Shown here: positions 1-64,000 of the stretch, one piece after another
How positions within the stretch are numbered: position 1 is the first letter of the stretch
How the letters are laid out: every line of letters begins with the position of its first letter
Assembly (NCBI GenBank): GCA_003194525.1
Contig: NBIV01000024.1
Coordinates: forward strand, 248,001-312,000
Source of the DNA: Gracilariopsis chorda
Lineage: Eukaryota; Rhodophyta; Florideophyceae; Gracilariales; Gracilariaceae
Direction of reading: 5' to 3'
DNA: 64,000 bases
The notes under the pieces: model-generated
Database searches by the model: none
Told to the model about the DNA's origin: nothing
Seen by the model: the letters and a program-made list of their open reading frames with translations, nothing else
Translations under genes and position numbers: made by a program

Positions 1-46
1 CGGATTATGCGCTCGCTTCTGAGCAACATCCACGAAACCATCCCAG

Positions 47-1965
47 CTATCCACGAGAGATTAAATAGTCTTCAAAAAAAGTAGGGCGGCCGTGAAGGTT
101 GAAGTGCAACGCCCTCAGGGAGGGATTTCTGGTACTTGATCGTTTTCCCGATATTATCGGTTGTGTAGTGTTTATATGAACTACGCCCCACAATGGTGGG
201 TATGGACACGTGGGACACGGTTTTGGGTCAATTGGCGGTTGGCCACAGTAGTAGATGTTACCACGAAATGTGGAGTATTTTAGATAATACTATTTATTAT
301 TTTCACACCCATTTCTGGGAAGCTAGTACTTAGTGCGACGGCGCACTGCCGTCGCACCAGTAAACCTTCCCCAACAAGGGACCCCAACCTGGGGAATTGG
401 CTCTAGTTGTTGCCGCTTGCGCGCGTGCTCTACTCCTCCTTGGAGGGAAACGCTGTAAACCACGGGACATCTAACCCCCTTGCACATCTAAAGAGGCCCA
501 TCCTTGGGAGTATAATTGTTCCAATCACATTGGTGTTTCGCCCTGTATAGGGAGTCCTGTCCACCGGCATTGCCGTATTTGTTCGTCGCTCTTGCGACAC
601 ACCCTCGCCCACTCTTCCTCCTTTCCCTTCACTCTCCTCCTTTCCCGCTCTCAGGGTAGTACATCCCGCTACCCGCGGCCCTCCGGTGTACACCCACTCA
701 CACTTCCCCACTCACGTGGAAACATACCTCTACTGAGGATCACACCCCGCTCACGCGGATACCGATTCTTCGCCTTCACCTCCCTGCGCAAGTCGCGACA
801 GGTGTCCCTGGTCTTACAAACCGGCTTTGCCGTGACACCTCTGGGAGGGCTCTACCCAACTGGTTTCACCTCGTGAGAGGAAGATCCCGAACGTCTTTCG
901 GTGTTTTTCCCCTTTGGGGCATTGCACCACAAAGGTAGCGTGATATTTGGTTGCCATAAAGGCATGAGCTTATGTTATGCAGAAGTAGAGAGGAAAGATA
1001 AGGAGACCCTAGTGGTGCTTGTAGGACACGAAGTTCGCGTCTGAAATCAGTTGTGCTCCAGTACATCTTCACTTCCTTGAAAGCCCATTCAACAGTTATG
1101 CGTCCCGATGACATAGCAGTTTTGAAAGCGCTTTGATCAGCATTCAGTTGAGATCCTTGGAATGGAACTTTTAGGTAGTTTCTCTTGTTGAATCCGCTAT
1201 TGCCATGCATACAAAACTGGACATCATCCCAATGCAGCGCTGTTTCTAATTGCTCGTCAATTTCAGACCTAGCGTACAACGTCCAGTCATGTCTTCTACC
1301 TTCCATGGGCCCATAATCATGAAGAATGGTACCACCGGGTGTAGTAACGGCTTGAAACTTTAAAGCATGTGTTTGTTTGTGCCTATTGTATACCACATTT
1401 TGAAGCCCTTAGTCATCAGGACGAGCAATTTTCCACACATTTCCATCAATAAATCCAATGCAGTTGTGTAATGCGTAGGTTTTATTCTATACTACTGCAA
1501 AGCACCTATTGGCATGTTGCTGTATATACTCTGGATGCAGTGGGCCGGTGATTAGGTTTTCGTGTTCAATAAAAAACGAATCAATGCTTTCCCAAAATAT
1601 CTCACTTAGTTTTGATGCATGTCTGCGAAAAATGACCTTTCGATCTGTATATCTGTTGGGCGTAGCAAGTCTACTGAGGATGATGCAAGTGGTAAGAAGG
1701 GAGTTCGTTTGTAACGGTTACGTGCTGTTTTGTATAAAGGTGGTGAGCATATGACGCTCGTCAGTTTCTCCATGTCTGCTTTAAGAAACCTAAAATGAAG
1801 TAGACATGTTTGATCACTCATAGAAGATAACACGTTCGCAAAGGTTGTCTGTGATATAAGATTGGTTTTCAATACGGCTTGCGAGTAATTTTTGAGTACG
1901 GACGATATTGAAGTACTGCAGGCAGTGCCTGTCAATGTTTTTGGAGATGCAGGAAATGAAGACAT
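47..1965 (-). pseudogene. Harbinger-type DDE transposase pseudogene, split by a solo LTR
   Basis: Reading the minus strand from 1965 gives an N-terminal part with the motif LLHFRFLKADMEKL, then a frame change near 1606. A catalytic core follows: CIGFIDGNVWKIARP, then VVYNRHKQTHALKFQAV, GPMEGRRHDW and VEWAFKEVK. These are the DDE_Tnp_4 / HARBI1 landmarks (first Asp in FIDG, the HD pair, the Glu in VEWAF). In-frame stops lie near 1470 and 1408. The frame ends in ISRYL at the LTR boundary; joining across the LTR and one copy of its 5-bp duplication gives a natural C-terminus HGRPTFFEDYLISRG and a stop at 47-49. The transposase was therefore already in place when the LTR element inserted. Dead by stops and frameshift. 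The family assignment rests on motif recognition only. Confidence 0.8.
100..931 (+). mobile_element. Solo LTR of the hairpin-tiled chromovirus family, TSD AAGGT
   Basis: Begins TGAAGTGCAACGCC and ends GCATTGCACCACA, the same termini as the LTRs of the complete element at 52451-63958. Flanked by a perfect 5-bp direct repeat AAGGT at 95-99 and 932-936, so it is a simple insertion later reduced to one LTR by LTR-LTR recombination. It is 832 bp against 807 bp for the young LTRs and has many substitutions. Most short hairpins are kept with changed loops. Short open frames inside it are not genes. Confidence 0.95.
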
Positions 1966-1983
1966 CGGTGTGATTTCTTAATC

Positions 1984-2082
1984 ATGAATTGTTCATCGGT
2001 CGCCAAGTGAACCTGCTGACGAGCGAAGCCTGGCAGGCTTTGCTCGTCAGCAGGTTCACTTGGCGACCGATGAACAATTCAT
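1984..2082. repeat. Near-perfect 47-bp fold-back with 5-nt loop
   Basis: Arms 1984-2030 and 2036-2082 are reverse complements with one mismatch and flank the loop TGGCA. Arms this long around a 5-nt loop suggest a young fold-back/MITE-like element or a recent inverted duplication; transcription would give a miRNA-like hairpin. No clear target-site duplication is visible. It lies between the transposase pseudogene and the charged reading frame at 2079-2862. Confidence 0.95.
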
Positions 2083-2862
2083 TTTCTCTCTCGCATGCCT
2101 TCCAGAGTCTGCGGCGTTCTGCTTCCTCTATCACTTTCCAAGTTTTCAGCCATTTGCACCTTTCGCGTCCGCACGAGTGTACTTGTGCGGTCTCCGCTTT
2201 TCGATGCTTCCTGTATTCCATCCGTCGCTCTGACCACTTCTTCCATTTCTCGCGTTTCCTTTAAACTAGAGCGGCGTCCCACTACTTCGTGTATCATATC
2301 TCTCGTCCATCTCTCCTTCACAATGTGATCCTCTTCGTCACCATCACTGTGTTCCAAAGAGAATTTTACCTCTCCTACATCTCAGTTTCCACTTGGGGGC
2401 CCACCTCTCTTCAGCGCACCTGCCTCTTATATTTCTTTCTTTCCGGGCATATCTTCATCCTTATTTCGGTCTTCGACTGGCGCATTTCCTTTCAACCCTC
2501 CCTGATCTGTTACCTCTTCCGTTCTCCGAACAACCAACCCTTTTTTACCCTCCACTCTATCACCCGACCCAGGCATAGATCGCTGTCTCCGAACCGAATC
2601 TCTCCCGCCTGCTATATGCGCATGGGCATTAGCCTTCAAATTCTCACTCGTCGTGCGCTCACTTGTCGTGCGCTCGGATCCGACGTTCTTTGCCCCACCT
2701 CTTCCCCCTCTCTTCGAAGCACCTTCTCCTGACCTCCTCCCCGATAATCCGCTCCTGGGAACACATGATTTCGCTTTCGTTCCCCTTGCGGTTCGCTCCT
2801 CAATAGCCTTCCGCCGCGTCTTAGCCGCACTCGCCGCACTACCCCTTCCTGGGCCTCACTTC
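2079..2862 (-). pseudogene. Decayed highly charged reading frame, unknown protein
   Basis: One minus-strand frame gives a coherent, strongly charged sequence (Arg/Lys/Glu/Ser rich, for example GSAASAAKTRRKAIEERT, a SERTTSERTTSE repeat, and DGDEEDHIVKERWTRDMI). It has stops at 2427 and near 2385 and a TGA at its upstream end near 2862. The composition is that of a disordered or coiled nuclear protein; I recognise no domain. It ends where the 47-bp fold-back begins. It may be an unrelated fossil or belong to the same mobile unit as the methyltransferase/SET pseudogene next door; nothing decides between these. Confidence 0.35.
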
Positions 2863-3176
2863 TTTCCCTTCGGCGCGATTCTTGCAGTCAAAACTCTTGC
2901 GCAAGTGGCTGGTGACGCTCTGGGTTGGCGCACGCCGTGTGTTTTCCGGGAAAATCTCGCCACCCGATGTGCACAAAAATCTTTGCTTTTTGTGAAATCT
3001 TGAAAATACAGTCCTGGGTGGTACCGAAAATGGACGTTTCTGTGTCACATCTATATCGCTTTGTATCTTCTATCCCTACTGAAAGGTAATATTGTCCTAA
3101 GTTAGGACTAGACATCCGTTCACATAATAAACGACATCCTTTAGCCAAGCTGTGGAGAAAGGTTTTTAACAACAAA

Positions 3177-6100
3177 CTAATCAATGACTATCGTTCCATC
3201 CTCCACATTCAAATGGGTTTGCCAGTCATAAACCTCACCTTATCTGGCGAAGAGTTCCTCTCCTTGCTCTATGTTGGCTGTCGCCTCCATCTTAATAAGT
3301 TTGTAGTCCGATATTCCCCCTGGTGTTCGTCCCACACCCGGTGTCCGTTTCATTCGCACATTAGCCTCCCTTTTTTTTACGAGGCCGTCCACCATGGCAT
3401 CTAATTGTTTATCCCCTTCCACGTACTTTGCATCGTTGATATACCCCGCAATACAAAAAGGGGCAGGAACCACCCATAAAATGGGGTTTGCTTGTTTTCT
3501 ATGCCAATTCGTCAGCTGTTTTCGATGCGGAAGTGATTGGAACTGTTGACCGTAGACTTCTATCTCCACCGCATACTTCCGGAAGTGATCCTTATTCACA
3601 CCCATGACTCTCTCTCCGTAGGTCTTGTGCACTTCTTTCCGATTCGAAAGGTCATGATAAACCAACGTCCCATAGAAATAACACACTACCTCGCCTGCAA
3701 CAATTCGACGAGTTGCAAACACTCCAACACCAGCCTTTTCGTGACGAATAGTAGACTTGCCCACTCGCAACCCATATTGCACAGCCTCCATTGCCAATAG
3801 AGACTTTATGTTCTCCAGATTCATTCTTCCCTTCAGTTCCCTCGGCCATCCATCCATAGCTTTCTTCCTTCCCAACTTCCCTAGATTTTCACTTTGCCAC
3901 AAAGTGGAGAGAAAGTCGACAAGGTGTGAGGGAAGAATTTGGTACGGTGGAAATCCGTCGACAGCCCTCCATAACACGGTGTGCCTGCTTCTTCCCATTG
4001 GGAATGCAGAGGAAACACAATGGGCCATCTTTCGAAGCTCCTGGCTTTTCTCAATATCCGTGTGTCCTTCCCGTATTATGGAAGCGAAGCGAACAATAGC
4101 GGCATGCCTGGCGTGTTCAAAGCAAGCTTTGTCCGGTTCACACCCCATAAAATTCCGATGCTTGGGCAGTTCCATGCACGCCATCGCTGTCGAGAACGTT
4201 CCGGCAAATATGTAGACCACGAGGTCTCCTGGCTGACTGAACCTGCAAATCAGCTCTTTCAACAGTGCCCTACACTTCTGTTCCGGTCACACCCTCTTCC
4301 TCGTATACTTCCGATCCGAGTTTTTCACAGACGACATGAGCATCTCACTATTTGACATCGGCGACACCTGATCCATGATTGCATAATACGCTGGGTATCG
4401 TGAAGCAACATAATTGAAGTTCTCATAGTTGACCATCCGGTGCTGTTGTGCATAAGGAACTCCAGAACGAACAGCATGTACAGCGTATTCTGTCATCTGA
4501 TGCAACCGGCAACTTCTTCTCCCAACGTTACCCGTCGTATTACCTAAAGACCGTACGAAATGGAGGTGCTGTTCGTCGACGACAAAGAAGTATCGCTTCG
4601 TATCAGAGTCATCCATGTAGGTAACTTTCCGTAGCACATCTCGCCACAACGGTACCTGATCCCATGAGCAGAACTGTATAATATGTCCACCAGGACGTAG
4701 AAGCTTTGACGACCTCCTCGCTGACCTGCTCATGCCTTTCTCGGTCAGAATATCGTGTTCGCTGTTCTTCAAACGACGCTCAGGACGAGTCCCATATGGC
4801 GGATCGGAAAGCAGGAACTGTACCCTTCCTTCAATAGATACCTCGTTTTCGCCAGACTTGTTGTCGTCAACTTCAATGAGATTTTCGAACTTGTAGTTGT
4901 GGAGACGGAAGTTGCGGGACATCTCCTTCTCACAATAATTGTAAGCTATCACATCATCCAAAGTCGTAGGGTACGGTGGTGCACGAATCCCCGTGCCTTC
5001 GACATCATACGATAAGTTCGGCGACAAAGCTGTTGTCTGCAGTCCTTCAGTGGCCTTTGGTGCAGTACCACGTTCCGCAGTACCACGTTCCGCATGCTCT
5101 ACCATCTCTACCTCTTCCACTTCTCTCAACTCACCCTGATCACCACCTTCCACACGCTCAGCACGTTCGTTCCCACCACCAGCAGTACCAGTTTCTACCG
5201 GCTCCATAATGATGTCAACGTCTTCTGCGGGCTCTGGTTTCACAGCTTGATGTACTTTGACATTGCTTCCATGCAATGCAAGGGGCTTCAGAGGCTTTAT
5301 GGCCTCTTGAACCGTAGTGACAAGAGATTCACTAAAGTTCTCAAACCGCAGAGGGAAAAGTCTCGTTCTCGTGATGATGAAACTTTTGAGGGCATCCCAT
5401 TTGCTGGTAGCAGAGATGTCGAACAGTTTCTCTTGTACCCCCACATTACAAAGGTCACCAAGGTATTCTCTGGCACAAAGGCGAAGCGCTGTATCCACTG
5501 GCCTGGCAGATTCCATGCCCATTTGGTAACGTTTTCTTCTACTGTGGTGACGTTCTTCTCCTCCACAAACTGTTTGGAACAATCTTTGTGTTGGAAGCCC
5601 ATGGAGGGTTGTGCGATATCGGTGAAGAATACACTGATATAGTCGAGTCGAATGTAAGGCAAGATCATAACCTCAACGTTGGGAAACCCGAGGAATTGGG
5701 CGAAACAATCTCAAGCCCTGGTCACCAGCTGTACACCATACCCGACTCTCTGACTCTGGGTCTTGTCCGAAAAACTCACTTTCGAGAACTTCTTAGCTGC
5801 CATGCCCCTTTTCGTCTTCCTACCACTTCCTTTCTTAACCACGGCAATCTGTTGCACCATAGACAACCCAATGACCATTTCAAAGTCGGTGCAAGGATCC
5901 GTGTGGAAAGCGGAAGATTTCTTGGTTGCTCCCAGAACACGGGACTTGCAGAAGACAGATAGCAACACGTTACGGGGAATTCCTTTAAGCCCTTCCCTTT
6001 TACAATAAACCTTCCAAAAGTCCCTTACACGCCTGTCTTCTTCACGGTCCTTTACGTCCACCACTCTTGCCATAAGATAGAGTTGACGTGGAGCGCCTCT

Positions 6101-6328
6101 GAGAGACATGTTACGGAGCTCGGAGTCCGAATAAGAGATGTAATCCGGTCCGATGAGAGCGAGAAAAATTTTCTTGGCAGAGTCATGAACGTTGCGACTT
6201 TGTACCGCAAACTCCACAAAGTCGGTGTGTTTCAAACGTCTGGGCTCATCTACATTTTGCCTCGCCGCTGCGTAGTCATCACGAACTGCAAGATAAGCAT
6301 CAATAAGCTCTTCTCCGGTTCCGTGCAT
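3177..6328 (-). pseudogene. Broken DNA methyltransferase-SET fusion gene
   Basis: From 6328 the minus strand encodes about 200 residues of unrecognised N-terminal sequence. A methyltransferase follows with the order DPPYGTR (near 4790), then FAGTFSTAMACMELPKHRNF with GCEPD (near 4180). Catalytic motif before SAM-binding motif I is the beta-class arrangement of the N6_N4_Mtase family; DPPY is typical of N6-adenine enzymes. The same frame runs into a SET-like domain (GVGVFATRRIVAGEVV, FCIAGYINDAKYVEG, NIEQGEELFAR). Lesions: in-frame TGA at 5711, a frameshift near 5540, in-frame TGA at 4287, and TAA at 3240 exactly where SET proteins have the Tyr of EELFxxYG. The frame then continues GEVYDW to a stop at 3177. 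A DNA methylase fused to a histone-methylase-type domain is unusual. It was probably carried by a transposon (inference). Confidence 0.75.
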
Positions 6329-6369
6329 CTTGAATGAACCCGTTTCCTTCGGATTATGTTTCTCTTCGT

Positions 6370-6526
6370 TTTGGGTCGAGGAACGTGGTCCGAGGTGTCA
6401 TGGTGCTCCATCGCGAGCACGATGGAGCGCCAGGACGCGAAATTTTAATTAAAATTCATGCCTGGCGCTCCATGGTGTTTGCGATGGAGCACCGTGACAC
6501 CTCAGACCATGGTCCTCGACCAAAAA
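6370..6526. repeat. Long imperfect inverted repeat (about 75-bp arms)
   Basis: Left arm from about 6370 (TCGAGGAACGTGGTC, GAGGTGTCATGGTGCTCCAT) pairs with the right arm to about 6526 (GATGGAGCACCGTGACACCT, GACCATGGTCCTCGACC). There are a few mismatches and bulges around an AT-rich centre, AAATTTTAATTAAAATT. The form suits a small MITE or a plant-type miRNA precursor. It sits just upstream of the first codon of the methyltransferase/SET pseudogene, possibly in a 5' intron or leader. Confidence 0.9.
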
Positions 6527-6625
6527 ATTATCAAATGCAATGCAAGTAATTGGTAGGGGAATTGCAGGGATGCTACGTTGACGACAATGGATGTCATGAA
6601 ACGTCTTGAAAACGATATATTGTGC

Positions 6626-6853
6626 TTACGTCCATCTCTTTGGAACCAAGCATACGTGATCACGGGAGCATTCGACGTCAGCGGGTGCCAAGAAAACGTA
6701 AGCGCGACCTTTGAAGTAATCAGCCATGGATTCCACTGGGAATAAGATAAACGCACCATCACGGAAACGGACTACGAGGAAGCCTGTTTCGCCGAAGAGA
6801 CGTGTTATCGACATGCCGACCACGCGAGGCAAAGCGAATAGCCGGGGCGCCAC
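6626..6853 (-). other. Coding-like open frame, possible upstream exon
   Basis: The minus strand reads a protein-like stretch of about 75 codons (LFALPRVVGMSITRLFGETG, FLVVRFRDGAFILF, SMADYFKGRAYVFLAPADVE) ending at TAA. A GTAAGC donor-like site overlaps the stop, and an AG precedes the ATG at 6328. The hairpin at 6370-6526 lies between. It could be a first exon of the methyltransferase/SET gene, but I could not make the splice phase fit. The opposite strand is also open (6726-6962). Function unknown. Confidence 0.25.
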
Positions 6854-7175
6854 CCGAACTGCCAGCTACCCTGAGCCATCAATTGGGGGCAATACGGGTC
6901 AGGTGCTTAAGGGCGATGCGGAGGTCAATCTGTTCGTACGAGTTGGGAGTAGTGATGCATGATGAGTAGGAGAGGCGAAGTTGCGCGGTGTGGGGGTTGC
7001 TGGGGGGCCGGGGACGACACTCTGTCGTTCTCTACACAACCATCCCCTGTCCTCTACGCAGAGACCTGGAGAGGACTTGGTGGTTATCTTTAAGACAAAT
7101 ATTTCGTCACACCAAGATGAGAAGTACCCTTATGTTTTTGGGGGTCCCGAGGAACCGCCCGCAACTTTGAAGGAG

Positions 7176-7973
7176 ATGGTTTCAGGGGGTTTATATGCAT
7201 GGGACACTGCGATGATGAGTGTCAAAAATGAAGGCGGAGAGGGGAATGAGTCGGTTCCACCGCAGTCAGGAGCAAATGTGAAGACTGTCCACAGAAGTAC
7301 TGCTTCCAGGACCACTGCAAGACAAGTCAAGCGCCTTCTCGCTGTTGCTGGTACACCATCAAAAATTTTGGTGACCAAAGCGCCGGTGAAGAGCTTTGAG
7401 AGCGGTGTACTTGGATTCACAGTGGGAGGTCTGGTGCCGTTGAATGCTTGTATTTTTGTTACTTATCATTTCTTGGGAACGCCATTGTCGCTTAGAACGG
7501 AACTTAAGACTGGCGCTGTTGCATTTTTCAGTGGTGGGTTCATGTTTGGGGCTCTTTCATATGTTGTGGAGCGGCTGACGATGTTCTTTGTGACTGGGGA
7601 CAGCATTAACAATGACATAGGGCTTCCATATGTGCATAGAGGTATTGGTGAGCTGATTTTGGGTGTTTGCGGGACTGTATGCGGGGGTTTGAAGAAGGTC
7701 GTGGGGATAACAGATGGTGTGGCTGCTATTAGGCTCTTTATTGGAAGGGTGTTCCCTGTGGTATTTACAAATTTGATATCTACATTTGTGAGGGTGACTT
7801 CTTTGCACAATGTAAGGGGACTGGGGCCTGTAGTAGAGAAGAATATCTTTTTTGTGTTGTTGCTTTTAGATATGGCTGTGGATATAGCCTTAGAGTACAA
7901 TTTTGAGAGGTATGTTGCGAGTCTGGGAGAGCAACCGAGGCCTTTTGGGTCTTGTTTTCGACCATTCCTTTAG
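7176..7973 (+). CDS. Predicted multi-pass membrane protein, unknown function
   Basis: Open frame of about 265 codons from ATG 7176; it stays open upstream to 6981 without an earlier ATG, and the ATG at 7213 is an alternative start. After a polar N-terminus rich in Ser/Thr/Arg come four to five hydrophobic, Gly-rich segments: SGVLGFTVGGLVPL then NACIFVTYHFLG; GAVAFFSGGFMFGALSYVV; GELILGVCGTVCGGL; LFIGRVFPVVFTNLISTFV; and KNIFFVLLLLDMAVDIAL. They are separated by short basic loops. The GxxxG-like spacing recalls small organelle membrane proteins, but I see no family signature. The reverse strand is also partly open, but only this reading gives ordered hydrophobic segments. No disabling mutation is seen. 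Confidence 0.6.
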   Translation: MVSGGLYAWDTAMMSVKNEGGEGNESVPPQSGANVKTVHRSTASRTTARQVKRLLAVAGTPSKILVTKAPVKSFESGVLGFTVGGLVPLNACIFVTYHFLGTPLSLRTELKTGAVAFFSGGFMFGALSYVVERLTMFFVTGDSINNDIGLPYVHRGIGELILGVCGTVCGGLKKVVGITDGVAAIRLFIGRVFPVVFTNLISTFVRVTSLHNVRGLGPVVEKNIFFVLLLLDMAVDIALEYNFERYVASLGEQPRPFGSCFRPFL

Positions 7974-8197
7974 ATAGCATTGTAGTTTTACCTCTACATA
8001 CTTAGGGTGACTGAGTTGTAAAATTCTGTCCTAGATAGGCTGTTTCTGATCATTGGTAGGACACGTGGTATGGCCGTGGGAAATGGCGCGAAAACGGGGG
8101 ATTGAAAAAATGGGGATGGATAAGTATTTGGAGTGTGCACGCTTGGTGGTAGAGGGTTGGGCACGGGAGCACCGTTGGGTTGGGGAGTGTAGTAGCC

Positions 8198-8972
8198 ATG
8201 TCGAGCGGATCCGTGAATGATGAGGAGCTCCTGGCGTTGTTGGATAAAGCGGAGATGAAAGAGGTGCCGGAGACGCCTCCGGGGGAGAGGAGGGATGAGG
8301 AAGGGGATGTTGATGTTGAAAGGAGCGAAGAAAAGGCGGTTGTTGGGCTCGGGGAGCTTGGGGTTGGGAAGATGATGGGAGGAGATGGTGGGGAGGGAGG
8401 GTGGTCGAGGAGGAGGGGTAGGGGGAGGTGGAGGGAGACGAATGGATGGGTTCTACCGCGATGTGAAGGAACTATTGAGGAGCGCTGGGGGAGGGCTTAA
8501 GGAGCGTTTGGATGAGTGTATTGAGGAGGTTGTCATAGAGTTGGGAGGAATGGTTCTGAGTGCGTCGGAGGAAGGAGTGCCGATGGGTGCTGTGGCTGAG
8601 TTGCGCCGGAGGGTGAGGGAGGCTGGGGCGTGGGCAGAGCAGCACGTCGATGGGGTTGTAGCGTGTGTTGGAGAGAAGCTGGGGAGGCTGTGGAAGGAGA
8701 ATGAGGAATTGCGAGGACGGATTTTGGAGTTGGAGAAGCGGCTTTTACTGGTGGACAGGGCTGTGCATCTAGTCGACGATATGCGGAACAAGATGTGTGG
8801 AGGTGGAGGGGAAGGTGGGGTGGGAGGTGCTGTCGGGAGTGGGTCTCCGGTTACTCCTGGAGGTAGAGTGGTCGTGAAAAGGAGGTTGGAGGAGAAGGAA
8901 GAAGGAGGATTGGAGGTTAAGAGTCGGTTGAGGAGGAGGCATGGAAAGAGGGAAGAGGGAGAAGAAGGGTAG
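8198..8972 (+). CDS. Coiled-coil protein, two frames (frameshift or tiny intron)
   Basis: ATG 8198 opens MSSGSVNDEELLALLDKAEM followed by an acidic Glu/Asp-rich stretch up to about 8400. The sequence continues convincingly in another frame (8385-8972) as MDGFYRDVKELLRSAGGGLK, a helical region, then LWKENEELRGRILELEKRLL (a heptad coiled coil) and a basic C-terminus ending at TAG 8970-8972. The switch lies in a GGxGG-rich purine tract at 8390-8440. A replication slip, a sequencing error or a very short intron would each explain it. No known domain. The 278-codon minus-strand frame across it is a shadow of the purine-rich sense strand. Confidence 0.5.
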
Positions 8973-9170
8973 TGATGTTTAGGAGTGTCGTTGAGGCTGT
9001 TAGAACGACGGAATGGGTGGTATTGGAATCTGATGCGCGGTGCGTCGGGTGTGTGAGAACGGAGAGAGCTGCCCAGATGAGTTCCTGAGGATGAGTTGGA
9101 AGTCAAACTAGGGCAGTATGATGTTTCATATTCAAAAGATGGAAATAAAAATGTTAGATTTGGTTGGGTG

Positions 9171-9213
9171 CTCGAAATGGCGCTGGCCGCTGCGCGCCCA
9201 GCGCCATTTCGAG
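9171..9213. repeat. Perfect 16-bp inverted repeat, 11-nt loop
   Basis: CTCGAAATGGCGCTGG at 9171-9186 is exactly reverse-complemented at 9198-9213. It lies about 200 bp downstream of the coiled-coil gene. It could be a processing or terminator hairpin, or a remnant of a small inverted-repeat element. Confidence 0.9.
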
Positions 9214-9576
9214 ATCTGTATCTAGCTTTTAGTGGAGAATGAACTTTCTCCAAACTTGAAACTAGCGATGCGCAGTGCATGTGAGGCAAGGCTCTGTAAG
9301 ATATGGAAGTGCGAATTCCAAAAAATTCTTTTTTTTACTTGGCAAGCGCCAGAAACTAGCATACTCTATCATTTTCGTAGTATTTTTGAGCTTTCGCCTA
9401 AGAAACTTGCGATCTAGCACCTCTATCTAGCATTCCGAGAACACCGACGTACAACTGACCCAACAACCGTAACGGCTACGTTCTGGTTAAACAGCACACC
9501 AGGTATCTATCCGGAAGGTACCATTGAAGCCGAGCGGGCCACACCAATAGCGACGGACCGAACGCCGCAACCCCAT

Positions 9577-9747
9577 GCAGTCGACTGAGTCGTCAGAAAT
9601 AAGAATAGATCTAGAGAAATACAGTACGTGGTGAGATGGTTCGGATACCAGTTGGACTACGACACCTTTGAATCACCCGCCCATATCTCTTATCACTTCA
9701 TTGCCCGCTATTGGCTTCGAAAGAAGCGACGGCGTCTGGTGAAGTCG
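9577..9747 (+). pseudogene. Chromodomain fossil 1
   Basis: The plus strand reads AVD, a stop, then VVRNKNRSREIQYVVRWFGY, QLDYDTFESPAHISYHFIAR and YWLRKKRRR. The order of the RWFGY core, the DTFESP acidic-aromatic turn and a basic tail is the chromodomain pattern (compare YRVRWYGY / DTWEP in the intact retrotransposon). A TGA interrupts the first strand and a TAG follows at about 9750. Surrounding frames are broken. Probably the remnant of a chromodomain-bearing transposon protein. Confidence 0.6.
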
Positions 9748-10639
9748 GCATAGTTGACCCAACAGGACGTGGATTATTCTGGAGGGGGAGGAGGAGGGTA
9801 GAGACGTTTTCTGGAAGCGCCACTAGAAAGCGGATTGTTGCCAGTCACCACCATCAACGAATCTTTACTGGTCAATTTTTGATCCCCACCAACGGACCTC
9901 TCTTCTTGTCAATATGAGATGGGCTTCTTCTGTCATAAATTGCACAGACTGTCAAAGTGAAATGACGGTTTCCACCGATACCGTAAATTGCACTTGCGAA
10001 GAAGAAGACCCAACAGACATCGCTGATGCTTTTCACTTCCACACGGACATCAACACTGCACTTGTCTAATCCTTCTTGGTTTCAACTGTCCCCTTGGGAA
10101 ATCCCAGCTGGGACACTCTGGCAGGAGATGAATCAGCTCCCGCCCTGCCACCAATCTCCAATAAACCAATAGCCATGGACCACCAAAACTTTACACGTGT
10201 TCCCTGACCACGCCTGACGCAGTTGCCGGTGCGGTTCCGCAGTCCTCGCCTGGCGTCTCTTGACTTCGACCATTTGGATCATCAAGCCCACCTTCCGCCA
10301 GAGCTTTCTATGAAATTGCTCTACTGACCGCTGAGGTACGTCCGACCAGTCAGCAACTTACGCAAAGCATTGCGTTTCCTCACATCGTTTGATATACACA
10401 CATTGTGAAAGGTTTCACCGCATGCAGAATTCGGGACTCCTCCCTTCATGGACTGGACCATACGGTAATCACTGCGTAAGATATCACAAATTTGTAAAGC
10501 CATGAAGACCACACAAAGGCCTACAGCTCCTACCTGGAGCTTGTAAAAGACTACAACGTTTCCTAAACCATGCTAAACAGCATATTTAGAGGTGATCGAC
10601 AACGGTACGTTGAACACTCATGCTGGTGCTTTATTCATC

Positions 10640-10990
10640 AATGAGAGCGTTGTTAAGGAACTGAGGGATTGCTGTGATGCCCGTAAAGCTGCAGAGGAGG
10701 AGAAGGTTGCACATGGCACTGAAAGTGAGAAGTAGTGAAAGCGCAGCCACTAAAATGCAGCGGCAAAGACAGGACAGCAGGCGAAGCGTGTGGCGGAAGC
10801 GGAAAAAGGTCCACCAACTCGCGAGGCTAAAGCAGCCGAGAAAAGAAAAGAACGAGAAGAGCGTGCAGCTTTGAGTGCCTAGCGTCGCAACCAGTGTGAG
10901 ATGGAGCGCATTCGAAAAGCGGAGGAGCGCACCCGCAACAGGGAAGAGAAAGATTTAAAAAAAACTTGCTCGCGTGTCCACTCGCGCAAC
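10640..10990 (+). pseudogene. Decayed Lys/Glu-rich coiled-coil segment
   Basis: Across frame changes the plus strand reads CDARKAAEEEKVAHGTESEK, AEAEKGPPTREAKAAEKRKE, REERAALSA and RNQCEMERIRKAEERTRNRE. This is the Ala/Lys/Glu helical tail often found at the C-terminus of pogo/jerky-type transposases. Stops break it repeatedly. Being placed between two chromodomain fossils, it is probably part of the same dead mobile unit (inference). Confidence 0.4.
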
Positions 10991-11512
10991 AAATTTAGTG
11001 CACACGAATGCGAATGAAAAGCGTCATAAATTCTGGATGCCGATTAGGTCAGAACAGAATGCTGATCTAAACCGATCGAGGCCACCTCGCCGCGCTAAGG
11101 CGAGGCCATGCGCCTCAAATTATGAACTTGGATAATGAATGTGCGGTCTCCTGGAGCTCCAATAATGAAATTGTTGTTTCTATACCTGTCACACACAGAA
11201 GTCAGGTAAGGATGGTTTAGAAACTAATTCGGAATGTCAATGTTTGTGCGACAATTTCATGTATGCAAATGGCTCAGTTTTGTGTCTCTGTGAAGGTCTG
11301 CCTTACGGAACCCCTTACATCTTGCAAAAGTTTGGAGGAATATGGATAACGATAACTTGTTTGTGTTTTAAACTTGCATTTGATGTCATAGAAAAGGGCA
11401 CCCGCTGATACCACTGCACGAGATTTGGTTCTCAGAATAATCGTTCTGAATTTACATTCCAAACCCGCCCACTAAGGAAAAAGCAGAAGGTGATCCAGCC
11501 TGCAAAGCCGAT

Positions 11513-12240
11513 ATGCTGCGTGCAAAGAGTATTGCTCGTATTATTCAAGGAACTATTGCAGCCAAGCCTTTTGACGATGACAACAACTTACTTAAAGATT
11601 CAAGTGGTAACACGGATGACATTGAGCATGAGATGAAAGAGAATATAGATTTGACGCAAGGAAGAAACGTCGTCCCATTGGACATGCTGGTACACATGGC
11701 AAGAAGCCGAAAATGGAAGAGGTTTTGATGCAAAGTCTGGAGTCTATGACAGAGCTCATGGGGATAATGTCTAATTCCATATGGTCTTCCAACGTGCTGA
11801 CGTCTCTCGGGCATACCGTTAGTATTGAAAAAAAAAGGCTTTCAACACGCAGCTACAATTGACGACGTTTTGCTGCCGCCACTCCCACCCTCGATTGAAC
11901 CATTGGAAACGCGCGCTCCATTCTTTGCAACCACTTCTCTCTGTCTCTTCCGACCAACTCTTCACTAGCCCTACGCTCCCCCAGGCACGAAACACCTCCG
12001 CGGATCCCGTTGAACTCACCTGGACGGCTGTGGTCCCCTGAAACAGATGGCATTAACGGAAGATACAGAACTGGACGACAGACAGGATTATGTGATTGAT
12101 CGGATCGTGTGCGCTGGCCTGAACCACGAAGGCGAAGTGCGCTACAAAGTCCGCCAGTAGGGCTAGAAGCCCTAGGACGATAGTGAGCCCCCAATATTAG
12201 CCATTTCGGATACTATTAGGTCCCGCTATTGCTCAAACAC
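11513..12240 (+). pseudogene. Decayed ORF ending in chromodomain fossil 2
   Basis: ATG 11513 starts a 71-codon frame (MLRAKSIARIIQGTIAAKPF). Broken frames follow that include a Pro-rich stretch (DDVLLPPLPPSIEPLETRAP). Then comes EDTELDDRQDYVIDRIVCAG, LNHEGEVRYKVR, stop, G, stop, KP, stop, DDSEPP. The YVIDRIV / EVRYKVRxxGxxP / DDSEPP layout is a chromodomain in which three codons of the RWYGY core region are stops. Certainly non-functional. It could be the other end of the unit that left fossil 1, or a second copy. Confidence 0.5.
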
Positions 12241-12800
12241 AAGCCACACGAAGTGTGAAATTAAAAAGGGGGATGTCCCTGGCCACAAAGTCGTTTGTAA
12301 TCCCAGTGTCTATTGATAAAGAGTCTATAACAGCTAACGCGGTGAAGAAAGAAAGAGAAGCTTTTAAAAATGATATGACGATTACAATGGTGGACAGCAA
12401 AGACGTGGTGGCTGGTACTAACTCTGCTCCACAGATGCTTGTAGGAAGGTTGTCGAACACATCTATTTCGAGGAAGAAGCAGCAACAAAATCTTTAAAAG
12501 GCTTCGAAAACCACTGGGCGTGCGATTGCGCGGCTCTATGCCCTGTGGGCCTTGTGTGCGTTAAAGCTCGCTATCGCTCACATTCGCCCATTTGGCTTCT
12601 CGAGCTACGGCTCTCGCCCATTGCTCCTTTGTAGTGAAACAATATGCAGCGATTTGATTTTGTCCCATCTTTTTCGTGCGATAGTTAAGTAAACGAACTG
12701 AAAATTGTTTTATACTCGTCTTTTAATTTGCTTCTAGCGTCTGCATTCCCTTTAATCGACCAAAAACGTCCTACCAAACGCTTATGCCTCATTCCTGGCT

Positions 12801-13900
12801 TTATGTATCATTTACCATGACTAGTTGAAGAATAAGGTCTATCGCCGATAGTTCTTCCAACTCCGGTATACCTGAAGCTGGTATTGTGGTTTGGACATGG
12901 ACGATGTTTTCATGAGAACAGCTTCTGTTGTTTCGGAAAACAGAATCACCAAATATTGCATGTCTTGGCTGGGTTATTTCGCTGGATAGCTGTGAGTAAT
13001 ACAAGTCTGATACTGTTGCAGGTTTAATGTCATGCCAGGGTCCAGAGAAGTTAATGGCAGCATGAAGGACCTCCCCAGAGAAATTGAAAGCAAACAAGTT
13101 TTAAAATTCTTCTTGTTTGGTATATCCTTCGAAGTACGCATTCTGCATATTTGGATCTTCGTAGTTCTGAACTTTGAGCCACCTACCATTGGTGATTCTA
13201 AACCCAAACGAACGATTGTTTTCTAGCAATGTGGCAGATGTCTTCTACTCTTCCCATGATCAATACTTGATGTTTAAAGAGTTTGGAAGTTTTTATTCTT
13301 GTTGTTTTGAGAAGTATAAGCGGAGCAAATTCAAGCCACAAACTCAAAGAAGACGGCACAATCCGGAAACGAGGACAACTTTGGTACTCATGTGACTGCG
13401 TTTTAAAGTAACTCAATGCAAGTCGAAGAGAATACACCGATTTCAGAATCAGTTTCCGTCCTTTTTGGGACGGTATGGTGTGGTGTACGCGCGGCATTGA
13501 ATAATGGAGGCATATGATCAAGAACTATAGCTTTTGTGAAGTATTTCGTCACGATCAAATCATCATCCGTCCTGTATTGAAGCATTTTCTGCCAAACAAT
13601 ATGATTGGAACACACAGAGAGATGTGCAATGCTTTTCCATTAGTACTGCACACTGTTATGGGTTCTACGTCCTTTGAGTAGGAGTTTGTGAAGAACTAGA
13701 ACCATCCTGAGTATCGTCGGGCATGCAGTAGCCCGTGCCACGACTGTGACAGACTTTCGTTTCGAATGCATCTGCGCAGTGAAGTATCTGGTAGGAGACA
13801 TGTTACATGGAAAGACCCTCGGAGGGTGCATTCTGATGAATAAATCTAGTACTGCGCATACCAAATTTTGGGGAGCCTGGAATTTTATTATTGGTTACTA
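12801..13900 (-). pseudogene. DDE (Harbinger-like) transposase fossil
   Basis: Joining minus-strand frames gives GRWLKVQNYEDPNMQNAYFE, GYTKQEEF, then an intact stretch at 12801-13097: NLFAFNFSGEVLHAAINFSG, PWHDIKPATVSDLYYSQLSS, RHAIFGDSVF. The (G/P)xWHD motif and the later FGDSVF (second Asp) are DDE_Tnp_4-type landmarks. Upstream frames to about 13.9 kb carry decayed N-terminal sequence with several stops and frameshifts. Divergent from the transposases at 0-2 kb and 20-21 kb, so a separate lineage. Confidence 0.6.
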
Positions 13901-14179
13901 TTTGGTCGTCTGGTCATCTCGTAAGTTATGCGTGCACGCAATTGTATCCAGAATTCTTTAATTCTAGTGTTTGCCCATGGTAGTGGCCAAGAAGTGTCAA
14001 TTTGGGGCAATTACTATGACTCAGGTACATTGGAACCTCACGGTAAATTCGCGAGTCCAATCAAAGACGATGCTGCCACATGCAGCAAATCAGTTTATTT
14101 GCGAGGAAGCTTCCATGCCGTGGCTATTCCCTACGTGGCACCTAGCGCCTTAACCGAAGGAGATTTGATGCTCTAGCTT

Positions 14180-15800
14180 TTTGTGCTCACTTTTTGAGAA
14201 TATTGTCATGTTTATCACGCTCAGCCTTTGATATGTGACGTTGTATAATAGCGGTAATCAAATTAATGTGGTCTTCCGGACTGTGGATCACAGAAACCAT
14301 AACTTGCTTCACATGTTGAAGTGCAGAAACTGTTTACTGCGTTCCTCAGTCGCTGCAGTTGTGGTTTTATCTTTTATCTCCTGAAAACCCGTTTATCGTT
14401 CAGATTTGTAGAGTCTTGTTCTCCATCAGCCACTTGGGTGGCATTTGATCATTTGCGGCCTCTTAACTCTTCATTTCATGAACTGTTTGGTAAAAAGGTG
14501 CCGAATCCCACTACACTCTGCTTTATGTACGATTGTACTTCACGATGATCTCCACTGCGTTACTGCAGAATGTGAGCCTTGTGGTTCCAAAATAGATCTC
14601 TGCAAATCAATAATAATGGCCTTTTCCGTAGAATGCAATGGACTGTATCGCTTTACCTATTTGTTTTGCTTTCCCATTGGCGTGCTGTGGCCTTAAAACC
14701 ATCTCAAAAGCTTATCGAGCAGTTTTCATACGAATTCATTACTCATTGGTCATAAGCCCACGTCAATAGAAGCTCTGTTGACAATTTCCCTGCTAATGGT
14801 CGATATCTGGCCACGGAAAGCTTCTTCTGAAATTCACATTTGCGTGCGAGAAATGTCTAGTCAACAAAAGTTGTTCACGTATGATTTGGGTTTCCTGTTT
14901 GAAACTTTTGTTGATATTGGAGTCACATGGCGGGAAGAAAGGGAGGTATTCTCGGCAAGTTATATTTGGCTCATATTGAACTTCATGTATTGTTCCCCCA
15001 ATTCTGTATCTTTTAATGAGATTGAATCTCTAGAAAAACCGAAGCGGACTTCATATCTGTAACAAATTACCGTACAAACCCAGCAAAGTATTTCAGCAAA
15101 TGCTTCATTGTCTTGGCATCTATTTAATCTTTTAATATACCTCGTATTGTGGTTCCTTTCGAAAACCAGTTAGTGCAACCAAGCCATCCATATTTAGCCA
15201 AAAGTATACACAGCATGTTTCTCTTGCATAGCATTCATCCACCTCGGAACTTCTTGTTTACCCATAACATTGAAGAAAGGAGGTGCTAGTTTTCCGGAAA
15301 TGGACGCAATTGTCAGTCTAGTACGGTGCTTGCCATTGTTTTTGAGGTCAGGTTCCCATCCAGAATCGTGAGTTTTGGACGATGAGAATTCTTTAACTCT
15401 TTCGCCATGCTGCGCACTTACTGTCGTCTCATCTAAGTTCCGTATTCTCTCTGCATCTTCTAATAGGTCTGGCTCTTGCTTCTGGAACTCAGAAGCGTTG
15501 AACGCCAAGTCTTGGCCTGTCCAATTCTTTCCCCTTCGAAGTGTTTATGGCACATGTATTCTGCCCAACGAAAGGTCAGGTCTTGGTTTCTTGCTCGGAC
15601 GGACCACAATGCATCTCAGGAAAGAAGGACGCGTAAATATCTCTTCAGATGCAACTGAACCCATCAGTGTTTTCATGTTGTTTGCTTACAGCGCATATCC
15701 CTCGCTTGCTGCAAACAAAATGCGTTCAACAATTTTGTTCTCTTTGAATTTTTGTGAGTATTGTTGGTCTTCCAGCGCAAACTCTTACTAGTTTGAGGTG
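14180..15800 (-). pseudogene. pogo/jerky-like (DDE_1) transposase fossil
   Basis: The minus strand at 15194-15508 encodes DAERIRNLDETTVSAQHGER, VKEFSSSKTH and TRLTIASISGKLAPPFFNVM. The NxDETxV motif carrying the first catalytic Asp, followed by an SGK(I/L)APPFF strand, is the DDE_1 signature. Upstream (to about 15.8 kb) decayed frames read KFKENKIVERILFAASEGYA and SLGRIHVPQTLRRGKNWTG, resembling the CENP-B-like HTH linker and the LRRGKNxxxxR box of this family. Downstream sequence to about 14.2 kb is broken by many stops. Confidence 0.6.
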
Positions 15801-16304
15801 TCTGTTGAGTTTGTTGGTGCATGTGTAAAACCATACTATCACAGAGCGGGGGCCAAGCGGTAGCTGCCAGCGTTTTCTTTGCTAGAGCATGATAAAATGC
15901 CTGCACCGCGCAGGCTAACCAATGTTGCAGTACCACATGTTTGTCAACCTAACGTCTCACATGTGACACATGACATTAAATGATTTAATCTTCACTATTT
16001 CGATCATTCCAAGGGCTGTTGACAAACCGTGCACATCCAACTGTAAGATTCAACACTGCTGTCGCACCCTTTCATGCCATCATATCCATACTGATCTGCA
16101 ACAGAATTAAGCACTTGAACCAGCTTGCAACTGCTTGAAACCTATATAATCATTTTCCCCCTTCAAGCATTGTGTCACCTTCGACAGAGTAAGTGTCCTG
16201 ACTTATTACTCTGTATTCGGTCCTGGTTCTTGTGATTGTGATGTTTGTCTATTCTATTATGTTTCCTACACCGAACCCGTGCCGAAGTACGGAATGTTGC
16301 TCTA

Positions 16305-17619
16305 TGAAGTACAACGCCCTCAGAGAGGTATTTTTGGCCCTTGCCATATTTCCCAAATGCTTTGGTAATGTAGCAATTGCATGAACTACCGCCCAAAAAT
16401 AGTGGATTGGACACGTGAGACACGGAAGAGACAGTTAGTGGTTGGCCACAGTAGTGGGTATGAACCACCAATGTGGAGTAATTTTCGTTATTTATTTTTA
16501 TTATTTTACACGCATTTATGGGAGGGTTAGTACTTAGTGCGACGGCAAATTGCCGCTGGACCAGAAAAAACTTCCCCAACATGGGACCTCAACCTGGAGC
16601 ATTGGCGCTAGACCTCGCCCCCTTCGCGTGCTCTCTACTTTTCCTCGGAGGGAAGTACCGTATCTTACGGGAAGTCTACCCCCTTTGCCTGTCTGAAGAA
16701 CCCCATTATTGGGACTGTTTCTCCAACTGCTTTGGTGTTCGTCTTTGTATAAGAGTTCCTAACCGACACTGCCATTTGCATCCGTCACTACACTCGTGAC
16801 TCAGTTTACTCTTTCCTTCTTCCCTTCGCAGTGTGGCCTTACCTGTAGGAGAATGACCATTGGGCAAGTGAGGTAATGTGAAGGAACCAGAGGCCTGAGC
16901 TGACAAAGGTCGGATCATTGCTGGATCGTCTGCTCCCTATAGCCAGGTCGGGTGAAGGTGAAAGAGATATGGAAACCTGCCGAATGCCAGAGGACTGTCA
17001 TCTCAGCTGTATTTATGTAGTAATTTTAATTAATTCTTTACGGTCGTTCCCGGACGTCAGAGTGCCTTGTCGACCATATGGGATGGCTCAAGTGCCATTA
17101 AAGACAAGCAAAATTGCACTCGTGTTGCACCCGTATGTAGTTTGTAGACGCCAAAGCCTTCCAAACCATCGCTACCATTCTCCCGACCGTAGAAACCTGA
17201 AATAGCGCCCGCCTATTAGGCCTCGCTGCCATTTGGTGCGCACGTCACCAGCATACACAATGGACTGTCACCTCAGTGCCAGGCTCTCTACCGCTTCTAC
17301 CTCTCAGTAGATTACTACTCAAGTTTGCCAAAGGAAGTAGTATTCTACTACATTACCGTTGCCTGCGGCTCTTCCTTGTACTTCTCACTTCCGTGAGAAC
17401 CTTAACTCTCTCTAAGGCACTCCTTCACACACACCGCTTCCATGGATACCCGATTTTTGCCTCAAAGTTCCTCAGAAAACTGCGACGGGCACTCTCGGCC
17501 TTACAAGCTGACATAGCTGTGATACATCTGGGACGGCTCTACCTAACAAGGTTCACCTCTAGAGGGGAAAGATCGCAACCGTGTTTTGGTGTTTTTCTGC
17601 TTACATGCCCTGCTTCACA
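16305..17619 (+). mobile_element. Degenerate LTR of the hairpin-tiled family, with internal insertion
   Basis: Starts TGAAGTACAACGCCCTCAGA and ends near TGCTTCACA, and aligns along both ends to the LTRs at 100, 49561, 52451 and 63152. Only fragments are conserved (TAGTACTTAGTGCGACGGC, CCTTACAAGCTG). About 450 bp of unrelated sequence sits at roughly 16850-17300. No target duplication is visible (CTCTA versus ATAAG). It is the most diverged family member here and the best material for comparing arms and loops: several hairpins persist with changed sequence (16353-16365, 16702-16713, 16784-16800). Confidence 0.8.
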
Positions 17620-19596
17620 ATAAGTAAAGCTGCGCGAACCCACAGGGTTAAACAGATAAAAGTCCTAAGAGACACTGTGCCGTTGAATATAACGACAGCA
17701 AATGCGGTTAGACTCTGCAAAATGTTGATCACTTTGCGCAGATGGTCGACTCAGACCCGAGCCACAGGTTACTTTAACCTCGGGGTGACACGGTAGAGGC
17801 GTCCCTGCTTAAATACTATTGGGTTGTGATTAACTAAGAATACTACTAATGTAATGCATCACGCCTGTGGTCCACATGTTTGTGTCACTGGGCGGCACGG
17901 CCAGCCACGACGCAACACGACACGGGTGAATCACACCAGCAGTGAGCAAATGCTCGCACGTTTGACACGCGTCCATCTGTCCCAGATATCATAATCTCAA
18001 CCTGCTAAGGTACACCAAATTACACCCACGCTGAATTTCAGACAAACTTCCAGGGATTCAATGAGACCTGAGTTGAACCGATGCCACGTCAGTACGTCGT
18101 CATCCATGATTCACCATGACTAGGGGACCTGCGCATGCACATTGATCTACAAACATAGGATGATGTAGCAGTTGCATTTGGGGGTGTGTTCAGGTATTAT
18201 TAGTTGGGTCAGCTTTGCTGTGCAGTACAAACGTATCATTATAATCCCTGTTTCGTTGAGATACGACCTCACCTGGCGGGTTGGGGTTGGAATGGTGTTA
18301 GTGTAGGAGGTTATGCCTTGGGGGAATGTATTTTGCTTGTGCGGTTGGAGTTCGGTTTTTCGAATTGTTTGGATCTCGACATCGGTTGCTGATGTGTTCG
18401 CATCGTACACCAAGAGCCGTTTGGTACATACAGAGTTGTTGCACCGGGATCCTGCGAAATGGGTAGTCTTGTTGACGGTAAGTTAAACGGGTGTGGTAAA
18501 ATTTGGGGTAACGACCGTATTACCCAGTAAAGTATTGTGTGGTGGGAAGCACGGACGAGTAATTTTGAGGTGGTTGGTATAAGATCAGTCGGGATTCGAA
18601 GACCTTTGTGTATTGAAGAATTTTGTCCGGTTTGTTGCGGAGTATGTTTCTTAGAATGTGTTTTATCACGGCATTCTCCTTGAGTTTGAGTATGATGAAG
18701 TCGATAGGGGTATCCTCGGGTGCGATGTTAAGGTAGCAAGCGGCGACCATTTTCTGGAGGACAGAACTGTGTGTTTTTAGGCATATGTGCGGATGGTTGG
18801 TGTTATGTACTAGTACAGTATAAATTCGTCTTCTGTCTTCAAGAATTTGTGGTCTTATTTGTTCAATGTTTTATATATGTGATGATCTTCTGTTTGTAGC
18901 TGTAAGGGATGGGCTCCTCTTTGGGCACTAAAAAGACCTAAGTATTTCGATAGATGCACTGTTTAATGCCGCGGACAGCAGCCAAATATGTCAACCTTGG
19001 AATGTGTCAAGTTTTATGTCGTCACTGGGCGGGCAAGGCTTTCCAGTGAAATGAGTCAAGGCTTTGATCATGGTACCATATTTTTTAGGGTGAGATAATA
19101 CAGGCATAGTTATTGGTGTCAAATTTCGGGATCTTTTGCGATTTTGTGGTATTTGTGGGGGTTTAATGAAAGAAAGGAATTTGTTGTGTAGTGTCCTGCA
19201 ATTGATGCGTATCATTAGTTACGAGTCATGTGTTATGAAGTAGTTGTGGAGTATGTTGGTCTAAGCCTAGTTCTTGTTGTAGGCCCTGGGCAAGTTATTG
19301 TATGCAGGAATCCGTTGTGAGGTTGGGTTTGTGTCGTTGATGGTCAGCGTACTGCCCATATTCTGAGAGTAGAGTTCTCTGACTCCTCTTTTATTCTTCG
19401 ACGTCGTCTATGCCAAGTATTGCTGTTTCTACTGTAGTGCTTGTTTGACAGTTTGGGAAAGCCCTTGCGCTATGCTGCGCAAGGTGGTGGCTCGAATAAG
19501 CTTAAGTATCCTCTGAGAACCAGCAATGCAAGAAAGCCTTTTTGACCAAAGTTTGATCCGAAAAGAATAAAAGCTATGTTCACTTTGGCCCTAGCT
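17620..19596. other. No gene supported; AT-rich spacer
   Basis: I see no frame with family features. The minus-strand frame at 18520-18750 (MVAACYLNIAPEDTPIDFII and KLKENAVIKHILRNILRNK) has a protein-like composition. Continuing frames on both sides are full of stops, so at most it is a fossil of an unrecognised gene. Confidence 0.4.
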
Positions 19597-20052
19597 ACTA
19601 GAGGAACTACGCAGTACGAAATTCGTATCTTTTTCGTGGTAACTTCTCATGAAACTGAGGGCCGTTCTATGACTTTCTTAATCTGTGAACAGTTAACTCT
19701 GAATTAAAAAACTTTCGATTTCTGTCCATTTTTGTTGTCTCAATGAAAAAGAGGACAAAGCTGGAAGGACATTTCCATTACATGTGGAAGAGTATTCATC
19801 CCTCCAATTCCATATCATGACTCGACTCACTCTTTCTCCGAGCACTACCATTTTCTTCAGCCTCGTTCGAAATCAAGCATTTCAAAAGCCTACGAAAAAA
19901 AAAGGAGACGAACTACGATGTTGTGTATTTTCCACATTATGTAGACTGAAATATACGCGCAACTCGAACAAACCGACAATCGAGCATTCAGATGCGTCCT
20001 ACCTCGAAGAGCGTTTGATACAGAAGCACATCTTGAGAGTATTTCCGACATT

Positions 20053-21060
20053 ATGTTCCGGAGGATTTACCGTATTTCCAAATCTAAATTTTTGTTTCTG
20101 CTATCTAAAGTACAAACCAGAATACAACGACGCCAGAATAACGTTTCTAACATTGCACGTTCTTTACATCCTTCAGTTATGCTGTTTGTTACTTTAATAA
20201 TGCTAGCAGAAGCAAGTTATCTTGACGTTTCGTGGCCGTATGGTATTGGAACTTCAACGGTGTACCTTATTTTTTATGAGACACTACTATCCTTGGATAG
20301 TATTTTGCCCCAACTACAATTTCCAGTCACAGAACAAGAGTGTTCAGAACAAGCAGAACTTTTTCAGTGCTTGAGAAACAGTCCTTTTCATGGTATCATC
20401 GCCGCGTTGGACGGAATTGCAATTGAAATTCGTTGCCCTACTCTTCAAGACGCGCCGGATCCAAAGAAGTATTACAACCGTAAGAAGTTTTTTGCTCTTT
20501 GTGTGCAAGCAACAGTACAGGCAAACTACAAATTCTCGTTTGTGTCAGCCCGTCAATCTGGTGGGACTCATGATTCTACTGCGTTCAGTAATACAAAACT
20601 CTTCAATCTACTGCATGGTGACGAACTGCCAACGTGGGTGGCGGTCATGTCGGACGATGCGTACTCAAACAAGTTTAGAGTTTTAACGCCTTACTGTGGT
20701 CGAAACCTCACAACAAAACATGACGCGTATAATGCATATCATTCTTTAACGCGATCATGCGTGGAGCCGGCATTTGGAATGCTGATATGTCGTTTTGGTA
20801 TATTCTGGTCTGCGATAAGATATTCTTTGCGTCAAACTACTCTTATAATTCTGGTGGCTTGTACATTGCACAACTTCCTAATTGACTACGCTAACGAAAG
20901 TTTGTATGAATATATTCCTCATCATGAGGACAACCATGTAGCCGCAACTTTCTTAGTTCACTTCCAAGACAGATTACCTACCGAGCGAGATAATATGCGC
21001 GCGAGAAACCGTGCCAGAGGGAGCTCTTTGCTCAGAGATGAACTGGGAGACAATCTGTAG
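20053..21060 (+). CDS. HARBI1-like DDE transposase, open
   Basis: 335-residue open frame of the Harbinger element. DDE_Tnp_4 nuclease landmarks are all present: AALDGIAIEIRCP (Asp120), GGTHDSTAF (HD at 173-174), VMSDDAY (second Asp, about 201) and SCVEPAFGML (Glu238), with a helical N-terminal segment before them. The protein excises and reinserts the element by binding its TIRs, normally with a Myb-like partner. The frame stays coding-like upstream of ATG 20053 (RRAFDTEAHLESISDI) back to a stop near 19942 with no earlier ATG, so a short 5' exon may exist. No internal stop: possibly still active or very recently so. Confidence 0.85.
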   Translation: MFRRIYRISKSKFLFLLSKVQTRIQRRQNNVSNIARSLHPSVMLFVTLIMLAEASYLDVSWPYGIGTSTVYLIFYETLLSLDSILPQLQFPVTEQECSEQAELFQCLRNSPFHGIIAALDGIAIEIRCPTLQDAPDPKKYYNRKKFFALCVQATVQANYKFSFVSARQSGGTHDSTAFSNTKLFNLLHGDELPTWVAVMSDDAYSNKFRVLTPYCGRNLTTKHDAYNAYHSLTRSCVEPAFGMLICRFGIFWSAIRYSLRQTTLIILVACTLHNFLIDYANESLYEYIPHHEDNHVAATFLVHFQDRLPTERDNMRARNRARGSSLLRDELGDNL

Positions 21061-21733
21061 AGAATGTTACACTTTGTTCTTGAGACATATTAGTTGAAAG
21101 ATCTACAGCTACAACTCCATTCGTAATAATTGGTACGTCTCCTCTGACGTATTCAATTTCTTCATCGCTATTTTCTCTGCGTACAATTCTCACCGTAGTT
21201 GATGCAAGTTCCTGCGTCCAATCATTGTTGTGGTTAGAATTTAGGTGGTCAGTATTCAGTTTTCTAATCTGCTGCATAGCAATCGATCTTTGCACCATAT
21301 TATGTGCCAGCAAAAGTTGTTTGGTTGAAAGGCGAGCGTTCTGTGCGCCTATTATCTTCACATCTTTGAGAATAGCCTTGCATGTCTGATAATCGAGTGA
21401 AGCAGCTTTGATTAAACATTCAACTTTCTAGACTGTTTTTGGCGCTTGAATTGTGTCTGATTGGGTTGAATCATGTTGGCTAGTCGATAATCTCTCCAAC
21501 TTGGAAGAAGAGTTATGCTGCTCATGGTGTTGTGACGTATTCGAGCCGGCGGCGTAAACTGCGCTTGTGTCCATCTTCTTGTAAAAGTTGATTGAAAGGA
21601 TGTCACTCAACAAGCGAGGGTATGCAGATGAGTTAAAGTGTTGTTCACATGACTGCCGAAACTTGTGGGCTGCAGACGGAAACGAAATTTGGTAAGCATG
21701 TTTTGCAACGTGCTGTCGTTTTATTGGACGTCT
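21032..21733 (-). pseudogene. Second ORF of the Harbinger element, one in-frame stop
   Basis: The minus strand is open from a stop at 21734 through KRQHVAKHAYQISFPSAAHK, CEQHFNSSAYPRLLSDILSI and SKLERLSTSQHDSTQSDTIQ, with one TAG at 21428-21430. It continues in the same frame to 21032 (KAASLDYQTCKAILKDVKII, LLLAHNMVQRSIAMQQIRKL). It overlaps the transposase 3' end by 29 bp, tail to tail. Position and orientation fit the Myb/SANT-like accessory protein of Harbinger elements, but the Myb domain itself is not evident, so this role is inferred. The amber stop suggests the copy is non-autonomous. Confidence 0.55.
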
Positions 21734-22238
21734 TCAGACTTCGCCTTCACTGTTTCCGCGTAAATAAAGTCATAGAACGGCCCTGAGATACGACTTTTGT
21801 ACTGTTTTGAGTTTACGCAACACGAAATTCGTACCCTGGACAGAATGAACATGTTTCCACGGGTCGTCCGTGGCTGTCCATATGCCACCCACCAGATTAC
21901 AAGATTCAATCAGTTGCCATCTTTTTATAGCACAGCTACGAAACACAGTTTGGTATCTTTCTGATATCTACGACAACAAATTTGGTATCTCAACGTGTTT
22001 TTCGTACCCTGTACTGCGTGTCATACGTTTCTACGATAAACGCTACGAATTTGGTGCTGCGTAAATCCTCTACTGGCCCCTCTGTACAAAACCGCAGGCG
22101 CAACACGAGCCAACTGGGCAGCTCGGAAAGCAAAAGAAAAAAAACGCAGCTTTACAGTAAGAAAAAACAAAACAAACAAAAAGAAGCCAATGGACTAAAA
22201 ACACAAAAAAAGAAAACAACAATAAAAGCACAAGTTTG

Positions 22239-23309
22239 TTACAGCACACGAGGTGCATAATCGCAGCACGTAAAGGAGGAGGCAGTTGCACGAGCATGAT
22301 GCGCATCTTGAGCACTCTCCACAACAGAATGTGCAGCGTCAAAGCCACGTTGTCGAATGGAAAGCACGCGTGTTTTGAAAGAGTGCATGCAAGCGGAATA
22401 GCTTCTCATGTGCGCCAGCTGAAGCTGCCATTCAGAAAGCTGTTGCCAAAAGCCGTCATTAGGACACGCACATCGTCGAGCGTCTCGCACAAGCGTCCAC
22501 GCGTCTGAACGATCATAGCCCAACCACATAAGATATACAAGAACAATAAAGGCAGAACGCGAAACTCCGGCGGTACAATGCACGAGCACAACGCCATGAC
22601 TGGCCTTGACATGCGTCAAAAAAGCTACAATGTGCTCAAAGTGCATGTGAGCACGGTATTGAGAACAGTCACGCATACGGACGACAAGGTGGTGACTGAC
22701 AGAGCGCAAGGCAGGCGGTTTCTCACATAGAGATAGTACATGGGTAACACGCGAAGCTGTTACAAAGGAGTGGTTTGCAAATGGTAGCGAGCCCAACAGC
22801 AACCACGGTAAGACGCGACCAGGCGGGTCCAGCGCGGCGGAGAGGTGCCTGACGGCACGCACTGCGACGGTAGGCGCACAGCGGTTTTTGAGACGGTCAG
22901 CAAGAGCATCCAGAGCAGTAGCATCGGCGCACTGCAGCAAACGAGGGTCCTCAGCGGCCAGAGCGGGCAATCCACCTTCAACGAGAACGAGCTGATGGGC
23001 GGTAGGGAAGCATCGTCGCAAGGCAAGCAACATGCGCAGCGCAGGTGTGGTGGGACGCAGCGGGTGCGGCAGGGCGGGTGTTCCCGTATCGTAGACAAGG
23101 ATGAGACGGGAGGGGACATGAGAGGGGGGATGCGCAACGGCTCCAGGCACATGTTCGAGAAGAAAGAGGGCGGGAGGGCGCGCATCCACAACGGCGACAC
23201 GGCGAGGTCGGGGGCGCAGCAGCGCGGCGGCGGCGGCGGCCGAGACGGCGGAGACGCGCGAGGGAGCGGAGAGCGGGGGCGGCAGCGGGTCAACAGCGGC
23301 GCAGGTCAT
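22239..23309 (-). CDS. Rhodanese-like plus dual-specificity phosphatase (MKP-type)
   Basis: 356 residues from ATG 23307-23309. The N-terminal half is rhodanese-like (RRVAVVDARPPALFLLEHVP, then RLILVYDTGTPALP and HQLVLVEGGLPAL), as in the CH2/rhodanese module of MAP-kinase phosphatases. The C-terminal half is a dual-specificity phosphatase: LPWLLLGSLPFANH, RVTHVLSLCE, and the loop VLVHCTAGVSRSAFIVLVYL with nucleophile Cys245 and the invariant Arg. The general acid Asp is probably in VVRMRDCSQY. The likely role is dephosphorylating a MAP-kinase-type substrate (inference). The frame stays open to 24014 only because of GC-rich sequence shared with the divergent gene; the ATG at 23309 starts just before the rhodanese-like fold and is preferred. 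Confidence 0.8.
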   Translation of the reverse strand: MTCAAVDPLPPPLSAPSRVSAVSAAAAAALLRPRPRRVAVVDARPPALFLLEHVPGAVAHPPSHVPSRLILVYDTGTPALPHPLRPTTPALRMLLALRRCFPTAHQLVLVEGGLPALAAEDPRLLQCADATALDALADRLKNRCAPTVAVRAVRHLSAALDPPGRVLPWLLLGSLPFANHSFVTASRVTHVLSLCEKPPALRSVSHHLVVRMRDCSQYRAHMHFEHIVAFLTHVKASHGVVLVHCTAGVSRSAFIVLVYLMWLGYDRSDAWTLVRDARRCACPNDGFWQQLSEWQLQLAHMRSYSACMHSFKTRVLSIRQRGFDAAHSVVESAQDAHHARATASSFTCCDYAPRVL

Positions 23310-23604
23310 AGCGAAGACGAGGAGAAAGAGACGAAGGCGGGGCGGGCGCAGCTTGAGCTGCGGCGCAGGTGCAGAGAGTGTCGGCGAGCGAGAGGGCGAG
23401 CCAACGCGAGTGTGTGATTGCGCGCAGCTGCTGAGCGTTGCATCACGACAGCTGGCCGCCGTGGCAACGTGGCCGCGTGGCACACGTGCGCAGGCGGTTG
23501 TGCGCTGCGCTTCGCTCTGTGACAAGGCACATACACAACACCACACGCTCGACGCGCGCTGCGCTTCGGCCGGCGCGCTTTCGCTTCGCTCCGGCGGCGG
23601 CGAG
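23310..23604. promoter_or_regulatory. Putative bidirectional promoter region
   Basis: About 295 bp of GC-rich sequence between divergent start codons (phosphatase on minus, TPR-like gene on plus). No TATA box is evident. The head-to-head layout implies a shared promoter; this is inferred from spacing only. Confidence 0.4.
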
Positions 23605-25417
23605 ATGGACGCCACGGAGCAGTGGCGCAGCGCGCAGCGTCTGTTCCACTGCGACGCGTTCGAGCAGGCGGCGCGCCACACGCGTCTGGCGCTACGCGCC
23701 CACGCCCCCCCCACGCCGCAGCATGCGCTGCTCCGCGCCGATCTGTACGCCGCGCAAGTCGCGCAGCGCACCAACAGTACCTCCTCCTCCGCCGCCGCCG
23801 CCGCCGCTCCGCCTCCGCCGTCCGTTCCGCAGCTCCCGCGCGCCCTGGCGCCGCTCGCACTCCGTCTGCACCTGCACGCGGTGCGTTTCGCCGTCCAGTA
23901 CAACGCGGCGCTGCTCCGCGCCGCTCCGCCGTCGCCGCCAAGTGCGCCGCACTTGCACTCACAGCACGCCCTGCGCGCCTTGTTCGCCGACCTCAGCACC
24001 GCCATCCCGCTCATGCTCCACTCTGTTGCACGCCACGACGTGACCGCCGCTCGTCTGTTCGCCGCCTCGGCGCCCGATCTGTCCCCAGTGGAGCGCCGCG
24101 CGCTGGCGCGATGTGCTCACAACGCTGCCGCCGTGCACGAGCTCAAAGCGGCGCACCTGCTGCGATCCACCTCCCCCGATCATTCGCATCTCTCCGTCGC
24201 GTCGGAGCACGTGCAACTGGCGCTTGCGCTGCGTCAACTGCAGGTGGCCGCCGATGCCAATTGCGAATGCACGGCCTACACGCGCGCGCGCTACTTGGAA
24301 GCGCTCATCGCCGCGTCGGCACACGATTACGCACGCGCCACATCCGCCGTGCAATCGCAATCCAATCATGACCCGTCACTGTACCTAGTGGCCTTGCTCA
24401 ATGTTCTGTCGCACAAAAACGCCGATGCATCGTTATCGCACCTGGCCGCACGGTCGTATAGAAGCACCGATTGTGTGGCGCTCATGGCTCGTTGCACCAT
24501 GTCTCGACGTGAACATCAACACGCTGTGCAGCAGTGGTGTACCGTGCTCAGCGCGCAACCCAGCCGCAGAGCCGCTTTAGTGGCGGCTGCGGAGGCGTTT
24601 CACAACGTGGGTGCATTTGACAAGGAGCAACGCATGCTCGCGCTCGCCATCGGTACGCAAGCGTTGCCGCAGCCGTGTACCGCGCGCGCAATCAGTGTTT
24701 GCAAGCGCCAAGTGCACGAAACGCAACTGCTGCATCAACGGGCGCGGGCGCTGATCGCTTGCGCAGAATACGACAGCGCGGCGGCGTTACCCGAAGCAGC
24801 GCACTTGCCCGACGCGGAGAGGGCGTTTGTGGCGTTACGACGAAATCAACTCGATGAGGCAAAACGGCTTGCGAGGCAAGGCACGCGCGATGAGCGGGTG
24901 GCGGCGCGCATATTGAGCCGACTCTGCGAGGCGGAGGCTGCGGTGAGAGAAGGGGACGCCAACACAGCGAACGAATGTCTGTGGCATGGCGTGAGGGAAA
25001 CGGAGTTACGGGACGATGATGATGATGATGCGCTTGCTTTGAGGGGCGTGCTGTACCATAACCGCGGCGTTTTGCACGGAGGAGCGGCGTCCTTCGTGGC
25101 CGCGGACGAGGAACTTGCGGCGGCGCATACGGCGTTCGGCAAAATTGGTGGCGCTTTGCGAGAGTGGGCGCGCAGACGCGCTCTGCTGGCCGCTTTCGGT
25201 AGAGCCACTTTGCTGGCCGTGCGCGGGGACTGGGACGACGCTTGTAGCTTCTGGGGCGCCGTGCGCGCGCTGCGTGATGGCGATGACGTTGACGTTGACG
25301 TTGACGTTGACGTTGACGTTGACGCGCGGCGCGGAGAGGAGCAGTTGGAGCGCGTGCTGGACGACGTCGGCGACGGCCAGTTGCGGAAACTGGACGCCGT
25401 GCTGATGGCGCGCAGCG

Positions 25418-25451
<34 letters not shown>

Positions 25452-25455
25452 ATAG
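23605..25455 (+). CDS. TPR-like helical repeat protein, unknown function
   Basis: 616 residues from ATG 23605 (MDATEQWRSAQRLFHCDAFE). Ala/Leu-rich helical pairs run through the protein with TPR-like spacing: ARYLEALIAASAHDYARATS, AVQQWCTVLSAQPSRRAALV, AAEAFHNVGAFDKEQRMLAL, and RRALLAAFGRATLLAVRGDW near the end. Overall it suggests a scaffold subunit; a TRAPPC12-like protein is one possibility I cannot confirm. Two microsatellites are translated: (GACGTT)6 at 25285-25320 as alternating Asp-Val, and (GCC)n at 25419-25450 as a C-terminal poly-Arg tail. An Asp run lies at 25014-25029. The frame extends upstream to 23353, but that part overlaps the divergent promoter. Confidence 0.65.
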
Positions 25456-25590
25456 TGGCACACGTGGCGCTGTAAGCTCAGTGGCGGTTTTTTGTGTTGC
25501 GTCGTCATGGCTCTCAGAGAGAGAGAGACCAAAACGCAACCCGCGTCGCGCCCACGCGCTTGCGCTTCGCTCAGCGCGCTCCGTCAGAAC

Positions 25591-27159
25591 ATGGGCTCCC
25601 AATTGCCCCACCCCGACGACACCGCGCCTTCGCCCGTCGCCCCGCCCGCCGCCGCCGCCCTCCATCCGTCCGCCCTGCGCACCCGCCGAGTTCTGGAGGC
25701 CGCCGCCTCCGCCAGGAAGGACGTCTCTTCCTTCGTTACCAATCTCACCTCCCCTAAACCACCACGCGCCCCTACTTCCGCTAAAAACGCACGCAGACGC
25801 TCGCTCGTGCCCGTCGACGACTCGTTCCGAACCCGCCTCACCGAGCTTGAGCAGCAGCTCGCCGAGAGGGATGGCGCGCTTTTGCAACTCAAGAAACAGC
25901 TTGGAAGGGCGCTCATAAAGGCTAGACATGTGCAGCAACAACGCGATACCTCACATGCTAAACTTGCTCCATTGGCCGCTTCCATACGTAAACAACACGC
26001 TGCCTTATTGGTTTCTCATACCACTTGCGCCACGCTCGTTGATGAAGTCGTTGCTTGTATTGATGTAATGCGCACTGAGTGTGATTTTCATGCCCAGACC
26101 AACCGCTTTCGTTCCGCTGTGGAGGACGTCGTGTCCGCTTTGGAGCTTGCTAAGACCAAACTGGCCCAACCGTTACCCACTTTGCTGCACCCCGACGTCG
26201 TTGACGACGACGATACTAAGAGTGTCGCTTCTTTCGCTTCGTCCCTTGGCGACGATCGAGATGCTCACATCGACACCCTCGTTGAACTTGTTCAGTTGCT
26301 CGAATCCAGGATTTCTACCTCCGTCGCTCCCAACGTTTCTCAACTTGTTTTGAGAGCAAAACGAACCATTAATTATGCACGAGACCCGGAACACTCTCAC
26401 TCCCGTCTCACAACCGCGCTTTCTGAAAATGGCAACCACAAACAACACCCCGACCGCATGCATTCTTCTTCCGCCCCCGACTCCGAACAATCACGCCTGG
26501 ACGACGCCAACAAACAGTTGCACGATATGAATGCGCGCGTTAGCGCGCTGCAAAAACTCGCAGAGAGAGCCGTCAAGTCGGATGAAATCCTAGCTAAGAA
26601 TATCCAACTTGAAGCTCAACTTGGTGCCGCTAAGAAAACTATTCAACGACTTCTTCAAAAACGATGTTCTACCTCCAACTCTAATCGATTCGCCCCCGTT
26701 TCCACCTCTGATCGTGCTGCTTTACCCACTTTTAGACACACTGCAGATGCTTCGTCCTTGCCTGTCCCACCTCCGCCACCCTCGGATACGGTGCGCAGAA
26801 TTCTGGACTGGAGAAAACGCGCTTACGAAAACCAAGCTATGCCTCCATCTGCTGCCAGTGCTGCTGCTCCTGGTGCTGTTGTTGCTGGCGCTGCTGGATC
26901 TGTAGGCGCCGATCGTCGCTCTCTTGTGGAGCCTGACATTGGTGCTGCAAATGATGTCAATTCTGTTGTGGATAGTTTCGGTTCGATTAGCGCTCAGAGT
27001 ATGCCGGTGCAGGGCTTTCTGAAGAGGCGCGATTCGTTTCTGTCTGCTGGCGGTATCAGTACTGCTGGTGAAGAAATCATGCTTGCTAACGGAAGAAATC
27101 CCTTCGCGTCTTCAAGAGCTGCACATCGTGTGGATGGTTTGCGGGGTTTGCTAGGATGA
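25591..27159 (+). CDS. Coiled-coil protein, unknown
   Basis: 522 residues from ATG 25591 (MGSQLPHPDDTAPSPVAPP); ATG 25507 is an in-frame alternative only 52 bp after the previous gene. After a Pro/Ala-rich head come clear heptads (TRLTELEQQLAERDGALLQL, ALQKLAERAVKSDEILAKNI, LEAQLGAAKKTIQRLLQKR). A Pro-rich hinge (PVPPPPPSDTVRRILDWRKR) and a Gly/Ser/Ala-rich tail follow. It looks like a cytoskeletal or centrosome-type structural protein, with no recognisable catalytic domain. Single exon, no lesions. Confidence 0.7.
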   Translation: MGSQLPHPDDTAPSPVAPPAAAALHPSALRTRRVLEAAASARKDVSSFVTNLTSPKPPRAPTSAKNARRRSLVPVDDSFRTRLTELEQQLAERDGALLQLKKQLGRALIKARHVQQQRDTSHAKLAPLAASIRKQHAALLVSHTTCATLVDEVVACIDVMRTECDFHAQTNRFRSAVEDVVSALELAKTKLAQPLPTLLHPDVVDDDDTKSVASFASSLGDDRDAHIDTLVELVQLLESRISTSVAPNVSQLVLRAKRTINYARDPEHSHSRLTTALSENGNHKQHPDRMHSSSAPDSEQSRLDDANKQLHDMNARVSALQKLAERAVKSDEILAKNIQLEAQLGAAKKTIQRLLQKRCSTSNSNRFAPVSTSDRAALPTFRHTADASSLPVPPPPPSDTVRRILDWRKRAYENQAMPPSAASAAAPGAVVAGAAGSVGADRRSLVEPDIGAANDVNSVVDSFGSISAQSMPVQGFLKRRDSFLSAGGISTAGEEIMLANGRNPFASSRAAHRVDGLRGLLG

Positions 27160-28025
27160 GGTTGGTTTCTAACTTTTTTTTTGGTCTGTGGTCTCTGACA
27201 GATATGTGGGTTACGCAAGTGGGAGTTTCCTCTTCGCGTTTTGGAGTCGAGCTAGCTATTGTCTTTTGCAGCGTTCTTGGAGTGGGCGTGGTGTCTGGTG
27301 CGCTCGCTGGTTACTGGTACTCGATCACACAATGTGCCCCGTTTGTACTATTCACGTTTCCCACGTCCTGCACAAGATCTCTTGGTTGTTTTTGGAGTGG
27401 GTGAGGTCTCTTGTGCGTTGGTATTCTCTTAATGGAGATTTGTTATTCCGCTTAGACCAGCTAGTTTACCGCTGCACGTCTCATAACTTTGTCAACGTCG
27501 CCATAACAATTAATGTCATACTTAATTCTTCAAATGCTGGTGGAGCGGTTCTCGCCTTTTGAATTCTCTAATGCGTTCATTTGCCCAAACGCTTGCTTTC
27601 ACACTGAAGGGTTCAAGCTGCGTGGCAGCTAAAGGACTATCCTTTCGTCCCCTAAGATCCTAAACCCTTACCATGCGTATTTTCCATGCACCCTCTCACG
27701 CCGTTGCAAATCAGCTTCTGTGGATATCGCTCAATATCTTGGCCTGATCTAAAATATGGTTGGTTGGTTACTGTTACGAGCCGTGCCCCTAATTCCGAAG
27801 GAGCGGTATTCACTGCTAGTGTATAGAAGTCTAATCATTTATTCGGCGGCTGACTTCCCCTAATAGACTCAATCGCATCTCCATTTGGCTTCCTCGTTCG
27901 GCGTATCTTCATCGTCTTTTGTACTCTTTTCTGAAGGTCGGCACACCTCGGCGTTTATGCTCATCATAAACCGCTTAACCCTATCTTAGCGGAAATCCGC
28001 CGAACTTTGTAGAGAAGTGAGGGAT
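27160..28025. other. Intergenic; no gene seen
   Basis: T-rich just after the coiled-coil gene (3'-UTR-like, a T8 run at about 27173). I found no conserved frame, inverted repeat or tandem repeat. Confidence 0.4.
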
Positions 28026-28893
28026 TTCAAATATCGCATTGGGACTGAACAGAGCCAGCACTTGGTTTCGATCCGAGGTTCTCCTGCAGAAAGTCGCGCA
28101 ATTTTGCTATATCATGCCAGTCGTTTTCCTCAATGGACATGGTTTGCTCGCTGTTGCACCAGCCCAGCGTACCTCTTTTAGCACCAAGCGGTTAACCAAT
28201 TGGTCGAGCCGAGTCGAAATCAATGAGAGTAGCGTTATCGTCCGTATCAAGCATGATACTTTTGGGGGTTGATGTCGTTGTGACACATATTTAGAGAGTG
28301 AAGATGTTTCACAGCTTGTTCGACCTGAGCGAGGCACTTCTCTATGTCCAAATCTGATGGTGAACGGCGCAAACGCACGTTCAGATCTTCGGTGTACTTC
28401 TTGAGACATATTCCAACGACACGAGAGTCGCTTTCTAGGCACCCATATTACGTGACAAGGTTTGGGTGAAGTCGAAGGCGAATCTTCTCACATATCTGGA
28501 CTTCAGAGCGTACACTTTCAGCGATGGTATAGTCTTGAACTGCTTTGTATGATGTAAGTCTTGGTCTTTTGATGAAGATATCATGCGAGTCTGCGCAGGG
28601 CGCCAAAGTAAACGAAGAATCAAAAGCCGGATAGATGTGCTCTTGGAGTACCAGCATCGATTCAACGTCGCTTAAATCCAGGTCAGTTTGAGAGTAGAAT
28701 CGATATGGGACTTCTGCCTAGAAATACGTTTTGCACAGGTGTATATGACGACAGTGTGGTGCAACGAAGGAGTGCCGTCTTCATGGTTTTTGAAGAAAGT
28801 GCTCTTTCGGAGCATTTGGAGGGATGCAAGCTCGATGATAGATGGATTTGGCGACGAATGCGAAAGCGAACTTGATGAGCTCGGGAGTGCCAT
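28026..28893 (-). pseudogene. Decayed protein-kinase-like gene
   Basis: The minus strand reads SVRSEVQICEKIRLRLHPNL, stop, YGCLESDSRVVGICLKKYTE, VEQAVKHLHSLNMCHNDINP. After a frame change near 28265 it reads IMLDTDDNATLIDFDSARPI, KRGTLGW, WHDIAKLRDFLQENLG. Recognisable kinase features are the EV(A/Q)IxE helix with HPNLV, the catalytic-loop-like HNDINP (HxDxxxxN), and a DFDSA segment in place of DFG followed by GTLGW in the activation loop. A TAA near 28448, a frameshift and a second TAA near 28200 make it a pseudogene. It resembles the divergent kinase-like genes often amplified in fungi and red algae (general knowledge). Confidence 0.6.
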
Positions 28894-28975
28894 TATTCGA
28901 GAAGGTGATGAGAACGACGGTACTAACGGTAGTCTACAGGGGAACTCTGATTGGAGTGGGCCACACTATTTTTGA

Positions 28976-30067
28976 ACGCTATTTTCTTGAGCACCTCACA
29001 TATACATATTAGTGTGGCCCTCACTAATCTAATGTAATATATTATATTGGTCCGCCACACTATATTTGTTACCCACACTCTAGACCTCTACTACTATCTA
29101 TTATTCTGGTGGTTAATGCCGTTGCCTCGGACGTGGAGGCACTCCGTAAACACACACGCACATGCAGTTCTGTTCGTCCTTCTTCTCTACCGCAGTTGAC
29201 AAATGCTGTTGACGAAGGGTGTGTGTGTGTGTTTATATGAGCTCGTGTCTCTAATTCCAAGCCTACGGTAGGGGTTACATTTGGAAGAACCCCTCTCTCT
29301 CTAGATATACCAGTAGCTTTTCTGGCCATGCCCTTACTATTGATTCGGCATCAGAACACTGCCTTTCTCGGAGAGGTGGGAGCTCTCGACGTCGGGATGC
29401 CCTTTTCGGCGGCATCTAAGAACGAAATGGTCGAGAACAATTAAATGATATTTCAAACGAAAGCTTCTAGGAACTTTTCAAAACCAACATGAGATCGAAA
29501 GGGAGAGCGTTGCTTTTCGACATGCTTAGGTCTTTGGGAGCGGAGTCTGGCAAAGGGCAATGAAGTAACTGAACCCTTTGGGACATATTCCCCAACTTGC
29601 AAACAGTTGTAATTTAACCAGAGTGATACGTATAGGTCGCCGCCAGAACCATCATAGAAACGTTCCTTTGTAAGTAAAGGGGATTTTCTCTTCTTTATAT
29701 CTGGAAAACGAGAGAGCTTGACATCTCCACAGGGGTCAGGAATCCAAGATATTCATGACCAGGCCGATCGAAAAGATCAAGATAGAGGGTGGCCTTCTGA
29801 ATGAGATGGGAGGCCACCTTCCACCTGCTCTCCTGGAGAAGCGAAATCAACACATGGTCTTGACGTTGCATTTTGTCTGGAATCCAGACTTTGGATGGCT
29901 ATCATACTATTTGCATGAGCGGATACAGGCCCTAACAAATAATGTTCATTTACGTGAGAACGTAGTGCAAGACTCGCCCACGACTTCTCATGGTATAAAC
30001 AAAGTACAATATCTAGAATGCATGCAGATCCGCACATCACATCGTGTTGGGAGTTCTCTTCTCTACG
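28976..30067. other. Intergenic; low-complexity only
   Basis: Contains two related short motifs, GGCCACACTATTTTTG (near 28960) and CGCCACACTATATTTG (near 29053), around a TAATATATTATATT palindrome, plus a (GT)n run near 29220. No coding frame has recognisable features. The last 300 bp form the upstream region of the O-fucosyltransferase-like gene. Confidence 0.4.
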
Positions 30068-31309
30068 ATGAAGCGGAACATGGGACCTCTTCCCTCTATT
30101 GAGGTCAGGTCGACCGAGAGAAGAAGTGCCCTGCTCCTTTGCTTTCTCATTCAGATCTATTTCGCTCTTGGAAGCTCTTCCAACTCGAACGCGCCAGAGT
30201 ACATGTATGGATTCGACACTTGGAAGAATGCCACCAAAACTTACATCCTTACCAACCTTCATTGGTGGGAGTCCACCGATCACCAGCTCACTACAATCAT
30301 TACATTGCTGTCGTTAGCGCAAAACACGAGCTCGATTGCGGTGATTCCGCCATTTCCAGGCAAGGATGCATCTCGTAATTCAAACAAGTCGCTTATCGGG
30401 GACTTCTTCGACATCACTGGCATTAAACAAGTACAGTCCGCGCTCACTTTTGCAGACTTCTTGAAATCTGATGAATACCGTCAACTCAAAGCAGAACAAA
30501 CGGGCACTGTTCCACTTCCCAAAGGTTCTCAAGAGGAATACGAACTGCGGCTTCAATTCTATGGCCGTCTACAAGATACGAGTGTTGCACTTTCCATGCC
30601 CCCAATTGACCCGGAGAACACCAGTCAGAAATGCAATCGATTTGGCGGAACGATTCACGTATCAGCGGATGGAAGAACTCGGTTTGTGTTCCTGGACAGA
30701 ATCCACTTCCTGCACTTTTGTACGGAAAAGTTCATGCCGTGGTGGTACACGATTCGACATCGAATTGAACCAAGGGCACCCTTTTTCGAGGTTGCAGATC
30801 GATACATGTCTGATAAAACCAAACCCTTTTCAGTCGTTCATCTTAACGATGTACTGGAACTTCAGAAGGAAAGAGGGGAAGAAGAAGTTGAACGGTACGC
30901 ACGACAAATTGTAGACGCTCTGCGAAAGCACCAAGCGCTCAGTGGAACGTTGTACATTGTTTCAGCAAAGGATGGGAACAACGTGAAACAAGTAGTGAAA
31001 CTACTGAAGGAAGAATTTGAGAATATTCACGATTGCACCACCGTGTTCAACTGCCTCGCAGAAATTCCCAGAGATGTTTTCAGAACAGTTTTGCCAGAAA
31101 ACGAGTTTGACTCGTTGTTCAAGTCCGAATCGTCCTTGAAGCATGTGGAATGGGCGTTGGGTGCAAGGGCACAGCTGTTCGTGGGGAATATTCACTCACC
31201 GTTCTCCAGGAATATTTGCCTGTACCGAAAGATGCACGGTGCTCCGTATTCGATGCTCAAAGGTTTTGGGGAGTTGCGCAAAGTATGGACATGGAACTTG
31301 ATTCGTTGA
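30068..31309 (+). CDS. O-fucosyltransferase-like (GT65/68-type) secretory protein
   Basis: 413 residues from ATG 30068. A basic N-terminus is followed by one hydrophobic signal-anchor (SALLLCFLIQIYFALGSSS), giving a type II membrane or secreted protein. C-terminal features fit the GDP-fucose O-FucT fold: a sugar-nucleotide-site-like strand PFSVVHLNDVLELQKERG, YIVSAKDGNNVKQVVKLLKE, and the late segment ARAQLFVGNIHSPFSRNICL, where O-FucTs have the (V/F)xGN.xSSFS motif. It would transfer a sugar to protein Ser/Thr in the ER or Golgi (inferred). Single exon, convergent with the thioredoxin-fold gene downstream. Confidence 0.6.
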   Translation: MKRNMGPLPSIEVRSTERRSALLLCFLIQIYFALGSSSNSNAPEYMYGFDTWKNATKTYILTNLHWWESTDHQLTTIITLLSLAQNTSSIAVIPPFPGKDASRNSNKSLIGDFFDITGIKQVQSALTFADFLKSDEYRQLKAEQTGTVPLPKGSQEEYELRLQFYGRLQDTSVALSMPPIDPENTSQKCNRFGGTIHVSADGRTRFVFLDRIHFLHFCTEKFMPWWYTIRHRIEPRAPFFEVADRYMSDKTKPFSVVHLNDVLELQKERGEEEVERYARQIVDALRKHQALSGTLYIVSAKDGNNVKQVVKLLKEEFENIHDCTTVFNCLAEIPRDVFRTVLPENEFDSLFKSESSLKHVEWALGARAQLFVGNIHSPFSRNICLYRKMHGAPYSMLKGFGELRKVWTWNLIR

Positions 31310-31542
31310 CACAGAACACACCGTAGAGTGAAGTCTCGTGTCATACATAACGGATGAAAGGATCGATAGATATGGCACACAAAGAAATAAAAACAATCCC
31401 ATGTACTCAAGGTATACGTACTAGTTACAATAGACAGAATAGTTATGTGTGTATATATACTAAGCCCCCCTCTCTCCGATAACACCGGAGTACGAAACGC
31501 AGGGATACAAAAAGCAGAAGACAGCGTAAGTGTGGAGCATTA

Positions 31543-32673
31543 TCACAGCTCTTCCTTAGTCCCGAGATCGACCAGGGTAGCTACTCGATGGTTCTCGTAC
31601 ATCTGATGAACATGTTCTTGATGCTCTTGGTCATTAGCAAATATGACACCTCTTTCCTTCATAGCTTGATATTCCTCCTCTGTCAAACTGTAGCTGTGAA
31701 CCTGTGCATCATCATCAGGCACCATACCCAATTCGAACATAACGCGGTCAGAAATGAATTGGATGATGTTTTCAGTATCATCCAGGTCGTCATGACACGG
31801 GATAGGTGTCTTGCACCTGGGCAAATCGTTAACATCACATGCAGGAAAGTAAAGACAAGAAGGGGTATCCTGCAAATGAAAGCGGGTCAACAGAGATTGA
31901 TCTTCACTAACATTGGCGAGGGAAATGGTGACATTATCAGCAGCGGTAAAAGCACTACTCGCCTGGCGCCATTGACGGATAACGTGGCTTACGAAGGGGT
32001 CATGATCGTCGTAGAAGAGGACAATAAAGCGAGTAGATGGACGTGCATACACCAAGGAATCAAAATTGTGCGATGTGAGGGGTGTAGGTTCGCGAATACC
32101 GGATTTGCCAACTCCATCATCATAAACGGCTTCTCTTTCATGAGGGGTGAGATCGGCTTCGGGACGACTGGTAGCACGCGATCCTAAATTGTATGGATGT
32201 TTGTTTCGCCATCTGAGGAAGGATTGTCGCGACTGAATGGAGATGGTTTGCGAGGCTGTTTGGTTGTTGACGAATTCGGCTATGATTTCAGCCCATCGCC
32301 AATCGGAGAACTCTGCGGGTGAATGGGAGGGGTTTTGCAAATCGAATTGGGAGGGGAAGAAGAGAATTGAGGGAAAACCTGTGACGCGAAGCGTTTGTGC
32401 TATGGCCGGCTGTTGGTCCGCATCGGCGCGAGCTACAATTACGGCCGGTTGAGAGCTCACTGCTTTGGCTAGTGCGCGAATCTCCGAGGTTAAAGCGCGA
32501 CAATGGTCGCACCAATTGACGGTCAAGAAAAGCAAGAAGGGACGCTTTCCCAGATGAGAAACGAAAGCATCGTACGAAATGTGCTCAACAAACTCGGCAA
32601 CAAGCGGGGCAATTTGGCAACAAGACACAAGCAAAAGCACAAGGAGAGTAATTTGACGATGAGAGCGATGCAT
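31543..32673 (-). CDS. ER thioredoxin-fold protein (PDI-like)
   Basis: 376 residues. A signal peptide (QITLLVLLLVSCCQIAPLVA) is followed by a thioredoxin domain with active site WCDHC at 54-58. The fold's cis-Pro is in VTGFPSILFF. A second thioredoxin-like region follows (FDSLVYARPSTRFIVLFYDD to LQDTPSCLYF) without a CxxC motif. The likely role is disulfide formation or isomerisation in the secretory pathway. No KDEL-type signal is seen; the C-terminus is DLGTKEEL, whose final EEL loosely resembles one. Confidence 0.75.
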   Translation of the reverse strand: MHRSHRQITLLVLLLVSCCQIAPLVAEFVEHISYDAFVSHLGKRPFLLFLTVNWCDHCRALTSEIRALAKAVSSQPAVIVARADADQQPAIAQTLRVTGFPSILFFPSQFDLQNPSHSPAEFSDWRWAEIIAEFVNNQTASQTISIQSRQSFLRWRNKHPYNLGSRATSRPEADLTPHEREAVYDDGVGKSGIREPTPLTSHNFDSLVYARPSTRFIVLFYDDHDPFVSHVIRQWRQASSAFTAADNVTISLANVSEDQSLLTRFHLQDTPSCLYFPACDVNDLPRCKTPIPCHDDLDDTENIIQFISDRVMFELGMVPDDDAQVHSYSLTEEEYQAMKERGVIFANDQEHQEHVHQMYENHRVATLVDLGTKEEL

Positions 32674-33066
32674 TGCGCAAGATGAGAAAAGATGGAACAG
32701 AGAAGGAAGCCATGGTGAGGTGAAGTGGGGGTGAAATGATGAGAAACGGTGCGGAGAGAAGATTGTGTTGGGGGAGGAAGGGCGGTATGGCGCAGGGCGT
32801 AGGAGGCGGATTTGAAGCGTGAACGGATTTTACGGTGACGCTGATTGGCGCAAAAGACAGCGACCAAAATTGCGCGCATTTGGGACGAAACGACACGCGA
32901 AGGCGGCGATGCGTTGGTTGCGGCTGACAGCCGTGTCGCGAGACGCATGCGGCATGTGCCGCAGACGACGCAGCGCCGGTAGTGTCCCCCTTGTGCAGCG
33001 TCGAACGTGTGTAGTGAGGACGCGAATTAGATATGTGCGGGCTGGAGAATGTGCTGTGATAGCGGG
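32674..33066. other. Intergenic; no gene seen
   Basis: 5' region of the thioredoxin-fold gene and 3' region of the next minus-strand gene. Short open frames on both strands have no support. Confidence 0.4.
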
Positions 33067-34011
33067 CTAGAGACGCGGACCAGGCGTGAAGGAGGGCGTG
33101 GTGCTAAAGGCCGATGCGGAGAGATGCGGCGTTTGTGAGGATGGGAGGACGCTTTGCGTGGATGAAGGCGCGGACCAGGCGTCCCAATGCGCGGGCGTTA
33201 CTAGCGCTGGTAAAGGCGCGGAGAAAGGCAAGTCAATATGCTGATGGAGATTTGTAGCAGAAGTAGTGACAGCAGGCCCGCCAACTCGGGCAGCGCCTCC
33301 ATTCGCAACAGCACCAGTAGCAACGCTTGAAAGCGGTGTAGAAACGCCCACTGCACAATTCCACAAAGCGTCGCTCTCCGCGCCTGCAAGACGCGCGCGC
33401 AGACGAGAAACAGCCACATGAGTCATGCGAACAACCAGGTTGAGCACCTCCAAGGGCGGATGGGTGCGGAATGCACGTTGTAATACGGCGCTCTCCTGGG
33501 CGTTTAGAAAAGGTTGCAGCGCTCGAAAGGCGGCGTGAGCGGCCACTTGAGCGGGGCGTTCACTCGGATGAGAGGCGGGTACCGCACCGCGCGGTGCTCC
33601 GCGCGATGAGGATGCATCCCACTTCCAGTGCCGGAAGGTTCGGCCGTCTGGCGGCGGCGCCGGGGACAGGGATGAGGGCCAGGGCGACACGCCTGTGGCG
33701 TATGCGGACGGTGGCGGCTGCGGCGGCTGCGGCGGCTGCGGCGGCTGCGGCGGCTGCGGCGGCTTCATGACGCGGCGCGCACCGTCGCTACCGTCTTCGT
33801 CGAGCGCGTCGTCGTTGAGCCGGTCTTCGCCGTCGCGTCTGACGGCGGCTGCGTTGTTGTTTCGCTTGGCGCAATTCAGCGTTGAGGCGCCGTAATTGGG
33901 CCGCCAATTTGTGCATCGCGCCTGTAATTCGGGACCCGTTTTGTGCTTGTGTGGTGCGCTGCCACTGGCGCCTGCTGCATTGTGCATTCCGCTGCGCTGC
34001 TCGCTCGCCAT
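33067..34011 (-). CDS. Unknown protein with Pro-Gln repeats, divergent from CYC1
   Basis: 314 residues from ATG 34009-34011 (MASEQRSGMHNAAG); an upstream in-frame ATG at 34044 would add 11 residues. A disordered, charged N-terminus leads to a PQPPQPPQPPQPPQP tract encoded by a 9-bp repeat at about 33713-33765. A helical block follows (AAHAAFRALQPFLNAQESAV, LEVLNLVVRMTHVAVSRLRA), then a Ser/Thr/Pro-rich tail. No domain recognised. The start codon is under 100 bp from the CYC1 start on the other strand, so the two genes share a compact promoter. Confidence 0.55.
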   Translation of the reverse strand: MASEQRSGMHNAAGASGSAPHKHKTGPELQARCTNWRPNYGASTLNCAKRNNNAAAVRRDGEDRLNDDALDEDGSDGARRVMKPPQPPQPPQPPQPPQPPPSAYATGVSPWPSSLSPAPPPDGRTFRHWKWDASSSRGAPRGAVPASHPSERPAQVAAHAAFRALQPFLNAQESAVLQRAFRTHPPLEVLNLVVRMTHVAVSRLRARLAGAESDALWNCAVGVSTPLSSVATGAVANGGAARVGGPAVTTSATNLHQHIDLPFSAPLPALVTPAHWDAWSAPSSTQSVLPSSQTPHLSASAFSTTPSFTPGPRL

Positions 34012-34094
34012 CCGACTGCAGCCGCATCCGCTCCCGTCCCCCATCGCCCACCGCCCATCGCCCAGCGCCTCCCCCTCCCCGATCCGCGCTAACC

Positions 34095-34928
34095 ATGGCG
34101 TCCGCCTTCTGGAGATCGCTCACGCTCCCCGCTGTCGCCGCCGCAGCCTCATCCGCCGCCGCCGGCGCAACGCTCTTCTCTCTCCGTCCTCGCCCCACGC
34201 TCGCCTTTGCAGATGACGAAGCGCTTCATCCTCCGCACATCAACTGGCCTCATTCCTCCTATCTAGCCTCCTTCGATGCCGCCGCAATTCGTCGTGGGTA
34301 CGAGGTGTACAGAAATGTCTGCTCCTCCTGCCATTCGATGAACCGAATCGCCTTTCGAAATCTAGTCGGCGTCGCCTTCACAGAGGAGGAGGTCAAGGAA
34401 ATGGCTGAGGATATTGAAGTTGAAGACGGTCCTAATGAAGAAGGTCTCATGTTTTCGCGCCCTGGTCGTCTTTCAGACATTCTGCCAGCACCTTATCCGA
34501 ACGAAGAGGCCGCTCGGTACGCGAATAACGGCGCTTTGCCACCCGATCTCAGTCTCATTGTCAAGGCGCGTCACGGAGCCGAGAACTACCTTTGGGCATT
34601 GCTCACGGGTTATCGTGACGCTCCGCAAGGAATTAACGTTCGTGAGGGTTTGTATTACAATCCGTACTTCCCGGGAGGCCAGATCGCTATGGCTAGAGCG
34701 CTGTATGACGGCGCTGTTGAGTACGAGGATGGAACCGACGCCACCACCAGTCAGATGGCAAAGGATGTGTCTACCTTCCTCGCTTGGGCATCTGAACCGG
34801 AACACGATCAACGTAAGAAGATGGGCTTGGAGTGGATTGGCGCTTTCTCCATTCTGTTCTTCTTTATGCTCTATATGAAGAGGTTCAAGTGGTCCTTGTA
34901 CAAGACCCGACGCCTCGAGTTTCGTTAA
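34095..34928 (+). CDS. CYC1: Cytochrome c1, mitochondrial complex III
   Basis: 277 residues from ATG 34095. An Arg/Ala/Ser-rich presequence with a hydrophobic stretch (LPAVAAAASSAAAGATLFSL) is the bipartite targeting signal of cytochrome c1. The haem-attachment site CSSCH is at 76-80 and is followed by the conserved SMNRIAFRNLVGVAFTEEEV. Later blocks ANNGALPPDLSLIVKARHG, REGLYYNPYFPGGQIAMARA (axial Met region) and DVSTFLAWASEPEHDQRKKM are all present. The single C-terminal membrane anchor is GLEWIGAFSILFFFMLYM, with a basic matrix tail. Complete; electron carrier from the Rieske protein to cytochrome c. Confidence 0.97.
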   Translation: MASAFWRSLTLPAVAAAASSAAAGATLFSLRPRPTLAFADDEALHPPHINWPHSSYLASFDAAAIRRGYEVYRNVCSSCHSMNRIAFRNLVGVAFTEEEVKEMAEDIEVEDGPNEEGLMFSRPGRLSDILPAPYPNEEAARYANNGALPPDLSLIVKARHGAENYLWALLTGYRDAPQGINVREGLYYNPYFPGGQIAMARALYDGAVEYEDGTDATTSQMAKDVSTFLAWASEPEHDQRKKMGLEWIGAFSILFFFMLYMKRFKWSLYKTRRLEFR

Positions 34929-35131
34929 CAATTGTCAACACGCGCTTCGACGTCGTGCTTGTTTAATCACTAGTAAGTTTTGTTCTGTCGTAAAGGAAAA
35001 CGAAGAAAAGTGTCAAACAGCTCTTCCCCTTCCCTTTCCCCTCTCTCTTTATCAAGTTATATACAACCGGTCTTGGTGTGTGTTTTTACGGTATGGTTTC
35101 GTTTCGCAGCAAACTAATCTAGTATTGGTCA

Positions 35132-35606
35132 TTACGCCATCACGTTGTTGTTGTTTGTCACATTTGTATCGTCTTTATCGATGCTCATTGCCGCGCGTTT
35201 GGCCATTCTGGCGCGAATCTTCTTCAAACGTTCTTGACATTTCTTGCACGGCTTGCGAATGCGAGAGCGTCTTACTTTGAGCGCCGACATTTCCACGTCG
35301 GTCTTAAGTGGTGCTCCTATCGTAGGCGCATCTTTCTTCGCTTCGTTTCCCACAGATACAGCATTCTGCGTCACAGCGACAAAAACAAAACAGCAGCGGT
35401 TAGTGCGTGCTGTGGAGCCCACAGGTTGGGCAATGTAGGTAACGTACCAGTGCATCTGCTAGTGTGGCGTCTTCTTGGCGAATTTGCCGACGCTTTTCTC
35501 GGCGCTTTGCACGTTGTTCGCGCTTTCGTCGCACAGCTTGTTCTTCTGCCATCATGACGAGCACGTGTGCTTTAGCCTTTTTATTTGCTTCTCTTCTGCC
35601 TCCCAT
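35132..35606 (-). CDS. Small basic protein, two exons (intron 35366-35447)
   Basis: Exon 1 (35448-35606) starts MGGRREANKKAKAHVLVMMA and runs as a basic helix (REQRAKRREKRRQIRQED). An 82-bp intron with donor GTACGT and acceptor GACGCAG joins it in phase 0 to exon 2, NAVSVGNEAKKDAPTIG, then SRIRKPCKKCQERLKKIRAR and a TAA at 35132. The product is about 130 residues, strongly basic, with a single CKKC. No family recognised; a nucleolar or RNA-binding role would suit the composition but is a guess. The join is supported because both exons are open and highly charged only in these frames. Confidence 0.55.
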
Positions 35607-37230
35607 TCACTCAACTTGATACACCGCTTCGTTTCACGAGCAAAGGAGTTTGCTTTTCCAACAACGGGTTCACTTGCAGACAATGGGGTGCTCAAGACGG
35701 CGAACGATCAAGAGATGATACACAAGCGCGCGGTGGAAGTAGTTGTCCGGATTTGGTAGGGTGAGCGAAGAACAGGTTTGATGATTCGGAGAGTGTTTTC
35801 GAAGGGACGCGCAAAGGGGTGGTTGCGAACGGAATGGACAGCACTGCACTGCGAGCGCGACGGTTCGATGAGGGACAGCACTCTTAAATAGTGGTCGTGT
35901 ACTCCAGCGCGCGCACCTGTTGGCGGAAAGCACAGACACGATGTTGTGTTGGCGGCGGCGTCGCTGCGGTACAATGCCTGAACGCGCGAGCAACTGCAAC
36001 GCAGCCAAACACAAGACGCCATTTTTTTTCTCTTGCTTTTGATTTTTGAAAGCCGCTCGTACCTTTGGTAACGGTACGCAAGGGTACAACGGTACAAAGC
36101 TACGGGGCTTGTCCGACTTTCAGAAGGGGAACGCTTGCTGCCGTGGCTAACTGCTCACTGTGCTCGTTGGCGACGTCCATTACTCCCACAGCAGTACCAC
36201 TTGTGATGGTAAACCTACGTGGGTATTCCACCCCTGCTCGTACGAGCTGAGGTGTTGCTACGGAACAGGAACGGGGGAGTAGAGATTACGTATTTCCGTA
36301 TAGTCTTCGCTCTCAATATATTGCTCTTTGCACCCTAGTTGCATGTCCGTCGTGGTCCGACGCATTAGTGCACCCACGCGTTGATGGAATGCACCACCGT
36401 TTGCTCTTCAAGCTTGTCGTGGCAGCTCGCAAAACACGGACGCCACCATGTTGTGCTGCCTGCGTTCGAACCGCATCAAATCCTTACACTACTGTTAGCA
36501 GCGCTAACAAACGGCCTCTGTCTTCTCGACAGAGTGCACACGAGAGTGCGAAGCGACCCGCTACCTGCAGGTGACAGAACTCGCCACTACACACCCGAGA
36601 CCAGCTCGCCGTCGCTTCCGCAACGGTAACAGCTATACATACAAGATTGGCCCATTCCACCGCCAAGCTCATCTCGCGCCTCATCGTTTCGCATCGAACA
36701 GAGCGCAACGCCGTCTCACAGGCCGGTCTTCCACGTCACTCGCGTCCCAAGCCGCCGTTCACTTACGAAGGCGCTGTGCACCCGTGCGAAAGGCTCCGCA
36801 AGGCGCGGATCTCGGCTCTTCCCCGGCGAACTGACGGCGGCGCATTTCCGATTTCATATTCATTTTTGTGTGTGCGCGCTGCTTGCCACGTGCCGCTGTG
36901 TTTACAGTTCTGCGCCACGCACGTCCGCAGGAGGCGGAGTGGGCGCCAAGCTGAGTGCGCTCACTCGCCGTTCGCTGCTCGCACCGGCCGTACCGTCTCA
37001 ACTGATGATCACTTGCGCGCAAACTGTATAGATCCGCTCATCGCTTCTGCCTCCCCCCATGTAGCCAATCGCCTCCCTCCCCCTCATCCCCAAACAACTC
37101 ATTCCAATCCTACCTCCCCCTCATCCTCTCACCACCCTCCCCGCAGCCTCTTCGTGCAGCCCTCAACTTCCTCATGCTCCCCCTTCCATCAACTGCCTTT
37201 TAGCGCCCCATCGATCCATGTCTTGTCGAA
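35607..37230. other. Intergenic, no supported gene
   Basis: Several short frames on both strands are open but none shows a domain, and they shadow one another. The last 200 bp before 37231 are C-rich and pyrimidine-rich, as seen upstream of other genes in this block (for example CYC1). Confidence 0.4.
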
Positions 37231-38493
37231 ATGAACCGCTTTCTCTTGGCCGTTGGCGGCTACGACACCACAATTCGTCTCTTCGACAACATTCAACTTC
37301 CACCTGCCCGCACCCTCCAATTTTGTGATCAGCAAATCATCCGTCTCGCCTTTTCTGGCTCTGGACCCGTTCCCGTTACATCCCCTCTTTTCCTCGCCGT
37401 CGCCGGTTCCCCTAGCGTCGCCGTCTATGACGTCACCTCCCACGACACATCCCCCAATATTTTCGCCATCTTTCAGGGCCATCTCGAGGCCGTCACAGCA
37501 GTCGGCTTTGAACCAAAACACACCGCATTTGTGTTCTCCGCCTCTGAAGACGGTACCTTGCAAACATGGATCCCCAAATTGGCCGCACCTGCACAGTCTC
37601 CCTATCCCAGTTTCCATTCCCGACCCATACAACATCCCATGATCTCACCCGCCTCCTCACAATTTTCGGTGCCGGCCAAAATGGTCAACAAGAAAGACAA
37701 CGGCAAAAACGTTCCAATTCACGATGCCGTTTACTTCCCTCCCCATGATTACTTCTTCACGGCCGACTTTCTCGGTCGTCTGCGCGTCTGGGATCATCGT
37801 ACAGCTTCTCTTCGAAGTGAGCATATCCCACATCCAAGCAAGCGCAATCTGCAGTGCATGGATCTCAGCCATGATTACCGAACCTTGGTCATCGCTAATT
37901 TTGACGGCCTTGTATTTGTTTACGAAACCGCCGCCCTCCTACCCCACGACATGCACCACCCCGAACCTCTCGAACACCACGTCATTCCACTAACAGTTCG
38001 AGCCAGCAATTCGTATATCCCGCGTATCAAGCTCAGTCATAACTGCAATTACCTTGTCTGTTCCACCAGATCAGGCGCCACGAGAGTATATAGAATGAGC
38101 GATGTCTGCACAATTCCCGAACCGAGTCCACAGCGTTCAGACCAAGACTCCTCTGAACCTAGTGAGGACGAGGATCGTTATATCATGCCTTTTCGCGAAC
38201 CTCATCTCCGCCCAGGCTGGATTTGGGACGTCTCATTCATTGAAGGTAGTGATGATTATCTCTTCACATGCAGTAGCACCGCACAAGTTATGCTCTGGGA
38301 TCTCAATAACGTGGGACATTATACAGAGCTCAAAGGCATCACAAGGCCCGCCAGCTGTATCGCGCTTCGGGAACGAACAACTCCTCCGTCTCTGCAAAAT
38401 CCTGCAAACGCAACTCTGACCGGACAAAGGATGCGAAATCCTGTCAATGGCCGCACCGTGCGTTTTGCATGTAATGATTCTAGCGTCTCATAG
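37231..38493 (+). CDS. LST8: LST8-like WD40 protein (TOR complex)
   Basis: 420 residues. WD40 blades are visible: FLLAVGGYDTTIRLFD at the N-terminus (the LST8 family begins with such a GYDxTIRxW blade), FQGHLEAVTAVGFEPKHTAF then VFSASEDGTLQTWI, YFFTADFLGRLRVWDHRTAS, and GWIWDVSFIEGSDDYLFTCS then STAQVMLWDL near the C-terminus. LST8 is a small beta-propeller binding the TOR kinase domain. At 420 residues this protein is longer than the usual 300-330, mainly through Pro/Ser-rich inter-blade inserts and a tail. The family call rests on the first and last blades. Confidence 0.7.
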   Translation: MNRFLLAVGGYDTTIRLFDNIQLPPARTLQFCDQQIIRLAFSGSGPVPVTSPLFLAVAGSPSVAVYDVTSHDTSPNIFAIFQGHLEAVTAVGFEPKHTAFVFSASEDGTLQTWIPKLAAPAQSPYPSFHSRPIQHPMISPASSQFSVPAKMVNKKDNGKNVPIHDAVYFPPHDYFFTADFLGRLRVWDHRTASLRSEHIPHPSKRNLQCMDLSHDYRTLVIANFDGLVFVYETAALLPHDMHHPEPLEHHVIPLTVRASNSYIPRIKLSHNCNYLVCSTRSGATRVYRMSDVCTIPEPSPQRSDQDSSEPSEDEDRYIMPFREPHLRPGWIWDVSFIEGSDDYLFTCSSTAQVMLWDLNNVGHYTELKGITRPASCIALRERTTPPSLQNPANATLTGQRMRNPVNGRTVRFACNDSSVS

Positions 38494-38860
38494 CACAGGT
38501 CGTGTTCGAGACGTTATGCCTGTCTCTCAAAACACGAAAATTTACGATCCCATGCACACATCACATCATGTCGCTTTGCGTGCGAATGCGCCCCTATCCC
38601 ACTTCACGATTTTCCGACTTGGCAAAATGGAATCCCCCATGACAGATGATCCCAGCCGTAAGAGCATGTACTACCAAGCTGTAAAACTACGCCACTTTTT
38701 GACGTCTCTGAATTGTTTTCAGTTCCAAATTAGTCAACTTCTTTCCCTTGCACTATATCACTCAAAACTACGAAGACCAAAGTTTATGAATATAGCTGTC
38801 TACCAGCTCTTAAAACTTGCAACCTTGACCAGCCAGGAGATACCTGTTGTCTCATTACAA

Positions 38861-40363
38861 TTAAGCTTGAGCCTTTGCCAAGTCTACACTCTTCTTCATG
38901 GAAGCAGGCAAGTCTGCAGCGATCTTATCCACTTTAGCCATGTCTCCTGCTTTGAAAGAATCATGAAGAGATTCCAAAACGTTCCAAGACACAGGTTTCG
39001 CTTCATGACCTGGTAGCAAATGACGAACGGAATCACGCTCTTCGATGAGCTCCATCTCGGTCCTTGTCATCATCTTTGCAGAGAATTCATCAATTGGCAG
39101 ACGTTGCACACGTCGGTAATGAGAATCACCGTTGCAAACAGTTGGAACAGAGTACCAAATACCCTTAGTTACTCCATAGCTTCCGTCAGACACGATAGCG
39201 TTCGATAGCCATTCCTCGTCTGAGCCTTGGTGTAAATCTCTAATAGCGTCTATAGCTGCGGATGCCGCCGAGGCTGCTGATGACGATCCTTTAGCATTGA
39301 TTATTTCCGCGCCTCGCTTTTGTACTCGAGGAATGAAGTCCTCCTTGATCCACTTGTCATCTTTCAGAATAGACTTGGCCCACTTTCCGCCGATACGAGC
39401 ATGAGAAAGATCTGGGTATTGCGTCGCTGAGTGATTACCCCAAATGATGACGCGGTCAACATCCTTGACCGGCACACCGGCCTTTTCGGCCACGAGCGCC
39501 TTCGCACGGGATTGATCGAGACGCGTCATAGCAATGAACTGCTCCGGCCACATATCCGGCGCATTCTCGGATGCAACGAGTGCGTTGGTATTTGCTGGAT
39601 TGCCAACGACAAGCACTTTCGCGTTGACCGCAGCGGTCTCATTAAGCGCCTTTCCTTGATCAGCAAAGATCTTCGCATTCGCAGACAGGAGATCAGATCG
39701 CTCCATCCCCTTTCCACGCGGGGTCGCTCCTACAAGCATTGCAAAAGATGCATCGCCAAAGCCCTCTTGAAGGTCCGTAGTTGCGGTCACTTTGGAAAGC
39801 AGCGGAAAGGCACCATCCTCAAGTTCCATCATCACTCCGCGCAACGGTGACATCCCTGCTTCGGTCTCAATGAGACTGAGCTCCACAAGTTGATCTTTGC
39901 CAAGCATTTCTCCGCTGTGTGCAAGTTCGCATGAAGTGACAGCCGGCGCAGATAGTAAGTGAACGCTCTTGTGTTAGATCAACATCCATTTGGTATTGTA
40001 ACGGGTGCATTCGCTGCCTTATCGATGGAGCGCAGGCTATGATAATAGACATGTCTCAGCCTCTTCTGCAATGAAGTCGAGCAGCTCCATTGTACATTCA
40101 CGCACTGCAGAGGAATCAGGCGCCAGTAGGAATGGGCGAGATGACATTTGGCGTTTGAAAGCTACGAATAGCGTTCATGCGCGGAATGGGTTCGCTTAAA
40201 CGTACCTGGCAATGCGCATGACCAGAGCATAACCAATCTGACCCGCAGCTCCGGTGACAGCCACTTTGAGCGGGGGGAGAAGATCGTTCATCTTCGTGGA
40301 TAGTCCACGAACTGATCTATGAGCGCCCAGGCGCATGGCGCTCCTCGCCGCCGTGCGCAGCAT
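38861..40363 (-). CDS. MDH: Malate dehydrogenase with mitochondrial-type presequence, two exons
   Basis: Exon 1 (40206-40363) encodes [40 protein letters not shown] and [12 protein letters not shown], an Arg/Ser/Ala presequence followed by the Rossmann GxxGxxG. A 291-bp intron (39915-40205; donor GTACGT, acceptor ACACAG) joins in phase to [17 protein letters not shown] at 39914. The body has [15 protein letters not shown] (substrate Arg loop), [10 protein letters not shown], and [11 protein letters not shown] with the catalytic His. The GxxPRxxGMERxDL form is the cytosolic/chloroplast MDH subfamily, although the N-terminus looks mitochondrial. Spliced product 403 residues, NAD(P)-dependent malate/oxaloacetate interconversion. 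Convergent with LST8. Confidence 0.92.
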
Positions 40364-40750
40364 CTTCGCTATGATGGAAGTGAGAGATCAACGATAAACT
40401 ATGCGTGTTGAATGCGTTGAGGACTTTTTCGGTGACGATGGTACCAAGGGTACTGGCATCGGTGGATGCTGTGGGGCATCGATATTATTGTGGTTGTCAT
40501 CGGATTGAGTTGTGTGATGCTAATCTTCGAGCCCACGATCCCTATGAATTTTCGAAATTTTTGAAGGCGTCGAAAACCATCCAGAAAGTGGATAGAATGC
40601 GGCACCGTCGGGCTTTCACATTTTGCGACTGCGACTTCCCGAGCAGCCTTATCCAGTCCGCGGGTTGAGCCTCCCAAAGATACTCGGGAATTACTCTCTT
40701 CACCTTGGTCAATTTCACCGAACCAGAGCGAGCGTTACGGAATATTCAAA

Positions 40751-41089
40751 ATGGCCACCCCAGTCATTGCGGGAATGGCTGTTGCTGGAGCTGCATGGGC
40801 ATCCCGCTACTTGGTCCTATCCTGGCGGAGCTTCACGATGCGACAAGCAGGTGCAATTCGTTTCCCCCGTTCCATGGCAGGCGGGTTTGCAAGCGAAATG
40901 AGTAGAAAAGAGGCCTTTCAAATTCTAGGCCTACGAGAAGGCTCATCCAAAGAGCAAATTCGAGATGCCCATCGAAGGCTCATGCGACTGAATCACCCAG
41001 ACAATGGCGGAAGCACATTCGTTGCCACAAAAGTTAATGAAGCCAAAGATTTCCTCATATCAGGAAAGAGGGGCTCACGGGTAATTTGA
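40751..41089 (+). CDS. PAM18: PAM18/TIM14 J-protein of the mitochondrial import motor
   Basis: 112 residues, the usual length. A short N-terminal membrane segment (VIAGMAVAGAAWASRYLVL) is followed by a degenerate J-domain: EAFQILGLREGSSKEQIRDA, HRRLMRLNHPDNGGS with HPD at 82-84, then KVNEAKDFL. The order TM then C-terminal J-domain is diagnostic of PAM18, which stimulates mtHsp70 at the TIM23 channel. Single exon; about 390 bp from the divergent MDH start. Confidence 0.92.
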   Translation: MATPVIAGMAVAGAAWASRYLVLSWRSFTMRQAGAIRFPRSMAGGFASEMSRKEAFQILGLREGSSKEQIRDAHRRLMRLNHPDNGGSTFVATKVNEAKDFLISGKRGSRVI

Positions 41090-41493
41090 TACTGCGATTA
41101 ATGGCAACCATTCTTGTACATTCGATAATACCGTTTGCGTCGACTTCTCGAGGGACTGAGATGAACTGGAGCGTGTGGTTATGACACAAGAGAAGCCATA
41201 GTAGAGGGAAGCACCCTTCAAATTCGAAGAGGCTTATGGCAGAACAAATGACTTCTCCAACATGCAACTCGTATTAGGAACAGCGCACGATATTCGTGCC
41301 CCCTCGACCGCATGCTAGAGGTTCTACAACTCATCAGCCACCTTTCTGCCGGGTATCTCATTCACATCTGAACAAAGTATGGTGTTTGCATTAAACGTGT
41401 CGCAGAATTCGGAACTCAGAGTGATTTAGTGCGAAGAATACAACATGGAGGCGCGTTATCCCAGTTTGAATCGTTACGACTACTAGTTACATG

Positions 41494-42807
41494 CTAATGT
41501 TCCTGCGTCCACTTGATCGTCTTCAAATCAATTCCTTCTTGTACCATCTCCCATAAAGGACTCATTTCACGCAATCGTCGCACGTGCTCCTCTGCCAAGT
41601 CAACGGAGTAATCAATCTCTTTCTCGGTTGTAAATCTCCCAATACCGAATCTAATGCTGGTATGTGCCATTTCGTCATCGACGCCCAATGCGCGCAGTAC
41701 ATAGCTGGGTTCTAGGCTAGCACTCGTGCACGCGCTTCCACTGCTGACGGCAACGTCTTTCAGGGCCATCAACAAACTCTCACCTTCTACATATGCGAAA
41801 CTCAAGTTTAGATTACCGGGAAAGCGATGTTCCTTGCTACCGTTCAACACAACTTCCGGAACCCGGCTGACAACACCATCGTAAAGACGCTTACTAAGAT
41901 GTGTAACGCGTTTCAAATCGTAGTCCATTTCCTCTTGACAGACCTTTGCGGCTTCGCCCATGCCAACGACTAGAGCCGTTGGCAAGGTGCCCGAGCGTAG
42001 CCCTCTCTCTTGTCCCCCACCACTCATCTGTGGTTCAATGCGCACACGGGGCCTTCTCCGTATGTACAAAGCGCCAATTCCCTTTGGTCCGTATATCTTA
42101 TGACCTGAGAGCGACATGAGGTCAATGTTCATCTCATTTACGTCAATCGGTAGCTTGCCTACCATCTGAGCAGCATCTGTGTGGAAGAAAACACCTTTCT
42201 CTCGGCATAGTTCACCGATCTCGCGCAGGGGCTGCACGACCCCAATTTCGTTGTTAACTGCCATAACACTTACAAGAGAGGTATCCGGACGGATGGCGTC
42301 CTTCAACTGTTCCAAATCTAAGAGGCCGTCAGATTTGACCGGCAGATATGTAACTTCAAAGCCACGCTGCTGTAACCAACGACAACTATCCAGAACACAC
42401 TTGTGCTCTGTTTGAGTTGTGACGACGTGCTTTTTTCTAGACTTATAAAACATAGCGACGCCTTTGACAACCATGTTGTTGCTCTCCGTAGCACCGGAGG
42501 TGAATATAATCTCTCGTGAATCGGCACCAACCAAAGATGCTACCTGCTGGCGGGCAACGTCCACTGCGTGCTCGGCATCCCATCCATAAGCATGAGTGCG
42601 TGAATGCGGGTTGCCGTGAAGAGTGGTTAAATGGGGCAGCATTGCATCAGCTACACGGGGATCGATTGGAGTTGTGGATTGCATATCGAGGTAGATTGGC
42701 CTTGCTTTGATAACCATAGGTCTTTCTGCTTGTGCCACAGCCTCGGTGGCTGTACTGATCTGTCTGCGCAGATGGCGCGCGAGAGAAAGAAGGCTTCGCG
42801 ACGACAT
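41494..42807 (-). CDS. NFS1: Cysteine desulfurase, mitochondrial Fe-S cluster assembly
   Basis: 437 residues from ATG 42805-42807 ([20 protein letters not shown]), a typical mitochondrial presequence. The frame stays open to 42930 but that part looks non-coding. Class V aminotransferase/NifS landmarks: [46 protein letters not shown]-Lys in [36 protein letters not shown], and the sulfur-carrying Cys in [20 protein letters not shown]. The C-terminus [20 protein letters not shown] matches eukaryotic NFS1. It supplies persulfide sulfur for Fe-S clusters and molybdenum cofactor; the adjacent MogA-type gene belongs to the latter pathway. Confidence 0.96.
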
Positions 42808-43457
42808 TTTCTCGATATGGTTGCGGATGTGAAGGACAGACAATTGAGAAGAGTACTCAGTTTGAACCGCGCTTGAGAAAGACGTCGCAACCTGCAGCGT
42901 TATACTCGGGATGGTCGGCGGGGTATGCAAGATTGATGAGCTTCATTCAACAGAAAAGGGCCAAAACGGTTAAAGGCATCATGCATCATTTGTTTGTTTA
43001 CTCCAGCCAGAGGCCGCATAATACCAGGCTGATATAGACCGCGAAATTTCTTTATTCATCTGCAACGGTACCCATTCCTGGAATGCCACGTTCCATGGAT
43101 AGCCAATGAAATAACACAAAAGTGTTTCTGGCACGCCATCCACGCATCAGATCTGTCTTCTTCCACAAACCTGACACGCATCTCCAAACACAAACGATAA
43201 ACGTGCTGAAAGTGCGCTTCGACAAAACATACCTAGTTAGCCATCGCTCTTTGCATAACTTTGTTACCAAGATCCCCCATAACGCTTTAGGCTTCTTACC
43301 CTACCACTGGTATCGAAGTTATTACACACAACTTCAGAAGCTTGGACTCAGCCCTTTTTGGTGCTGCGGCAAAGCGCCCTTAACTTCGTACCTGCAGCTT
43401 GTGCATATCCGTATTATCTCCACTTTTCCCGTTTGGAAGACTATCAGAACGAAAGTC

Positions 43458-44009
43458 ATGGCAGAAATGGGACCGAAAATAGGCGTTCTAACGATATCCG
43501 ATCGCGCATATCACGGTGAGTACGAAGATCGCGGTGGTCCAGCAATCTTGTCGTACTTGACAGACCATTTGCTTTCTCCATATGATACCGTTTCAGAAAT
43601 GGTTCCGGACGAAATCGATCGAATTCAAGATGCAATGAAATCGCTTTCTGAGCAGTGCTGCCTAGTACTCACGACTGGTGGCACAGGACCAGCTCCAAGA
43701 GACGTTACTCCGGAAGCAACCGAAGCTGTGTGCCAAAAGCTCCTTCCCGGATTTGGAGAGCTCATGAGAGCTGTGTCAGTGCAGAAGGTACCTACTGCTA
43801 TACTTTCCAGGCAAACTGCCGGCATTTGCGGCACCTCACTCATCGTCAATCTTCCCGGCAGTCCAAAAGCAATTGCCGAGTGTCTCGATCCAGTTCTTCC
43901 TGCTCTTCCACACGCTATTCGACTTGCGGGTGCATTACAGGTCCTTCGACTCAAACCGGAGTATCATATGAAGGGAAAGATGTGCACAGAATGTAATGTG
44001 AAGCACTAG
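43458..44009 (+). CDS. Molybdopterin adenylyltransferase (MogA / CNX1 G-domain type)
   Basis: 183 residues from ATG 43458 (MAEMGPKIGVLTISDRAYHG). The frame is open further upstream to 43122, but that part has no presequence-like or conserved features. MogA/Cnx1G landmarks: GVLTISDRAYHGEYEDRGGP, the substrate loop LTTGGTGPAPRDVTPEATEA (residues 71-90), PGFGELMRAVS and LIVNLPGSPKAIAECL. It activates molybdopterin by adenylation before Mo insertion. In plants this is the C-terminal domain of CNX1; here it is a stand-alone protein, so the E (MoeA-like) partner must be encoded elsewhere. Confidence 0.9.
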   Translation: MAEMGPKIGVLTISDRAYHGEYEDRGGPAILSYLTDHLLSPYDTVSEMVPDEIDRIQDAMKSLSEQCCLVLTTGGTGPAPRDVTPEATEAVCQKLLPGFGELMRAVSVQKVPTAILSRQTAGICGTSLIVNLPGSPKAIAECLDPVLPALPHAIRLAGALQVLRLKPEYHMKGKMCTECNVKH

Positions 44010-44415
44010 TAGCAAGAAGGCGGCTTTCACGAATTCGTGACCCCGTTGCTTCCTGTCACAAGAACACAAGTGAGTGGCAATCAGCTGTATCTGTCATCAT
44101 TTGCGCTTGTGACAGTTGAATTGTGTGTATGTAGGCCTACCGTTATTCAAGTTCAGTCCGCCTAGGAGAAGAGAAAACACGTGAAGAGCGGAACAGAAGC
44201 TTTTATGGAGTCCAAGGTTTGATATGTCTACAAAATACTGCTACAGATTAGGTGCGATGCTAGAACGCGCACCAAGGTCCTTTTCACAAAGGCAAAGATC
44301 ATCATCGGGAATGCAACTCTTTGTTAATGCAATGAAACTCCGTTCTGTGGTCGACGTGTAGCCAACGCTTTTGAGTCATCAACTAGTCGCAGTTTGCATC
44401 CCCGTCCTCTGCGAA

Positions 44416-44901
44416 TTACCGCATCTTGACGGTGTTGCTTGCACGCAACTGAACAAGACTGCGGCCTTTGAGAAAACTCATGGGCAGAGCTTCCATCTCA
44501 GGTATTGATGGTAAGGGGTGCGCATGTTCCGTCGGAGAAATGTCGATAGGACTCAAACTGGTGGGGCTCTCATACTTGTTTGAAGTCTTCTTGTTGTCTT
44601 GTTTGCAAACTGCATGTTCACGTATAGGATTCGGAGTGAGAGAGCTTGCGGCGGTGAGTTTGGAGGATATGAGTAGACCGTCTTCAACAGATACAGAGCG
44701 CATGAACGGTTGGGCCGTTTTCTGCGCATTTTCTTCATGGGTGCGCAAGCGCCTGGCCAGATGAGCATCATGCGAAATGCTTCGCGAGATTCTTGCCTTG
44801 GCTGCTGCGGCGGAATTTCGATGGTTCGAAAGCGGTCGTGGCTTGCCATGCTCTTTCCATGTGTGAATGACGAGGGTGGTAACGGGTGGTCTCGGAGGCA
44901 T
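44416..44901 (-). CDS. Hypothetical Ser/Pro-rich protein
   Basis: 161-codon frame starting MPPRPPVTTLVIHTWKEHGK, with a basic helix (NSAAAAKARISRSISHDAHL then ARRLRTHEENAQK) and a Ser/Pro-rich disordered tail. Composition is protein-like, but no domain is recognisable, and frames on the opposite strand are also partly open. May be an orphan regulatory protein or spurious. Confidence 0.35.
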   Translation of the reverse strand: MPPRPPVTTLVIHTWKEHGKPRPLSNHRNSAAAAKARISRSISHDAHLARRLRTHEENAQKTAQPFMRSVSVEDGLLISSKLTAASSLTPNPIREHAVCKQDNKKTSNKYESPTSLSPIDISPTEHAHPLPSIPEMEALPMSFLKGRSLVQLRASNTVKMR

Positions 44902-47155
44902 GTTGCGGTTGAAGGTCTGTCAGAAGTGAAACCGAATGCTGGTCGAGGTCAAAATGCTGTCGTAGGAATGGTCGGTGCTGAAGTGTCGGGCAAGAGGCTT
45001 TTAAGTTAACAGGCCAACGTTGTGAGATACACCATCAGAAGCAGTGCGGCAGCTCTCGAGGGCGACGGTGAGCTGAAACGAAATGGAAGCCGACGTGTGG
45101 ATGCGCTGTCTGAATGACATCGAGGAGCACAAGGACTGTATGGAACCGCACAGTCCATAGCTCATTTGGCAGATTTGGCGTTCATCCGTGTACCTTCGTG
45201 CCCTTCGTAGAGTATGTACTGTCGAAATCGTCCGAGCGGGCCGCGTGCGCTGTGAATTGAAATCCGACAGCTCGTTCGTTGGCCGTATTGCGTTTCAAAT
45301 ATTTGGCCAACCATTTTGTCGCGATGCGCACTCTGGTCGCGGGCCGATGATCCCCAGCCAGCACCCACCCGACCCCACCCCCCCCCCCGATGCCGTTTAT
45401 TTCCGCATATCTCATTCGCATTTGATTCTTTCCACTTTTTTATATGCAATAGATATATGAGACACCATGCTATCTGCTGAAGATGACTCCCCATTTGCGA
45501 CGACACCCAGCGATCTCCGTAGCACCGTGTGGGGCAGCAACGGCAAGCACTCTCGTGACCTGGTGTACAAACGAGCAACAGTTTATATTTGCGTACAGGG
45601 ATATTGGTTTTCTCCGCCTTACTAGAGCAAGAGCTTCATACCGTTCTTCAGAAACTTCACTTGCTTTTCTGTTTTGCTCATTCGCGTTAGATTGCTAGCT
45701 TCCACGTTACCCTTGGTACCGAGGTAGTCTCTGCTGTGAGCGGAAGGCTTTCTACAAAGCTACATTTTGTCCTGCGATTATTGTGGGCGGGTTTTTAGAA
45801 AACATCCCTGCGCCCCTAGTGAACCCCCCAAGCTTCCGAGACAAACCAATGTCCGGCCAGAGGCAGAGCTGCGAGATTCAGTTTGATACTGCGATGACCG
45901 GAAATACAATTAATTCAATACCAACAGATGTGGAACGCATCCAACGCCATTTCCAATACTGCCGTTCTAGAGCAACCTATCGTAGGCACTGGCCAGTGCC
46001 TGGAGCTCATATTTGTTTAATCACCGAATCATCTGCGACGATGATCCTGGCGAAGGTAGGAAACGGTTACGGCTCGCGACATTCTTCACATGTCTCCTAC
46101 ATACGTGTCTGAAATGAAAACTTTTCAACAAATCCGGAACCAAAGTTTACGTGCAGTCTCTTCATCGCGCCTTAATGGACCAGAGTTCAGAATCATAGAG
46201 AACAACTCGTTCAAGATGAGCAGCTACAGGTCTCTTCATGAAGGACAACATCTCGTGCTCGCCACGGGACATCGCCATTCTCGGCACGTACGTACAAGGG
46301 TACGTGCAGGACACATTCGTACTAGTCTCAAGAGTGCTTTCTTCTTATATCTCTTGTACGGAAGGGACCGCTGCGTTTCTAGAGATGGCAGGTCAAGCGA
46401 TGCGTTGGTCAGGCAAATACGAAATACGCGGCAATCAACGTCAAGCAAAGAGTACCAAGGACGAATAGCGAAACGCTTCAACACCATATTTGCAGCAGTG
46501 GAGCCACAGAAAGGCTGATGGAACACTAGAAAAGTCCAGATCCTTGCGTGTGGTTTAGATACGACTTACAAACTATCTATAGGAGTCCTATTCCGTCGTG
46601 GGTCGTATCGCTATTCCGTCACAGTCTGCAGATTGCGTTTTGTTTCTAGTGGCATGATCACGAAGTCTATTATCGGAAAACCGCTTTCCTGATTTAGCTC
46701 AGCGCTTCCGCAGTGAAGAATCAACTCGGAAGGACTGATGACAGATTCAAGGTCCCTGACTGGCAGATACGTTTCTTCACTTTGTGACTTGAACTGCCAC
46801 ATGGGTGGCGCCTATGCCTGAGTGCACTTGTTGTGCTTCTTGCATTGCTGTACTACACAGATTTAATTGCAACTTAAGTTTTGGCTCCTTGCTGTGCATT
46901 CCTCCGGTAGAGAACGGTACCTTGTTGGCTTTCTCAGAACATGTCATGGTCACCCAGACAGCCGACGATTTCTTCCCCATTTTGTGTTAGGCTCCGCCGT
47001 TGCTTCGTCCCGCAAAACCAGCGAAGTTTGCAAAGCTCGCTCCACCCGCGATATTTCTGTTCGACAACTTGAAGAACTGAAGGCTTTCAAAGAGCTCTAA
47101 GTCATTCTTCAGCAGACTCTCTCGTTTGATCTCCGCAATCTCTACCGCACGCACA
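44902..47155. other. Intergenic, no supported gene
   Basis: Several frames near 100 codons (for example 45783-46112, 46090-46518, 45162-45578) overlap one another and lack domains or a coherent single frame. A C10 run lies near 45385. The 47000-47150 stretch is probably the 5' region of the C2 gene. Confidence 0.4.
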
Positions 47156-48040
47156 ATGCAAGCGTCAACGTTTCGCTACTACGAACTCAAAATCTCAGCA
47201 AAGCGCCTTCCCGGTCGCTCACTCCGCATCGATCCTATTGCAGTTGTATTCTCGAAGGACAACACCAGTTCAGAGTGGAATGAACTAGGACGCACTGAAA
47301 GGAGACTGAATGAATGGAATCCAAACTTTGCAAGTGCCATTAGGCTCCCCGCGGACAATGACAACCAACGTCGCGTTGAACTTCGCGTCGATTTCTATAA
47401 CAAGGAAGTGCAAACTGCCCGCTTTCTGGGTGCTGTTGAAGTTAACATCTTCTCTCTGATTTACGCGAAGGGACAGCCCGTCGAACTTGAACTAAAGACT
47501 CCGGAACCTACTAGAGGGAGTCCTAGAGTTTTCCTTACCGCTCTACAGGGATTCCGTACCGAATCAGAGCAGTCCAGCGTGAAGCTGAGCTTCCAGCTTA
47601 TGCAAACCAATTTCTATGGCGTCAGCATGCGCATGTTTTACGAGATTTCACGGGCTGCAGAGGGTCAATGGCATTCTGTATTCAAGAGCGACTACATTCA
47701 AATTGATCAGCAAGGATGGGGCCAGTTTCCGACATACGAAATCAGTATGAGAGATTTGGCTATGGATGTAGAAAGCGCCGGCTTGCTTATCAATCTCTAC
47801 CGATACCGAAGATTAGGAGCGCGGAAGCTGCTGGGCCACTTCCAGATTTCTGTGAAGGAGTTGACAAGGATGAGTGTGGGAGACTTTATTCCGTTCAGCG
47901 CAAACCCGAATGAAGACATCATCGCTGCTGACGTGCAAGTTCAACATGTTCAAAAGACTGGATTGGTGTATGAAATCGGTCTCAAGCTTATTAATGTCCA
48001 TTGGAACGCTACGAGTTTGACAGATAGCCAAGTAAGGTAG
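47156..48040 (+). CDS. Double C2-domain protein, copine-like without vWA domain
   Basis: 294 residues from ATG 47156 (MQASTFRYYELKISAKRLPG). The first C2 domain resembles copines: DPIAVVFSK, EWNELGRTERRLNEWNPNFA, VELRVDFYNKEVQTARFLGA, VEVNIFSLIYAKGQPVELEL. A second C2-like fold follows (VKLSFQLMQTNFYGVSMRMF, WHSVFKSDYIQIDQQGWGQF, LINLYRYRRLGARKLLGHFQ). The protein stops at 48040 with no von Willebrand A domain. Several Ca-binding Asp positions appear replaced, so Ca dependence is uncertain. Likely membrane or phospholipid association. Confidence 0.65.
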   Translation: MQASTFRYYELKISAKRLPGRSLRIDPIAVVFSKDNTSSEWNELGRTERRLNEWNPNFASAIRLPADNDNQRRVELRVDFYNKEVQTARFLGAVEVNIFSLIYAKGQPVELELKTPEPTRGSPRVFLTALQGFRTESEQSSVKLSFQLMQTNFYGVSMRMFYEISRAAEGQWHSVFKSDYIQIDQQGWGQFPTYEISMRDLAMDVESAGLLINLYRYRRLGARKLLGHFQISVKELTRMSVGDFIPFSANPNEDIIAADVQVQHVQKTGLVYEIGLKLINVHWNATSLTDSQVR

Positions 48041-49560
48041 CATGTCCACGGCTGTATGGTTGTTTGCTAGTTCCCCACATCCTTTGTGAGAAAATACGTG
48101 CTAAGTTTGTCTTGTTCTCGCAGCATGCTTCGCATGGCCTCCTTCCTGTAGATAACAATAATCAAGCAATCTACTAAGTTTGTATCGGCAGTTCTTGTTA
48201 CATATATATATACACAAGATAGCGGTCAGAAAGGCTTAATTTGGAACACATTCATGACCTTAAAATATGTAAAATTTTGTGTAGCTTTTTGGTACGCCAG
48301 CATCGACGGTAGACGACAAAGGAGTTAATTTGAGACGAAGATGAGCTTGGACTTTTTATCGTCTCTTAAAACTTGCGTTCTGTTTTGTCAGTGGCACTGG
48401 CTCTTGTTAGTTTGAACCGCAATAGAACAGAATATTGTATAACTAACTCATTAGTTGCGGCAATGTTACAATGACGGACATTATTGCTTTCTTTAATACA
48501 ATGCAAGTGTAAAGGCGTTTGGTCCGTGTATTGGAAAACACGAGCCAAAATCTACACAACAAATGTTTACCACAACTAATATGCTTCTTTGTACAGCCGA
48601 ACCCTTTTTTTTTCTTCCCCATAGAAGACGGACGACCTTCTTCCTCTGAATGCTTTACTTTTCAGTTTACAGACCATGTAAAGAACTACATTTCTGCCGA
48701 TTCTGGCACTTCCATAGACACAACGTTTTGGAAATGGACAATTTGAGAGACAATCTCTAGTAATTTGGATCTGCGCTAAATGTCACAATTTTACAAAACC
48801 AAAAACTAGCTAATTACAAAAACGAAAAACAGATTTGGCTCTACGTCAGGCATTGTTTTGGCAACCCACTCGTCTAAAATTAGCCCATTTCTCAAATGAA
48901 GCCGATGTAACCGCTAACCTTTTACGTTCACCTTTTAATGAAAATTGCAAGAGTACGTTTACCGTTGTAATTCTCAAAAGGTCTCAATTTGGCAGAGAAA
49001 AAACTGCTATTGTTTTTTCGACATATTTGACGGCACTCACTCATGACATGCATAACACCTCAAAGGCTCACTTTGGCAGGTTCATGAGCGCGATCTTTCA
49101 GATTACGTTCTATTATTTGACTACTAAACAACATATTAGCTGTATTAGAACTTACCATCAATACTTCTCACACTAGCCAAAACCCGTTCGTTTAGAACAT
49201 ACATACTTCAAAACAAATTGTTTCGAGGGTATTCTGTACGCACCAAAACATAGGTTTCACATAAACTGTTCGGGCTCATTTACCTCGAATAACTAGGGTT
49301 GGCTGCAAAGTATGGAAACTCATAGTAAACTCGTTGTTTGTGTCACAAATTTGCGACCTCAGAAACAATTCACAGCCTCTTCTCAAGAACAATCATTCAC
49401 ACCAATATACGTCAGAATGAAAGTATGCGACGTGTTCTGATTTCTCTTTACTTGCAACCTTGCTTTCGCTCGTTGCCATCCTGCATGCGTGGCAGCATCT
49501 CACTGCACCTCTCCACTGCATCTCGACGATGGTCCTGGCCACCTCATCCCTTCTCCAAAC
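48041..49560. other. AT-rich intergenic region, no gene
   Basis: No frame with recognisable features; the 48835-49176 plus frame is low-information AT-rich sequence. Contains a short ATATATATA run near 48203. Ends at the 5' edge of a solo LTR. Confidence 0.4.
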
Positions 49561-50385
49561 TGAAGTGCAACGCCCTCAGGGAGGGATTCTGGGTACTTGA
49601 ACGCTTTCCCGATATTATCGGTTGTGTAGTGTGTGTATGAACTACGCCCAACAATGGTGGGAATGGACACGTGGGACACGGTTATGGGTCAATTGGCGGT
49701 TGGCCACAGTAGTGCATGTTGCCACGAAATGTGGAGTATTTTAGTTAATATTATTTATTATTTTCACACCCATTTCTGGGAAGCTAGTACTTAGTGCGAC
49801 GGCGCACTGCCGTCGCACCAGTAAACCTTCCCCAACAAGGGACCCCAACCTGGGAAATTGGCTCTAGTTGTTGCCGCTTGCGCGCGTACTCTACTCCTCC
49901 TTGGAGGGAAACGCCGTAAACCACGGGACATCTAACCCCCTTGCACATCTAAAGGGACCCATCACTGGGTGTATAATTGTTCCAATTGCATTGGTGTTTT
50001 GCCCTGTATAGGGATACTGTTACCGCCATCGCCGTTCGTCCCCGTCGCTCTCGCGACTCACTTCGCCCTTATTTTTCTCCTCTTCACCCTTTCTTTTCCC
50101 CTTTTTAGGGTAGCACCTCCCGCTATCCGCGGCCCTCGTGTGCGCATCCGCTCACACACCCCCACTTACGTGGAAACATACCTCTACTGAGGATCACACC
50201 CCGCTCACGCGGATACCGATTCTTCGCCTTCACCTCCCTGCGCGAGTCGCGACAGGTGTCCCTGGTCTTACAAACCGGCTTCGCCGTGACACCTCTGGGA
50301 GGGCTCTACCCAACTGGGTTCACCTCGTGAGAGGAAGATCCCGAACGTCTTTCGGTGTTTTTCCCCTTTGGGGCATTGCACCACA
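49561..50385 (+). mobile_element. Solo LTR of the hairpin-tiled family, no matching TSD
   Basis: TGAAGTGCAACGCC to GCATTGCACCACA, 825 bp, similar to the solo LTR at 100-931 in the 5' half and to the young LTRs in the 3' half. The flanking pentamers differ (CAAAC before, GAAGT after), unlike the other solo and the full-length copy. So it probably arose by recombination between LTRs of two different insertions, or one flank was rearranged. Confidence 0.93.
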
Positions 50386-50505
50386 GAAGTAAAATCAATC
50401 GCTTGATCTGTCTATCTATCTCCTGGCTCTGCAGAGATTTCAATTGCTCTTCCCGTAGCGTTTGCCTGCTAACAACTTCGTTTTCTTGCACCTTTGTTTG
50501 CTTTT

Positions 50506-51249
50506 CTACTGCTCAGCACAAATGTCTGACTTCTCCTCAACCACTGTAACCATACATGAGATCGCAGTCACCATGTCCTTCAAGAGCTTCTTTTTAGACA
50601 GGTTTGTTAAAGAAATCTTTTCTTCCACCTTAATTTTTTGCTCAGGCACAAGGTCTATCACAGAGTCCGAACCCGCATTGTCCGACTTCCTAGTGCTTTG
50701 AGAGATCAAATACTTGCGAAAATCCCCCATTTTCTTTTTGTTGTAAGCATCCGACTCCTTCAACTTTTGCATAAGGTCATCATTTTGCAAAGCGCATAGC
50801 TGCCCCGGCCCATCAGATACTCCAGTTTTTACGTCATCTAAAGCACTGCGCAGAGCGTTTTGCAGTGTACGTTCTTGTGGCACATCTTTGTCGAATTGAA
50901 CTCCTGCAATCTCACATTTCGCTTTACCGTCATCCAAGTAGTCCTTATATACCAGCTTCCACACAGCGGCTGGGACGCGTGGTTGAACCGCTTGCATTCT
51001 CTTTCTGCAATATGCACTAAAGTGCTTTCCGTAGCTACTTGTCATGCACGCAAGAGCATCAGCACCGACTACATTACGGCGTTTGTGTATTTTGCGGCTG
51101 CTTCGCGGAAGCGAAGATCGCTCTTGTGCTTCTCCCCTATTTTCAGACTGCACCACACGCGCACCAGACGCTATCAGTGAATTAACGTAGCTCGTATCTC
51201 CAGGTTTTGATACAAGTGCAGGAATTACCGTTTGTATGGGAGATTGCAA
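50506..51249 (-). CDS. Hypothetical protein, possibly transposon-derived
   Basis: 247-codon frame from ATG 51247-51249 (MQSPIQTVIPALVSKPGDTS). Basic Ser/Arg segment (RSSLPRSSRKIHKRRNVVGA), then PAAVWKLVYKDYLDDGKAKC, and a charged helical C-terminal half (LMQKLKESDAYNKKKMGDFR, DLVPEQKIKVEEKISLTNLS, KKKLLKDMV). No internal stops. I recognise no domain. Sitting between two LTR insertions, it may be a remnant or accessory gene of a mobile element or a lineage-specific host gene. Confidence 0.5.
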   Translation of the reverse strand: MQSPIQTVIPALVSKPGDTSYVNSLIASGARVVQSENRGEAQERSSLPRSSRKIHKRRNVVGADALACMTSSYGKHFSAYCRKRMQAVQPRVPAAVWKLVYKDYLDDGKAKCEIAGVQFDKDVPQERTLQNALRSALDDVKTGVSDGPGQLCALQNDDLMQKLKESDAYNKKKMGDFRKYLISQSTRKSDNAGSDSVIDLVPEQKIKVEEKISLTNLSKKKLLKDMVTAISCMVTVVEEKSDICAEQ

Positions 51250-51873
51250 CTACTCTGGCTCGCTAGTCACCCCAACCCCTTCATCTCCTTCCGACATAGA
51301 AAACTATTGCGGCTCGCTGCCCGTAGACTGGGCTTCTAAGCTGTTTCAGCGGCGCGGGTGGACGTGCGTTGAAAGCTGGGTTGGCGACGGGAAGCAAATA
51401 CAAATGTTTCCGTACGGAGTCATAGTCGAGACACGTCGTCGTTGTGCAGAACGACAGCGTGTCTCTGACTGTGAGGCATGTTGCAGTCAGTATGGGCGGA
51501 AACTTGCAGCCGACCAGAGAAACATGTTTTAATTTGCGGCCAACACATTCCCTGAAACCTGTACCCCCGTCCCACACATAAGCTAGCCGCTTTTGACCAC
51601 CCTCACAAACAGGGTCAAAATCGAGGGTTCTGTCACGAATATGAACCCTCGCTGACAACCCATACAAATGGTCAACTGACACGAAAATCAGCACCAAAAA
51701 AAATCAGCACAACGAAAATCAGCACCGTCAGAGCTTCAAGCGTGACGCAGGGAAAACGTTATGGGAGCTACTAAAGCCCACAGCATCCGCAAGAACACAT
51801 CGCATCCCCGCCCTGCGCAAGCTCGACGCCCGCCAAACCCGCGGCCTACCACCGCCGCCACCACCGCGGCGCC

Positions 51874-52450
51874 ATGGACGACCAGCAGAAGCGCGCGCCC
51901 TTCCGCCAGCTCTACGCCGCGCCGGCCGTGCCAGCCTCCTCGTCAGACTCAAACTCGCTCACATCCTCCGCCTCTCCTCCGAGCAATCCCCGCCGACAAC
52001 CCCTCCGCCGACACCGCCGCCGCACCCGCCGTCGCCGCGGCACGCGCCGCCGCCTCCGCACACGTCGTTTGACGCAAAAACCATCGAGACCGAGCCTGAG
52101 CCCAAGCCCGAGCCTGAGCCCAAGCCCGAGCCCGAGTCCGAACCCGCGTCTGAGCCCAAACGACGGCCCGTTGCGCGCGCTTCGCCGACGTGTTCGCCGC
52201 GTGCAGGCGATGACGCGGCGTGCTCGGCGACGTTAAGCGTGGAGACGTCGGCGTCTTGAGGCCTGCGCCCAGACACGGCGCCAGCCACGCGCACCGGCGA
52301 GTCGTGCCCCTTTTCTGACGAGGACACGGTGCGGCCGTCTTCGCCGCGCACTTTGCAGCAGGTGTACACGCTGGATGACTCGCTGACGTCTGCAACACTG
52401 CTGCGCGTGGCGTTGGTGGACGACGGCGGCATAAAAGCGTGGGAATCTGG
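51874..52450 (+). pseudogene. 5' part of an ORF interrupted by the 11.5-kb retrotransposon
   Basis: ATG 51874 opens MDDQQKRAPFRQLYAAPAVP. After a frame change near 51990 the sequence is coherent in the next frame: LAHILRLSSEQSPPTTPPPT, a Glu-Pro-Lys-Pro repeat at 52083-52160 and SPRAGDDAACSATLSVETSA, with a TGA at 52257. It continues GLRPDTAPATRTGESCPFSD, LQQVYTLDDSLTSATLLRVA, LVDDGGIKAWESG up to the LTR. Removing the element and one TSD copy continues the same frame at 63964-64000 (DAVELASRRARP). The frame change and TGA could be lesions or unrecognised introns. Function unknown. Confidence 0.5.
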
Positions 52451-53257
52451 TGAAGTGCAAAGCCCTCAGGGAGGGATTCTGGGTACTTGAACGCTTTCCC
52501 GATATTATCGGTTGTGTAGTGTGTATATGAACTACGCCCCACAATGGTGGGTATGGACACGTGGGACACGGTTTTGGGTCAATTGGCGGTTGGCCACAGT
52601 AGTGGATGTTGCCACGGAATGTGGAGTATTTTAGTTAATTTTATTTATTATTTTCACACCCATTTCTGGGAAGCTAGTACTTAGTGCGACGGCGCACTGC
52701 CGTCGCACCAGTAAACCTTCCCCAACAAGGGACCCCAACCTGGGGAATTGGCTCTGAGCTTTACCGCCTCCGCGTGTTCTCAACTCCTCCTTGGAGGGAA
52801 GCACCGTAGTGTACGGAAGTTCACCCCCCTTGCACATCTAAAGGAGACCCATCATTGGGAGTACTAATTGTTCCAATCATATTGGTGTTTCGCCCTGTAT
52901 AGGGAGTCCTGTCCACCGGCATTGCCGTATCTACTCGTCGCTCTCGCGACCCACTCGTCCTTCCTCTTTCCCCTTTTTAGGGTAGCACCTCCCGCTATCC
53001 GCGGCCCTCGTGTGCGCATCCGCTCACACACCCCCACTTACGTGGAAACATACCTCTACTGAGGATCACACCCCGCTCACGCGGATACCGATTCTTCGCC
53101 TTCACCTCCCTGCGCGAGTCGCGACAGGTGTCCCTGGTCTTACAAACCGGCTTCGCCGTGACACCTCTGGGAGGGCTCTACCCAACTGGGTTCACCTCGT
53201 GAGAGGAAGATCCCGGACGTCTTTCGGTGTTTTTCCCCTTTGGGGCATTGCACCACA
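52451..53257 (+). repeat. 5' LTR
   Basis: 807 bp, TG...CA ends. Contains the longest hairpin of the LTR, GTGCGACGGC / GCCGTCGCAC, at about 52686-52710, in the part likely to be transcribed as R/U5. More than a dozen further mini-hairpins are present (52499-52511, 52848-52859, 52937-52950, 53148-53158). Confidence 0.97.
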
Positions 53258-53260
53258 AAG

Positions 53261-53280
53261 TGGTCTCCCGACCTAGAATC
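53261..53280 (+). other. Primer binding site (tRNA-Tyr-like)
   Basis: TGGTCTCCCGACCTAGAATC begins 3 nt after the LTR. Its reverse complement ends in CCA and fits a tRNA 3' end: partial T-loop GATT, T-stem strand CTAGG, acceptor strand TCGGGAG, discriminator A. That acceptor implies a C1:G72 first pair with A73, the combination characteristic of eukaryotic tRNA-Tyr. The tRNA identity is inferred. Confidence 0.75.
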
Positions 53281-53362
53281 GGTTTTTGCTTTCCCTCTTA
53301 CGAGGTTTGTTTTCATTCACCGGAAGTTCCGTGATCGTTTCCCGTCGTAACGGTATTTTCTC

Positions 53363-55537
53363 ATGTCGAGAAATCCCTCCGACGCGGAGCCAGTGGTTAC
53401 GCGTAGTCGCTCCCGCGACAACGCGGACACTTCCGAAGTTCGGTTCGTACCCCGTATCCCTATACGGACAAGTTCCAGCCGTGCTGGCGCCGCTTCATCG
53501 CGGAATGATACCCCCGACCGGGAACCCCGGAACCTCCTTTTGCCCTCGTTATCACCCCCGCAGGGGAATGCAGCATCGACTCCGGCTGTTGCCGCAGTGC
53601 CCCAGGCACCCCGGCCTGCTCCCGCTGTCGCGGCTTCAAGCCCCCGTGGAACGGGCGATAACACCCCCCAGGGGACTTCCCTGGAATCCCAGGTCCGCGC
53701 TCTGTGGACCGCCCATGACACCCTTGTAGGGGAACTAAAATCCCTCCAAGAGGTGGTCTCGGCAACCCCCGTAAAGGAGGTCGCCGAGGAGCTCCGTATT
53801 TTACGGTCTGACGTCAACTCCGTGTTGGAGAGTTTGGGACAACCCGCCGCCTTCATCGAAGGAGTTGAAGCCCGATTTGATCGGATTGGTGCCCGCCTGG
53901 AGACGCTGGAGCAGTTCGTCCTCATGGACAAACCATCCCCGGGTGATCCGGTAAACGAGGCATCGCACAACGACCAGCTTGCTGGGAAGAAGAAACGCCG
54001 TCACCGACGGAAACATCACCGAAAATATTCGGACTCCGATTCTTCGACATCGTCGGACTCACCCCGAAACCATTCGGTTAGCTCGAGCTCCTCGGACTCC
54101 GACTCGGAGGACGAGAAGCGAGGCTACTCCTCCCGCTCGAAGCGGTCATCGGCCACTGAAGGTGTGGTCCGAACCCGCCAGAAGGGGAGAAGACACCCCG
54201 GTCTCCGGGAATTGAAACCGACAAACCCGGATTACCGGAAGCTTTTATCATACCGGTACTACCGGCTTGAAGATTCGTCACTTGGACGTACGCCCCGTGG
54301 TACGGGAAAGGTGCGAGAATGCATTAAGCGAATGCAGCTCTCGCTCCGCAACCAGTATTTTACTGGAGAGGACCCAGTCCTAGTACTGGATTTCCTATCC
54401 CGCTTTGTAGCGGAGGCCGATATCCTCGGTATGAATGAGGGACAAGCCTATTTGGCTTTACCGTATTTCTTACGGGGAGTGGCCGAGGACCAATACACCT
54501 CGGTCCGAGGATCTTCTCGCGCCTCCGAGGGAGGAGTTACTTGCTGGCCGGAGGCTGTGCAGTATCTTCTGCGCTCCTACGCCACCAACACCGCTATTCA
54601 GCAGGCTATCCTCGCTTTGCGAGATACACGCCAGCGTGCTGGAGAGACCGAGACCGATTACTCGGTGCGCCTTAACAAGGCTTTCCACATATGTGGTAAC
54701 GTATACCCCGCTGGGGAGCGCAGTACCATGTTCATTGATGGTCTTGACCCGGCAATCCGGAGTTTAGTTACCCGTTATCGGGAGGACAAGCGAAGGATCA
54801 CCTACCTCGAGCTGGTCCAACACGCTCGAGCGGAAGGGGATGCACTTCGTGCAAGAACTCCGAACAATCGGTCTAAATCCGCCAAGGCGTTGTTGCTGGA
54901 AAGCGAAGCTTCCTCTCTCCCGCTCACCGCGGATGGGAACCCTGGACAGGGATTTGATACCGTGCATTTAGCGCAGGGGGATGGTGTGTCGATACCCACC
55001 AGTGAGTTACCGTCAACGACGGAGATGACCCATGATACGGGAACAGAAGATCCCGTTCTATACGGTGGTAACAGTCGGGTTCAACCCCAACGACTCCCAT
55101 TTTCAAACGGTCAATCCCGTTATCAACGGCCTGGATGGACTGACACCCGCCCTGCGGTTCGCTTCTCCGATACTCGGAATAATAATCCGCGTGTCGCGGT
55201 GCTGGCTCTCATTTGCCACCTGTGCTACGCCCATGGCCATACCTCTCCTCAGTGTATTTGTTCACTGAAGGATATGGCCAAGGTGGTGGCAAATTATGAG
55301 GCCCTCACTCCAGAGGAGAAACGTTCCGTCCCGACGGCTTCCTACCTCCGTGCTAAAACGGACTTTTCTCACGCCCTACCACAGACCCCGCGTGCGCGGC
55401 AAGCTTCATACACCCCGATTCGGGAGATCACGCAACCATCCGTTGCAACCCCCGCTTATGCGGATAGAAACCCCCGTCAACGGGATGAAGCACTCGTTGT
55501 CGAGGAAACCAACCCACCGCCGAAGGCGGAAAACTAA
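53363..55537 (+). CDS. gag: Gag polyprotein of the chromovirus
   Basis: 724 residues from ATG 53363. N-terminal third disordered and Pro/Arg-rich; residues about 140-180 form a coiled coil (ELRILRSDVNSVLESLG, EARFDRIGARLETLEQFV). A basic stretch (GKKKRRHRRKHHRKY) and a Ser/Asp run follow. The retrotransposon capsid-like region is at about 310-490 (RNQYFTGEDPVLVLDFLSRF, YALRSYATN-type helix, ALRDTRQRAGETETDYSVRL). One zinc knuckle, CHLCYAHGHTSPQC, sits at 618-631 (CX2CX4HX4C). Ends AEN-stop at 55535-55537; pol overlaps in the -1 frame. Confidence 0.93.
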   Translation: MSRNPSDAEPVVTRSRSRDNADTSEVRFVPRIPIRTSSSRAGAASSRNDTPDREPRNLLLPSLSPPQGNAASTPAVAAVPQAPRPAPAVAASSPRGTGDNTPQGTSLESQVRALWTAHDTLVGELKSLQEVVSATPVKEVAEELRILRSDVNSVLESLGQPAAFIEGVEARFDRIGARLETLEQFVLMDKPSPGDPVNEASHNDQLAGKKKRRHRRKHHRKYSDSDSSTSSDSPRNHSVSSSSSDSDSEDEKRGYSSRSKRSSATEGVVRTRQKGRRHPGLRELKPTNPDYRKLLSYRYYRLEDSSLGRTPRGTGKVRECIKRMQLSLRNQYFTGEDPVLVLDFLSRFVAEADILGMNEGQAYLALPYFLRGVAEDQYTSVRGSSRASEGGVTCWPEAVQYLLRSYATNTAIQQAILALRDTRQRAGETETDYSVRLNKAFHICGNVYPAGERSTMFIDGLDPAIRSLVTRYREDKRRITYLELVQHARAEGDALRARTPNNRSKSAKALLLESEASSLPLTADGNPGQGFDTVHLAQGDGVSIPTSELPSTTEMTHDTGTEDPVLYGGNSRVQPQRLPFSNGQSRYQRPGWTDTRPAVRFSDTRNNNPRVAVLALICHLCYAHGHTSPQCICSLKDMAKVVANYEALTPEEKRSVPTASYLRAKTDFSHALPQTPRARQASYTPIREITQPSVATPAYADRNPRQRDEALVVEETNPPPKAEN
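55489..55537 (+). other. gag-pol overlap, candidate -1 frameshift region
   Basis: The pol frame opens after a TGA at 55486-55488 and overlaps gag by 49 nt in the -1 register, with no ATG before the protease. The last gag codons are GCG GAA AAC TAA. The GGAAAAC immediately before the stop is only a partial match to the X XXY YYZ slippery rule (A-site AAC to AAA is allowed, P-site GAA to GGA is poor). Hairpins follow (for example TCCCC TTT GGGA at about 55548). Mechanism unproven. Confidence 0.5.
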
Positions 55538-58500
55538 CTGAGGGAGTCTCCCCTTTGGGAGAGGCGTCCTCAAAAACGAGGCTGTTGGCGCCCGAGGCGT
55601 CCTCGCCTCGCTCCCCGGTGAAAGTCCTCTCGAGGAAAGACACCGCTGACGCGGACTCTGCGCACCTCGGTGTGTTGCGTCGCCCGTGGATACGGAGTAA
55701 AAATCCCCGGATTCCCGGTAGAGTCTTGGTCTTGGCCAAGCGCAATTATAAGGTCTATGCCGACCTTGGCCTTGACCCCCAGTTTATGGTGAGGTTTCTC
55801 ACCGTCCTGGATACAGGTGCAGGCCCCAACTTTGTCGTGGAATCATTGTTACCCCCGCTTGTGCGGTCGCGTATCCGCTCTGACGCGGTCCCCGACATTT
55901 CGGATGCGAACAACAATCCGTTACAAACGGTGGGCACAGTGGACCTCGTCGTGAGACTTGGTACATCTGTGGTGAAGTTGGACTTCATCGTTTGCCGTTC
56001 ACTGGCAGCACCAGTCATACTGGGATGTGATTACTGCGACAGATTTGTCGACGCAATCAGGCCCCGCCTCAGGCGTGTAGAACTTGACGACGGATCGTCG
56101 GTTCCGATTGTTCGCCGCCCGCTAAAGCGGTCCTCTCGGAAACAAGTTCCGCTCCCTGCTGCGCAGGAACCACCGCCCGCGTCCCGCGAGTCCACCAAGC
56201 TCCGCGTCGCTGCCTCGGTTTCTATACCGGCTGAGTCCCAAGTCTGGGTACAGGTAAATTCCCGTCAACACGGTCTTCGGGTTATACAACCCCTCGCCTC
56301 GTTGTACGAGAAATCCCAGCTGGCGCTGGCTAATGGAATTGTCTCCATTTCCCCGGATGTTCCTTTCCGGATATTGGTTGCCAACCTTGGCAAACACCCC
56401 CAGTATCTGGTCAAACACCAAGTAATTGGGAGTGTAACCCCCCATCCTATGGGAATGCTGCCAACGAAGATGACAGCCGCCGATGTACTCGGAGTTACCA
56501 CCTCTTCTGAGGAGTTCACCCCGCCGTCCAAAGACGTCAAGTCTAAGGAGGGGGAGGAAACCGCTACTTCAGCGTCGAACATACCGAGTAACTCGGAATT
56601 GCGAGCCACACCTGTTCCACAGGACAATGCTCCATCGAACAACGACCGGATTGATCCGGAAAAAGCACTTGAAGCGCTGGACGTTAGCCACATGCCAGAG
56701 TCGCACCGCCACAAACTCCGTACCATGTTAAGGGAATTCACCACAATATGGGATGGCTCGCTTGGCGAGATTAATGCAACGGAACACCGGATCGATTTAA
56801 TCCCCGGTGCGCGACCGGTTGCACAACCCCCTTACAGGGCAGGTCCGAAAGCTCGGGAAGAGGAGCAGTCCCAGGTGGACAAGATGCTCCGCGCAGGTGT
56901 GATTGAGCCCGCTCAATCGCCCTGGGCATCCCCAGTTGTACTGGATTTAAAGGCTGACGGAACCTGGAGGTTCTGTGTCGACTACCGCCGGCTCAATGCC
57001 GTGACTGTTAGGGACACGTACCCCATCCCTCGTATGGACGAGTGCATTGACTCCCTTGGAGACGCCACCGTGTTCACGGCCCTTGATGCCAATTGGGGAT
57101 ATTGGCAAGTACCTGTCAGACAGGAGGATCGCGACAAAACCGCATTCACCTGCCATGCAGGAACGTACCGCTTCAAGCGGATGCCATTTGGGTTAACCAA
57201 CGCCCCCGCCACCTTTCAGCGTGCAGTAGATATTCTACTCAACCGCTTTAAGTGGCGGAGTTGTCTGGTCTACCTTGATGATATTATCATCTTCTCCAAC
57301 TCGTTGGACGACCATCTCACTCACGTCCGAGACGTGCTGACCGTACTCCGCGATGCGGGAATTACCCTCAAGTTGAGGAAATGCGAGTTTTTCACAGATA
57401 CTGTGAAGTATCTGGGTCACATTATCCGTCCTGGACGGTTAGCGATCGAGAAAGCTCGAGTCAAATCCCTCGTTGAGGCGAAAGAACCCCGTACTCAAAC
57501 GGAACTGCGCTCCTTTCTGGGGCTGGTCAACGTCTATCGACGGTTTATCCCGAACTTTTCGGATACTGCAGCACCCCTGAACGCGTTGTTGCGAAAGGGG
57601 AACCCCCCAAAACTGGGAACATTTACGCCCGAGCAATCGGAAGCTTTTAACTCCTTAAAGGAGGCTGTCACATCAGCACCAATCCTACATCTCCCAAAAC
57701 TTGGGTTGCCATACTCCGTAGATACGGACTCGAGCGACTACCAAGTCGGGTGTGCTCTTTTTCAAACCACCCCCGAGGGGGAACGACATCCAATTGGTTA
57801 TTGGTCACGTTCGCTCAATGTTCATGAGCGGAACTACTCCGTATCGGAGAAAGAGTGCCTCGCCGTCGTATGGGCGATGACCACTCTGCGCCCCTACCTT
57901 ATGGGAATTCACTTCACCGTGTACACGGATCATTCCTCATTGAGGTGGTTGATGAATATCTCCGACCCGTCGGGACGCCTCATGCGCTGGAGACTCCGCC
58001 TCGCGGAATATGACTTTCAAGTCATTTATAAAAAGGGTGCGCAGAACACTCAGGCCGACGCTTTATCGCGGTTACCCACAAGTGGGGAAGCACTCCCAAC
58101 GGAGGATGATGAAGTCCCATGCTTCATGGCTATAGACCCGGATGATCCGGAACATGCCGTCGAGGCTAGGCCAGAAACCTGGGACGAGGAAGCTGATTTT
58201 GACGAACTACTCGCATCGCGAGATAAATCTGAGAACCCGTTACCGGGAAACTTTGTACCGGTATCACCGGAAGAAATGATCCGAGAACAATTCGGCGACC
58301 CATTCTGTACGAGAATTCGTGCCCGTATCAACGGTGGTGAAGATCTCCCTTTCGGGGTAAACGACAAAGGCTACCTCGTAAGAAAGGTCGAAGCCCGCCC
58401 ACAGATTGTGGTACCACATTCCCTGCAATCGCGGGTGTTACATCTATCACACTACGCCCCCATTGGAGGTCACCCAGGTGGGAGGAAACTCTACCTAACC

Positions 58501-61116
58501 CTGCGAAGGGATTTCTATTGGCCCGCAATGGCGGTGGATTGCTACGCAACTGTGCGGTTTTGTAGCGAATGCGCGAAGAATCGCGTCAAACTCCGCAAAA
58601 ATGCGAAGAAGATGAAACTATTCCCCGCAAGGGCGCCGCTCGAGTTTATCGCGATCGATATTCTCGGACCATTACTCACCACGAAACGTGGAAACAAGTT
58701 TCTACTTGTCATTACCGACCGCTTTTCTAAGCTGGTACGGACTGTCCCTCTTCGGAGGATAACCGCTCTCACGGTGGCCCAGGCTCTGGTGACGCACTGG
58801 ATTTTTGTCTACGGTCCCCCTGTAGAGGTGCTCTCTGACAACGGGAAGCAGTTCGTGAGCAAGTTCTTCCAGGATGTTTGTCGCATCCTGGATGTCAAGA
58901 ACTTGTTCACGACTACCTACCACCCCCAGTGTAATGGGCAAGTTGAACGGTTTAACCGGACGTTACTCGCGGCGTTACGTTCCTACGTCGCTGACCACCC
59001 AACGAATTGGGATCTCTACGCTGATGCGGTAACCTACGCGTACAATACGCAGGTACACCGGACTACCGGAGTTTCGCCATTCGAGTTAGTTCTATCTAGA
59101 ACACCCCCGCCTGTGGCGCTGGAACCCCAAGCTACCTTGGACAATTTCCCATCTGTGGGTATCTACCGGCAGCAATGGAAGCGATGGCTTTCCCAGCTGG
59201 TCCCCGCTGCGCGGAAGTCTATGGCACGGGCCCAAGCCGCTTACAAGCGGGATTTTGACGCTCGCGTGCGAGGAAAACCATCCCCGATTCGGGCAAATAA
59301 CTACGTCTTCATCAGGAAGGAATACTACAACCCGGAACGGGAGAAGCGTCACAAACTCTCGCCTGTGGCGGATGGACCCTTCAAGGTGATCTCTGTTAAC
59401 ACCGACACTGTCGTGGTAGAGATGGGGGACACGCACGAACGGATTTCCCGTGATCGTGTTGTCCTCGCCCCTCCTCCCTCGTCAGAGGTAGTCCTGGATC
59501 CAGGCAACCCCGTTTCTACGGACTCCGCTACACCGGAACAATCCGGGAGTACTAGACCTACGGTACTACCACACCCCAGCCGGGGACTCTCAGACCTACC
59601 GACTCTGTCGGACTCACCGGCTCAGCCGGGTAATTCGGGCCCCTCAGCGCCCGCCCCTACCACGTCTGCCCCACTGGCGCGCATCTATACCCGCCAGGCG
59701 GGGAATGTTATCCCTTATCCCGCCGCTCCGTCTAAGGAGGGGGAGGAGAACACTCGTTTTCGAGGAACGATATCACCGTCGCAACGGGAAACACACCGTA
59801 ACATACGGAACACTGACCGTGGAGCACGGAGTATGTCACGCGACACTAATCCCCCGTTCCCGGGCAGTGCTGTGCAACAGGAATCAGACGCACAGGCCCT
59901 GCAAAAGCGGCAAATACACCGTTTGTCCCGGAAAAACGAGAAGCCTCACTCCAATACCGCAGCAGCGGAAAGGCAATCGCCCGATGCCTCGAAGCCGCCG
60001 TTGGCGGAAGTCCCCGCGGAAGCGGTTCAATCAGGTCGATTAGACCCGCGCCCTGCGGAGAAGGGGCGCCCAGATACGCCGGCCTCACAGGGGAATACCC
60101 ACACCCCTCTTGGGGAAAAAGGCGGCCAAGCTGCAGTCGAAGCTTTAAGCCCTGGCTCGCAAGCACCGGAAACGCCTCCCGTCGTTGACGGAATCAAAGC
60201 CCCCGCTACGGGGAATAATTTGCGCCAACCCCCGCATCGCTGCGGCGAAGAACCGAGGAACTCGGGAATAACGCGCGCCATCGCACGCTCGAAACCGGTC
60301 GTACCGGACGCTGCTCCTCCTCACGGAGATGGTGCACTGCGCTCAGCGGCAATTCCCCTGAAAAGGGTGTCATCGGCACCTGCCCGGAACCCCCCAGAGG
60401 GGAATTTTGACCAAAATACCGGTGTACCGGAGTTAGCCCCAGGCAACCCGTCAGTAGCCGGGGACACCACGGCATCGCCGGAACGTATGGTGCAGAGCGC
60501 TCGTGCGCCTGGCAGGGAGGCGGTTTGCCACCCAATCACCGTGTCGCACGGGACCCCCCAGGGGATTGTGGAAATGCCGATCCCGCAGGAGCGGTCATCT
60601 TCCCGCAAACTCGCGGTTCGTGCGCTCAACCGCGAAGGCGGAACCCAAGTCCCCCGCCGACTGGCGGTTCGCCCGGCCTACCGTGAAGACGAAAACAACG
60701 ACACCCCTCTGGGGAACGACTTGCCGGTGAAAACCGTGGCACCACACACCCTCTTGAGGGATATTTTCCCGCATGAGCAGCGGCCACTAGGACAGCGCAC
60801 GGCAACGTCGGAGTTATCGCCGAACACCCTGCTAAGGGACATTATACCGCACCGCGGGCAACCCTCGCCAGGGATTACAACCACCACCCGGCACGGCCGG
60901 CAGGTCTACGAACGAGAGTTCGTAGTAGACCGACTTGTCGGACACACCTGGGACCAGGAGGGTATTCTACAATACCGCGTCCGCTGGTACGGGTACGACC
61001 CCAGTGGGGATACGTGGGAGCCAATGGAACACCTCCCACGGTCGCAGGTCGTGCGATACCACCGTCAAACGGGAACTGCAGCTCCAGCCACGCTGGTAAA
61101 TGCCCAAGTTGGGTAA
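55489..61116 (+). CDS. pol: Pol polyprotein (PR-RT-RH-IN-linker-chromodomain)
   Basis: About 1,875 codons; residue numbers are from 55555. Aspartic protease VLDTGAGPNF with DTG at 86-88. RT: WRFCVDYRRLNAVTVRDTYP, FGLTNAPATFQRAVDILL, YLDD at 573. RNase H: SVDTDSSDYQVGCAL (about 720) and YTDHSSLRWL. Integrase: HHCC zinc finger with HLSHYAPIGGHPGGRK and CSECAKN, then the D,D-E core (AIDILGPL Asp1035, LSDNGKQFVSKFF, NGQVERFNRTL). Unusually, about 490 residues of Pro/Ser/Arg-rich linker (about 1290-1780) separate integrase from the chromodomain at 1785-1838 (EFVVDRLVGHTWDQEGILQY, RVRWYGYDPSGDTWEPMEHL). A chromodomain usually targets integration to methylated-histone chromatin. No lesions. Confidence 0.95.
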   Translation, partial: STRCRGNQPTAEGGKLTEGVSPLGEASSKTRLLAPEASSPRSPVKVLSRKDTADADSAHLGVLRRPWIRSKNPRIPGRVLVLAKRNYKVYADLGLDPQFMVRFLTVLDTGAGPNFVVESLLPPLVRSRIRSDAVPDISDANNNPLQTVGTVDLVVRLGTSVVKLDFIVCRSLAAPVILGCDYCDRFVDAIRPRLRRVELDDGSSVPIVRRPLKRSSRKQVPLPAAQEPPPASRESTKLRVAASVSIPAESQVWVQVNSRQHGLRVIQPLASLYEKSQLALANGIVSISPDVPFRILVANLGKHPQYLVKHQVIGSVTPHPMGMLPTKMTAADVLGVTTSSEEFTPPSKDVKSKEGEETATSASNIPSNSELRATPVPQDNAPSNNDRIDPEKALEALDVSHMPESHRHKLRTMLREFTTIWDGSLGEINATEHRIDLIPGARPVAQPPYRAGPKAREEEQSQVDKMLRAGVIEPAQSPWASPVVLDLKADGTWRFCVDYRRLNAVTVRDTYPIPRMDECIDSLGDATVFTALDANWGYWQVPVRQEDRDKTAFTCHAGTYRFKRMPFGLTNAPATFQRAVDILLNRFKWRSCLVYLDDIIIFSNSLDDHLTHVRDVLTVLRDAGITLKLRKCEFFTDTVKYLGHIIRPGRLAIEKARVKSLVEAKEPRTQTELRSFLGLVNVYRRFIPNFSDTAAPLNALLRKGNPPKLGTFTPEQSEAFNSLKEAVTSAPILHLPKLGLPYSVDTDSSDYQVGCALFQTTPEGERHPIGYWSRSLNVHERNYSVSEKECLAVVWAMTTLRPYLMGIHFTVYTDHSSLRWLMNISDPSGRLMRWRLRLAEYDFQVIYKKGAQNTQADALSRLPTSGEALPTEDDEVPCFMAIDPDDPEHAVEARPETWDEEADFDELLASRDKSENPLPGNFVPVSPEEMIREQFGDPFCTRIRARINGGEDLPFGVNDKGYLVRKVEARPQIVVPHSLQSRVLHLSHYAPIGGHPGGRKLYLTLRRDFYWPAMAVDCYATVRFCSECAKNRVKLRKNAKKMKLFPARAPLEFIAIDILGPLLTTKRGNKFLLVITDRFSKLVRTVPLRRITALTVAQALVTHWIFVYGPPVEVLSDNGKQFVSKFFQDVCRILDVKNLFTTTYHPQCNGQVERFNRTLLAALRSYVADHPTNWDLYADAVTYAYNTQVHRTTGVSPFELVLSRTPPPVALEPQATLDNFPSVGIYRQQWKRWLSQLVPAARKSMARAQAAYKRDFDARVRGKPSPIRANNYVFIRKEYYNPEREKRHKLSPVADGPFKVISVNTDTVVVEMGDTHERISRDRVVLAPPPSSEVVLDPGNPVSTDSATPEQSGSTRPTVLPHPSRGLSDLPTLSDSPAQPGNSGPSAPAPTTSAPLARIYTRQAGNVIPYPAAPSKEGEENTRFRGTISPSQRETHRNIRNTDRGARSMSRDTNPPFPGSAVQQESDAQALQKRQIHRLSRKNEKPHSNTAAAERQSPDASKPPLAEVPAEAVQSGRLDPRPAEKGRPDTPASQGNTHTPLGEKGGQAAVEALSPGSQAPETPPVVDGIKAPATGNNLRQPPHRCGEEPRNSGITRAIARSKPVVPDAAPPHGDGALRSAAIPLKRVSSAPARNPPEGNFDQNTGVPELAPGNPSVAGDTTASPERMVQSARAPGREAVCHPITVSHGTPQGIVEMPIPQERSSSRKLAVRALNREGGTQVPRRLAVRPAYREDENNDTPLGNDLPVKTVAPHTLLRDIFPHEQRPLGQRTATSELSPNTLLRDIIPHRGQPSPGITTTTRHGRQVYEREFVVDRLVGHTWDQEGILQYRVRWYGYDPSGDTWEPMEHLPRSQVVRYHRQTGTAAPATLVNAQVG

Positions 61117-61307
61117 CGTTGCCGCGCGAGCGGAGAGCGAAAGGAAAGGATAACAAGACAAGGTCCGTCGAAGACGGGGAACTCAACCGAGAAGCACCGT
61201 TCTAAACGGGAAAGTTTATTCAAGGGAGCAGCTAGCTCCCCACAATACTACACTACACTAACTGGCATAGCCAGGGAAAGAAGAACCAGGAAACTGGACT
61301 AGAGGTT

Positions 61308-63095
61308 TCACTCACCCCCATCGTCCGGGGCGTAACCCCCAGCAAGGCGGTAGGCCAACGCGTCCGCCATGGTGGTGACATCCCCCGATACCTCGGCAGC
61401 GCTAAGACCGGCACCCCGGAGGAAACGTGCGATGATTTCGTTTTCATTCGCCGTCACCCCGCTGGGGATAGAAGGTCCGGCACTTGCCGTTGAAGGGTCA
61501 GCAGCCGGCTCGGCCGGAGATACCCCCTCTGGGACAGCTTCCGCGCTAGCGCCGGTTTCCTCTACGTCCATCTCCCCGGGTTCTTCCGGTTCGTTATCGA
61601 CCATTGGGTCATCCCTGCCGTATGCGCGGTAGTAGTCGTCAGAATCGACGTACCCCACCGGGTGGTCTTCCGGCACATGCCGGGGCGTATCGCGAAGCTC
61701 TCGCGCCTCCTCGGAGGAAATTTCCCGGAACTCCCAGGGGTCGAAGTAGATAAAATCCCCCGCAAGGGCGGTGTTTCTACCGAGTCCCGGACCACCGGTG
61801 TTACCGCTGCCGCCATCCAGACGACCGCTTTGCTCCAGCGGGACCTCACTCCAGCTAACGCTGTCGATGTACCCAAGTAATTGGAGGACCTCTTCATTGT
61901 TGGCCTGGCCCCCAAGGGGGATGCGAAGATCCAGGTTTCGGATCGCTGCCCGCACACGCGGTTGAAGGAACCAGAGACGATACTGGTCGTACGCCTCGTT
62001 GAGGATATAAGCCGCACTGCGGGCCGCCCACTCCGTAACCACTACGGACCACAACCCCGACCGGGGATCCTGCATGAGCAGCGAACCGAGGTACGTAAGT
62101 ACCGGCGGGAGTTCTATGTAGCACCCCCGGCAGGCTTCATGGAAGCGCCACCACTCGGGGAGTGCTACATACCGACCTAGTCGGTGAGGCGGCGCAATCC
62201 GCTCTATCTCCACGTTCTGATACGGGATAAAGTACCCGAATCGGGATCGCCAACGCCGCTCGTAGCGGATGAAGTTTTGGAGAAAGTTGGACCGGTATTG
62301 CCGGGGAAGGTACCTGAACTCCGCCCGAATAATCGGTCGCTCCCAGCAAAGGGCCTCTTGCCGCGCTGCGGGGAAATTCCTCCAAGCGAGGGTCTCGAGG
62401 CGGAACAGGTTCTCGCCGTACCCAATCTCCCCGCGAGTGCGGAAGTAGCTAACGTCGAAGCCAAACTCCGGTGGGACCGGTACATCGAATGGAGCCCGGC
62501 TCTGCCGTTGGTACGCCATCCGCGTCAACGCGGTCTGCGCCGCAGCGACGGTCTCGCCCGAGTTCCTTCGGAGGTGGTGACGCGGAATCGCAATCCGGTG
62601 ACGCCAATCCCACGATGTGGTGACTGCTCTGGGCAGATCCCCCGGAAGGGTGTCTGAACCATCCGCATAAGCGGCGACCAACCCCTCATTGAGGACAGCG
62701 ACCGGGTGAAACCACGGGGCAAGGCGCAGGCGCGACGCGTGATTCCGATTCATCGGGTTGAGCCCCACCAGGGTGTTGTAGGTTGGCCAGTTGGACACCG
62801 GAGTGGTTCCGGAGGACACCACCGAAGGTGGTAGTGCGAAGGGATGGTCGGCTGCAGCAGCCATATTCCCCGGTTGTACCGGATTTCGATCGCCCTGAGG
62901 CAGGGGAACTGACCGGAAACCGGTGGTGTACCGCCCGAGAAGTCTCGGCGGTTGGCTGTGGCTGTTGATATGGTTGTCGTCGTTCATTTGTCCCTTTTGG
63001 AGGGTGGCTGTTGTTGTCGTTTGTGTGCTTGATGACTCTGGTGCAGAGGGATTTACCGGAGAACCGGAGACAAAGCACGCGCTTTTATCACCCAT
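61308..63095 (-). CDS. Antisense ORF of the retrotransposon, 595 residues, unknown
   Basis: Opposite-strand frame between pol and the 3' LTR, ATG at 63093-63095 (57 bp from the LTR), stop at 61308, 191 bp from the pol stop. N-terminus Ser/Thr/Gln-rich; a compact central region (about 100-400) rich in Arg, Trp, Tyr and Phe (YFRTRGEIGYGENLFRLETL, FLQNFIRYERRWRSRFGYFI, YVALPEWWRFHEACRGCYIE); acidic Pro/Ser tail (NEPEEPGEMDVEETGASAEA) ending in a helical LAYRLAGGYAPDDGGE. No signal peptide, membrane segment or known domain. Length, ATG start, globular-looking core and lack of stops in a young element argue it is real. Extra antisense ORFs at this place are known in some plant gypsy elements; the role is unknown. 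Confidence 0.75.
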   Translation of the reverse strand: MGDKSACFVSGSPVNPSAPESSSTQTTTTATLQKGQMNDDNHINSHSQPPRLLGRYTTGFRSVPLPQGDRNPVQPGNMAAAADHPFALPPSVVSSGTTPVSNWPTYNTLVGLNPMNRNHASRLRLAPWFHPVAVLNEGLVAAYADGSDTLPGDLPRAVTTSWDWRHRIAIPRHHLRRNSGETVAAAQTALTRMAYQRQSRAPFDVPVPPEFGFDVSYFRTRGEIGYGENLFRLETLAWRNFPAARQEALCWERPIIRAEFRYLPRQYRSNFLQNFIRYERRWRSRFGYFIPYQNVEIERIAPPHRLGRYVALPEWWRFHEACRGCYIELPPVLTYLGSLLMQDPRSGLWSVVVTEWAARSAAYILNEAYDQYRLWFLQPRVRAAIRNLDLRIPLGGQANNEEVLQLLGYIDSVSWSEVPLEQSGRLDGGSGNTGGPGLGRNTALAGDFIYFDPWEFREISSEEARELRDTPRHVPEDHPVGYVDSDDYYRAYGRDDPMVDNEPEEPGEMDVEETGASAEAVPEGVSPAEPAADPSTASAGPSIPSGVTANENEIIARFLRGAGLSAAEVSGDVTTMADALAYRLAGGYAPDDGGE

Positions 63096-63139
63096 TTTCG
63101 TCTGGGAATCCTCCGCGCCCGCGGTCGTTTTCCCGTCTT

Positions 63140-63149
63140 AAGGGGGGGA
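63140..63149 (+). other. Polypurine tract
   Basis: AAGGGGGGGA two bases before the 3' LTR, the expected plus-strand priming site for reverse transcription. Confidence 0.85.
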
Positions 63150-63151
63150 TA

Positions 63152-63958
63152 TGAAGTGCAACGCCCTCAGGGAGGGATTCTGGGTACTTGAACGCTTTCC
63201 CGATATTATCGGTTGTGTAGTGTGTATATGAACTACGCCCCACAATGGTGGGTATGGACACGTGGGACACGGTTTTGGGTCAATTGGCGGTTGGCCACAG
63301 TAGTGGATGTTGCCACGGAATGTGGAGTATTTTAGTTAATTTTATTTATTATTTTCACACCCATTTCTGGGAAGCTAGTACTTAGTGCGACGGCGCACTG
63401 CCGTCGCACCAGTAAACCTTCCCCAACAAGGGACCCCAACCTGGGGAATTGGCTCTGAGCTTTACCGCCTCCGCGTGTTCTCAACTCCTCCTTGGAGGGA
63501 AGCACCGTAGTGTACGGAAGTTCACCCCCCTTGCACATCTAAAGGAGACCCATCATTGGGAGTACTAATTGTTCCAATCATATTGGTGTTTCGCCCTGTA
63601 TAGGGAGTCCTGTCCACCGGCATTGCCGTATCTACTCGTCGCTCTCGCGACCCACTCGTCCTTCCTCTTTCCCCTTTTTAGGGTAGCACCTCCCGCTATC
63701 CGCGGCCCTCGTGTGCGCATCCGCTCACACACCCCCACTTACGTGGAAACATACCTCTACTGAGGATCACGCCCCGCTCACGCGGATACCGATTCTTCGC
63801 CTTCACCTCCCTGCGCGAGTCGCGACAGGTGTCCCTGGTCTTACAAACCGGCTTCGCCGTGACACCTCTGGGAGGGCTCTACCCAACTGGGTTCACCTCG
63901 TGAGAGGAAGATCCCGGACGTCTTTCGGTGTTTTTCCCCTTTGGGGCATTGCACCACA
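63152..63958 (+). repeat. 3' LTR
   Basis: 807 bp, TG...CA, differing from the 5' LTR at 63162 (C for A) and 63771 (G for A) by eye. Its antisense strand is the only upstream sequence near the 61308-63095 ORF and would have to provide that promoter (inference). Confidence 0.97.
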
Positions 63959-63963
63959 TCTGG

Positions 63964-64000
63964 CGATGCTGTTGAGCTGGCTTCTCGTCGGGCACGCCCG
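63964..64000 (+). pseudogene. 3' part of the ORF interrupted by the retrotransposon, truncated by window end
   Basis: Immediately after the second TCTGG copy the plus strand reads DAVELASRRARP in the frame that continues the interrupted ORF at 52450 (WESG joined to DAVEL). The remainder lies outside the window. Confidence 0.5.

Follow-up and report, generated by a model that had tools for sequence, protein, structure and literature searches.

The retrotransposon described here raises the question of why an element should be filled with short perfect inverted repeats, and whether these hairpins are selected parts of it or a by-product. The window, a stretch of 64,000 nt from the red alga Gracilariopsis chorda (contig NBIV01000024.1), carries at positions 52451-63958 a Ty3/gypsy retrotransposon with a chromodomain. 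Its LTRs, seen as direct repeats on the plus strand at 52451-53257 and 63152-63958, have TG...CA ends, and a 5-bp target-site duplication, TCTGG, flanks the element at 52446-52450 and 63959-63963. A likely primer-binding site, TGGTCTCCCGACC (53261-53273, plus strand), begins 3 nt past the 5' LTR, and a polypurine tract (63140-63151, plus strand) adjoins the 3' LTR; both were assigned from their position. The ORF listing placed gag (724 aa, plus strand) at 53363-55537; a Pfam search of it gave no match, and a CX2CX4HX4C knuckle was spotted by eye. The pol ORF (1853 aa, 55555-61116, plus strand) encodes reverse transcriptase, RNase H, the zinc finger and core of integrase, and a chromodomain. 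Pfam placed RVT_1 at residues 466-624, RNase H at 690-819, H2C2 at 953-1010 and rve at 1027-1124, with integrase 3' of reverse transcriptase and RNase H as is the order in Ty3, and the chromovirus-like chromodomain (PF00385, E 2.3e-9) at the C-terminus (1789-1830). On the minus strand, the ORF listing and sequence comparison gave a putative protein of 595 aa (61308-63095), which is conserved across the tiled families and within Gracilariales, with proteins attesting the ORF in both Gracilariopsis and Gracilaria. A Pfam search of this antisense ORF gave no match, and AlphaFold of six sequences yielded a poor model (mean pLDDT 39). Relatives sought in viral and prokaryote contig collections were not found. 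A scan of the element with Rfam 15 returned 0 families at the gathering score.

A reading made from the sequence alone (hereafter the sequence-only reading) had counted by hand, in gag at 53794-54534, 17 inverted repeats with arms of at least 5 bp and loops of 2-5 nt, and a computed scan returned the same 17. Its wider count of 21, with loops to 9 nt, came out somewhat higher, at 23 for loops of 2-9 nt and 29 for loops of 0-9 nt. Examples from the scan, all on the plus strand, are CCGTA-TTT-TACGG (53794-53806; arm 5, loop 3), CCGTC-ACC-GACGG (53998-54010) and CCGAA-AATA-TTCGG (54019-54032; arm 5, loop 4). The main scan, with arms of at least 5 and loops of 2-6, found 191 inverted repeats in the whole element, whereas 100 dinucleotide shuffles averaged 49.0 +/- 7.2 and never exceeded 66. 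When synonymous codons were permuted with protein and codon use kept (100 shuffles per ORF), the observed numbers were 47 vs 11.1 in gag, 91 vs 26.2 in pol and 24 vs 8.3 in the antisense ORF. A separate count of hairpins under synonymous-codon shuffling gave 393 vs 49.7. Both kinds of shuffling, which had been proposed as a check, thus left the excess standing.

The excess was absent from host DNA. Six 4-kb host stretches, those with no blastn match to the element families among the matches listed, held 53 inverted repeats with arms of at least 5 and loops of 2-4, where 57.5 were expected. All ten stretches first taken as host held 143 vs 95.7, the other four being two copies of the window family (L025 and L026), one locus with a related piece (L024) and one with a 174-bp piece (L028). 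The window to the left of the element contained 60 CC-footed hairpins vs 25.4, and 19 vs 24.4 expected after three related LTR pieces had been masked. These pieces, found by similarity and scan on the plus strand, are an LTR with 91% similarity to that of the element and tiled with 24 hairpins (49561-50390), one with 89% and 23 hairpins (100-934), and a diverged piece with 75% in which 9 hairpins remain and some stems are compensated (16305-16714). The claim that the element has been shaped into local hairpins in its coding and non-coding parts alike is upheld by the shuffles and by host DNA without the excess, and the pattern is sharper than had been thought. Tiling from end to end held for LTRs, gag, pol and the antisense ORF, with an uneven density of 27 to 49 per 2-kb bin; the leader, at 105 bp, is too short to judge. 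C-footed hairpins numbered 297 without overlap in 10.7 kb, or one per about 36 nt, and covered 35% of its length, compared with 5% in shuffles; the 5' LTR alone held 26 (32 per kb). The hairpin tiling as a phenomenon is well supported.

Among the loci tested, tiling was restricted to one clade of Ty3 elements. Four related Ty3 families are tiled, that of the window included. In two families, all 20 loci scanned were tiled; these reverse transcriptase loci had been chosen for diversity by score, yet all fell into the two families. A further tiled family is represented by L039 and L040. Three other Ty3 loci of the same genome showed no tiling (1/1.3, 1/1.3 and 1/2.8), one untiled locus (L036) carrying a chromodomain by Pfam, and four Copia loci showed none either. 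Two more families with the antisense ORF (L061 and L062) had a moderate hairpin excess only, on 1.2-1.3 kb. The hairpins differ by family in their flank preferences and in their foot: the foot is CC in the window family and in family F1, while in family F2 the preference for C has moved inward, so the count of CC feet is a weak measure for F2.

The excess, which had been described for short inverted repeats in general, proved to be real but confined to one narrow geometry, namely 4-5 Watson-Crick pairs, a loop of 3-5 nt, a total of about 12-13 nt, and a foot of CC on the 5' side and GG on the 3' side. In strict-geometry counts, which pool three families, CC-N9-GG with all three inner pairs Watson-Crick occurred 106 times vs 3.5. 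With one mismatch it occurred 16 times vs 9.7 at the first inner pair, 17 vs 10.1 at the second, and 51 vs 10.5 at the third, which amounts to a 4-bp stem with a 5-nt loop. The CC foot was found 106 times vs 3.1 with 5 pairs and 3-nt loops (5/3) and 170 vs 12.9 in the 4/4 form, and the reversed foot, GG...CC, 1 time vs 3.4 and 23 vs 14.3, respectively. The four inner pairs AT, TA, CG and GC were enriched nearly equally (3.3-3.8 fold), and wobble (G.U) pairs hardly at all. Pairing past the foot was avoided, the next pair of 5/3 stems being complementary in 3 of 106 vs 23.7 expected, as were stems of more than 5 pairs; with 5-bp stems, loops of 3 nt were preferred. A shared loop motif was sought and not found: loop bases were near random, and loops diverge freely. 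Foot and length were the putative recognition feature shared by the 297 stem-loops.

This geometry bears on the possibility that the hairpins form a structure shield, in which local folds hide the genomic RNA from guide RNAs, nucleases or RNA sensors and any stable fold suffices, a role that has been proposed for genome-scale ordered RNA structure in RNA viruses. Folding energy is in its favour: over 107 windows of 100 nt in the element, the mean z relative to shuffles was -1.01 for the plus and -0.95 for the minus strand, whereas two host sets gave 0.05 to 0.22. The coverage of 35% by C-footed hairpins is in its favour as well. Enrichment did not track RNA stability, wobble pairs included. 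Stems with a GG foot are the stabler in RNA (-6.11 vs -5.52 kcal/mol for CC) but show little or no enrichment; G.U comes close to A-U (-4.1 vs -4.6) but is hardly enriched; and longer stems and loops of 4-6 nt would be stabler, yet the element avoids stems of more than 5 pairs and favours loops of 3 nt with 5-bp stems. Moreover, the three other Ty3 and four Copia loci manage without the tiling. A shield, which the sequence-only reading had offered in the form of protection from small RNAs, fits badly because stability does not order which hairpins are enriched, and we consider it unlikely.

That reading had also described folding on both strands. Pairing is indeed symmetric; the two flanks, however, differ, with an A following the hairpin on the plus strand of the element. 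A 3' A compared with a 5' T was present at 183 vs 76 of 393 hairpins in gag and pol, at 22 vs 9 of 52 in the antisense-ORF region and at 15 vs 4 of 28 in the LTR. As the 3' A is alike in all three, the orientation of the hairpins follows the plus strand of the element and not the coding strand. The next hairpin often lies 7-12 nt away, as shown by an excess of gaps at that distance. Regular spacing past the nearest neighbour was sought by pair correlation and not found, values being 2.2 at 19-22 nt, 0.4 at 28-31 nt and scattered around 1 beyond. Codon phase was considered as a cause and rejected for pol of the window element, where the phases were even (29, 27 and 29); hairpins of F1 lean toward one phase (18, 9 and 8).

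Stems changed more slowly than loops between close subfamilies, by a factor of about five to seven. Divergence in stem, loop and other sequence was 0.021/0.114/0.058 and 0.016/0.079/0.067 in two subfamily comparisons and 0.014/0.096/0.096 in LTRs. In strata of base context, stems lay below outside sequence in 18 of 18 cases from six comparisons, with p below 0.03 in 9 and few changes in many. Stem pairs also co-varied between families: double changes that kept pairing were found in 202 of 385 cases in stems vs 1292 of 3419 control pairs, and were higher in 12 of 12 comparisons; empirical control pairs were used because transitions raise the chance that pairing is retained after double changes. 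Stems of chance palindromes (loops 9-15, any foot) served as a further control. These had diverged by 0.006, 0.070 and 0.070 in three LTR pairs, where true stems gave 0.014, 0.019 and 0.020, and by 0.070 and 0.043 between the window element and L025 and L026, where true stems gave 0.023 and 0.024. The first LTR pair thus lends no support against this control, partly because 291 bp of both LTRs are identical. In the LTRs, small control sets of 37-48 sites with a C foot and of 37-46 sites with a G foot had values as low as true stems, at 0 to 0.025, and a G-foot control against L026 was equally low (0.020, 150 sites). No stem conservation was seen between F1 and F2 (0.298 vs 0.298) and none that was significant in four comparisons of close copies. 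Only 5-16% of stems were kept whole between families, i.e. positions turn over. Singletons in recent copies were mixed, at 0.0113 in stems vs 0.0219 elsewhere in F1 and 0.0337 vs 0.0384 in F2. The conservation, co-variation, LTR, control and strata comparisons share sequences and are hence not independent. In theory, an enrichment of 30-fold would correspond to scaled selection near 3.4, under which stems should change at about 0.12 of the neutral rate; the first LTR comparison, which rests on 6 changes, gives 0.014/0.096, or about 0.15.

A mutational origin, in which fold-back or template switching of reverse transcriptase keeps perfecting near-palindromes, was likewise among the explanations proposed, and we regard it as very unlikely. 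Copying would yield the near-equal enrichment of all four pair types, and template switching is reported, in the accessible part of the source, to homogenise short inverted repeats in yeast (PMC8604942). Among the differences shared by copies of F2, 13 of 52 gain a hairpin with any foot vs 3.4 at random, which selection predicts likewise; shared differences are few (92). Among 506 single-copy differences from two families, gains of CC hairpins numbered 9 vs 5.2 at random, where a balance with losses needs about 20-30, and losses 21 vs 33.6, with the reservation that the CC count is ill-suited to F2; gains of any-foot hairpins numbered 27 vs 35.0. Stems are also slower than loops beyond what arm correction would yield, one-mismatch hairpins, the decay products expected of such a process, are scarce, and other Ty3 and Copia loci lack the tiling. 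In a raw count of 42 distinct hairpins with at least two stem differences, 11 were ungapped and had all their differences in a single arm, a pattern that could arise by template switching or by point mutation.

It is extremely improbable that the hairpins are landing pads, with the integrase targeting palindromic hairpins and the element serving as its own safe target. In plants, LTR elements reportedly target palindromes, according to the part of that work available to us (PMC6911290). For the window family, 14 distinct target flanks upstream of the element were compared (20 LTR starts, minus 7 that belonged to internal 3' LTRs, with the window copy added). On inspection by eye they had no CC...GG hairpin pattern, and no base was strongly preferred.

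The hairpins appear to be selected parts and not a by-product, and their substrate might be DNA. They might act on single-stranded DNA, being bound by nucleocapsid, reverse transcriptase or integrase to guide, protect or compact the first-strand cDNA before second-strand synthesis, which we think doubtful. The entire element, both LTRs included, passes through cDNA, and strict Watson-Crick pairing suits DNA, where an inner G.T costs about 2.2 kcal/mol relative to A-T, compared with about 0.5 in RNA. Among homologous hairpins that were otherwise intact, C.A exceeded T.G by 36 to 14 on the plus strand (C.A there being T.G on the minus strand), a tendency that recurred in a second count (27 vs 11.3 and 6 vs 7.1). 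The wobble argument holds only half, because A.C and G.T were equal (19 vs 20), and DNA stability explains neither the CC foot (-3.90 vs -3.86) nor the avoidance of longer stems. On the present data, DNA sites are inseparable from RNA sites.

The explanation that we favour, with a probability of roughly 40%, is that the hairpins are selected, oriented sites at which a co-evolving protein, probably encoded by the element, docks on genomic RNA or cDNA. Packaging of RNA or cDNA is the best-fitting kind among the three explanations of the sequence-only reading, with a protein reader that we infer. Each hairpin would be a small, largely independent site defined by structure on the single-stranded element (genomic RNA or first-strand cDNA), with 4-5 perfectly matched pairs closing a tight loop whose sequence is free, CC/GG at the foot and no pairing in the flanks. 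A protein co-evolving with the element would measure the helix at these repeated sites, and through many weak sites per genome the element's own nucleic acid would be both marked for packaging and compacted, in the manner of the dispersed packaging signals of some RNA viruses. If each site brought a small gain in transposition, single sites could be lost while others arise, at constant density. Gag/nucleocapsid is the most likely candidate for the reader and the antisense-ORF protein a less likely second one; selection could also act through a host protein. Against this explanation stand the turnover of positions between families, the lack of stem conservation between F1 and F2, the low divergence of small chance-palindrome sets in the LTR, and the loops, which are random here, whereas packaging signals in the accessible literature have their recognition motif there. 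Tentatively, about 300 mini-hairpins of the same shape and free sequence, read by shape and length, might form a 'barcode by geometry' of self, and such a barcode would possibly mark self nucleic acid and constrain codon choice throughout the element. If true, a whole retroelement genome would be under two codes, one for protein and one for a repeated single-stranded shape. With about 300 sites per element, at least four families and many copies, it would be a natural and well-powered case of self-recognition by geometry, bearing on the evolution of dispersed packaging signals and on the enrichment and conservation predicted under weak selection per site.

Compared with known systems, the element resembles chromodomain-bearing Ty3/gypsy elements in its LTR ends (TG...CA), 5-bp duplication, gag, order of reverse transcriptase, RNase H and integrase, and chromodomain, and differs in the hairpin tiling and the conserved 595-aa antisense ORF. 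The genomic RNA of yeast Ty3, of the same superfamily, likewise has structured stretches dispersed over the genome, in a mosaic of stable and dynamic regions, whereas a uniform array of mini-hairpins is absent from its description in the part of the source available (PMC11381356). Genome-scale ordered RNA structure of RNA viruses is similar in extending over the whole genome, coding parts included, with folding energy below that of shuffles; the red-algal element differs in its fixed geometry of 12-13 nt, strict Watson-Crick pairing, CC foot and oriented flanks, and in that length is limited and stability fails to predict enrichment. The dispersed packaging signals of single-stranded RNA viruses, as far as the accessible text describes them, are alike in comprising many similar stem-loops along the genome (PMC6281560). 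In the MS2 signal, by the same partial account, the recognition motif lies in the apical loop and a bulge (PMC6281560), whereas here loops are free and it is the foot and the length that are fixed; about 297 sites occur in 10.7 kb, and the reader is a putative one. Both the geometry and its family-specific changes would be explained by a reader resembling a coat protein.

The window holds a complete Ty3/gypsy retrotransposon (52451-63958) with direct-repeat LTRs of 807 bp each, read in the sequence with TG...CA ends, and the target duplication TCTGG on either side. Its gag ORF encodes 724 aa, pol contains RT, RNase H, integrase and chromodomain by Pfam, and an antisense ORF of 595 aa (61308-63095, minus strand) lies between pol and the 3' LTR. 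The element has many near-identical copies: a 1-kb pol piece gave at least 40 scored matches in the genome assembly of Gracilariopsis chorda (91.3 Mb), the window included, all 99-100% identical; an annotated protein of this species matched the assembly at 100% over residues 1-491. The LTR piece at 49561-50390 shares an identical 291-bp 3' part with the LTR at 52451-53257 and differs in the remainder, suggesting that LTR subfamilies have recombined or undergone conversion. The end of another related piece (100-934) is overlapped by a minus-strand ORF (866-1396), whose sequence we take to be reminiscent of a Harbinger-type transposase. One copy of the window family, L055, is nested in sequence resembling, by eye, the RNase H region of a different Ty3 element.

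The inverted-repeat excess claimed for this element by the sequence-only reading was borne out: 191 repeats (arm at least 5, loop 2-6) were counted against 49.0 +/- 7.2 in 100 dinucleotide shuffles, and the excess outlived synonymous-codon permutation in gag (47 vs 11.1), pol (91 vs 26.2) and the antisense ORF (24 vs 8.3). Its absence from host sequence also held. With the three related LTR pieces masked, DNA left of the element had 19 hairpins footed by CC at the 5' and GG at the 3' end (24.4 expected), and six clean host stretches were at chance level. The LTR pieces themselves had 41 such hairpins in 2075 bp, and the first 49.9 kb of the window, these pieces included, contained 236 inverted repeats vs 191.7.

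The excess is not general to inverted repeats and is confined to one rule-bound form. CC-N(g)-GG was enriched in the element mainly at g = 5 to 10, with peaks at g = 8 (209 vs 93) and g = 9 (207 vs 92). In counts pooled over the element and the related tiled families F1 (L005) and F2 (L015), all three inner pairs were Watson-Crick at g = 9 in 106 cases vs 3.5, giving a 5-bp stem and 3-nt loop (5/3), and the first two at g = 8 in 170 vs 13.2 (4/4). A mismatch at inner pair 1 or 2 almost abolished the excess (16 vs 9.7 and 17 vs 10.1); one at pair 3, leaving a 4-bp stem and 5-nt loop, still gave 51 vs 10.5. Inner pairs were enriched alike (AT 3.3, CG 3.8, GC 3.6, TA 3.6 fold), mid-stem wobble hardly (G.T 121 vs 114, T.G 100 vs 109), and the reverse foot GG...CC little or not at all (1 vs 3.4 for 5/3, 23 vs 14.3 for 4/4). 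Pairing ended at the foot, the next pair being complementary in 3 of 106 5/3 hairpins (23.7 expected) and 15 of 170 4/4 hairpins (42.1 expected), and loop bases were close to random. Mere folding stability predicts GG feet, G.U pairs and longer stems, all contrary to these data: a GG foot makes an RNA stem more stable than a CC foot does, G.U comes near A-U in RNA energy, and extra length favours a stem in RNA and DNA alike. The missing G.T is in line with either DNA energies or a reader strict about shape.

Non-overlapping C-footed hairpins numbered 297 in 10.7 kb (27.8 per kb) and covered 35% of the element (5% in shuffles), 25% of F1 (4%) and 16% of F2 (5%). Between neighbours, linkers of 7-12 nt were over-represented (8 nt: 22 vs 8.6), and few were 0-4 nt long (13, against about 55 by a geometric estimate). 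Centres of neighbours in 52451-63151 tended to lie about 19-22 nt apart, and spacings near 28-31 nt were under-represented.

All 20 loci retrieved among the highest-ranking RT matches were tiled (z 6.3 to 13.9); they represent two families only, F1 and F2, which share about 68% DNA identity and each about 67-72% with the window element over aligned parts (pol proteins 60-64%). A further tiled family, L039 and L040 (71% to the window element), had 39 vs 4.3 and 49 vs 5.1 CC-hairpins. Three other Ty3 elements by Pfam, L035, L036 (also with chromodomain) and L038, with pol identity of 29-32%, had 1 vs 1.3, 1 vs 1.3 and 1 vs 2.8, and four Copia loci 1 vs 1.6, 0 vs 2.1, 0 vs 2.0 and 0 vs 1.7. As far as tested, tiling is thus limited to one clade. 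Since these Ty3 and Copia loci and the clean host stretches are untiled, neither a genome-wide mutation bias nor a need common to all retroelements explains it.

Palindrome making by template switching, also offered by the sequence-only reading, was not supported by the count of new changes, as it would need gains near losses. Single-copy differences in the two families F1 and F2 numbered 506; they made a CC-hairpin 9 times (random 5.2) and broke one 21 times (33.6); gains so far under losses argue against a hairpin-making mutational process. For any foot, the same differences gave 27 gains (35.0) and 83 losses (93.0). The 92 shared differences made 3 CC-hairpins (0.8) and broke 5 (5.8), with 13 gains vs 3.4 for any foot in F2.

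Stems were conserved in several comparisons. Divergence of the window element in stem/loop/rest was 0.021/0.114/0.058 against a relative of about 94% identity (p 8e-6, stem vs rest), 0.016/0.079/0.067 against one of about 92% (p 7e-7) and 0.190/0.357/0.280 against the tiled family F3. In the non-coding LTR, the three pairwise comparisons between the LTR of 807 bp, the piece at 49561 and that at 100 gave 0.014/0.096/0.096, 0.017/0.093/0.115 and 0.018/0.095/0.129, and the three that involve the older piece (16305) gave 0.14-0.18, 0.40-0.45 and 0.30-0.33. Across base-context strata (A/T, lone C/G, CC or GG), stems changed less than outside in 18 of 18, with p below 0.03 in 9; the chance-palindrome control was clear for the window-family copy L025 and mixed for L026 and the LTR. 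F1 vs F2 showed no stem conservation (0.298/0.266/0.298). Nor was a stem difference significant in any of four comparisons of close copies (97-99.5%), as expected if most changes there postdate insertion. Where both sides of a stem pair had changed, Watson-Crick pairing was kept in 202 of 385, vs 1292 of 3419 control pairs outside hairpins, and retention exceeded control in 12 of 12 comparisons. One homologous stem reads CCGCT-TCA-AGCGG in the window element, CCGTT-TCA-AACGG in F3, CCGAT-TCA-ATCGG in F1 and TCGCT-TTA-AGCGA in F2. Between main families 5-16% of stems were kept whole (control 0.2-1.7%), a positional turnover of the kind expected when many interchangeable sites are each under weak selection. 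Under weak-selection theory, a 30-fold excess would imply a scaled selection of nearly 3.4, with stems changing at about 0.12 of the neutral rate; the value for the first LTR pair is about 0.15.

A CC...GG hairpin is identical on both strands, so direction is readable only from flanks, loops and mismatches. On the element's plus strand, 3' A exceeded 5' T in gag/pol (183 vs 76 of 393), the antisense-ORF region (22 vs 9 of 52) and the LTR (15 vs 4 of 28). The hairpins are thus oriented with the genomic RNA even where the coding strand is the opposite one, so translation is not the likely target. In otherwise intact stems of the window element, F1, F2 and F3 loci, C.A exceeded T.G (36 vs 14) and A.C equalled G.T; the former may hint at the minus strand as the folded one. 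Hairpins of the window family and of F1 have a CC foot and those of F3 a pyrimidine-C foot; in F2 the preference for C is shifted inward by one position. G precedes the foot in 61% of 36 F1 5/3 hairpins, unlike other families.

Taken jointly, strict-shape pairing, fixed height, a loop of free sequence, sequence specificity at the foot and flank, limitation to one clade and drift peculiar to each family look like protein recognition. The hairpins may be dispersed docking sites on genomic RNA or cDNA for an element-encoded protein, with Gag as first candidate and the antisense-ORF protein as second, the favoured though tentative reading, given a probability of about 0.4. The antisense ORF matched F1, F2 and window-family loci as well as proteins of Gracilariopsis chorda and Gracilaria domingensis, and so, as far as seen, travels with the tiled clade, untiled Ty3 loci being covered over the fetched 6 kb only. 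It is kept in several Gracilariales Ty3 families at 36-60% identity (alignment A2), and Pfam gave nothing above cut-off for its 595 aa. The match is interrupted near residues 480-491 in some copies of one family, for example on contigs C231, C2 and C219. Among the open-access papers listed in literature searches, no title or abstract opening described such a hairpin array. The hairpin tiling appears new as a kind, a judgement drawn from the tests that it failed for the nearest known kinds and from this limited literature search, with PMC11381356, PMC6281560, PMC8604942 and PMC3950689 consulted.
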